35,080 nucleotides of DNA from NCBI GenBank assembly GCA_005778115.1, contig SXKJ01000383.1, positions 1 through 35,080 of the forward strand, read 5' to 3'. Position 1 is the first letter of the stretch; every line of letters starts with the position of its first letter. The position numbers and the translations under genes were made by a program. The stretch is from Planctomyces sp. Lineage in GTDB: Bacteria > Planctomycetota > Planctomycetia > Planctomycetales > Planctomycetaceae. Below, piece after piece: positions 1 to 35,080 of this stretch. Below the pieces are notes generated by a model. That model searched no databases. It was not told the origin of the DNA and saw nothing but the letters and a program-made list of their open reading frames with translations.

Positions 1-1388
1 CGACGCATACCGTCGAAAGCGTTCGATTGCTCGAACCGGAATTCATGAAGCAGTTCGTCGGCAAGCCCGAAGAGAAACTGATCAACTTCATGGACCCGGC
101 CAATCCCGTCATGTCGGGCGTGGTGCAGAACCAAGACTCGTACATGAAGGGCAAGATTGCTCAACGTTGGTACTACGAGCAGTGCGAACCCGCGCTCCGC
201 GATGCCTTTGAGGAGTTTTATTTGAAGACCGGTCGGCGGTACGACTTCGTCACGCCTTACCGCTGCGAGGACGCCGACTACATCATCGTCGGCATGGGCT
301 CGTACATGGAGACGGCCCAGGCAACGGTCGATTACCTCCGGGAGAAACGGGGTATGGCGGTCGGTTGCTTGAACGTCACTTGCTTCCGGCCGTTCCCGTC
401 GCAGGCGATCATCGACGCGCTCAAGGACTGCAAAGCGTTCACGGTTCTCGAACGGATGGACGATCCGCTTTCCACGACCGGCAACCATCTGACTCGCGAG
501 ATCAAGGCCGCGTTCTGCGATGCGATTGTTGGCCAGAACGGTATCGAAAAAATCAGCCGCGTCCCGCACATCTTCTACGGAGCGGCGGGACTCGGCAGCC
601 GCGACGTCCGTCCTGGCGACTTGATCGCCGCCTACGACAACATGGTCGACAACGGCCCTGACTTCTTCTGTGTCGGCATCAACCACCCCCTCAATTTGCA
701 CATCAAAGAAGACCCAGACCTGCGGCCGCACGGCGGTTTTTCGATGCGCGGCCACTCGGTCGGCGGCTTCGGTTCGGTTACGACCAACAAGGTCATCGCC
801 ACGATCGGAGGCCAAGTCTTCGGCAAGGACGTGCAGGCGTACCCGAAGTACGGCTCGGAGAAAAAGGGCTTGCCGACGACGTATTACTTAACGATCGCCG
901 ACTCGCACATCTACACGCACAGCGAACTGGAACACGTCGATCTGGTGGTCCTCAACGACACAAACGCCCTCTTCAGTGGCAACCCGCTGACGGGCATCGT
1001 CGATGGCGGGGCGATCTTCATGCAGAGTCCCTACACGACTCCGGCGGATGTCTGGCAACGCATCCCGGAGCACCAGAAGAAGGTCATCCGAGACAAGCAC
1101 CTGCGAGTCTTCTTCATCGACATGGTCAAGATCGCCCGCACCGTCGCCTCGGAAGCCGACCTCGAAATGCGTATGCAGGGAATCGTCCTGCTAGGCGGAT
1201 TCTTGAAGCTCACTCCGTACTCGAAGGAAAGCGGCATGACTGACGCCGAAGTCTACAGCGGCGTCGAAAAGGCCCTGCGAAAATACTTCGGCAAACGAGG
1301 CGACCAAGTCGTCCAAGACAACCTCAACTGCGTCCGACAAGGCTACAGCGACATGCAGGAAATTCCCGCCGGGATCATCAACGCGTAG
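1..1388 (+). CDS. Pyruvate:ferredoxin (flavodoxin) oxidoreductase, alpha-gamma part, 5' truncated by the window edge
   Basis: The reading frame is open from the first full codon (position 3) with no start, so the gene begins upstream of the window. The product is the C-terminal part of a 2-oxoacid:ferredoxin oxidoreductase. The visible part covers the end of the pyrimidine-binding alpha domain, then the alpha C-terminal domain (MGSYMETAQ, FRPFPSQAI, VLERMDDP), then a gamma domain (GHSVGGFGSV, IADSHIYTHSELEHVD, NPLTGIVDGGAIF). In the family, this part with the TPP/ferredoxin part oxidises pyruvate and CoA to acetyl-CoA and CO2, reducing ferredoxin in the cytoplasm. In the common NifJ form all domains lie in one polypeptide; here the chain stops after the gamma domain and the rest is encoded by the next gene 94 bases downstream. 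The TAG stop is also the first three bases of an inverted repeat. Pyruvate as the substrate is inferred from overall NifJ-like sequence. Confidence 0.88.
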   Translation, partial: THTVESVRLLEPEFMKQFVGKPEEKLINFMDPANPVMSGVVQNQDSYMKGKIAQRWYYEQCEPALRDAFEEFYLKTGRRYDFVTPYRCEDADYIIVGMGSYMETAQATVDYLREKRGMAVGCLNVTCFRPFPSQAIIDALKDCKAFTVLERMDDPLSTTGNHLTREIKAAFCDAIVGQNGIEKISRVPHIFYGAAGLGSRDVRPGDLIAAYDNMVDNGPDFFCVGINHPLNLHIKEDPDLRPHGGFSMRGHSVGGFGSVTTNKVIATIGGQVFGKDVQAYPKYGSEKKGLPTTYYLTIADSHIYTHSELEHVDLVVLNDTNALFSGNPLTGIVDGGAIFMQSPYTTPADVWQRIPEHQKKVIRDKHLRVFFIDMVKIARTVASEADLEMRMQGIVLLGGFLKLTPYSKESGMTDAEVYSGVEKALRKYFGKRGDQVVQDNLNCVRQGYSDMQEIPAGIINA

Positions 1389-1464
1389 GTCAGCCTTTCC
1401 AGGCCGATCCAATGGACCATCGACGTTCTTTCGCCACTCGAGTCGGGCCGGAAAGCCTGACCTA
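1386..1464. repeat. Dispersed inverted repeat, copy 1 (overlaps the stop codon of the PFOR alpha-gamma gene)
   Basis: The left arm TAGGTCAGCCTTTCCAGGCC (1386-1405) pairs with the right arm GGCCGGAAAGCCTGACCTA (1446-1464), allowing about one bulge and one mismatch. The central 40 bases do not pair obviously. A second copy with the same arms and the same overall size is at 28400-28479, and there too the first three bases are the TAG stop of the upstream gene. The element lies between two genes expected to be co-transcribed, so it would form a hairpin in the message. Confidence 0.8.
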
Positions 1465-1482
1465 CAAATAAGGAGCACCATC

Positions 1483-3138
1483 ATGTCTGTTGCTGAACTC
1501 CCCACCAAACTCCCCTCGATGAACGAGGCGAACGCACGCGACCCCTACAACAACAACAGCTACGGCACGCTGGTTGACTCGCCGTACAAGCTGTGCAGCC
1601 TGCCGATCCTCGATGTCGAGGACTTCAACGAACGAGTCATCCGCGGCTACGAAGAAGGCTACGGTGAGAAAGAACTCCCCTCTGACCTGCCGATCGCAAG
1701 GTCACTCATTGCCGCAGGCAGTGCGACTCTGCGCGACTTCAGCTACGTCGCTCCCGAAATTCCGGGATACATCCCAGAGAACTGCACCGGCTGCATGGAC
1801 TGCGTCACCGAGTGCCCGGACACCGCGATCCTCGGCAAAGTGCTCGCCGAATCGACGCTGGAAGAACGACTGCTCTCCATCACTGATCCGGAGGAGCGAG
1901 AAAAGTTTGCCCATCAATGGTCGAAGACCCGCAAGTACTACGAAGGCCCGCAGAAGAAAGGCCAAGAGGGGGGCCGCTTCGCGATCATTATCGACCCCAG
2001 CAAATGCAAAGGCTGCGCGGAGTGCGTCACGGTCTGCGACGACGACGCACTCAAGATGGTCAATAAGACCGATCCGCTGATGAAGGACATCCGCAAGAGT
2101 CATCGACTCTTCAAGCAGTTCGGTCCATCGGACGAGCGGTACATCAACGACAACCTGCTGATCGACATGATGCTGAAAGAGAAGACTCACATCTACGTCG
2201 GCGGCGCGGGATCGTGCGCCGGTTGCGGAGAAGGAACGGCTTTGCGAATGCTCTGCGCGGCGACCGGTGCGAAGTACGGCGACCAATGGGGCATCATCGC
2301 CGCGACCGGCTGCAACACGGTCTACACTTCGACGTATCCGTACAACCCATACCTCGTGCCGTGGACGAATTCGCTGTTCGAGAACGCTCCGGCCGACGCG
2401 ATGGGAGTGCGTGCTCGCTGGGATCAAATCGGCTGGCAGGGCAAGCCACTCTGGTGCATCGGCGGTGACGGAGCCATGTTCGATATCGGCTTCCAATCGC
2501 TCTCCCGCATGTTCGCTTCGGGCATGCCCGTCAAAGTGTTCGTGCTCGACACGCAGGTGTACTCGAACACGGGCGGCCAAGCCTCAACCGCCACCTACAC
2601 GGGGCAAAACACGAAAATGAGCCTGCACGGCAAGAAGTACGATGGCAAACAGGAACGCCGCAAAGAGATCGCTCAGATCGCCATGATGCACCCGCGGACC
2701 TACGTCGCGCAAACGACGTGTGCTCACACGAATCACTTCTACAAAGCGGTGCTCGGTGCGTTGGAATTCGACGGCCCGGCGATCATCAATTGCTACACGA
2801 CTTGCCAGCCCGAACACGGTGTCGCCGACAACATGGCTTCCGAACAAGCCCGCCTCGCCGTCGATACACGCGCGTTCCCGCTGGTGCTGTTCGATCCGCG
2901 CCAAGGGGACACCATCAAGAAGTGCCTTTCATTGCAGGGCAATCCCGCCATCAAAGAGGACTGGTTCAAGAACCCCAAGACCGGAGCCATCGTGGACTTC
3001 ATCGACTTCGCCCGCAGCGAAGGCCGCTTCGCCAAGCACTTCGACAAAGACGGCAACCCGTCCGAAACGCTGCTGTACGCGAAGGCCGATCGCTTGGCGA
3101 ATTGGCACACGCTGCAAGACCTCGCGGGTCTGCGCTGA
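1483..3138 (+). CDS. Pyruvate:ferredoxin (flavodoxin) oxidoreductase, delta-beta part (ferredoxin and TPP domains)
   Basis: This 551-residue protein is the second half of the PFOR. An N-terminal linker of about 95 residues is followed by a two-cluster ferredoxin domain, with one 4Fe-4S site at C101, C104, C107, C111 and the other at C175, C178, C181, C185. The thiamine pyrophosphate domain follows (GSCAGCGEG near residue 245, GGDGAMFDIG near 327, then NTGGQAS). It binds TPP, carries the catalytic step and passes electrons through its clusters to ferredoxin. The ATG at 1483 has AAGGAG at 1470-1475, which supports this start. It lies 94 bases after the alpha-gamma gene, with an inverted repeat between, and the two products should form one complex. 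The C-terminal extension (domain VII) seen in some anaerobe PFORs appears absent. The TPP and Fe-S assignments are secure; substrate specificity is inferred. Confidence 0.92.
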   Translation: MSVAELPTKLPSMNEANARDPYNNNSYGTLVDSPYKLCSLPILDVEDFNERVIRGYEEGYGEKELPSDLPIARSLIAAGSATLRDFSYVAPEIPGYIPENCTGCMDCVTECPDTAILGKVLAESTLEERLLSITDPEEREKFAHQWSKTRKYYEGPQKKGQEGGRFAIIIDPSKCKGCAECVTVCDDDALKMVNKTDPLMKDIRKSHRLFKQFGPSDERYINDNLLIDMMLKEKTHIYVGGAGSCAGCGEGTALRMLCAATGAKYGDQWGIIAATGCNTVYTSTYPYNPYLVPWTNSLFENAPADAMGVRARWDQIGWQGKPLWCIGGDGAMFDIGFQSLSRMFASGMPVKVFVLDTQVYSNTGGQASTATYTGQNTKMSLHGKKYDGKQERRKEIAQIAMMHPRTYVAQTTCAHTNHFYKAVLGALEFDGPAIINCYTTCQPEHGVADNMASEQARLAVDTRAFPLVLFDPRQGDTIKKCLSLQGNPAIKEDWFKNPKTGAIVDFIDFARSEGRFAKHFDKDGNPSETLLYAKADRLANWHTLQDLAGLR

Positions 3139-3416
3139 GAATTGATCGAGCCGCGATCGCCAGGATGAGCACCATCTTTTGCTAGGAAATCGCGCAGTCG
3201 ATTGAAAGATTAAAGACGGGGCTTCATGTTTTCTTAAGGTTCTCAAACCTAGAATTGTGCTTCTTGTATTGTCTCCAAAGAATGTTGTGGCACGTTTTTC
3301 AAGCAGAGTTTTCAGTGACCCGTCTTTTGGCTTCCTATTTGCGTTCACCCGTCGAGGCACACTCTGATTCCGAGCCTTGCCGATCTTTCCTGTCCTTCTG
3401 ATTGAGGAACCACGCC

Positions 3417-4346
3417 ATGTCCACAAAACGTCGAGGGTTTACTCTGATTGAGCTGCTTGTGGTGATCGCCATCATTGCGGTTTTGATCGCTTTGTTGCTC
3501 CCTGCGGTGCAACAGGCTCGTGAAGCGGCGAGACGCTCACAGTGCAAGAACAACCTGAAACAAATAGGACTTGCGCAACACAATTACCACGACACCCACA
3601 AGATGTTCACGCCTTCGACTATGAACCCCGGTTCCAACTTGTCCTCCAGCTTCGTGCCGGCCGGCGAGATTCGGAATCACACCGGCTATCTCTACTTGTT
3701 GCCGCACATGGATGGGGTGCCTCTTTTCAAGAAGATCAACTTCAATTTGGCAACTGGTAAGGCCGACTGGCTGGCGGTTGGCGGGGGAGGTGATCAGGTT
3801 GTCGTGCAAAATACCAAGCTCGCAGCTTTTGTTTGTCCGAGCGAAGTGGACTACGACACACCTCACACATATGCGACTCAGAACATGTATACAATTACGT
3901 CGGCCCAACGTGTGAGTTACGGCTTCGTTCATGAGACCACGGAATATAATGGCAACGCTGGCCGAATCTGGACTCGCAACACGAATGCCAATCGTTCGAT
4001 GAATGGAATTAATGCCTCTGCGAGCACGGCACAGATCAAGGATGGTACTTCGAGCACTTTCATGTTGATCGAGACGCCGTTCCGAAAACAGAACTCCGCC
4101 TATGGCCCATTCTTGGCGGCGTACACACACACACACTTCATTATTCCCACGGCCTACGGAATTAATAGGCCTTGGACCCCCCCGAATCCGGCTCCCTACG
4201 CTTGGGGGGCCGGCAGCCAGCATACTGGGGGGGCGCACGCCGTCATGGCCGATGGGGCCGTGCGATTCATCAATCAAACACTCCATCCAACCGTCATCGC
4301 AGCACTCGTGAGTATCGCACAAACAGACGTGGTGGCGGAGTTTTAG
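3417..4346 (+). CDS. DUF1559 protein with type IV prepilin-like leader
   Basis: This 309-residue protein starts at the ATG at 3417, with GAGGA a few bases upstream; an in-frame TTG at 3402 is less likely. The N-terminus is a classic prepilin leader: a short basic stretch, cleavage between G7 and F8, Glu at mature position 5 (FTLIE), then a hydrophobic helix to about residue 30. The segment [32 protein letters not shown] spans the usual DUF1559 entry motif, and the C-terminus has the family's [13 protein letters not shown] signature near residue 275. DUF1559 proteins are abundant in planctomycetes and are thought to be exported pseudopilin-like surface proteins; their function is not established. 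The small lipoprotein gene that follows is a frequent partner. The coding sequence holds an AC dinucleotide run near 4122-4136 and C7, G6 and G7 runs between 4178 and 4233. Confidence 0.9.
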
Positions 4347-4473
4347 AGACGACTTGTCAAAACAGAGATTCTGGAAAGCCCTATTCTCCAAAGTGCGGGA
4401 TTTTTGCGTTCTGACGAACACGGCTCCCCCAATTTCTAGGCTTGATAAGGCACTAGCGATTTTCGTTGGGTGG

Positions 4474-4500
4474 CTTTGAGAGCTATTTATTCTCTCAAAG
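4474..4500. other. Stem-loop between the DUF1559 gene and the lipoprotein gene
   Basis: CTTTGAGAG (4474-4482) and CTCTCAAAG (4492-4500) form a perfect 9-base stem with a 9-base AT-rich loop. No T run follows, so it is not a clear terminator. It could attenuate transcription or stabilise a message end between the two genes. Confidence 0.55.
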
Positions 4501-4559
4501 TCACAACAAGAAGCGCGCTGTGACGTTTGATCAAAGCATCTTCATGGATAGGTATTAGA

Positions 4560-5030
4560 ATGACTTACAAACACTTTTTGCTATTCCTGATTCTCTCCGT
4601 CCCAGCCGCTGGTTGTGGTGGCGGCGGTGGTGGTTTTAAGGGCGTTGATGTTTCTGGGACGGTGTCTATCGACGGCAAACCATTGGAGGGTGTGGAGGTT
4701 TATTTTTTTACGGACAAATTTGAGGGATATGGTAAGACCAATGCTGAGGGGAAATACCAACTGGTTGGTGGAGCGGCAGAGGGGCCGAATAAAATTTACT
4801 TCAAAAAAGTGAATCCTGAGGTGGCAAGCGGAGTCGACACCTCGATCCCTGGCATGGATGCCGGACAAGTCGCGGCGATGGCGGACGCGAAAGATAAAGA
4901 GGCCTCCGGCGGGGGAAAGTCAAGCAGTCTGATTCCGCCTGAGTACAGCGACCCCAAGACCACGAAATTGAGTTTTCCAGTTCCTGCGAGCGGCACCAGC
5001 AGCGCCGATTTCAAAATCTCGTCGAAATAA
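4560..5030 (+). CDS. Small lipoprotein with carboxypeptidase-regulatory-like fold
   Basis: A 156-residue protein. I prefer the ATG at 4560 to the upstream TTG at 4527 because it places a standard lipoprotein signal at the N-terminus: MTYKHFLLFLILSVPAAGC, with lipidated Cys at residue 19 followed by a glycine run. The rest (VSGTVSIDGKPLEGVEVYF, then KTNAEGKYQLV) resembles the beta-sandwich of carboxypeptidase-regulatory-like domains. The C-terminus ends in S-A-D-F-K-I, as is usual for this planctomycete family. It is probably anchored to a membrane and exposed to the periplasm. It lies 213 bases after a DUF1559 gene, a common pairing in planctomycetes, which suggests the two act at the cell surface together. 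The function is unknown. Confidence 0.8.
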   Translation: MTYKHFLLFLILSVPAAGCGGGGGGFKGVDVSGTVSIDGKPLEGVEVYFFTDKFEGYGKTNAEGKYQLVGGAAEGPNKIYFKKVNPEVASGVDTSIPGMDAGQVAAMADAKDKEASGGGKSSSLIPPEYSDPKTTKLSFPVPASGTSSADFKISSK

Positions 5031-5064
5031 ATAGTCATCCGTGGGGCAATCGTAAATCGAGCGG

Positions 5065-6102
5065 TCATTCCCTGCCGAATTCGGCCCTGAGTTTCTGGAA
5101 TTCAAATCGCAGTTCTTGATCGTTCGGAGATTGCTTCAGTTGATTTGCAAGCTCGGTCAATCTCAACTTTCGTTTGTGATGGCTGAAATATGCGTCATGA
5201 GTTTTTTGGGCGAGCTCCAACATCGATTCGCTTCCATCGCGATGTCCGAGATGCCGATAGGATTCGGCCAATTTGAAATAGGCGATTTCGTCGTGAGGAG
5301 TCAGTTCGATGACGCGACGAAAGTCCTTGATGGCACTTTCGAGTTGCCCAAGTTCCATCTGGAGGATGCCGCGCAGACGCAAGCCCTCGGGAAGTTCTCC
5401 GAGTTCCCGCAGCGCCGAGTTGAGAGCGTCGAGAGCCTTTGCTGGTTGGCCTTCGAGATGAAAGATGCGAGCTTGATAGACGTCGATTTGCGGTCCATGC
5501 TCGCCGTGAGAAACCAAGAAGTGAAGTAATTCTTGGGCACGCTTGAGTTCGCCGACATCAACACAGTGGTCGAGCAATTGGTGTCGCATTGCCAATGCGT
5601 CGGATGGCGGAATGTCTTGATTCAGCGCCGCTTCGTAAGTCTGGATGGCCCCCATCAGGTTCTCGTGCTGTTCGTGACTTCTCGCCAACTGCCACCAGTG
5701 ACGAGCGTTGTCGGGCATGACTGCGGCCAAGTGTTCCAAGCACTTCCATTGCGAGGTTTGTACGCAGGTTTCCGCGAATGTCTTCCGCTCGTGTTCAGGC
5801 CACCGAGCGACGTCCGAATGCGAGAGCAACCGCTCGACTTCATCCCATCGTTTGTCCTTTGAAAGCAACAGACACAAACGCGACTCCGCTTCAGGAAATC
5901 CGCCGTTGGAAGTGGCCATAGCCTGCTGCAACAACGAGATTTGAGTGGCCGGGTTTCGGTCGGACAGAGCCTGTTGAAACAGCGTTTGCGGATTTGTCGG
6001 CCACAAGTTCAGGGCAACCAACGCAAGAATCGTCAGCGTCGCGAACGTGGCGACTTTCCATGAAATGCGGCGTGATTTCGGACGCTCACGGGACGGCATC
6101 AT
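5065..6102 (-). CDS. Membrane-anchored TPR protein
   Basis: A 345-residue protein. The frame is open further upstream, but the upstream residues lie inside the coding region of the preceding gene. The paired ATG codons at 6102 and 6099 have AAAGGG just upstream and are the likely start. An N-terminal basic stretch (RERPKSRR) precedes one membrane segment at about residues 15-32 (ATFATLTILALVALNLW). The remainder is helical tetratricopeptide repeats, for example HWWQLARSHEQHENLMGAIQTYEAALNQ, LRLRGILQMELGQLESAIKDFRRVIELTP and IAYFKLAESYRHLGHRDGSESMLELA, each quoted here as a longer repeat unit with the typical W-LG-Y-A-P spacing. The start overlaps the 3' end of the ASPIC/FG-GAP gene by 17 bases, which indicates translational coupling. 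TPR proteins are scaffolds; pairing with ASPIC/UnbV proteins is common in planctomycetes. The partner and role are not known. Confidence 0.82.
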   Translation of the reverse strand: MMPSRERPKSRRISWKVATFATLTILALVALNLWPTNPQTLFQQALSDRNPATQISLLQQAMATSNGGFPEAESRLCLLLSKDKRWDEVERLLSHSDVARWPEHERKTFAETCVQTSQWKCLEHLAAVMPDNARHWWQLARSHEQHENLMGAIQTYEAALNQDIPPSDALAMRHQLLDHCVDVGELKRAQELLHFLVSHGEHGPQIDVYQARIFHLEGQPAKALDALNSALRELGELPEGLRLRGILQMELGQLESAIKDFRRVIELTPHDEIAYFKLAESYRHLGHRDGSESMLELAQKTHDAYFSHHKRKLRLTELANQLKQSPNDQELRFEFQKLRAEFGRE

Positions 6103-7894
6103 CAAGCCCTTTGCCTTGGACGAGAACGTGAGTTTGACCTTCAGAAAGTTGCCGAAACACCTCTCGTCGACCGGCTGGCCAACGCACCTCGAAGTCCACG
6201 GAGGCCGTGACGCCGGACAACACAACTCGGCGATCAAATTGAGAAAAGTATCCTGCACCGCTTTTGACAAATCGGACATCGCGACGTGATTGATTCAGAG
6301 TCGTCACGACGGCCCCGATGGCGTCGCGGTTGGCTTGAGTTCCTATAAGCTCCAGTCGGATGAAACTTTTCGCCGGTGTTCGGTTACGAAGAATTGCTGC
6401 CGGATCATTTTGATGAACGACAACAAAGTCCAACCGGCCATCGTTATCGAGATCTCCGATCGCCGCCCCCCGTCCAGAATGATCAGCTCGAAAATATCCT
6501 CCGCCGACACTCGACACGTCGTCAAATCGCCCGTTCTTTCCATTCTGAAACAATTGCGAATGCTGTCGGTACGGCAATTGGCCACCACCATAAAAGACAT
6601 GGCCGTTGATCACGAGCAGGTCCAGCCAGCCATCGCCATTGAAATCCTCCATCGCGGTTCCAAATCCGACATGCAACCGCGAGCGTCCGGCAAGACCGGC
6701 TTGGTTGGTCGTCTGCGAATACATCTGACCTCCGAGATTTCGATAGAGCGCGTTGTCTTCATGCTCAAAATTCGTCACCCACAAGTCCGGTCGGCCATCT
6801 CTGTCGTAGTCGCCAGCATCAAGCCCCATGCTTCCCTCGTGCGTCCCATACTGATTGACCGCCACACCCGCGGACTGTGCCGTCTCGCTTAGCTTGCCGT
6901 CAGGGTTTCCGAGGTACAAGAAATTGTCGGACTCGTCATTCGCAACGTAGAAGTCAACCAACCCGTCTCCATTCAGTTCCGCCGCGATCACTCCCAGCCC
7001 GTTACCACCGGTGACGAGCCCGAACTCGCGGCCCGCTTCAACGAAGGTGCCATCACCTCGATTTCGATACAGACAATCGTTCGCCGGCGCATATCGATTG
7101 GGGCTGCAGACTTCACGTTGATTCTTCGAATTCCGACAAGGTCGATCCGTGGCCGGGGACCATTCCACATAAGCCGTTACCAGCAAGTCACTGAATCCAT
7201 CGTGATCAACATCTCCCCATGCGGCCCCTGTCCACCAACCCACGCGATCGATGCCCGCAGCATCCGAAACTTCGTCGAACGAACCGTCTCCCTGATTGCG
7301 AAACAGCCGGCATCGGCCGTACGCCGTCACGAGCAGATCTGAAAAACCGTCATTGTCGTAATCCACCGCACAGCAGCCGTGAGAATAATCTCCCGGCCGA
7401 TCGACGTGTGCTGCTGATGTGACGTTTGAAAACTGCCATCCCTCCGCATTACGGAACAGTGCCGACGGTAGCCCCTGTAGCTCCGGCTTCGCTCCGGTGA
7501 TCGATCCGCCGCCCGTTAGAAAAACATCCAGATTTCCGTCACGATCGAAATCGAACAGTCCGGCACCGCCACCCAGGCTTTCAAGAATGAAAAGGTGTCC
7601 CGCCTCTTGTCCGTTCCGATACGTTGAAAGAATCCCACTCGTGTTGGTCACATCCTCAAACCAGTCGTCATCACGAATCGGCTCAGAAGACTTAACGGAG
7701 GAGTTTTCTGAATCAGCGGTTGGCGATCGCTCGTTCTTGTTGGCTCGAAGCGAATCGATCGTTCGCAGCGGACGATCCAATTTGGGTGATTCGGGCATTG
7801 GGCCACTGGGTGAGCATCCAGCGACCACGAGCACGAAGATTGCTCGATCAAATAATTCAAAGAAGTGAGGCCACCATTTTCGAAGGTGCGTCAT
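6086..7894 (-). CDS. ASPIC/UnbV lipoprotein with FG-GAP/VCBS beta-propeller repeats
   Basis: A 602-residue protein from the ATG at 7894. A longer frame starting at 7921 would begin inside a perfect hairpin and would spoil the signal peptide. The N-terminus ends in a hydrophobic stretch and lipobox, VLVVAGC, with Cys at residue 27. At least seven FG-GAP/VCBS-type units follow, each with a calcium-binding loop of the form DxDxDG (FDFDRDGNLD, VDYDNDGFSD, GDVDHDGFSD, AELNGDGLVD, GDYDRDGRPD, EDFNGDGWLD, GDLDNDGRLD). These predict a calcium-dependent propeller outside the cytoplasm. The last hundred residues match the ASPIC/UnbV domain (IGTQANRDAIGAVV, SGAGYFSQFDRRV, VRWPAGRREVF). The family is common in planctomycetes; suggested roles are protein or carbohydrate binding at the surface. 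Its 3' end overlaps the start of the TPR gene, so the two are a unit. Confidence 0.9.
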   Translation of the reverse strand: MTHLRKWWPHFFELFDRAIFVLVVAGCSPSGPMPESPKLDRPLRTIDSLRANKNERSPTADSENSSVKSSEPIRDDDWFEDVTNTSGILSTYRNGQEAGHLFILESLGGGAGLFDFDRDGNLDVFLTGGGSITGAKPELQGLPSALFRNAEGWQFSNVTSAAHVDRPGDYSHGCCAVDYDNDGFSDLLVTAYGRCRLFRNQGDGSFDEVSDAAGIDRVGWWTGAAWGDVDHDGFSDLLVTAYVEWSPATDRPCRNSKNQREVCSPNRYAPANDCLYRNRGDGTFVEAGREFGLVTGGNGLGVIAAELNGDGLVDFYVANDESDNFLYLGNPDGKLSETAQSAGVAVNQYGTHEGSMGLDAGDYDRDGRPDLWVTNFEHEDNALYRNLGGQMYSQTTNQAGLAGRSRLHVGFGTAMEDFNGDGWLDLLVINGHVFYGGGQLPYRQHSQLFQNGKNGRFDDVSSVGGGYFRADHSGRGAAIGDLDNDGRLDFVVVHQNDPAAILRNRTPAKSFIRLELIGTQANRDAIGAVVTTLNQSRRDVRFVKSGAGYFSQFDRRVVLSGVTASVDFEVRWPAGRREVFRQLSEGQTHVLVQGKGLDDAVP

Positions 7895-7915
7895 AGTGCC
7901 GCCAACCGAGTCAGA

Positions 7916-7940
7916 CCCCATCCGGGCAAGCCGGATGGGG
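7916..7940. other. Perfect stem-loop between the M20 dipeptidase and ASPIC genes
   Basis: CCCCATCCGG (7916-7925) pairs with CCGGATGGGG (7931-7940) around a 5-base loop. It follows the end of the minus-strand dipeptidase gene (stop at 7994). No T run follows on the minus strand, so termination is uncertain. Two nearly identical AATTCAAAAAC segments lie at 7943-7971. The hairpin covers the ATG at 7921 and argues against that start for the next gene. Confidence 0.6.
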
Positions 7941-7993
7941 CCAATTCAAAAACAGCGCAAATTCAAAAACTAGCATTGCGCAGATTTGCCGAG

Positions 7994-9367
7994 CTAACTG
8001 CGAGTACGTTGTGCGATGTGATTCCAAAGACTCGCGCTGGCCAGCGTGCCGCGATGAAAATCGGCAATAGAAAAGTGTTCGTTGGGGCTATGAAGATTGT
8101 CCGTGTTCTGGCCCCAACCGAGCAGCAAGGTGTCCACGCCGAGCAATTCCTTGAGCGTACCGACCACGGGGATCGAACCTCCCTCGCGAATCATGACGGG
8201 AGCGACGCCGAAGGCTTCTCGAATCGCGGCGTTGGCGGCCGCCATGAACGGACTGTTTCGGTCGGCGACGAAGCCGGGGCAGCCGTGTTGTTCGCTGAAC
8301 TCCAAGCGGCAACCAGGAGGAGTTTGCTGTTGCAAGAACTGGCCGAGCGACTTGAGCAGCTTGTGCGGGTCTTGGTTGGGAACCAGCCGGCAAGTGATCT
8401 TCGCCGAGGCCCACGAAGGGATGATCGTCTTCGGTCCTTCGCCTTGATACCCAGAGGTCAGGCCGTTGACGTCGCAGGTTGGACGGGCCCAACGACGCTC
8501 GGTGGAACTGAAGCCCTCTTCGCCCCAGCCAGCGGTGACTCCAACGCTCGCGAAGAAGTCCGCTTCGTGAAATGGTAACGCCCCGAAGCTGGCTCGTTCG
8601 TCAGGGCTCAGCGGCAGCACGTCGTCATAGAAGTCGGGGATTTGAACTCGGCCGTGAGCATCGTGCAGTGAGGCGATCAGCCGAGACAGCGCATTGGCGG
8701 GATTGGTGATTGCTCCGCCGAAGATGCCGCTGTGCAAGTCCTGCTTGGGGCCGTGCAAGCGAATCTCGCAGGCCAATATGCCGCGCAGTCCGTAAGTGAT
8801 CGCTGGAATGTTCGGTGCGTATTGGCTCGTGTCGCTGATAACGGCGATGTCGCTTCGCAGTTGGTCGCGCCGCGCGGCAAGAAACTTATCGAGGTTCTCG
8901 CTGCCAACCTCTTCCTCCCCTTCGATGACGAACTTGACGTTGATCGGTAGCCGGCCTTCTGCCTTCAGCCAGGCGGCGACGGATAACACATGGGTCATCA
9001 TCTGGCCTTTGTCGTCCGTCGCGCCGCGAGCCCACAGGCAGCCGTCGCGTGCGTCCGGTTCAAACGGCGGTGTCACCCACTTGTCGAGCGGATCGGGGGG
9101 CTGCACGTCGTAATGGCCGTAGACCAGAGCGGTCGGTGCGTTCGCCGCCTTCAGCCATTCCGCGTAGACAATCGGATGTCCGGCCGTTTCGACCAACTCG
9201 GTCGTCAGTCCGGCGGAGGCGAGTTGCTCGCGGACGAATTCCGCCGCGCGGCGCACGTCCGGTTTGTGGGCCGTGATTGCACTGACGCTTGGAATGCGCA
9301 GCAGCGATTTCAGCGTTTCGATGGCTTCGGTTTGATGGGATTCCAGGTATTCAGTGACGGTTTGCAT
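7994..9367 (-). CDS. M20-family dipeptidase (CNDP-like metallopeptidase)
   Basis: A 457-residue protein from the ATG at 9367; a TTG twelve bases upstream is also in frame and neither has a strong ribosome site. It shows the M20 metal centre: H85 and D87 in GHYDVQP, D118 in RGATDDKGQ, E151-E152 in EGEEEVGSENL, an Asp in VISDTS, and a C-terminal His in DNLHSPNEHF. The length and the DVQPPDPLDKW segment fit the dipeptidase branch (carnosinase-like) rather than ArgE/DapE. The family uses two zinc ions to hydrolyse dipeptides or short N-acyl amino acids in the cytoplasm; no signal peptide is present. It is the fourth gene of a minus-strand run, separated from the pterin dehydratase gene by 112 bases that hold an inverted repeat. 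The exact substrate cannot be told. Confidence 0.88.
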   Translation of the reverse strand: MQTVTEYLESHQTEAIETLKSLLRIPSVSAITAHKPDVRRAAEFVREQLASAGLTTELVETAGHPIVYAEWLKAANAPTALVYGHYDVQPPDPLDKWVTPPFEPDARDGCLWARGATDDKGQMMTHVLSVAAWLKAEGRLPINVKFVIEGEEEVGSENLDKFLAARRDQLRSDIAVISDTSQYAPNIPAITYGLRGILACEIRLHGPKQDLHSGIFGGAITNPANALSRLIASLHDAHGRVQIPDFYDDVLPLSPDERASFGALPFHEADFFASVGVTAGWGEEGFSSTERRWARPTCDVNGLTSGYQGEGPKTIIPSWASAKITCRLVPNQDPHKLLKSLGQFLQQQTPPGCRLEFSEQHGCPGFVADRNSPFMAAANAAIREAFGVAPVMIREGGSIPVVGTLKELLGVDTLLLGWGQNTDNLHSPNEHFSIADFHRGTLASASLWNHIAQRTRS

Positions 9368-9412
9368 TGGGGTACTCAAAAAGGAAAGTGGAAAGACGGC
9401 ACAGGGCCTACT

Positions 9413-9468
9413 AACCCGACACGCAAGCGAGGAGTGTTGGACTCTGGGCCTCGCTTACGCGTCGGGTT
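9413..9468. repeat. Intergenic inverted repeat of a planctomycete dispersed type
   Basis: AACCCGACACGCAAGCGAGG (9413-9432) and CCTCGCTTACGCGTCGGGTT (9449-9468) pair along 20 bases with two mismatches and a 16-base loop. From general knowledge, CGCTTGCGCGTCGGGTT-type sequences recur between genes in many planctomycete genomes; this cannot be checked here. It lies between the pterin dehydratase stop and the dipeptidase start. Confidence 0.75.
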
Positions 9469-9479
9469 CGTGTCGCGGT

Positions 9480-9848
9480 TCATTGCTTGAGCGAGACGGG
9501 GAGTGAGTCGATCTTGGCGGCGAGGATGAAATCGTTCACGGACAAGCCGCCGATCGCGTGCGTGTAGATTTCGATGGTCACCTTTCGATAGCTCTCCAGG
9601 TGCAGATCAGGATGATGTCCTTCGCACTCGGCGACGCAAGCGACGTGGTTGAAGAAGTTCATTGCCGCCATAAAGTTTTTCGTGATCCATGTTTTGCGGA
9701 TACGGTCGTGATTGCTTGTGAGTTCCCAGCCGGAAAGCTGTTTGATCTGCGCTTCGGCTTCGGCATTGGTCAGCTTGGGGACGCCCCCTTCACAGGGGGC
9801 ACATTTTTTCGTGCAGAGTTGCTCGGCTGTTTGAACGGCGACGGTCAT
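9480..9848 (-). CDS. phhB: Pterin-4a-carbinolamine dehydratase
   Basis: A 122-residue protein. The core EGHHPDLHLESYRKVTIEIY, with H78, H79 and D81, and the following THAIGGLSVNDF (H97) are the diagnostic active-site motifs of 4a-hydroxytetrahydrobiopterin dehydratase. The N-terminus with CTKKCAPCEGGVPKL is also common in bacterial members. The enzyme dehydrates 4a-hydroxytetrahydropterin formed by aromatic amino acid hydroxylases, allowing the pterin cofactor to be recycled. The ATG at 9848 has AAGGAG about 9 bases upstream. The gene starts 14 bases after the end of the MetE-like gene on the same strand, so the two are almost certainly one operon. No aromatic amino acid hydroxylase gene is present in the window. 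Confidence 0.93.
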   Translation of the reverse strand: MTVAVQTAEQLCTKKCAPCEGGVPKLTNAEAEAQIKQLSGWELTSNHDRIRKTWITKNFMAAMNFFNHVACVAECEGHHPDLHLESYRKVTIEIYTHAIGGLSVNDFILAAKIDSLPVSLKQ

Positions 9849-9862
9849 GGGTGGTCTCCTTT

Positions 9863-11068
9863 TTATGCGGTGTATAGCTCGCGCAATCTTTTGGCGGCGA
9901 ACGCTTCGTTCTTGAGTTTGGCGTAGGCTTCTTCGAGTGGGATGTCGTGATCCTTGCCGGGAGCGAAGCCGCAGTCCGGATTCAGCATGATCCGCTCAGG
10001 AGCGACGTATTCGAGTGCTTTCTGGACTCGTTCGACAATCTGCTCGGGAGTGTCAATCTCCGGGAAGCGGACATCGACGCAACCCAGGCCGATCCGCACG
10101 TGATCGGGCAATTCGCGGAGCACGGCGACGTCGCCAGCGGCCGGGATCGAGATCTCCAGCATGAGTTGCTCGACCTTGATCCGCTGGATGTGCGACAGGA
10201 TTGCCTCGTATCCACCGGCCGCGCCCCAGCCGCGCCGGCCCCAATTGCGTCGGCATAAATGAACGGCGAGCGTGACGCCGCTCACGCCGGAGACGATTTC
10301 GTTGATCCAGTCCACGGCCTTGCGCATCTCTGCTTCCGGGTCCGCGAACGTTGCTCGCACCTTCGGGTCCACAAGCACGCACAGGTGCGGTTCGTCGAGT
10401 TGCATGACGTCCACGCCGACGTCGCGGATCGCGAGCAATTCGGCTCGCAGCACTGGCACCAGTGCTTCGCAGAATTCGTCGCGTGTCGAGTACGCATCTT
10501 TGGAATAGTTCGGTTCCCACATCCGTTGGCCGACGAGATACGGCGACGGCAGGCAGACCTTCACATGCCGGTCCGTGTACTCTCGCAAGAATCGAGCCTC
10601 TTCGGCGATGACTCCGGGACGGCGCGGCTGCATCCGTTCGACCACGACTTGGTGGTACTGAAACTGATCGCGTTGAACCCAGCGGCAACCGGTCATGATC
10701 TCGCCGATCACATCGACGTAGCTCTCTCGCCGCCACTCGCCGTCCGAGATCATGTCGATGCCGGCCCGCTCTTGCATGCCGATGATAAACCGCACCGCAT
10801 CATCCATGCGTCGTTGCCAGGCGGGATCATGCTCGCCGGTGCGTGAGCCTGCTGCGAGCAAATCCTTCTCGCGGGGGGCATCGAACTCATTCCCCTGTCT
10901 TTGAACTTTGTCGATGAGCTTGGCCAGCTCGGTGGCCATAAAAGCGTCTACGAATTCCTGCGGATTGGAATTCGCCTGAAGCTGGCCCATCAGCAATGCG
11001 GGGTAGAACCAAGCGAGAGCCGCAACGAGGATGCAGCGACTCGCCAGCGATTGTAAGTTGATCGGCAT
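9863..11068 (-). CDS. MetE C-terminal-like (cobalamin-independent methionine synthase family) protein with N-terminal signal sequence
   Basis: A 401-residue protein with the fold of the catalytic half of cobalamin-independent methionine synthase. All zinc/thiol ligands of the family can be seen: H270 and C272 in AVHLCRRN, E305 in LMLEISIP, and C366 in LNPDCGFAP. Further motifs are MQLDEPHL near 222 and GLGCVDVRFPEI near 327. It is a short form lacking the N-terminal MetE repeat. The first 32 residues look like a Sec signal (basic R11, hydrophobic 13-28, then QLQANS), and the usual TVGSFPR-type opening is missing. GGAGAG sits 4 bases before the ATG at 11068, which supports the start including this leader. 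The neighbour 14 bases downstream is a pterin dehydratase. It may transfer a methyl group from a methylated pterin or other donor to a thiol; the substrate is unknown and export is inferred. Confidence 0.8.
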   Translation of the reverse strand: MPINLQSLASRCILVAALAWFYPALLMGQLQANSNPQEFVDAFMATELAKLIDKVQRQGNEFDAPREKDLLAAGSRTGEHDPAWQRRMDDAVRFIIGMQERAGIDMISDGEWRRESYVDVIGEIMTGCRWVQRDQFQYHQVVVERMQPRRPGVIAEEARFLREYTDRHVKVCLPSPYLVGQRMWEPNYSKDAYSTRDEFCEALVPVLRAELLAIRDVGVDVMQLDEPHLCVLVDPKVRATFADPEAEMRKAVDWINEIVSGVSGVTLAVHLCRRNWGRRGWGAAGGYEAILSHIQRIKVEQLMLEISIPAAGDVAVLRELPDHVRIGLGCVDVRFPEIDTPEQIVERVQKALEYVAPERIMLNPDCGFAPGKDHDIPLEEAYAKLKNEAFAAKRLRELYTA

Positions 11069-11152
11069 GGAACTCTCCGCTGCGGCTCGGACCGCACACG
11101 GTTTTGATCTTACAGGTGCCGTTGATGCGTACCTAGCCAGGCCATTCGCCCC

Positions 11153-11944
11153 TCAAGATTTCGGAGGAACTCCTAACGATTTCCCGCCATCAATGGCGAT
11201 GGCGGTGCCGGTCACCATGCAAGCCGCATCGCTAACAAGGTACAGGATCGCTTCGGCGACTTCGTCAGGCCGGATCATCCGCGCGTGTGCATTCGCGAGC
11301 GGGCTCGCGGCGATGAATTGCTTGGCCGTGGCGCCTCGATCGGCAGCGGCGGCAAGGTCGGCGTTCATCATGCCGGTGTCGATGACCGGACCGGGACAGA
11401 CGGCGTTAATGCGAATGCGATCTTTCGAATGGCAGAGGGCGAGACTCTTTGTCAGGCCGATCAGGGCCATTTTGCTGATCGAGTAAACGGGATCATGTGC
11501 TCGCGGGAGCAAGCCCGCGTTACTGGCGGTATTGACGATGCTGCCTCCTCCTGCCGCGATCAGGTGCGGGATCGCGAACTTGGCTCCAAAGAAGGCGGCC
11601 TTGAAATTCGTATCCAGACAGTTGTCCCAGTCCTCTTCGGAGACCGCTTGAACCTGCTTAACCATACCAATGCCGGCGTTGTTGACGAGGATATCGAGCC
11701 GTCCGGCGGCGTTTGCGGCCCCGTCGATCAGGCGTTGCAAATCGGCAACATTTCGGACATCGCAAGCGGAGGCATCGATTTCCAATGCCTGCAAAGACTG
11801 TTGAGTTTCCGGAGTCAGCCGAAAATCTCCGACGAAGACTCGAGAGCCGTGTTGAGCCAATAGGACGGCGGTTGCTCGACCGATGCCGCTGGCTCCACCG
11901 GTAATGACGGCGACTCGTCCGGAAAGGGTCGCAGGGGAGCTCAT
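11153..11944 (-). CDS. Short-chain dehydrogenase/reductase (SDR)
   Basis: A 263-residue classical SDR. The cofactor-binding motif TGGASGIG is at 15-22, an acidic residue (D40) at the end of the second strand suggests NAD(H) preference, NNAG is at 88-91, and the catalytic Ser141, Tyr154 and Lys158 lie in NTASNAG and YSISK. The C-terminal IDGG motif is present. It is a cytoplasmic oxidoreductase acting on an alcohol or carbonyl substrate that the sequence does not reveal. The ATG at 11944 has AAGGA upstream. It heads the minus-strand gene run and is separated by 84 bases from the MetE-like gene; no terminator is visible between them. The 260-base gap to the divergent gene at 12205 should hold the promoters for both directions, but I recognise no clear motif. 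Confidence 0.9.
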   Translation of the reverse strand: MSSPATLSGRVAVITGGASGIGRATAVLLAQHGSRVFVGDFRLTPETQQSLQALEIDASACDVRNVADLQRLIDGAANAAGRLDILVNNAGIGMVKQVQAVSEEDWDNCLDTNFKAAFFGAKFAIPHLIAAGGGSIVNTASNAGLLPRAHDPVYSISKMALIGLTKSLALCHSKDRIRINAVCPGPVIDTGMMNADLAAAADRGATAKQFIAASPLANAHARMIRPDEVAEAILYLVSDAACMVTGTAIAIDGGKSLGVPPKS

Positions 11945-12204
11945 CGGGCGTTCCTTCGGCAGGCCGTAATTTGGGCCTCAACTGGCTTTCAGGGCAAGAG
12001 TTAAGCGGCTAGAGAGACAGGCACTCGCAGACTGCGATTTGGAAAATCAGACAGAATGTCGCGAACGTCGCTGGTTCGGCACAGGTAATTTCCCATCGCG
12101 AATTTGCGAGACGCAACAACGGTCGCAAGGTAACGCTCGTCGCACGAGCGGGCAAACGGCGCGAACCAGTTCTTTAGGGTCAGTTCAGACAAGGGGAAAC
12201 TCGA

Positions 12205-13971
12205 ATGATGCGGATGTGGTGCGGAAGTCGAATGGCTCGCTGGGTGGCAGCCAGTCTGGCGGTCGCCATCAGCGCCTCGGTCGCAATGACCGCCGAGGAA
12301 CCAGGATCCAAAGATGCAAAGTCCAAGGCAATCGCCAAGGATGCGAAGTCCGGCACCAAAAAGGCTGCAGACGAAGCGAAGCCGGCCGGCAAAAAGCGAG
12401 AAGAGTTCACGACCGGTTCGTCCGACGTGCTCATCTCCTACATCAACGAACAAATCCGCCAAGGCTGGGCCGACAATGAAGTTGAGCCTTCTGAAGTCGC
12501 TGGTGACGGCGAGTGGATTCGCCGCGTTTACCTCGACATCGTGGGTCACGTTCCACCGATGGAAGACATCGAGAAATTCCTCGCTGACAAAGATAAGGCG
12601 AAGCGGTCGAAGCTGATCGATAAGTTGCTGGACGATCCCGCCTATGTCCGCCATTGGACGACCGTGTGGGCGAACCTGACGATCGGCCAAACAGCTCCGC
12701 GAGACGTCAGCCGCAAAGGTATGGAGAAATTTCTCCGTGAAGCGTTCACGAGAAACCGCCCGTGGAATGAAGTGGTGGTTGACATCGTCGCCGCTGAGGG
12801 CAACTACGAGGAAAACGGCGCGGTCAATTACATCCTGGCTCAAATGGTGATGCCGGATGATGGAGTGCAAGCGACCGCTAAGACGACTCGGCTGTTTATG
12901 GGCATGCAGGTTCAATGCACCCAGTGCCACAATCATCCGTTCAATGATTGGCAGCAGCGCCAATTCTGGGAGTTCAATAATTTCTTCCGCCAGTTGACCA
13001 AGCGGACGGTTCAGAAGTACGACGCGAAGGCCGGTCGGAATGTTACGGATTATGTTGAGTTGAATCGTCGCGATAATGTGGATGATCACGTCACCTACGA
13101 ACGTCGCAATGGTCTGATTGAAGCTGCTTATCCCCGCTATTTTGGGCAAGACGCTGAAGTCGCCAAGAAAGACAAAGACGGCTGGGATGTGAACCGCCGC
13201 GAAGTGCTGGCCAAGTTGATGACGGAGGGGGAAAAGCCGCTCGTCTCGCTGGCGATGGTCAATCGGATGTGGAGTCAATTCTTCGGCTATGGTTTCACGA
13301 AACCGGTCGATGACTTGGGGCCGCACAATCCTGCTTCGCATCCGGACCTGCTCGATCGCCTAGGGGCCGAATTCGTGAAGTCGCGCTACGATGTAAAGCA
13401 ACTTGTTCGCTGGATCTGTAACTCCGAGGCGTACAACCTCACGAGTCAAGCCACTAAGGCCAACGAAGAGAAAGACAATCCGGCCGCCGGCACGACGGCT
13501 CTCTTTAGTCACGTTTATTTGAAGTCGATGTCGGCCGAACAGCTTTACGATTCACTGATCGTCGCCACGAATGCCCACAAGTCCGGTCGATCCAGTTGGG
13601 AGCAAGCCGAAGACAAGAAGCGAGTCTGGCTGCGGCAGTTTGTCACGACCTTTGGCACCGACGAAGGGGACGAGTCGACAACCTTCAATGGTTCGATCCC
13701 CCAAGCTTTGATGATGATGAACGGAGAATTGGTCAAAGACGCGATCAGTGCTCAGAAGGGGAGTTTCCTTAACGCGATCCTGTCCGAGACGCCGCAGGAT
13801 AAGGACCGCATTCGCCGTCTGTATTTGACGACGCTGGGTCGTAACCCGAACGCCAAAGAACAGCAAATGGCGGCGGGAGTTGTGCGTGTTCCCAACGATC
13901 AAAAGCTGGCCGCGTACCAAGACATGTTCTGGGCTCTGTTGAACTCCAACGAGTTCATCTTCATTCACTGA
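12205..13971 (+). CDS. DUF1549/DUF1553 (PSCyt2-PSD1) exported protein
   Basis: A 588-residue protein. The ATG at 12205 is preceded by AAGGGG. The N-terminus is a signal peptide (hydrophobic [18 protein letters not shown], residues 13-30), followed by a Lys/Ala-rich spacer to about residue 65. A DUF1549 domain follows ([15 protein letters not shown] near 107, DDPAYVRHW near 146), with one cytochrome-like CTQCH motif at C238, C241, H242 inside HNHPFNDW. The C-terminal half is DUF1553 ([40 protein letters not shown] at the end). These planctomycete proteins are exported; the CxxCH suggests a heme c or metal site, but the activity is unproven. It is followed by two DUF1501 genes, the usual partner, and has a close relative fused to an anti-sigma-like region at 17459. 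Confidence 0.92.
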
Positions 13972-13981
13972 AATTCCAAAC

Positions 13982-14000
13982 CTCAGATTTCAAATCTGAG
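13982..14000. other. Small stem-loop before the first DUF1501 gene
   Basis: CTCAGATTT and AAATCTGAG flank a single C, forming a near-perfect palindrome 11 bases after the DUF1549/DUF1553 stop. No T run follows. The ribosome site AAAGGAA for the next gene lies downstream at about 14025-14031. Confidence 0.45.
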
Positions 14001-14036
14001 AACTTCGCTCAACCCAACCTTTCGAAAGGAAATCTG

Positions 14037-15335
14037 ATGAACCTCGTTCCCAATGGTATGACTCGCCGCCACTTTATGAGTCACATGGCCGCCACGGCGG
14101 CGACGATCCCCGCCATTCAGTTCATGCAGCATCTGCAAGTTCACGCGGAGACGGTGAAGAAAAACCAAAAGGCCTGCATCCTGATGTGGATGGGCGGAGG
14201 ACCTCCGACCATCGACATCTGGGATTTGAAGCCGGGCAGCAAGAATGGCGGCGAATTCAAGCCGATTACAGCGGCAGGCACGCAAATCAGCGAGCACATG
14301 CCGAAGACGGCAGCTCAGTTCGATGTGCTCAACACCGTCCGTTCGATGAGCACTCGCGAAGCCGATCACGGCCGCGGCCGTTACTTCATGCACACCGCTT
14401 ATGTGCCGAACCCGACCGTCGTTCATCCGACATTCGGCTCGGTGGTCAGCCACGAGCTTGGCTCGAAACGCAAAGAGTTGGAAATTCCGTCGTTCGTCTC
14501 GATTGGTGGTGACCCAGGTAGCCCAGGCTTCTTGGGAATGGGGAACTCGGCGTTCGTCGTGAATACCCAGGGGCGTATCCAGAACGCGGATACCGACGGC
14601 ATGGACCCGAATCGGTTTAAGAACCGACTCAAGATGCTCGGCACGATCGAAGACAGCTTCATCGCGTCGAAACGCGGTGAGGCTCCGCAGGCTCACAAGG
14701 ACGTTTACAAGAAGGCCATCGATTTGATGACCTCGAAGCAAATGGAAGCGTTCCGCATCGACAAGGAAGATCCGAAGACCCTCGACCGTTACACCAATGC
14801 TGGCGCTCCTGCCGGAATGATGGGGCGAGCCAATAACGATTTCGGCCGTGGCTTGCTGATGGCTCGCCGGTTGGTCGAAGCGGGTGTGCCGTTCGTTGAA
14901 GTCGGCATGGGCGGTTGGGACTTGCACGCGAACGTTTTCAATACGCTCAAGGACCGCAACCTGCCGGCGATGGACACTGCGATTTCCGCGTTGGTCACCG
15001 ACCTCAAAGAACGCAGCATGATTAAGGACGTGGTTGTCGTGTGGATGGGCGAGTTCGGTCGCACGCCACGCATCAACCAAGATGTTGGACGCGATCACTG
15101 GGCGGCAAGCTGGTCCGTGATGATCGGTGGCGGCAATCTCAAGGGTGGCCTGGGTGTTGGTGAAACCGACGCGGACGGCCTCACCTGCACGAGCAAGCCG
15201 TACCTCCCCGGCAACATCTGGGCGACGGCTTGCCACGCTCTTGGTATTCCAACGACGACGGTTCACACCTCCAAGCGTGGCCGTCCGATGAAGATCGCCA
15301 ACGGCGAAGCTCCGATTGCCGAATTGATCGGCTAA
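14037..15335 (+). CDS. DUF1501 protein, tandem copy 1
   Basis: A 432-residue DUF1501 protein with an N-terminal Tat-like leader: [20 protein letters not shown], twin Arg at residues 10-11. Core motifs are [20 protein letters not shown] (48-67), the [14 protein letters not shown] segment, and near the C-terminus [11 protein letters not shown] followed by GRDHW. DUF1501 belongs to the alkaline-phosphatase-like superfamily, so the Asp/His/Glu motifs are likely metal ligands. The substrate is unknown. The AAAGGAA ribosome site lies just before the ATG at 14037. It follows the DUF1549/DUF1553 gene by 65 bases, the usual order for the family pair, and is followed by a strong terminator and a near-identical second copy. 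It is likely exported folded through Tat, in keeping with bound metal. Confidence 0.9.
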
Positions 15336-15363
15336 TCATGGCGGCGTCCGCTGGAACGGATTG

Positions 15364-15393
15364 AAAACGGGGGCGGCATCGCCCCCGTTTTTT
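15364..15393 (+). terminator. Rho-independent terminator between the two DUF1501 copies
   Basis: AAAACGGGGGC (15364-15374) pairs with GCCCCCGTTTT, a perfect 11-base GC-rich stem with a 6-base loop, and a run of six T ends at 15393. This is the clearest intrinsic terminator in the window. It separates the first DUF1501 gene from its duplicate, which therefore probably depends on its own promoter or on read-through. Confidence 0.88.
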
Positions 15394-15460
15394 ATCGCAC
15401 AACTTCGATTCGACGTTGATGGTTCAGTAACCGCTCGACCCTTTGCAGAGGAGTATTGCC

Positions 15461-16771
15461 ATGAACCTTATTCCCGCCGGGATGACTCGTCGCCATTTCC
15501 TGAGTCACATGGCTGCCAGTGCGGCAACGATCCCCGCTGTGCAATTCATGCAGCATTTGCAAGTTCATGCGGAGACGGTCAAGAAGAACCAAAAGGCTTG
15601 CATCCTGATGTGGATGGGCGGAGGTCCGCCGACCATCGACCTCTGGGACTTAAAACCGGGCAGCAAGAATGGCGGTGAGTTCAAGCCCATCAGCACCAAA
15701 GGGGACTGCCAGATCACCGAGCATCTGCCGAAGACTGCGGCTCAGTTCGATGTGCTCAATGTCGTGCGATCGATGAGCACTCGTGAAGCCGATCACGGTC
15801 GCGGTCGCTACTTCATGCACTCGGCCTATGTGCCCAACCCAACGGTGGTCCATCCCACGTTCGGTTCGGTGGTCAGTCATGAGCTCGGCACCAAGCGGAA
15901 GGATTTGGAAATTCCTTCGTTCGTGTCGATCGGTGGTGATCCAGGCAGCCCAGGATTCTTGGGGATGTCGAATGCCGCGTTCGTGGTCAACACGCAGGGG
16001 CAGATTCGTAACGCCGATATGGGAGACATCGATCAACGCCGACTGGCTTCGCGGCTCGCGATGCTGGGAACCATCGAAGACAACTTCATCGCATCCAATC
16101 GGGGTGATGCTCCTCAGGCTCATAAAGACGTCTACAAAAAGGCCACTGACTTGATGACGTCCAAGCAAATGACAGCGTTTCGCGTGGACAAGGAAGATGC
16201 CAAGACGATCGAGAAATACACGGGCACTGGCACTCCCACCGGTGGAATGAGAGGAATGCGCGGCAACAACGATTTTGGCCGCGGGTTGCTGATGGCTCGG
16301 CGTTTGGTAGAGGCGGGCGTGCCTTTCATCGAAGTTGGATTCGGCCAGTCCTGGGACTTGCACAATGATGTGTTCAACCGGCTGAAGACGGCCCATCTGC
16401 CGATGATGGATACCGCGATTTCCGCGCTGGTCAGCGATCTGAAAGAACGCAGCATGATCAACGACGTGGTGTTGGTCTGGATGGGCGAATTCGGACGCAC
16501 GCCGCGCATCAATCAAAATGTCGGCCGCGATCACTGGGCGGCAAGCTGGTCGGTGATGATCGGAGGTGGTGGACTCAAGGGAGGCCAGGCGGTCGGGGCG
16601 ACTGACGCAGACGGCCTCACTTGCACCACTAAGCCGTATCTTCCGGGGAACATTTGGGCGACGGCTTGTCACGCTCTCGGTATTCCGACGACGACGGTTC
16701 ACACTTCCAAGCGCGGCCGTCCGATGAAGATTGCCAACGGCGAGGCTCCGATTGCCGAACTGATTGCGTAG
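15461..16771 (+). CDS. DUF1501 protein, tandem copy 2
   Basis: A 436-residue paralogue of the preceding gene. The ATG at 15461 has GAGGAG at 15448-15453; an in-frame TTG at 15443 overlaps that site and is rejected. Over the first 77 residues I count six differences from copy 1, all conservative except one, and the C-terminal 30 residues differ only at the last one. The Tat-like [20 protein letters not shown] leader and the [16 protein letters not shown] motifs are kept. Copy 2 has small insertions (a DC in the KGDCQITEH segment, and a Gly/Arg/Met-rich [10 protein letters not shown] segment near 255). Both copies look functional, so this is a duplication being kept rather than a decaying copy. 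It is followed after 38 bases by the ECF sigma gene on the same strand. Confidence 0.9.
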
Positions 16772-16809
16772 ATGTCCCGTCAGAAAGTCCATTGATTACC
16801 GCAGCCACA

Positions 16810-17382
16810 ATGTCCGAGCCGCAATTCAACGAACCCGTCGATGATTCCGACTCCTTGGAGCAGGTGCCCAACGCCGAGTTCGTTCAGCTTTTCACGAAAT
16901 CACAACGAAGGTTGTTCCTGTTCATTCTGTCTCAAGTCAACAACGTGACCGATGCCGAAGAGATTTTGCAGGACACGAACGTCGTCATCTGGAGCAAGTT
17001 TCGTCAGTTTCAACTCGGCACAAGTTTTTTCGCCTGGTCCGGAAAGATTGCCACTTACGAAATCCTCAAGTACCGGGAGAAGAAACGAGCCGGCCGTCTG
17101 CTCTTAAGTGACGAGTTCATCTCGCGCGTCGCCGCCGATGCGATCGAGATGAGCGATGAACTCGAAAAACGCCGCGAGGCGTTGTCCGAGTGCTTGCGTC
17201 TCCTGAAAGCCGACGACCGCGAATTGATTCAAGCTCGCTACGCTTCCGGCGAGAACGGTTTGAAAGTCGCCGAACGGCTGGGCCGACCGACCAACTCGGT
17301 CTATCAGTCGATTGGCCGTATCCGCAAAGTGTTATTCGATTGCGTCACGCGGCGACTGACTGCGACCGCAAGGGCGACATAA
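16810..17382 (+). CDS. ECF RNA polymerase sigma factor, Rhodopirellula/Verrucomicrobium type
   Basis: A 190-residue protein from the ATG at 16810; longer in-frame starts would overlap the DUF1501 gene. The sigma-70 region 2 spans about residues 21-90 (RLFLFILSQVNN, DAEEILQDTNVVIWSKF, AWSGKIATYEILKY), and region 4 about 125-180 (ALSECLRLLKADDRELIQAR, then the helix-turn-helix VAERLGRPTNSVYQSIGRIR). The DAEEILQDTNVVIWSKF signature is that of the planctomycete/verrucomicrobial ECF group. It directs RNA polymerase to a small regulon, normally held in check by a membrane anti-sigma factor. The next gene, 76 bases downstream, begins with an anti-sigma-like region. The gene follows the second DUF1501 gene by 38 bases, so the surface-protein genes and the sigma gene may share a transcript. 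Confidence 0.93.
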   Translation: MSEPQFNEPVDDSDSLEQVPNAEFVQLFTKSQRRLFLFILSQVNNVTDAEEILQDTNVVIWSKFRQFQLGTSFFAWSGKIATYEILKYREKKRAGRLLLSDEFISRVAADAIEMSDELEKRREALSECLRLLKADDRELIQARYASGENGLKVAERLGRPTNSVYQSIGRIRKVLFDCVTRRLTATARAT

Positions 17383-17390
17383 ACCTTAGA

Positions 17391-17409
17391 CCGGTCACAC
17401 CATGACCGG
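17391..17409. other. Stem-loop between the ECF sigma gene and the fusion gene
   Basis: CCGGTCA (17391-17397) pairs with TGACCGG (17403-17409) around a 5-base loop. It is not followed by T residues. It could be an operator or an RNA element in the 76-base gap between sigma and its putative regulator. Confidence 0.4.
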
Positions 17410-17458
17410 AACGAACCTTCGGGCCACTTAGTGACCCGGCTACTTTGAACCGCAAATC

Positions 17459-19612
17459 ATGACTCCGCGAGACCTCGCCAAATTGCCGCCAGCCCTCTTC
17501 GAGTGGCTCGAAGCGTTGTGTGAAGAACGGCTCACTCCGGCTGATGCACAACGTCTCGAACAGCTCGTGCTGCGTGACGCGATGGCTCGCCAAGCCTACC
17601 TCGCGTATCTCGACCTGCATGGCACACTGCACTGGAACACCGCCTTCGGTGACGACGGAGCCAACTTCGAGCCGGCGATCACACCGCGGCTCGCCTCCGA
17701 GTCGCCTTCGGATACACCTGCCAAGCGCGGTTATCGTAGTTTGCTGGTCTTAGCCGCTTCAGTAGCTGTGATCGCCGTATTCTCGTTCTCCATCGGGCGC
17801 TGGTTCGTGCCGAACAGCGACTCGACTCCGGTGGCCGGAAACGACGAGCCAAAGACGATTCCGTCACACGCGACGAATAATAATGACCGAGTCGTTGCTC
17901 AAAATCCCAAAGAGGAATTGCCGCCGAGTAAGCCGCTGGTACTGACCGATCGATCGAAGTCCGAAAACATTGCGGCTGCTGCTTCATCGGAAGGCAATGA
18001 TCCGAAAATGCTAAATCAAGCAGACAAAGTGGCCGCGAACGATTCGCGTCCGCAGCGGCCTGCTGGTAGCGTGGTGACGAGGACTGCGGGATCGGCGCAA
18101 GGCATTGTGGCCGACATCAATGAGCATCTTGCCGCAGGCTGGAAGTTGCAGGGGGTTGAACCGTCGCCGCTGGCCGACGATGCCGAGTGGTTGCGACGGA
18201 TCTATCTCGACGTGGTCGGCCACATCCCACCGGTTGAGGTCGCGGAGAAGTTTCTAACCGGCCGTGACGTGCGCAAGCGAGAGAAACTGCTCGACGCGCT
18301 GCTTGATGACCCGGCTTACGTCCGGAATTGGACGGTCGTGTGGACCAACCTTTTGATTGGTCGATCCGATTCACGAGACGTGAATCGCCCGGCGTTGCAG
18401 AAATTTCTGCGAGAGAGCTTCGCCAAAAATCGCCCGTGGAACGAGATGGTTGCCGAGTTCATCTCAGCCGAGGGTTCGTTCGATCAAAACGGCGCGACGA
18501 ATTTTCTGTTGGCTCATTTGAACAACCAGGCGGTGCCGGCCACCGCGATCACCGCGAAGATTTTCCTGGGCCAGCAAATCGGTTGCACGCAGTGCCACGA
18601 CCACCCGTTCAACGATTGGAAGCAGGATGCCTTCTGGTCGTTCAACAGTTTCTTCCAGCAGACCAAAGTGGCTCGCGTGGATCGCAGCGACAGCGCTGGT
18701 AAGATGAAGTCGCAAGCCGCCGCGTTAGAGACGAAACACGTTGGCGGCCCGACGCACTTCGAGAATCGCCGTGGAGTGGCATTGGTTGCGTACCCGAAGT
18801 TTGCAGGCACTGCGATCAATGAAGATGCTGAAACGAACCGCCGTAATGAACTCGCGAAGTTGATGACCGCCGGCGACAAGCCACAGGTCGCTGAGGCGTT
18901 TGTGAATCGGATGTGGGATCACTTCTTCGGCTGCGGGTTCACTCGCCCAGTCGATGATATGGGGCCGCACAATCCGCCGAGCCATCCGGAACTGCTTGAC
19001 CATCTTGCCCGCGAATTCGTCGCCAGCGGTTACGACTGCAAACAACTGATTCGCTGGGTTTGTTTGAGCGACGCCTATCAACGCACCAGCCGCTTCGGGA
19101 AAACGAATGAGCAAGACAATCCAGAGACTGGCGCTTCGCCGCTCTTCAGTCGCGTCTACATCAAAGGGATGACTGCCGAGCAGTTGTACGATTCGCTGCT
19201 GCTCGCGACCGGTGCCGACAACACGCCGTTGGCCACCGGTGACCACGATCGTCGCCGCCATGAGTGGTTGCAGCAGTTCGTCCACGCTTTCCAAACGGAT
19301 GAGAACGACGAGTCCATCAACTTCGAGAGCAGCATCACGCAAGCGCTCTTGATGATGAACAGCGACCTGACGCAGCACGCGCTGAGCATGGATCGCGGCA
19401 CGTTCCTCGAAAAACTGACGACCAGCCGCGACACCGAAGCCGAGAAGATTAAGCGGCTGTGCCTCGCCACGCTGACTCGGTATCCGACGCCGAAAGAGCA
19501 GCAAGCCCTGCGGCGGCTCGTCCACGAAGGAACCGGCTCGCGGACGAATTCCGGCTGGCAAGACGCCTTGTGGGCGTACTTGAATTCCGGCGAGTTCGTG
19601 CTGGTACATTGA
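17459..19612 (+). CDS. Anti-sigma-like N-terminus fused through a membrane segment to a DUF1549/DUF1553 (PSCyt2-PSD1) protein
   Basis: A 717-residue protein. Residues 1-60 (LFEWLEALCEERLTPADAQR, LEQLVLRDAMARQAYLAYLD, LHGTLHW) match the cytoplasmic segment typical of planctomycete FecR-type anti-sigma proteins encoded after ECF genes. One membrane helix lies at about 93-113 (RSLLVLAASVAVIAVFSFSI), then a Ser/Asn/Lys-rich spacer to about 205. From about residue 220 the sequence is a full DUF1549/DUF1553 protein: WLRRIYLDVVGHIPP, DDPAYVRNW, CTQCH at C376, C379, H380 in HDHPFNDW, VNRMWDHFFGCGF, VDDMGPHNPPSHPELLD, and NSGEFVLVH at the end. This part is closely similar to the separate protein at 12205. 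The expected topology is N-terminus inside and heme-like domain outside. It likely controls the adjacent sigma factor; what it senses is unknown. No strong ribosome site precedes the ATG. Confidence 0.85.
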   Translation: MTPRDLAKLPPALFEWLEALCEERLTPADAQRLEQLVLRDAMARQAYLAYLDLHGTLHWNTAFGDDGANFEPAITPRLASESPSDTPAKRGYRSLLVLAASVAVIAVFSFSIGRWFVPNSDSTPVAGNDEPKTIPSHATNNNDRVVAQNPKEELPPSKPLVLTDRSKSENIAAAASSEGNDPKMLNQADKVAANDSRPQRPAGSVVTRTAGSAQGIVADINEHLAAGWKLQGVEPSPLADDAEWLRRIYLDVVGHIPPVEVAEKFLTGRDVRKREKLLDALLDDPAYVRNWTVVWTNLLIGRSDSRDVNRPALQKFLRESFAKNRPWNEMVAEFISAEGSFDQNGATNFLLAHLNNQAVPATAITAKIFLGQQIGCTQCHDHPFNDWKQDAFWSFNSFFQQTKVARVDRSDSAGKMKSQAAALETKHVGGPTHFENRRGVALVAYPKFAGTAINEDAETNRRNELAKLMTAGDKPQVAEAFVNRMWDHFFGCGFTRPVDDMGPHNPPSHPELLDHLAREFVASGYDCKQLIRWVCLSDAYQRTSRFGKTNEQDNPETGASPLFSRVYIKGMTAEQLYDSLLLATGADNTPLATGDHDRRRHEWLQQFVHAFQTDENDESINFESSITQALLMMNSDLTQHALSMDRGTFLEKLTTSRDTEAEKIKRLCLATLTRYPTPKEQQALRRLVHEGTGSRTNSGWQDALWAYLNSGEFVLVH

Positions 19613-19622
19613 CGCTTGAGGT

Positions 19623-19665
19623 GACCCGATTTATCGGGTCGAACGAGGACCGCATGAATGCGGTC
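19623..19665. terminator. Two adjacent stem-loops between convergent genes
   Basis: GACCCGA/TCGGGTC (19623-19640, loop TTTA) and GACCGCAT/ATGCGGTC (19648-19665, loop GA) lie in the 65 bases between the fusion gene and the convergent dehydrogenase gene. Neither has a T run, but the position suggests a two-way transcription stop. Similar short hairpins are dispersed in planctomycete genomes. Confidence 0.5.
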
Positions 19666-19677
19666 ACTACGAACTGG

Positions 19678-20661
19678 TCACCACTGCCAGTTTTTGACGC
19701 CCGCCAAATTGCGGACGCACTCGGTGGGCCAGCGGCCTTGCTTCAAGTCGATGATGATCTGCGCGGCCATCGCCAGAGTGTCGTGCTGCGATTCGTGGTC
19801 GAGGCCAGCTTGGTGGCCGCAGGTCAGGACGTTGTCGAGCTTCAGCAATGGGCTGTCGAGCGGCAGCGGCTCTCGGTGGAACACATCGAGGCCAGCGGCT
19901 CGGAGATGACCGGATTGCAGGGCGTCGCACAAGGCGTCTTCATCGACCAGCGGGCCACGAGCGGTGTTGATGAGGATGGCTCCGCGTTTCACCGTTCGCA
20001 GCGACTGTGCGTTGATGAGGTGCTTCACCGACTTATCCATCGGCAGGTGCAACGAAACGAAATCCGAACGGGATAAGAGGTCGTCGAGGGAAGTGAATTC
20101 GACTTGCCACTGTTCGGCGAATTCGCGGTTGGGGAATGGATCGAAAGCGAGCACGTTGAGTCCGAGACCTCGCGCGCGGGTGGCGACGGCTCGGCCAATG
20201 CGTCCGAGTCCGACGATGCCGATCGTGCGGCCCATGACTCGTGGAGTTGCTTTACGTTCCCAGATCCCTTGGCGGACTTCTCGGTCGCGTTGAGGCAGAT
20301 TGCGAGCCAGGGACATCAGCATGGCGATGGTATGCTCGGCGACGGCGTGATGGTTCACACCGGGAGTGGTTGCCACGACGATCCGCTGTTCGTCGCAGGC
20401 GGGCAGGTTGACGGCATCGAAGCCGACTCCGGTGCGGGCGATGACTCGCAGTTTGGGGCACGAGGTGATCACTCGCGGCGTGTAGAACTCGGAGCCGGCG
20501 ATGGTCGCGACAGCGTCTTGTAGCGCGCCGATCAATTCGTCTTCGACATTCAGGTTCAGCTTGCGGTCGGAAATAACCGCCTCGAAACCGGCGTTGCTTA
20601 AGAGGTCAAAATGTGGCCCGGTTTCGCCGAGCAATGACGTCACGATCACTTTCTGGGACAT
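19678..20661 (-). CDS. D-isomer-specific 2-hydroxyacid dehydrogenase (SerA-like)
   Basis: A 327-residue protein from the ATG at 20661, which has AAGGA seven bases upstream; the frame extends further but without coding character. The NAD-binding motif GLGRIG is at 151-156 with acidic D174, and the catalytic triad of the family is visible as R235 (INTARGPLVDE), E264 (FHREPLP) and H283 (TCGHQAG). RTGVGFDAVN near 76-85 and TTPGVNHHAVAEHTIAM near 98 match phosphoglycerate dehydrogenase-like members. It reduces a 2-keto acid or oxidises a D-2-hydroxyacid with NAD in the cytoplasm. There is no C-terminal ACT domain, so it is the short form and may not be the serine-pathway enzyme. It converges with the fusion gene and diverges from the hydrolase gene at 20894. 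Confidence 0.88.
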   Translation of the reverse strand: MSQKVIVTSLLGETGPHFDLLSNAGFEAVISDRKLNLNVEDELIGALQDAVATIAGSEFYTPRVITSCPKLRVIARTGVGFDAVNLPACDEQRIVVATTPGVNHHAVAEHTIAMLMSLARNLPQRDREVRQGIWERKATPRVMGRTIGIVGLGRIGRAVATRARGLGLNVLAFDPFPNREFAEQWQVEFTSLDDLLSRSDFVSLHLPMDKSVKHLINAQSLRTVKRGAILINTARGPLVDEDALCDALQSGHLRAAGLDVFHREPLPLDSPLLKLDNVLTCGHQAGLDHESQHDTLAMAAQIIIDLKQGRWPTECVRNLAGVKNWQW

Positions 20662-20893
20662 GGATGATCCTTGCATGTGTGGCGGGCGAGTTGGCTGACT
20701 GGAAAACATCGGGGCAGCAGGCACACGCAAGCCGCCTGTGCTACGGCGAGTCAGATGAACGATAGAAAACATCGCGGCTGGAAGAGCGAATTGAAAGGGT
20801 TCCGAGGCACTTCTACACTGGCGGACGTTCGGCGGGGCGATCGTGGCGAAGCGGAATTCGGCGAACCCCGGCACAACGAAAGGTCGCGACAAC

Positions 20894-22009
20894 ATGTTTG
20901 AACTTTGGCAATCTAGAGCAGTCCATCCGGTGAGAACTCCAGTGGTCATGGTTCGCTGGGTGACTTTGTTGGCGTGTTTCGGTTTGTTTGCCCTCTCGCC
21001 CGTGGCGGCTCAAGAGAAGCAAGAGAAGCTCATTGAGGACAAGTTAGTGCCTTCATTGGCGGATGGCTGGCCGTTGAAGTTGACGTATTACAAATCGAAC
21101 GAGGGAAAAGAGGCGGCCGTGGTGCTGCTGATGCACATGAAAGGCGAAAGCCGATTAGTGTGGTCGGCTCCCAGTCCGACGGCTCCAAAGGGATTTGCTG
21201 AACAACTGCAAAGCAAAGGTTTCGCCGTCATCGCGGTGGATCTTCGCAAGCACGGTCAAAGCAAGCCGGGGGCGGAGATCGACGACGCCAAGAAAGCCGC
21301 GCCCGCCGACAAAGAAAAGGCCAAGAAGGCCACCGGTGGGACAGATCTCAAACCGGCTGACAACTTATTGATGGTTCGCGACATGGATAGCATCAAGAGA
21401 TTTATCTACGAGGAGCATCAGAAGGGGAATCTCAACATGCGAAAGATGGCGATCGTGGCACCGGGGATGAGCGCGGCGATCGGGATTACATTCGCGGCGG
21501 CGGATTGGCAGAAGGCTCCCTGGGACGACGCTGCGACGCCAGTCGCTCGCACGCCGCGCGGGCAAGATGTGCAGGCGATGGTCTTCCTGTCGCCGGAAAC
21601 GACGCTACCCGGAGTGCCAGCGCACCAAGTGATCCCGCAGTTCAAGGCGATTGGCGCTCCGATGGCCGCGCTGATCTTGGTGGGGAAGACCGATCCGCAG
21701 GACAAGGGGCAGGCCTCGACGCTCTTTAAGCAACTCGGAGGTGATCCCGCGAAGACTGCCGAACCCAAGAAAGCCGCCGAACCCAAGAAAACCAGCAAGG
21801 ACAAAGAGAAAGAAAAAGAGAAAGAAGCGGAGAAAGAGAACAAAGAGCGACTCTTCTACATTCCTTTGAACGCCAAGTTGCGCGGTACCGAGTTGCTTGG
21901 CAAGAAAATTGGCATCGAAGAGGCGATCATCGGCTTCCTGCACGACCACGTGCAGCAGCTCAAAGGCCCGGAATACGAGTGGCGCGATCGTAAATCGAAG
22001 CTGGAATAA
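20894..22009 (+). CDS. Secreted alpha/beta-hydrolase-like protein with a Lys/Glu-rich insert
   Basis: A 371-residue protein from the ATG at 20894; an ATG at 20948 that starts directly at the signal peptide is an alternative, and neither has an ideal ribosome site. A signal peptide is clear (WVTLLACFGLFALSPVAAQ, ending near residue 40). The mature part resembles an alpha/beta hydrolase: VVLLMHMKGES, then GFAVIAVDLRKHGQS, then a weak nucleophile-elbow-like IVAPGMSAAIG. The elbow is not the usual GxSxG, so catalysis is doubtful. An internal spacer (DDAKKAAPADKEKAKKATGG) and a run of Lys/Glu repeats near 290-320 (EPKKAAEPKKTSKDKEKEKE and beyond) are low-complexity inserts. It converges with the M20 gene, from which a large nested palindrome separates it. 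Function unknown. Confidence 0.75.
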   Translation: MFELWQSRAVHPVRTPVVMVRWVTLLACFGLFALSPVAAQEKQEKLIEDKLVPSLADGWPLKLTYYKSNEGKEAAVVLLMHMKGESRLVWSAPSPTAPKGFAEQLQSKGFAVIAVDLRKHGQSKPGAEIDDAKKAAPADKEKAKKATGGTDLKPADNLLMVRDMDSIKRFIYEEHQKGNLNMRKMAIVAPGMSAAIGITFAAADWQKAPWDDAATPVARTPRGQDVQAMVFLSPETTLPGVPAHQVIPQFKAIGAPMAALILVGKTDPQDKGQASTLFKQLGGDPAKTAEPKKAAEPKKTSKDKEKEKEKEAEKENKERLFYIPLNAKLRGTELLGKKIGIEEAIIGFLHDHVQQLKGPEYEWRDRKSKLE

Positions 22010-22043
22010 TCCGGGTTGAGTTGGTTGAAGTCGTTCGGCGGAG

Positions 22044-22122
22044 AAGTGCCCGACGAATCTAGGGAGACGACGAATTGGGTAGTCGCCATTCGTCGTTCCC
22101 TCTTATTCGTCGGGCACTTTTT
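22044..22122. terminator. Nested palindrome, likely two-way terminator between convergent genes
   Basis: An outer perfect 15-base pair of arms, AAGTGCCCGACGAAT (22044-22058) and ATTCGTCGGGCACTT (22105-22119), encloses an inner pair, AGGGAGACGACGAAT (22061-22075) and ATTCGTCGTTCCCT (22088-22101), that differs by one bulge. Five T end at 22122. The ACGAAT core occurs in both outer and inner arms. It lies between the hydrolase-like gene (stop at 22009) and the M20 gene (stop at 22126). Confidence 0.75.
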
Positions 22123-22125
22123 GGA

Positions 22126-23298
22126 TCAGTTCGCCCCCGCGCAATAGGCGAAGTACACGTCACTCGCCTGACGCAGTTGGCTCAGATCAACCCATTCGTT
22201 GACGGTGTGAGCTTGCGCGATGTCGCCGGGGCCGAAGACCACGGACGGAACTCCCGCGGAGGCAATGCGGCTGGCGTGAGTGCCATACGGGACGCCGACT
22301 TTCCGATGTGGCCCGGCAACTTTCGTGATGCAATCGAGCAGTCGCTCGCCGAGCGACCCGTTGAGTTCGTCGGATAGCGAGACGCCGACCAGCCAAGGCG
22401 ATAGATGTTCGACCTCGAAGTCCAATCGTGACGCGAAATGTTCGCGCACCTGTTTGATCGCGTCCCAGCCGTCCTCGCCGGGGATCACTCGGCGGTCGAT
22501 TTCGATCTCGCAACTGTCCGGCACGGTATTCACGCTGATGCCGCCGGTGATGCGGCCGACGCTCAAAGTCGCCGGGCCGCAAAGCGGGTGGGCGGGGATC
22601 ATCTTCGTCAGCTTCGTAGCAAACTCTTCGAGAGCGGTGAGGACGCGGCCCATTTTGTAGATCGCATTGACTCCTTCGTGCGGTGCGGAGCTGTGACAGG
22701 CTCGACCGGTGGTCCGAATCTTCCAACGTGTGGCTCCGCGATGTGCGACGACGACATCCAGTTGTGTCGGTTCGGCGATGATCGCGACGTCCGGTTGACG
22801 GTCAATGATCGAGCCGGCTCGACTTGGACCGGTCCACAAGGTCGTGAGATCATTCACCCCCAGCGAGGTCGACTCTTCATCGCAGGTGCAAGACATGATG
22901 ACGTTGGCCGCACCGGCGGGCTTCTCTCGCACCAACCGAGCAAACGCGGACAGCATCGCGGCCATGCCACCTTTCACGTCGCAGCTCCCTCGGCCGAAGA
23001 GCTTGCCGTCTCGTATGACCGGGTTGAACGGATCGGGGAAGCCGTCTGTCGGTACCGTGTCTTGATGAGCATCCAACATCACAGTCGTCTTCGCGTTCTG
23101 CGAATCGAACCGCGCGATGACATTCGCTCGGCCGGGGGCGACTTCGATTCGTTGATATCTCACGCCCAGTTTTCGAAACACTCCTTCGAGGTAATCGCTG
23201 ACACGCTTCTCGAAGAACTCCGGTCCGGTCAGGTCACGGCCCATTGGGTTCACGCTGGGGATCGACACCAAATCTTTGAGCAACTCAACGGGGTCCAT
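22126..23298 (-). CDS. M20-family deacylase (ArgE/DapE-like)
   Basis: A 390-residue protein. The ATG at 23298 has AAGGAG 9 bases upstream; a longer frame runs through a GC-rich repeat and is rejected. The M20 metal and catalytic residues are visible: DAHQDTVP (His ligand), GRGSCDVKGG (bridging Asp), TCDEES (catalytic Glu and ligand Glu), AEPT (ligand Glu) and HTVNEW near the C-terminus (last His). The dimerisation-domain motif HSSAPHEGVNAI is in the middle. This set is typical of acetylornithine deacetylase and succinyl-diaminopimelate desuccinylase, enzymes that release an acyl group from an amino acid using two zincs in the cytoplasm. Which substrate applies is not clear. It follows the sigma-54 activator gene by 82 bases on the same strand. 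Confidence 0.88.
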   Translation of the reverse strand: MDPVELLKDLVSIPSVNPMGRDLTGPEFFEKRVSDYLEGVFRKLGVRYQRIEVAPGRANVIARFDSQNAKTTVMLDAHQDTVPTDGFPDPFNPVIRDGKLFGRGSCDVKGGMAAMLSAFARLVREKPAGAANVIMSCTCDEESTSLGVNDLTTLWTGPSRAGSIIDRQPDVAIIAEPTQLDVVVAHRGATRWKIRTTGRACHSSAPHEGVNAIYKMGRVLTALEEFATKLTKMIPAHPLCGPATLSVGRITGGISVNTVPDSCEIEIDRRVIPGEDGWDAIKQVREHFASRLDFEVEHLSPWLVGVSLSDELNGSLGERLLDCITKVAGPHRKVGVPYGTHASRIASAGVPSVVFGPGDIAQAHTVNEWVDLSQLRQASDVYFAYCAGAN

Positions 23299-23322
23299 TG
23301 CTGAAATCTCCTTAAAGTGCGA

Positions 23323-23372
23323 AGCCTCAGACGGCTCGGCGAGAGCCTCGCCCTCCCGTCCCGCTCGCCTGA
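23323..23372. repeat. GC-rich intergenic repeat
   Basis: The segment holds short overlapping inverted repeats (GGCTC/GAGCC, GGCGAG/CTCGCC and outer CTCAG/CTGAG) in the 82-base gap between the activator and M20 genes. From general knowledge, the GGCGAGGCTCTCGCC type recurs between planctomycete genes; that is not testable within this window. Confidence 0.5.
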
Positions 23373-23380
23373 GAGTCATG

Positions 23381-25369
23381 TCAGTTACTCATGATTTCGT
23401 TGCGGCCTTCTTGCATGCCGAGCTGTTCCATCTTGCGATACAGATTCGTGCGGTGCAGGCCGAGCAGTCGGGCAGCTTCTGACATGTTGCCCTTCACGCG
23501 TTTGACGGCGCGGCGGATGTATTCTTGCTGGAACTTATTCGTCGCATCAGCCAGGCCGAAGTCCGATGCGGTGTCGAGGAACGTGTCTTTTTCCGGCGTG
23601 AGAATGAACGCGATGTCCTCCGCTTGAACCGCCGGGCCAGGGGCGAGGAAGGCGACGCGCTCCATCAAGTTGCGAAGCTCGCGCACGTTGCCCGGCCAGC
23701 CGTGGGCTTGCAGCCGCTTCTTCGCCTCGGAAGCGAGGCTCAGCGCTGGTCGCTTGGCCTGCTGGCTGAATTTTTCGAGAAAGAACTCCGCCAGCGGGAT
23801 CACGTCGTCCGAGCGATCTCGCAATGGCGGCAGGTCCATCGTCACGACGCTGAGGCGGTAAAAGAGGTCTTCGCGGAAACGTTTCTCACGCACGAGCTGC
23901 GCCAGCTTGGCGTTCGTCGCCGCGATGACTCGCACGTTGATCGGGATCGTCTGCGAGCCGCCGACGCGCGTGATGATTTTCTGTTCAAGCACACGCAGCA
24001 GTTTCGCCTGACCGCCGAGGCTCATGTCGCCGACCTCATCGAGGAAGATCGTTCCCCCGTCGGCGAGTTCAAACTTTCCTTGTCGAGCGGAATGCGCATC
24101 GGTGAAGGCTCCCTTCTCGTGGCCGAAGAGTTCGCTTTCTAGCAGCGTCTCCGTCAGTGCCGCGCAGTTAACCGCGATGAAGGGCTGCTTGACTCGCGAG
24201 CCGTGATAGTGCAACGCCTGAGCGAAGACCTCTTTGCCCGTGCCGCTCTCGCCGAGAATCAGGACCGGCAAGTCAGTCTGGGCCAATCGCTGTACGGTCC
24301 CTCGCAACTGCTCGATCGCGCCGCTCACACCGACGATCTGCGCCTGTGAGGCCGCTTGCTCGGTCATTTGTTGATGGCTGCGGAGCAAGTTTTCTCGCTC
24401 GCGAGTACTGGCGAGCGCGACGGCGGCCTGAATGCCGAGCTGCGTCAGTGACTCCTCGTCGTCGGCATCGAACAGTCCGTTGTTCTTGTTGATCCCCTCG
24501 AAGCAGCCGATTCGCTTGCCGTCGGTATCGAGCAGCGGGACGGCCAGCAACGTCCTCGTGCGATAGCCGGTCGCCTTATCGACGGACTTTCCGAAGCGGC
24601 TGTCGGCATAAGCGTCATCGACACGGATCGAGTCCCCAGTGTGAATGACTTGCCCGACGATGCCGACGTTGTCTGGGATTCGCAGTGAGCCGCCAGGAAT
24701 TCCCAAGGCCGGACAAGCAACGACCTCATGCCGGTCACGGTCCCAAATGAAGATACTGGCCCGATCGCAGTCGAGCAGCTTCGTCGCGGCCTGAGCGATG
24801 GACTCCAGCAGCGTTGTCGTATCTGGAGCACCGGCGAACGTTGCGGCGACGGCCAGCGTGTTCCGTAGTTTGTCCGCGCGACGAACATGCTGCGACATAC
24901 GCTCGTTGAGTGACAGGCCATAGCCGAGCACTCGGCCGATGCTGGTGATGACGGGCAATTCCTCGGCTGTGAGCCGGCGTCCCGCGAGCGCAAGGATCCG
25001 AGGCAGGCCGTCAAAGGAACTCAGCAGCGGCAGCCCAATCACCGACCAGCCATCTAACTCTGCAGCGGCCGATAGACAGCCGCTCGCTTCGTGTTCGAGG
25101 ACTTCGTCGAAGAACCGCACTGGCGGTTGCGGCCAAGTGTGCCGGCCATGCTCAGCGATCAGTTCCCACTGAGGCGTCCGCTTCCATACGCCAACCCATT
25201 GTGCGGGGAACTCGGTCACGAGCTCGGGCAGCCCCGCCTGCAAGAACGCACTGGGCGAGTTCGCCTTCAGCGCCGCCTGCATCAACCGATCGCAGAGCTG
25301 CACCGCCGTGCCCGCCTCGCCGCGAGCCACCCAAGGCAGTTCATTCCAGGTGATCCATTTCGTGCTCAA
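23381..25369 (-). CDS. GAF-domain sigma-54-dependent transcriptional activator (Fis-type)
   Basis: A 662-residue protein from a TTG at 25369 with GGAG upstream. An N-terminal 160 residues of unclear class are followed by a GAF domain (about 170-330: [40 protein letters not shown]). The AAA+ activator domain follows, with Walker A GESGTGKE at 373-380, a loop GAFTDA at 420-425 in place of the usual GAFTGA, Walker B FLDEVGDM, and the [12 protein letters not shown] and [10 protein letters not shown] motifs. A C-terminal Fis helix-turn-helix ([20 protein letters not shown]) ends the protein. It binds DNA upstream of sigma-54 promoters and uses ATP hydrolysis to open RNA polymerase; the GAF domain likely senses a small ligand. 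No receiver domain is present. Its target genes cannot be named; the adjacent M20 gene is one candidate. Confidence 0.93.
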
Positions 25370-25480
25370 GGTCCGTCTCCACGAGAAATCCTGACGCCGC
25401 CCCGCTCGTCTATTTCAGTCCGGGCCATGCGAGTTCGACAAGCATCGCGAGACGCTGTTCGAGACACAACGCAGTCCGGA

Positions 25481-26350
25481 TCACAGCGCCCTGATCTCCA
25501 ATGATTCCACAAAGCTGTTGACTAAGCGTAAGCAGGTCTCGGTGTGCTGCCAGTGGATTTGATGTCCGATGTTCGGCAGCCGGATACGCGTGCAGTCGGA
25601 CATCAATTGCTCGGCTGCGGCTGCGTCGTCGTCGGTCAACATGCCGCCGACAGACAAGTCGGATTGCAGCAGCAACGCCGGACAAGTGATCTGCCTTAGA
25701 GCGGACCTCCAATCGAAGCCCTCCAGCCAACGGCCCGCGACAATGGGGGAAAGGACTTCACGATCCAGCGGCTTGAGACATCTCGCCGTGAATCGCAGCG
25801 CAGTCATGTCTCGCGTGTCCCCCAAACGGATCGAACCGGCTTTGCCCGGTGTCGTCAGCGGAATCTCCGCGAGTTGCCGCGCGAGTTCGCCGACCGGCAA
25901 CGTCGATTCCGCGAACGGCTGCACTCCGGCGAAGTAGCTCAGTAGCGCAGACTGACTGATCCTTGTTCCCATCGTGTCGAACGGCGGGTCTTCCATCACG
26001 ACACCTTGCACTTGCTGAGTCAGTTCGGCGGCAACGCCTGCCGCGACCATTGCGCCCAGCGAGTGACCATACAACACCGCCGGGCCTTGGACCTGCTCAC
26101 GCACGAAGGCGACGGCATCGCGAATGTAATCGCGGACCAGATATCCGGATGCCGGTCGGGACGAGCCGCCGTGTCCGCGGTGATCGAGTGCGTGGATCTG
26201 CCAGCGAGAACTCAGCGAGGGGATCAACGGCACGAAGCATTGCCAACGCCGCAGCACTCCATGAAAGAAGACGAGTGTTGGTCCATTGCGTGGCCCGATC
26301 GCGAAGTTCAGACTCAAACCATCGTGATGAAAGAGCTGTTCGTTGAGCAT
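25481..26350 (-). CDS. Alpha/beta hydrolase
   Basis: A 289-residue cytoplasmic protein. The ATG at 26350 has GGAGAG five bases upstream; the in-frame ATG at 26389 has its purine-rich stretch too close. The oxyanion motif FFHGVLRRW is at 28-36, the nucleophile Ser97 lies in YGHSLGA, DHRGHGGSSRP is at 56-66, and the catalytic His is probably in NIGHQIHW near the C-terminus. These are standard for esterases, lipases and related enzymes. The substrate cannot be read from the sequence. It is divergent from the purU gene 74 bases away, so both may share a control region. It lies upstream of the activator gene on the same strand with a 111-base gap. Confidence 0.87.
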   Translation of the reverse strand: MLNEQLFHHDGLSLNFAIGPRNGPTLVFFHGVLRRWQCFVPLIPSLSSRWQIHALDHRGHGGSSRPASGYLVRDYIRDAVAFVREQVQGPAVLYGHSLGAMVAAGVAAELTQQVQGVVMEDPPFDTMGTRISQSALLSYFAGVQPFAESTLPVGELARQLAEIPLTTPGKAGSIRLGDTRDMTALRFTARCLKPLDREVLSPIVAGRWLEGFDWRSALRQITCPALLLQSDLSVGGMLTDDDAAAAEQLMSDCTRIRLPNIGHQIHWQHTETCLRLVNSFVESLEIRAL

Positions 26351-26424
26351 GGTCTCTCCAAGGTTGGCAAACGAGTCGTCGGTAATCATCCTTCCGCATC
26401 AGTACTCCAACAGGATTCTAATCC

Positions 26425-27291
26425 ATGCACGTTACCATCACCGCCGTTGGCCCCGACAATCGCGGACTCGCAGATCCGATCATTCACTACCTCGCGTCGG
26501 CCGGGGCGAACATCCATGAAATTCAGATGTATGACCACGACACCGAGAAACTCTTTGCGATGTTTACTCGCGTGGACTGGCCCGCCGACCAAGAGTCGAT
26601 CGCCACGCTGCGGACTCGCATGAATCAGATCGGTGAAATGAAAGGCTTGTCGATCCGCACCTGGTCGCGCGACGAACAGGCTCGACCGCCGAGACTGGCG
26701 ATCTGTGCGACGTATCGGCTGGAACCGGCGCTCGCGGTGCTGCGTTCGATGCGCGACGGCCGGCTGAAGGCGACTCCAGCCGTGATGATCGGCAACCGTT
26801 CCGCCTGCCGCGGCGTCGCCGAGCAATTCGGGATCGACTGGCACGACGTTGGCGATGCGAAGGGGAACCCGGACAACGTCCGCATGGTGGAACTCTTCGA
26901 CCAATACGACGTCGATTACATCCTGCTGGCCCGCTACATGCGCATCCTGCCGCCAAGCACCTGCTGGCGCTTCGCCGGAGGGCGAATCATCAATTTGCAT
27001 CACGGCCTGCTGCCGCCGTTTCCCGGATTCCATCCGTATGAGGACGCCTACGCTCGCAACATGCTGACGTTCGGCGCGACGATCCACTTCATCGTGCCGG
27101 AACTCGACGCGGGAAACCAAATCATTCACCAGAGCACTTTCACCGTCACGCCGGGGACGCCGCTGGAAACGATCAAGCGCCAAGGCGAGGCCGACCACGA
27201 ACCCTCCTGCCTCGTCGAAGGCGTCCGCCGCGTAGTGGACCGCGAGGTCGAGTTGCACTTTCACCGCGTGATTCGGAGAGAGCCGCGGTAA
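26425..27291 (+). CDS. purU: Formyltetrahydrofolate deformylase
   Basis: A 288-residue protein with the PurU layout: an N-terminal ACT domain (VTITAVGPDNRGLADPIIHY, residues 3-22, through the HEIQMYDHD segment) and a C-terminal formyltransferase fold from about residue 88. Active-site segments are YILLARYMRIL near 171, GGRIINLHHGLLPPF (Asn and His; the common form has HHS, here HHG), and VPELDAGNQIIHQ with the catalytic Asp. It hydrolyses 10-formyltetrahydrofolate to tetrahydrofolate and formate in the cytoplasm, balancing one-carbon pools or supplying formate to PurT. The ATG at 26425 lacks a strong ribosome site. It is followed after 40 bases by a secreted Gfo/Idh/MocA gene, with no clear functional link. 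Confidence 0.9.
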   Translation: MHVTITAVGPDNRGLADPIIHYLASAGANIHEIQMYDHDTEKLFAMFTRVDWPADQESIATLRTRMNQIGEMKGLSIRTWSRDEQARPPRLAICATYRLEPALAVLRSMRDGRLKATPAVMIGNRSACRGVAEQFGIDWHDVGDAKGNPDNVRMVELFDQYDVDYILLARYMRILPPSTCWRFAGGRIINLHHGLLPPFPGFHPYEDAYARNMLTFGATIHFIVPELDAGNQIIHQSTFTVTPGTPLETIKRQGEADHEPSCLVEGVRRVVDREVELHFHRVIRREPR

Positions 27292-27331
27292 CACGCCTGA
27301 TCCCCCCACCAATGATCAAAAGGAGAGCCAC

Positions 27332-28402
27332 TTGATTCGTCACCTCACCACACTCGCGACGTTGATCGTCCTGGGACTCGTCTCCAGCGTTAGTGTCCGC
27401 GCCGCGGATCTGATTCGCATCGGGATTCTCGGTATCGATAACTATGGGTCGGTCGCCTACACGGAATTCCTTAACAAGCCGCACGCCGAAGGGGTCTTCG
27501 AGGGGATGCGAGTCGTCGCCGCGTATCCGATCGGCAGCGATGACTATCCCGATAGCGCGAAGCTGGGGGCTCAGTGGAAAGACCAGCTCTCGAAGATGTA
27601 CCAGAATCCGAAAGACCCGAAGGACGCGGTGCCGTCGATCGAATGGGTCGATTCGCTCGACGTGCTGTTATCAAAAGTTGATTGCGTGATGATCTTCAGC
27701 CTGGACGCTCGGCTGCATCGCAAGCAGGCGGAACCGGTGCTGCGAGCGGGTAAGAAACTCTTCATCGGCCGGCCATTGGCGTCCTCGCCGGAGGATGCAG
27801 TTGCGATCATGAAGCTCGCTGCCGAAACGAAGACCCCGTGCTGGAGCAGTTCACAGCATCGCTTCAGCACCGGCTTCGCCGGGATGGTCAATCATCCCGA
27901 AGTCGGCAAGGTCATCGGCTGTGACGTCTACGGCGGCTGGGATCCGAAAGCTCCTCCGGCCGACCAGTTCTGGCGTCCACTGCACAGCCTCGAAACGCTG
28001 TACACGATCATGGGGGGGCCGGGAGTTGTGTCGGTGACCTGTGCCTCGACACCGACCACCGAGCTGATCACCGCCACTTGGAAGGACGGCCGAGTCGGCA
28101 CCTACCGAGGCATCAAAGAAGGAGCGGTCAAATACAGCGCGACGGTCTTCGGTGACAAAGGAGTCTCCACCTCTGGCATCTACGGACATGGCGTCCCGGT
28201 CAAAGGAGTTGTCCCCACGAACGATAAGTACGTCGGCTACGAACCGCTCGCCACCGAGATCGCCAAGTTCTTCAAGACCGGCCAAGTCCCGGTACAACCC
28301 ACTGAGACATTGGAAATCTTCGCTCTGATGCAAGCTGCCGAAGAAAGCAAAGCCAAAGCGGGAGCCGTCGTGCCGCTGAAAAACCTTTGGGAGGCAAAGT
28401 AG
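27332..28402 (+). CDS. Secreted Gfo/Idh/MocA-like protein with degenerate motifs
   Basis: A 356-residue protein. The start is TTG at 27332, supported by AAGGAGAG at 27320-27327. An N-terminal signal peptide (LATLIVLGLVSSVSVRA, cleavage near residue 24) directs export. The Rossmann fold follows, but the nucleotide-binding motif reads GILGIDNYG instead of GxGxxG, and the conserved EKP motif is replaced by GRP at about 146-148 (FIGRPLASSPEDAV). A C-terminal Gfo/Idh/MocA alpha/beta domain is recognisable (VIGCDVYGGWDP, HSLETLYTIMGG). Exported Gfo/Idh/MocA members are frequent in planctomycetes. The altered motifs suggest weak or no NAD use, or a changed reaction. The TAG stop is also the first codon-sized part of the inverted repeat at 28400. 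Confidence 0.83.
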   Translation: MIRHLTTLATLIVLGLVSSVSVRAADLIRIGILGIDNYGSVAYTEFLNKPHAEGVFEGMRVVAAYPIGSDDYPDSAKLGAQWKDQLSKMYQNPKDPKDAVPSIEWVDSLDVLLSKVDCVMIFSLDARLHRKQAEPVLRAGKKLFIGRPLASSPEDAVAIMKLAAETKTPCWSSSQHRFSTGFAGMVNHPEVGKVIGCDVYGGWDPKAPPADQFWRPLHSLETLYTIMGGPGVVSVTCASTPTTELITATWKDGRVGTYRGIKEGAVKYSATVFGDKGVSTSGIYGHGVPVKGVVPTNDKYVGYEPLATEIAKFFKTGQVPVQPTETLEIFALMQAAEESKAKAGAVVPLKNLWEAK

Positions 28403-28479
28403 GTCAGCCTTTCCAGGCTGACCCGGTGAGTGTTCCGCGCGGATGTCCGTGTACGGGCCAGGCTAGAAAGCCTGACCGA
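28400..28479. repeat. Dispersed inverted repeat, copy 2 (overlaps the stop codon of the Gfo/Idh/MocA gene)
   Basis: The left arm TAGGTCAGCCTTTCCAGGC (28400-28418) is identical over 19 bases to that of copy 1 at 1386. The right arm GGCTAGAAAGCCTGACCGA (28461-28479) is nearly identical to the right arm of copy 1. The middle 42 bases are unrelated to those of copy 1. The total length differs by one base (80 against 79). Confidence 0.82.
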
Positions 28480-28503
28480 CACAACTTACTTGGAGAACTC
28501 AAA

Positions 28504-29526
28504 ATGCCTCGTCAGTTGATTTGGTCGTTGTTGGTCGTCGTGCTGTGTCTTCGCGGAGCATTCGCTCAAACCGTTTGGCCGGGTGAGGACTGGGAGACGG
28601 CCACGCCGGTCAGTCAGGGAATGGATGCGGCGGGGCTTGAGAAAGCCAAAGCTTGGCTGGAGTCGCACAACAGCAAGTCTGGCGTTGTCATTCGTCACGG
28701 CCGCGTCGTCGCCGAGTGGTATTTCGGCGACGCGAATCGGCAGACGAAGTTCGCTGCGTATTCCACCTCGAAATCGCTCTCCAGCATGGCGACCGGATTG
28801 GCCATCGCCGATGGCAAGCTGGCTCTCGATCACACCGTCGGCAAGTACATCCCTGACGCCAGTCCCGAAAGCAAACGGGCCGTGACCGTGAAGCAACTGC
28901 TGAGCATGACTTCGGGAGTTCACAACAATCCGGAGTTCGGTCAACGCCAGGATTTTTTCAGCTATGCGCTGAAGACCGCTCCGATGGATCACGAGCCGGG
29001 TTCGAAATGGGACTACAACAACACGGGGCTGGCGCTGCTCAGCCCAGTCTTTCAGAAGGCCACCGGCAAGCAGATCGACGAGTTCCTCAACGAGCGTGTC
29101 TTCCGCCCGATTGGGATTCGATCGGACGATTTGACCTGGGATCGTCGCGAGGGTTTTGCGTTGCCCTACTCCGGCTGCCACACGACGGCCCGTTCGCTCG
29201 GCCGGATCGGTTTGATGGTATTGCATCACGGCAAATGGAACGACAAGCAGATCGTTCCCGCCGATTGGCTGAAGGAATCCATCGCTCCGTCGCAAGAGCT
29301 CAACAAGTCCTACGGCTACCTGTGGTGGAACAACTCGACGAACAAGTGGCCCGTGCCAAAGGATGCGTTCGCCGCGCTCGGCCGCTGGGACAACAACATT
29401 TTCGTGGCTCCGAGCCTCGACTTGATCGTCATCCGCCAATCCGACGTCGCACCTCCTGCCAAAGACTATCGAATCGCCGACTACTTTCAGTTGGTCTGCG
29501 ATGCGGTGACTGTTGAAGGCAAGTAA
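28504..29526 (+). CDS. Secreted beta-lactamase-fold serine hydrolase (class C/PBP-like)
   Basis: A 340-residue protein from the ATG at 28504 with GGAG at 28492-28495. Longer frames run through the inverted repeat and are rejected. A signal peptide (LIWSLLVVVLCLRGAFA, cleavage before Q22) directs export. The SxxK motif is S87-T-S-K90, and the YxN motif is Y171-N-N173 in KWDYNNTG. The third family motif (HxG or KTG) is not certain; LGRWDNNIFVAP near 300 takes its position. Such proteins include D-alanyl-D-alanine carboxypeptidases, esterases and class C beta-lactamases. The substrate is unknown, and resistance function should not be assumed. It follows the secreted Gfo/Idh/MocA gene, so both likely act outside the cytoplasm. 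Confidence 0.87.
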   Translation: MPRQLIWSLLVVVLCLRGAFAQTVWPGEDWETATPVSQGMDAAGLEKAKAWLESHNSKSGVVIRHGRVVAEWYFGDANRQTKFAAYSTSKSLSSMATGLAIADGKLALDHTVGKYIPDASPESKRAVTVKQLLSMTSGVHNNPEFGQRQDFFSYALKTAPMDHEPGSKWDYNNTGLALLSPVFQKATGKQIDEFLNERVFRPIGIRSDDLTWDRREGFALPYSGCHTTARSLGRIGLMVLHHGKWNDKQIVPADWLKESIAPSQELNKSYGYLWWNNSTNKWPVPKDAFAALGRWDNNIFVAPSLDLIVIRQSDVAPPAKDYRIADYFQLVCDAVTVEGK

Positions 29527-29564
29527 TTCCGACGCGCGGAACAATGCCCCGCAGAAGCGAATCA

Positions 29565-29692
29565 TGGACTGCGGCAGCCCTGCTGCTGCTTTCCGTCCGA
29601 CAGCCTGCTGTCGGACGAGTTGTGTATGGTACTGCCACATCCCCTCAGCAGCGGTCTGCTGAGGGGATGTGGCAGCAGGCTGCCGCAGTCCA
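29565..29692. repeat. Composite palindrome with an outer stem and two inner hairpins
   Basis: An outer perfect 15-base pair, TGGACTGCGGCAGCC (29565-29579) and GGCTGCCGCAGTCCA (29678-29692), encloses two perfect hairpins: GTCCGACAG/CTGTCGGAC (29595-29616, loop CCTG) and a 20-base stem CTGCCACATCCCCTCAGCAG paired with its complement (29632-29675, loop CGGT). Together they could fold as a three-way junction. It lies between the serine hydrolase stop at 29526 and the next ATG at 29784. Confidence 0.85.
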
Positions 29693-29783
29693 AGCGTTCG
29701 CCGCTCGACGCAAATTCCAGGGACGATTACCATCAAATCGTCACCTTTTAGCGACAGAGACGCATTGGTCGGAGGAACGAGCA

Positions 29784-32363
29784 ATGAAATATCTGACGAG
29801 CAAGCTCGTGTTTGTAGTCGCTTGGTTTGCGACGGCCACTGCTGTGATCGCTGACTCACCTGAGAAGCAGGCCGACAAGGCGGCATTCGTGGGCCAGCCG
29901 GTTTCTCTAGTCGTTCAGCCCGAAACGATTCGGTTGGCTGGTCCGCGCGACATGCGACAGGTTCTGGTGACTGGACGATACAGCGATGGCAGCGAGCGCG
30001 ACTTGACGCACTTCTGCGAGCTGCGGGTGGAAGCGCCCGACCTCGTGAAGATCAGTCACGGCGGATTGTTGCGTCCTCAAAAGGCCGGCGAGACGGCATT
30101 GGTGATTCAGGCGGGAGAACGGACGGCGCGCGTGCCGATCGTAGTCACTGACTTCGAAAAACCTCAGCCGGTCAGCTTCCGGCATGAGTTCATCGCTGCG
30201 CTCAATGTCGCGGGTTGCAATGCGGGGGCGTGTCACGGCATTCCCAGTGGGCGGGGGGGATTCAAGCTGAGTTTGCGCGGCTACGATCCGGCAGCGGACT
30301 TCATCGAGTTATCGAACTCGGCTCAGGGCCGTCGCGTCAATCGGTTCGATGCGGAGGCGAGCTTGATCCTGAAGAAAGGGATGGGGCAGATCCCTCATGC
30401 CGGCGGACCGCGGTTGTTGTCGGTCAATTCGGTTCCGCAAGAGATCGTTCGCGCCTGGTTGGCCGAGGGTGTGCGTGACGACTCGGCCAATCTGCCGGCC
30501 ATGACCAAGATCGAAGTTCTCCCCGGCATCCGAGTGCAAACCGCGCCGGCTCGATGGCAACAACTGGCGGTGCTGGCCCACTTCACCGACGGCAGCGTGC
30601 GCGACGTGACCCGATTGACGGCGTTCAGCAGCAGCGATGACAGTATTGCTGCCGTTGATGCCAATGGGTTGGTGGAGATGAAGCAAGTGGGTGAGGCAGC
30701 CATCTTGTGCCGTTATCTCGGCGTCATCGAGTGTGCTCGACTCACATACCTCGAACCGCAGCCGAGCTTCGTCTGGCCCAATCCCCCCGCGAACAACGAC
30801 GTGGATCGGCATGTCTTTGCGAAGCTCAAGGCGCTCAACTTGCTCCCGGCGGATCTTTGCAGCGACGAAGAGTTCGTGCGGCGGGCGTACCTCGATCTCT
30901 GCGCCATCTTGCCGACGCCGGACGAGTGTCGTGTCTTCTTGGCTGATCCATCGCCCGACAAGCGAGCGAAGTTGATCGATCAGTTGCTGGAGCGACCTGA
31001 GTTCGCGGACTACCTCGCGTACAAGTGGCTCGACGTCTTACGTGCCAACCGCTTGACCATTCAGATCAAGGGGAGCCATGCGTATCGGCAGTGGCTGCGC
31101 AGTCACGTCGAACGGAGCACTCCGTGGAACGAAGTGGTCTCGGAGCTTCTGACGGCCAGCGGAAGCACGTTTGCCAATCCTCCCGCGAATTATTTCCGCG
31201 GGCCGTATGACAACGGAGCACCGGTCGTTCAGAACGCACAGAACCTGGCCGAGAGCACGGCTCAACTTTTCTTCGGCATCCGACTGCAATGCGCCAAGTG
31301 CCACAACCATCCGTTCGAGCGTTGGACTCAGGACGACTACTATCACATGGCGGCGTGGTTCGCGCGGCTCAAGGCGGAGCCGGATGGCGAGAATCCGGGC
31401 AGCCCAAAACAGCCGTATCCTTGGCAGTTGCGAGAGAACGCGCTCGTGATCTATTCGGACGCCAGCGGCGAGATCACTCATCCGCAGTCCGGCAAGGCGA
31501 TGCCTCCCAAAGTGCTGGGTCTGCCCGCGCCGGTCATTTCGCCAGACGCGGACCGTCGCGCGACATTGGCCAAGCTGGTCACTTCGCCAGAGAACCCATT
31601 CTTCGCGCGAGCGACCGTCAATCGCATTTGGTTCCACCTGCTTGGCCGGGGGATCGTCGATCCGCCCGACGACTTCCGTGATTCGAACCCGTCAGCCAAT
31701 GACGCGCTGCTGGATGCTCTGGCGAGCCAGTTCATCAAGAGTAACTATGACGTGAAGCACGTTGTTCGTCTGATCGCCAACTCGCGAACGTATCAACTCA
31801 GCTCTCACGCCAAAGCCGGCAATCAAGAGGACATCAAGTACTTTTCAAACGCGCTCGTCCGGCGAAAGCGACTGACGGCGGAATTGCTGCTCGACGCGAT
31901 CTGCACCGCGACGGGAGAACCGGAAGTGTTCACCGGAATGCCGGAAGGGACGCGAGCCGTGCAGCTTTCCGATGGCCAAGTCATCTACACCGGCGGCCGC
32001 TACGCCTCCTGGGACCGCCACCCGTTTTTGAAGGCGTTAGGCCAACCGGCTCGTGAGGCGGTCTGCGAGTGTGAACGAGAAAGCGACCTCAATGTGGCCC
32101 GTGCGCTCGAGATGAAAAACGGCTCGTTCGTGCTCGGCAAACTCCGCGCTCCCAATAACCGTCTCGGCCGCCTGTTGGCAAAAGGCTTATCCGACGCCGA
32201 CATCGTGGCCGAGTTATTCCTGGCCACGTTGTCTCGCCCGCCCCGCCCCGATGAATCCCGCTCAGCCCTCGACCATGTGACCAAGTCCGACAACAAACGC
32301 ACCGCCTGGGAAGACATCCAATGGGCGCTTCTAAATACAAACGAATTTCTCTTTCGACATTGA
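29784..32363 (+). CDS. Large exported protein: Ig-like (BIG2) repeats with DUF1549 and DUF1553 domains
   Basis: An 859-residue protein from the ATG at 29784, with GGAGGA at 29771-29776. A longer in-frame start would run through the composite palindrome. The signal peptide spans residues 7-23 (KLVFVVAWFATATAVIA). Bacterial Ig-like segments follow (GRYSDGSERDLTHFCE near 64, and AHFTDGSVRDVTRLTAFSSS further on). A CNAGACHG motif (C145, C150, H151; CX4CH) lies between them. The DUF1549 domain follows (VRRAYLDLCAILPTPDE), with CAKCH at C503, C506, H507 in HNHPFERW, and then DUF1553 (TVNRIWFHLLGRGIVDPPDD, NSRTYQLS, LLNTNEFLFRH). This is the long, Ig-containing form of the family seen at 12205 and 17459. 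It should act outside the cytoplasm. The DUF1501 gene that follows is its usual partner. Confidence 0.92.
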   Translation: MKYLTSKLVFVVAWFATATAVIADSPEKQADKAAFVGQPVSLVVQPETIRLAGPRDMRQVLVTGRYSDGSERDLTHFCELRVEAPDLVKISHGGLLRPQKAGETALVIQAGERTARVPIVVTDFEKPQPVSFRHEFIAALNVAGCNAGACHGIPSGRGGFKLSLRGYDPAADFIELSNSAQGRRVNRFDAEASLILKKGMGQIPHAGGPRLLSVNSVPQEIVRAWLAEGVRDDSANLPAMTKIEVLPGIRVQTAPARWQQLAVLAHFTDGSVRDVTRLTAFSSSDDSIAAVDANGLVEMKQVGEAAILCRYLGVIECARLTYLEPQPSFVWPNPPANNDVDRHVFAKLKALNLLPADLCSDEEFVRRAYLDLCAILPTPDECRVFLADPSPDKRAKLIDQLLERPEFADYLAYKWLDVLRANRLTIQIKGSHAYRQWLRSHVERSTPWNEVVSELLTASGSTFANPPANYFRGPYDNGAPVVQNAQNLAESTAQLFFGIRLQCAKCHNHPFERWTQDDYYHMAAWFARLKAEPDGENPGSPKQPYPWQLRENALVIYSDASGEITHPQSGKAMPPKVLGLPAPVISPDADRRATLAKLVTSPENPFFARATVNRIWFHLLGRGIVDPPDDFRDSNPSANDALLDALASQFIKSNYDVKHVVRLIANSRTYQLSSHAKAGNQEDIKYFSNALVRRKRLTAELLLDAICTATGEPEVFTGMPEGTRAVQLSDGQVIYTGGRYASWDRHPFLKALGQPAREAVCECERESDLNVARALEMKNGSFVLGKLRAPNNRLGRLLAKGLSDADIVAELFLATLSRPPRPDESRSALDHVTKSDNKRTAWEDIQWALLNTNEFLFRH

Positions 32364-32377
32364 GGTTTTTGGATGAC

Positions 32378-32432
32378 AGTGCAAAGTGCAAAGTGAAAAA
32401 TTGTGTGTTCCGAACACTTTGCACTTTGCACT
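32378..32432. repeat. Inverted repeat of AGTGCAA units in an operon gap
   Basis: AGTGCAAAGTGCAAAGTG (32378-32395) pairs perfectly over 18 bases with CACTTTGCACTTTGCACT (32415-32432), around a 19-base loop. A further partial unit, TTCACTTTGCACT, follows at about 32434-32446. It lies between the DUF1549/DUF1553 gene and the DUF1501 gene. No T run follows, so it is unlikely to be an intrinsic terminator. Confidence 0.8.
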
Positions 32433-32487
32433 CTTCACTTTGCACTGGCTACTTTGATTGCGGCGTTGCCGCATCAGGAGATTTGCC

Positions 32488-33897
32488 ATGATCACTCTGC
32501 TTGGTAGCCGAAGACGTCTGTGTGACGGCCTGACCCGCCGCGAAACTCTGAAGGCCGGAGCGCTCTCCCTTCTCGGCGGAGCCTTCAACCTACCGAGCCT
32601 GCTCGCGCTCGAAGAGAGCAACCGAGTGCGCCCCGCCAAGGCCAAGAGCGTCATTCTGCTCTATCTGCTGGGCGGCGCGCCGACGCAGGACATGTACGAT
32701 TTGAAACCGGACGCGCCGGAGAAAATCCGAGGCGAGTTCAAGCCCATCGACACGAATGTGCCGGGCATCCAGATCAGCGAATTGCTGCCGCTGTCGGCTC
32801 AGTGGATGCACAAGACGGCGATCGTCCGCTCGGTCAACCACAAGGCCGGCTGCCACAATCCGCTGCCGAGCTACACCGGTCACGAGATCGCCTTGGCCGA
32901 CATCACTAGCACCAAGGACACATATCCTCCCAGCATGGGCTCGGTTTGCGAATACCTTCGCCCGGCAACGAAGGATTTGCCCGATTACATCTACCTCCCC
33001 GATTACGCCGGAGCGGGCAATGCGGGCGGCACTGTGCGATATCCGGGGCCGTATGCCGGCTTCCTCGGCAAGCGTTATGACCCGCTGTTCTCGGAATTCG
33101 ACAAGAAGAAGGATCGCACCGTCGGAAAAATGAAGATGCTCGACGGCGAGCCGTTCCTTTCGCGGAACACTCGCTTGGCCGATGGCATTACGCTCGACGC
33201 TTTGCAGGCGCGCGAGGGGTTGCTGCAACAGTTCAATCGAAACCAGAAGCGGGCCGAAGCGAAAGGCGCGCTCGACGACGTGGACCGCATTCAGCAACGA
33301 GCGTTCGGCCTGTTGACCTCCACCACGCTCAAGAGCGCTTTCGATTTGAGCACCGCCGACCCAAAACTGCGCGACCGCTACGACCGCACGCTGTTCGGTT
33401 CCAGTGCGCTCATCGCCCGTCGATTGGTCGAAGCGGGAGTCAGATTTGTGAATGTCACCTGGGATTTCCCTGGTGACAATTCATGGGACACTCATGCCGC
33501 GAACTTCGGCTGGCTCCGCGGCGCTCTACCGTCGCTGGATCTCACCTACAGCGCGCTGCTGGATGATCTGAACTCGCGCGGTCTGTTGGACGAAACGTTG
33601 GTCGTCGTGATGAGCGACATGGGCCGGACACCGCAGGTCAACAACAACGCCGGCCGCGACCACTGGAGTTTCGGATACAGCGTCCTCTTTGCCGGTGCCG
33701 GCATTCGAGGCGGCACCATTCATGGTGCCACCGACGCTCATGCTGCCTATGTGAAATCGCATCCGGTCAGCACCAGCGACATCTGCGCGACAATCTATCA
33801 TCTCTTGGGAATCGATCCCGACATGAAGGTCTACGACAACGACCGCCCGGTCGCCGTGGCGCACGGAGGCCGGCCGATCGAGGAGATTCTTGCGTAG
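32488..33897 (+). CDS. DUF1501 protein (partner of the large DUF1549/DUF1553 protein)
   Basis: A 469-residue protein from the ATG at 32488 with AGGAG at 32476-32480. The leader holds a twin-arginine motif, LTRRETLKAGALSLLGGAF, for Tat export. Core motifs are SVILLYLLGGAPTQDMYDLK near residue 55, [25 protein letters not shown], and near the C-terminus MSDMGRTPQVNNNAGRDHW. These place it in DUF1501 of the alkaline-phosphatase-like superfamily, with likely metal ligands in the GRDHW region. It is clearly divergent from the two tandem copies at 14037 and 15461, so it belongs to another subfamily. It follows its DUF1549/DUF1553 partner by 124 bases. The substrate is unknown. Confidence 0.92.
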   Translation: MITLLGSRRRLCDGLTRRETLKAGALSLLGGAFNLPSLLALEESNRVRPAKAKSVILLYLLGGAPTQDMYDLKPDAPEKIRGEFKPIDTNVPGIQISELLPLSAQWMHKTAIVRSVNHKAGCHNPLPSYTGHEIALADITSTKDTYPPSMGSVCEYLRPATKDLPDYIYLPDYAGAGNAGGTVRYPGPYAGFLGKRYDPLFSEFDKKKDRTVGKMKMLDGEPFLSRNTRLADGITLDALQAREGLLQQFNRNQKRAEAKGALDDVDRIQQRAFGLLTSTTLKSAFDLSTADPKLRDRYDRTLFGSSALIARRLVEAGVRFVNVTWDFPGDNSWDTHAANFGWLRGALPSLDLTYSALLDDLNSRGLLDETLVVVMSDMGRTPQVNNNAGRDHWSFGYSVLFAGAGIRGGTIHGATDAHAAYVKSHPVSTSDICATIYHLLGIDPDMKVYDNDRPVAVAHGGRPIEEILA

Positions 33898-34062
33898 TGC
33901 TTTGTCACGACTATGAATTCGGGCTGATTTGCTCAACCCAAATTCTTTGCTCTGACAACGCAGTAGGCTTTGCCGAACAATTCGACCGGCGATGATTGAT
34001 CGTCGAGATCGACTGCAAACATGGATGTTCCACATTGACGTCATGATCGAAGGAATGCCGCG

Positions 34063-34753
34063 ATGTTTTGGACCAGCAGTCGAAAGAAGCGTGGAAGTCT
34101 GCCAGTGTTGGTTGGTCTCGTCGCGTTATGGTTGGGAGCGTCCGCTGCCCAAGCCGAGCAATTTGTGCTGTTCGATGCCACCTTCACGTTCACCAAGAAG
34201 GACGCGGATAACTCCAAGCCAAGTCCTTCGCAATATTACGTCCGCGACAAGCTGATGAATGCGGAGCGTTCCAAAGACTGGACCAGCCCCGTCGATTACC
34301 GCAACGGAACGGCACACGTTCGCCTGGAAGTGCTGGAGAAGCCGCCCGGTAGGTAGCGAAGCCACCACCTGGTCAGTCTGCTACATCCCCAACAAGGGCC
34401 AGAAGAATGGTTATGGCTGCTTCAACACCCCGGTCTACAAGGAAGCCGGCGTCTACGAGCAAGACATTCCCATGACGAAATTCTGGCAGAACGATTCGAT
34501 CGTTTGGGACCAGGGGATCAAGGAAATGCACTTGGTGATCAAGGACAACAGCGGCGGGGGCGGTCATGCTCACAAGCGACAGGATCACGACAAGTTCTTT
34601 CCCACCAAGGTCCGCATGACCGTGATCCAAGTCTCGGCAGGTTCGAAATACGACCCCAAGCTGGTCCCCAAGCTTCCATCGGCTAAGGTCGAGAGTGTTC
34701 CACCTGCGAAAACCGATAAGCCAAGCCGGCCCGACGCGAAATCCGAAAAGTGA
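34063..34753 (+). pseudogene. Secreted protein of unknown function, interrupted by a 4-base duplication
   Basis: The ATG at 34063 has AAGGA at 34050-34054 and begins a signal peptide (LPVLVGLVALWLGASAAQA). The reading frame stops at TAG 34354-34356 after 97 residues, in VLEKPPGR. The sequence GGTA occurs twice in tandem (34348-34355). Removing one copy makes the frame continue as PPGSEATTWSVCYIPNKGQK and run to the TGA ending at 34753, giving about 229 residues. The downstream part (NGYGCFNTPVYKEAGVYEQD, KFWQNDSIVWDQGIKEMHLV) has normal coding character with no further stop, and the tail is Lys/Pro/Ser-rich. I do not recognise the family. It is either a very recent pseudogene or a sequence error. 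No clear partner gene lies nearby. Confidence 0.75.
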
Positions 34754-35029
34754 GCGAGCTCGATTTGGTGTCGCTTGCCAGTCCGTTGTCGATGGCTCGA
34801 CAGCGCTTGACACCATTGGGCTATAGTCCGGCGAGTGCCGGGCCGCTTGACGTTCAAATCAATGCCAGATTGCGTCTCGCTTCAACGAGAATTGAAGTCT
34901 GCAATCAAGAACGAGGGAAAACTGATGTTCTCGTTGCAGGTACTTCTACTGTCCGTTGGTCTTTATCGAATCTAAGTTTTTGTGGGACAGTCTCTTCAGG
35001 GTTTTATTGAACCAGGAGGGGAGTTTGCC
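34754..35029. other. 276-base gap, possibly holding the edge of a mobile element
   Basis: No convincing gene is seen. Short open frames here have no ribosome site or recognisable motif. From about 34970 the sequence turns AT-rich and reads TTTTTGTGGGACAGTCTC, after which a strong ribosome site AGGAGGGG precedes the next start at 35030. A terminal inverted repeat of an insertion sequence could lie here, but the other end is outside the window. Confidence 0.3.
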
Positions 35030-35080
35030 ATGGACGGGCGTTTTGAGGTTCGGCGTGCGGAGTTGTTGGCACAGGCACAG
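35030..35080 (+). CDS. Start of a gene truncated by the window edge; possibly a transposase
   Basis: The ATG at 35030 is preceded by AGGAGGGG (35014-35021) and opens a frame of 17 codons to the end of the window (MDGRFEVRRAELLAQAQ). The charged, Arg/Leu-rich opening resembles the N-terminus of IS701/IS4-type transposases known in planctomycetes. This is recall of a short stretch and weak evidence. The ribosome site makes a real gene likely; its identity is open. Confidence 0.45.
   Translation, partial: MDGRFEVRRAELLAQAQ

Follow-up and report, generated by a model that had tools for sequence, protein, structure and literature searches.

A putative membrane anti-sigma factor with a DUF1549/DUF1553 ectodomain adjoins an ECF sigma factor gene in a planctomycete

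An ECF sigma factor gene of Planctomyces sp. is followed by a gene for a 717-residue fusion protein that we consider likely to be the membrane anti-sigma factor of this sigma factor, with a cytochrome-like, copied ectodomain and release of the sigma factor driven by a signal. Both genes lie in the window, by which we mean the whole stretch of 35,080 nucleotides that was analyzed (contig SXKJ01000383.1). The features discussed are collected in Table 1.

Table 1. Features of the sigma factor locus, in window positions
Feature	Position	Strand	Basis
Free-standing DUF1549/DUF1553 protein, 588 aa ("parent copy")	12205..13971	+	PF07583, PF07587, tree
First DUF1501 protein, counterpart of the single copy of relatives	14037..15335	+	PF07394, 311 bits
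Terminator-like hairpin (G+C, run of T) downstream of the first DUF1501 gene	15366..15394	+	Own rule, sequence
Second DUF1501 protein, between hairpin and sigma factor gene	15443..16771	+	PF07394, 298 bits
ECF sigma factor, TIGR02989 group, 190 aa, ATG at 16810	16810..17382	+	Profile matches
Complete fusion protein of 717 aa, putatively a membrane anti-sigma factor whose ectodomain is DUF1549/DUF1553	17459..19612	+	Profiles, AlphaFold2, tree, recurrence
Cytoplasmic anti-sigma-type domain (putative), residues 1-62	17459..17644	+	HMM, hhalign, AlphaFold2, fold matches
Single membrane helix, residues about 95-113, KRGYR just before	17741..17797	+	Hydropathy, AlphaFold2
Disordered linker, residues 114-211	17798..18091	+	AlphaFold2 pLDDT
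DUF1549 (PSCyt2) domain, residues 220-403	18116..18667	+	PF07583, 148.8 bits
CTQCH motif, residues 376-380, haem c-type signature	18584..18598	+	Sequence
DUF1553 (PSD1) domain, residues 461-687	18839..19519	+	PF07587, 146 bits

The sigma factor scores 147.9 bits against TIGR02989, above the curated cut-off of 124.55, and therefore belongs to this group. It also matches sigma70_r2 (27 bits; threshold, 24), and its score for sigma70_r4_2, 24.7 bits, is marginally below the threshold of 25.7. The preliminary description had reported an ECF sigma gene, a gap of 76 bases, and then the fusion protein, and the open reading frames (ORFs) and domain matches confirm this arrangement, with the gap at 17383-17458. 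At seven of nine loci from the same genus (L018-L026), the stop codon of the sigma gene and the start codon of the fusion gene overlap by 4 bases. We considered a repeat element in the gap and rejected it, as a 24-base stretch of the gap and its palindrome are single in the genome with three mismatches allowed. In the fusion protein, PF07583 and PF07587 both exceed their gathering scores, which places it in the PSCyt2/PSD1 family; the complete DUF1549/DUF1553 module with CTQCH that had been claimed is indeed present. So is the single membrane helix, first placed at about residues 93-113: hydropathy puts it at 95-113 and the AlphaFold2 helix spans 90-112. The linker that follows is poorly conserved outside the genus, and pLDDT is below 50 at residues 110-211.

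The pair is not peculiar to this contig. In a search of 198 genomes of the class, 47 had a match to the sigma factor at an E value of ≤1e-45, all 47 from the family of the window, and four family genomes had no match. The sigma-fusion pair is present in 23 of 25 family genomes, including its own (of the other two, one is truncated at a contig end), and all 20 additional family loci/genomes that were chosen have it as well. Among the family sigma orthologues checked, 43 of 43 are followed by the fusion, with an in-frame stop in the G020 copy, so the expected recurrence in other genomes was found. Since the pair recurs across family genomes, an assembly error or chance fusion is ruled out. Fusions of this kind are not always beside this ECF group: a second family, with a sigma factor of a different ECF group, has a DUF1549/DUF1553 fusion in the same layout at all 22 loci examined. 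Class assignment was manual for nine ORFs, five of type 1 and four of type 2, as well as for four weak matches (L102, L103, L114, and L121). Between the two families, the N-termini show no relationship (hhalign probability, 0.4%).

The first 60 residues of the fusion had been described as an anti-sigma-like segment. To characterize them, we sampled 40 of the best 43 matches to paralogous sigma factors (the other three have an in-frame stop); locus L070 ended at its contig, which left 39. An HMM was built from the N-termini of 28 proteins encoded downstream of these paralogous sigma genes, a set without any window-type fusion, and it matches the window protein at an E value of 5.9e-17. At the other 11 loci, where the ORF pick was in the wrong frame (six) or empty (five), the HMM matched in another frame, at E values of 1.1e-17 to 1.9e-5. 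It also matches 20 of 20 family loci fetched later (E ≤ 3e-12). Profile-profile comparison of the family N-terminus with the paralogous partners gave a probability of 99.25% (E = 4.9e-20) over residues 8-65. By sequence comparison, then, residues from about 8 to 65 form the same domain that stands at the N-terminus of proteins encoded after paralogous sigma genes. Conservation is strong at residues 17-62 and is lost in the stretch after. These partners mostly have the outer parts that the preliminary description named for this slot: of 38 proteins searched with Pfam (L086, partly masked, was left out), 33 have FecR and 16 have LamG.

AlphaFold2 models the N-terminal domain as a three-helix bundle with a pLDDT of about 93 in the helices. 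A Foldseek search with this model gave 18 PDB matches, with RsiW or MucA complexes at six of the ranks (1, 2, 3, 5, 6, and 12); all matches are nonsignificant, the best E value being 1.8. Residues 1-125 of the window protein have no Pfam match at E ≤ 1 and hence match no Pfam anti-sigma family, the domain has no PDB sequence match, and the NCBIfam model "antisigma" gives weak matches in 3 of 13 orthologues (best E value, 0.0047) and none in the window protein. We rejected the N-terminus as a plain leader or anchor, because it shows conservation and homology to other sigma partners and the free-standing twin at 12205 lacks it. Distances of the sigma factor and of the N-terminal domain co-vary beyond those of DUF1549, DUF1501, and the ectodomain (partial r, 0.45; 0 of 2000 permutations), and the value for the sigma factor and the free-standing protein is 0.105 (P = 0.16). 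The sigma factor and the ectodomain co-vary too (partial r, 0.42), so the correlation with the N-terminal domain may reflect linkage.

The ectodomain probably carries haem c through its CxxCH motif. CxxCH, the motif of c-type cytochromes, is found in 47 of 47 sensor ORFs and 42 of 42 free-standing ORFs, and in these 89 modules only six columns are invariant: the C, C, and H of CxxCH, N483, W486, and F563. Second-family sensors keep just 9 of the 79 columns conserved in free-standing proteins. The C, C, and H stay invariant even where the downstream xHPF is lost, as would be expected for covalent haem rather than for a site made of cysteines only. The genome also has two matches to PF01578, a cytochrome c assembly family. 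These observations argue against a second reading, in which the fusion is an anti-sigma factor with haem-free sensing, CxxCH is structural or metal binding, and the signal is a protein contact, for example, with the DUF1501 protein. That reading is a real possibility, if not one we favor. A search of the PDB with the module model found no significant match and no known cytochrome c fold, and a sequence search of the PDB returned six matches, none significant (five to NagJ, one to a reaction center chain). The latter, 1eys_C (E = 0.52), spans the CxxCH stretch, and the motif alone could cause the match. No axial Met or His partner is conserved in the modules, and a DUF1501 gene lies upstream at 19 of 20 further family loci. 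The CxxCH region is modeled with low pLDDT; the missing fold therefore lowers only the claim of membership among c-type cytochromes, and the haem assignment rests on the motif. The fold search also returned weak, repeated matches to a phycobilisome linker domain.

The module of the fusion is 46% identical to the protein at 12205 over 572 columns, and the runner-up in the same genome reaches 34%. The leader-like N-terminus of the 12205 protein suggests that it is probably secreted; this leader scores under the hydropathy threshold. A tree of modules was made with 11 of the 22 second-family sensors and 10 of the 26 other modules, 7 nearly identical loci of the genus being omitted; in it, the sensor clade of the window family and the clade of the 12205 protein are sisters. 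Second-family sensors again stand beside the free-standing protein of their own cluster, separately. An approximately unbiased (AU) test rejects a single sensor clade (P = 0.021). The proposal that the ectodomain was copied from the free-standing protein of the cluster thus stands in the sister clades and the AU test and is not kept in a tree of the DUF1549 half, where window-family sensors are separated from their twins. The topology taken to show copying could also arise by gene conversion. Overall, the data suggest two separate origins of the sensors in the two families. The alternative is that sensor and twin diverged once, before the families split, and that conversion inside the clusters then produced the appearance of two origins. 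The gene order common to both families and the DUF1549-half tree fit this alternative; the AU test, the unrelated N-termini, and the different sigma groups do not, and we regard it as rather unlikely.

If the fusion is the anti-sigma factor, its three-helix domain would tether the sigma factor to the cytoplasmic side of the membrane. The single helix would span the membrane, with the DUF1549/DUF1553 module outside on a flexible linker some 100 residues long, a topology suggested by KRGYR and the helix position. The module would be a duplicate of the free-standing, probably secreted protein of the cluster, with haem c presumably attached at CxxCH. The signal would most likely be a change in redox state or haem ligand, or else occupancy by the usual partner of the free twin, for which the DUF1501 protein or a common substrate is a candidate. 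The sigma factor would then be freed by a conformational change or proteolysis and would transcribe the DUF1549-DUF1501 pair and its own gene. More tentatively, a general principle may be at work: on at least two occasions, planctomycetes may have duplicated the haem c protein that a DUF1549-DUF1501 cluster encodes for secretion and fused the copy to unrelated anti-sigma leashes, the copy evolving fast and keeping the haem motif. An anti-sigma factor with covalently bound haem would then inform the cell of the state of its own surface machinery, be it redox, ligand, or partner status. We know of no example of such a factor and recognized none among the literature matches listed; if true, it would be a new type of sensor.

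Two other roles for the fusion appear improbable. One is that the fusion is no inhibitor and only a target of the adjoining sigma factor, a membrane-anchored version of a surface protein. DUF1549/DUF1553 genes are plausible sigma targets, since 12 of 39 paralogous loci hold separate ones after the sigma gene and its FecR-type partner. The pairing of an ECF sigma factor with PSC2-PSD1 was already in print in 2009: the available portion of PMC2754498, citing Studholme 2004, describes R. baltica RB10049/RB10051 as an ECF sigma gene near a PSC2 and PSD1 gene and proposes that they are regulator and target. That portion mentions no anti-sigma domain or membrane helix in this system, which we liken to ours by description. 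Against a target-only role, the window protein itself bears the domain of the putative anti-sigma proteins of this slot, and at the loci examined, the gap between sigma and fusion genes is too small for a separate anti-sigma gene. Some FecR-type N-terminal domains act as pro-sigma chaperones released by proteolysis, and since the relatives of the domain are mostly FecR type (33/38), it might likewise be a positive factor and not a brake, which we think equally improbable.

RsiV reportedly is an anti-sigma receptor that binds lysozyme with its ectodomain; to our knowledge, DUF1549/DUF1553 does not occur in it. Similar to the pair in the window are the TIGR02989 sigma factors of Planctomycetes and Verrucomicrobia with FecR/LamG membrane partners, which share the sigma group, the N-terminal domain, the single helix, and the slot. 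The outer part differs, being DUF1549/DUF1553 with CxxCH in the window protein, where Pfam finds no FecR domain (PF04773) at E ≤ 0.01. The partner at L078 (G024), a PSCyt1-PSCyt2-LamG-PSD1 protein of 1279 aa, follows a paralogous sigma factor, shares the N-terminal domain, and is also fused to a planctomycete cytochrome module; its module is of a different lineage, and PSCyt1 and LamG are extra. The class I anti-sigma factors RsiW, MucA, and RseA have a cytoplasmic helical sigma-binding domain, to which the modeled three-helix bundle of the window protein may correspond, but in comparison with these factors as the consulted part of PMC7406223 presents them, it lacks the HxxxCxxC zinc motif and has a far larger ectodomain. 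A dedicated sigma/anti-sigma pair with a copied DUF1549/DUF1553 ectodomain would make it possible to measure which genes the sigma factor controls, what signal induces it, and how much haem a minimal module contains.

Fourteen upstream regions revealed no clear shared promoter; GAAC/GGTA-type pairs occur in five to six of them (three from one genus), and the shuffled maximum is 4. The hairpin in the window is missing from the output of a generic terminator scan. Among relatives, our own rule, applied without a shuffled control, places a terminator-like hairpin between the DUF1501 and sigma genes at 16 of 23 distinct loci. The stretches of relatives examined have a single DUF1501 gene, compared with two in the window. 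The two window copies are 84% identical, and the first is 98% identical to the copy in L018-L020.

In the window, an ECF sigma gene is followed by an ORF in which an anti-sigma-type N-terminus, a membrane helix and a complete DUF1549/DUF1553 module with CTQCH are fused. TIGR02989, Pfam and AlphaFold2 bear out this anatomy, and a 76-base gap separates the two genes, as the preliminary description had read it. Our AlphaFold2 model of the fusion (24-row alignment; mean pLDDT, 69.9) has N-terminal helices at residues 11-21, 27-39 and 41-54, a membrane-length helix at 90-112 and a disordered stretch at 110-211; from residue 213 on, the module is mostly confident, with low confidence near CTQCH. The protein would span the membrane with the module as its ectodomain. 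A Pfam domain search placed a free-standing DUF1549/DUF1553 protein and two DUF1501 genes upstream of sigma. The free-standing protein is probably secreted, judging from a leader-like N-terminus that falls under the hydropathy threshold we applied to module ORFs for membrane helices. Relatives' stretches show one copy of DUF1501. In seven of nine loci of the genus, sigma and fusion overlap by 4 bases where the window has its gap; gaps are also present in L019 and L020. A 24-base stretch of the gap with one of its palindromes has no further copy in the genome.

Features of the sigma-fusion cluster and its surroundings in the window
Feature	Position	Length	Detail
Free-standing DUF1549/DUF1553 protein	12205
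Tandem DUF1501 genes	14037-16771		84% identical
ECF sigma gene	16810-17382	190 aa	TIGR02989, 147.9 bits (cut-off, 124.55)
Sigma-to-fusion gap	17383-17458	76 bases	Two palindromes
Fusion ORF	17459-19612	717 aa	PF07583 at residues 220-403, PF07587 at 461-687
Modeled module of the fusion	18095-19609
Third, divergent DUF1549/DUF1553 protein, then DUF1501 gene	29544-33897

The segment first described as anti-sigma-like is a domain common to the partners of paralogous sigma genes. Three of the 43 best matches to paralogous sigma genes have an in-frame stop and were set aside; we fetched the loci of the other 40 (one, L070, ends at its contig) and built an HMM from the pre-membrane parts of 28 downstream proteins. 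These include no fusion of the window's type; the protein of L078, which is among them, has another DUF1549/DUF1553 lineage. In a search of 1656 ORFs from all loci then at hand, the window fusion matched the HMM with an E value of 5.9e-17 and the weakest family fusion (L047) with 3.7e-7; 11 paralogous loci kept out of HMM building gave 1.1e-17 to 1.9e-5, and the best match without an assignable sigma gene gave 1.2e-4. The HMM also matched the protein after sigma in all 20 later-fetched family loci (E<=3e-12), and a profile-profile comparison of residues 8-65 with the paralogous partners returned 99.25%. By these profiles, the N-terminal domain is homologous to that of the paralogous sigma partners. 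It would bind the sigma factor, and a signal, a release step and target genes are predicted for the pair. A 125-residue N-terminal model has three confident helices. Foldseek found no significant match for it; RsiW or MucA complexes took ranks 1, 2, 3, 5, 6 and 12 of the 18 nonsignificant matches, the 8z6g chains among them fitting at 1.6-1.7 Å over 47-48 columns. From their lengths, we read the matched RsiW/MucA chains as the anti-sigma ones, and the likeness is suggestive only.

The preliminary description had proposed looking for the pairing in other genomes, and it recurs there. Among 40 genomes, the window's own included, 25 belong to its family; 23 of these have a sigma orthologue (E<=2.3e-48), and the fusion is the next gene in all 23, as judged by coordinates and, for 13 fetched loci, by tblastn and translation. 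Genomes G008, where a contig end cuts the cluster, and G019 have neither gene, yet G019 retains DUF1549-DUF1501; the fusion of L050 (G020) has an in-frame stop. A draw of 198 class genomes contained 47 in which sigma was matched at E<=1e-45; every one of these is from the window's family, and at least four family genomes gave no match. In 20 later loci chosen from new family genomes, mostly one per genus, sigma is followed by the fusion every time, with DUF1549 and DUF1501 upstream in 18 (L131 has neither; L136 has only DUF1501 within its stretch). Of 14 loci from further records, which partly overlap the other sets, 12 keep the same four-gene order, and L030 and L031 hold only module relatives. 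The sigma/anti-sigma-type pair is real and conserved, a variant of a known system set apart by its unusual ectodomain.

A literature search, with ECF classification papers outside its scope, turned up no paper among the matches listed that could be recognized as being about a DUF1549/DUF1553 anti-sigma factor. The classification papers likeliest to list this group are Jogler 2012, Wiegand 2020 and Casas-Pastor 2021. Parts of PMC5615132 describe PSCyt genes as frequent and of unknown function, and sections of PMC7406223 and PMC8103513 cover class I anti-sigma factors and planctomycete ECF groups, respectively.

As the preliminary description had it, the slot after such sigma genes usually holds a FecR or LamG protein: FecR was found in 33 and LamG in 16 of 38 paralogous-slot proteins. 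A PSCyt2/PSD1 pair occurred once, in the 1279-residue protein of L078 (G024), which has the same N-terminal domain and helix before PSCyt1, PSCyt2, LamG and PSD1. In L071 (G035), a 1537-residue ORF joins the anti-sigma-type domain (E, 8.5e-12) to alpha-2-macroglobulin domains. A separate DUF1549/DUF1553 ORF stands behind the FecR-type partner in at least 12 of 39 paralogous loci (L064, L067, L079, L083, L084, L086, L089, L092, L093, L095, L097 and L101); the true number may be higher, as the stretches we fetched stop about there. Such sigma systems are therefore often tied to these proteins.

The preliminary description had also asked whether such fusions always sit beside this ECF group. They do in the window's family; in a second family, f5, the module adjoins a different ECF sigma and carries an unrelated N-terminus. 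That sigma is present in 33 of 41 f5 genomes and, in three tested, scored 83-86 bits against TIGR02989, below the cut-off. In all 22 of these 33 genomes that we examined (L055, L056 and L102-L121), a CxxCH ORF matching the module profile adjoins it, four matches being weak at 26-48 bits (L102, L103, L114 and L121). Hydropathy gave a membrane helix in 21 of these 22 type-2 sensors (none in L121) and in 23 of 25 window-family, or type-1, sensors (none in L052 or the L050 piece). Compared with type 1 by hhalign, the type-2 N-terminus ("DPLLDALLEELLGG..PPDLS") reaches 0.4-2%, and the two are unrelated; from its position, the type-2 N-terminus may bind its own sigma.

CxxCH is present in 25/25 type-1 sensors, 22/22 type-2 sensors, 42/42 free-standing proteins and every module ORF listed in the 20 loci fetched later. 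The free-standing proteins of the two families share 79 conserved columns, of which type-1 sensors keep 45 and type-2 sensors 9; six columns (C376, C379, H380, N483, W486 and F563) are invariant in all 89 sequences. The motif is thus under strong selection, and covalent heme would be the natural reading. A search across modules found no conserved second axial ligand, so a ligand-binding heme would be allowed. With the full model, fold matches to pfam00427, the phycobilisome linker domain, recurred for the module but were weak, at E values of about 1.

The proposal that the ectodomain was copied from the surface protein of its cluster is favored by the trees within each family, the DUF1549 half of type 1 excepted. 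When 75 modules were placed in a quick maximum-likelihood tree, the 18 rows of type-1 sensors (support, 97) came out as sister to type-1 free-standing proteins (18 rows; 97), with joint support of 95, and type-2 sensors (11 rows; 99) to those of f5 (16 rows; 98), with joint support of 99. Both pairings persist in the DUF1553-half tree; in the DUF1549-half tree, type-2 sensors stay with their twins, and type-1 sensors part from theirs and fall with outgroup rows. Neither half unites the two sensor types, and forcing all sensors into one clade costs 63 log units (p-AU, 0.021). Because of the AU test and the whole- and half-module trees, two origins are favored, though not proven. Sensor paths exceed twin paths in 16/16 and 5/5 loci with both in the tree.

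Across 33 loci, with DUF1549, DUF1501 and ectodomain distances controlled for, sigma distances correlate with those of the N-terminal domain (partial r, 0.45; 0 of 2000 permutations). The value is 0.105 (p, 0.16) for the free-standing protein and 0.42 for the ectodomain, so linkage may contribute to the correlation with the N-terminal domain. By our own rule, without a shuffled control, a hairpin with a T run lies between DUF1501 and sigma in 9/12 and 8/12 relatives' loci, two sets with one locus in common; this frequency suggests two adjacent transcription units in relatives. In the window, the hairpin stands behind the first DUF1501 gene. Since the second lies between this terminator-like hairpin and sigma, the extra copy may be cotranscribed with sigma.
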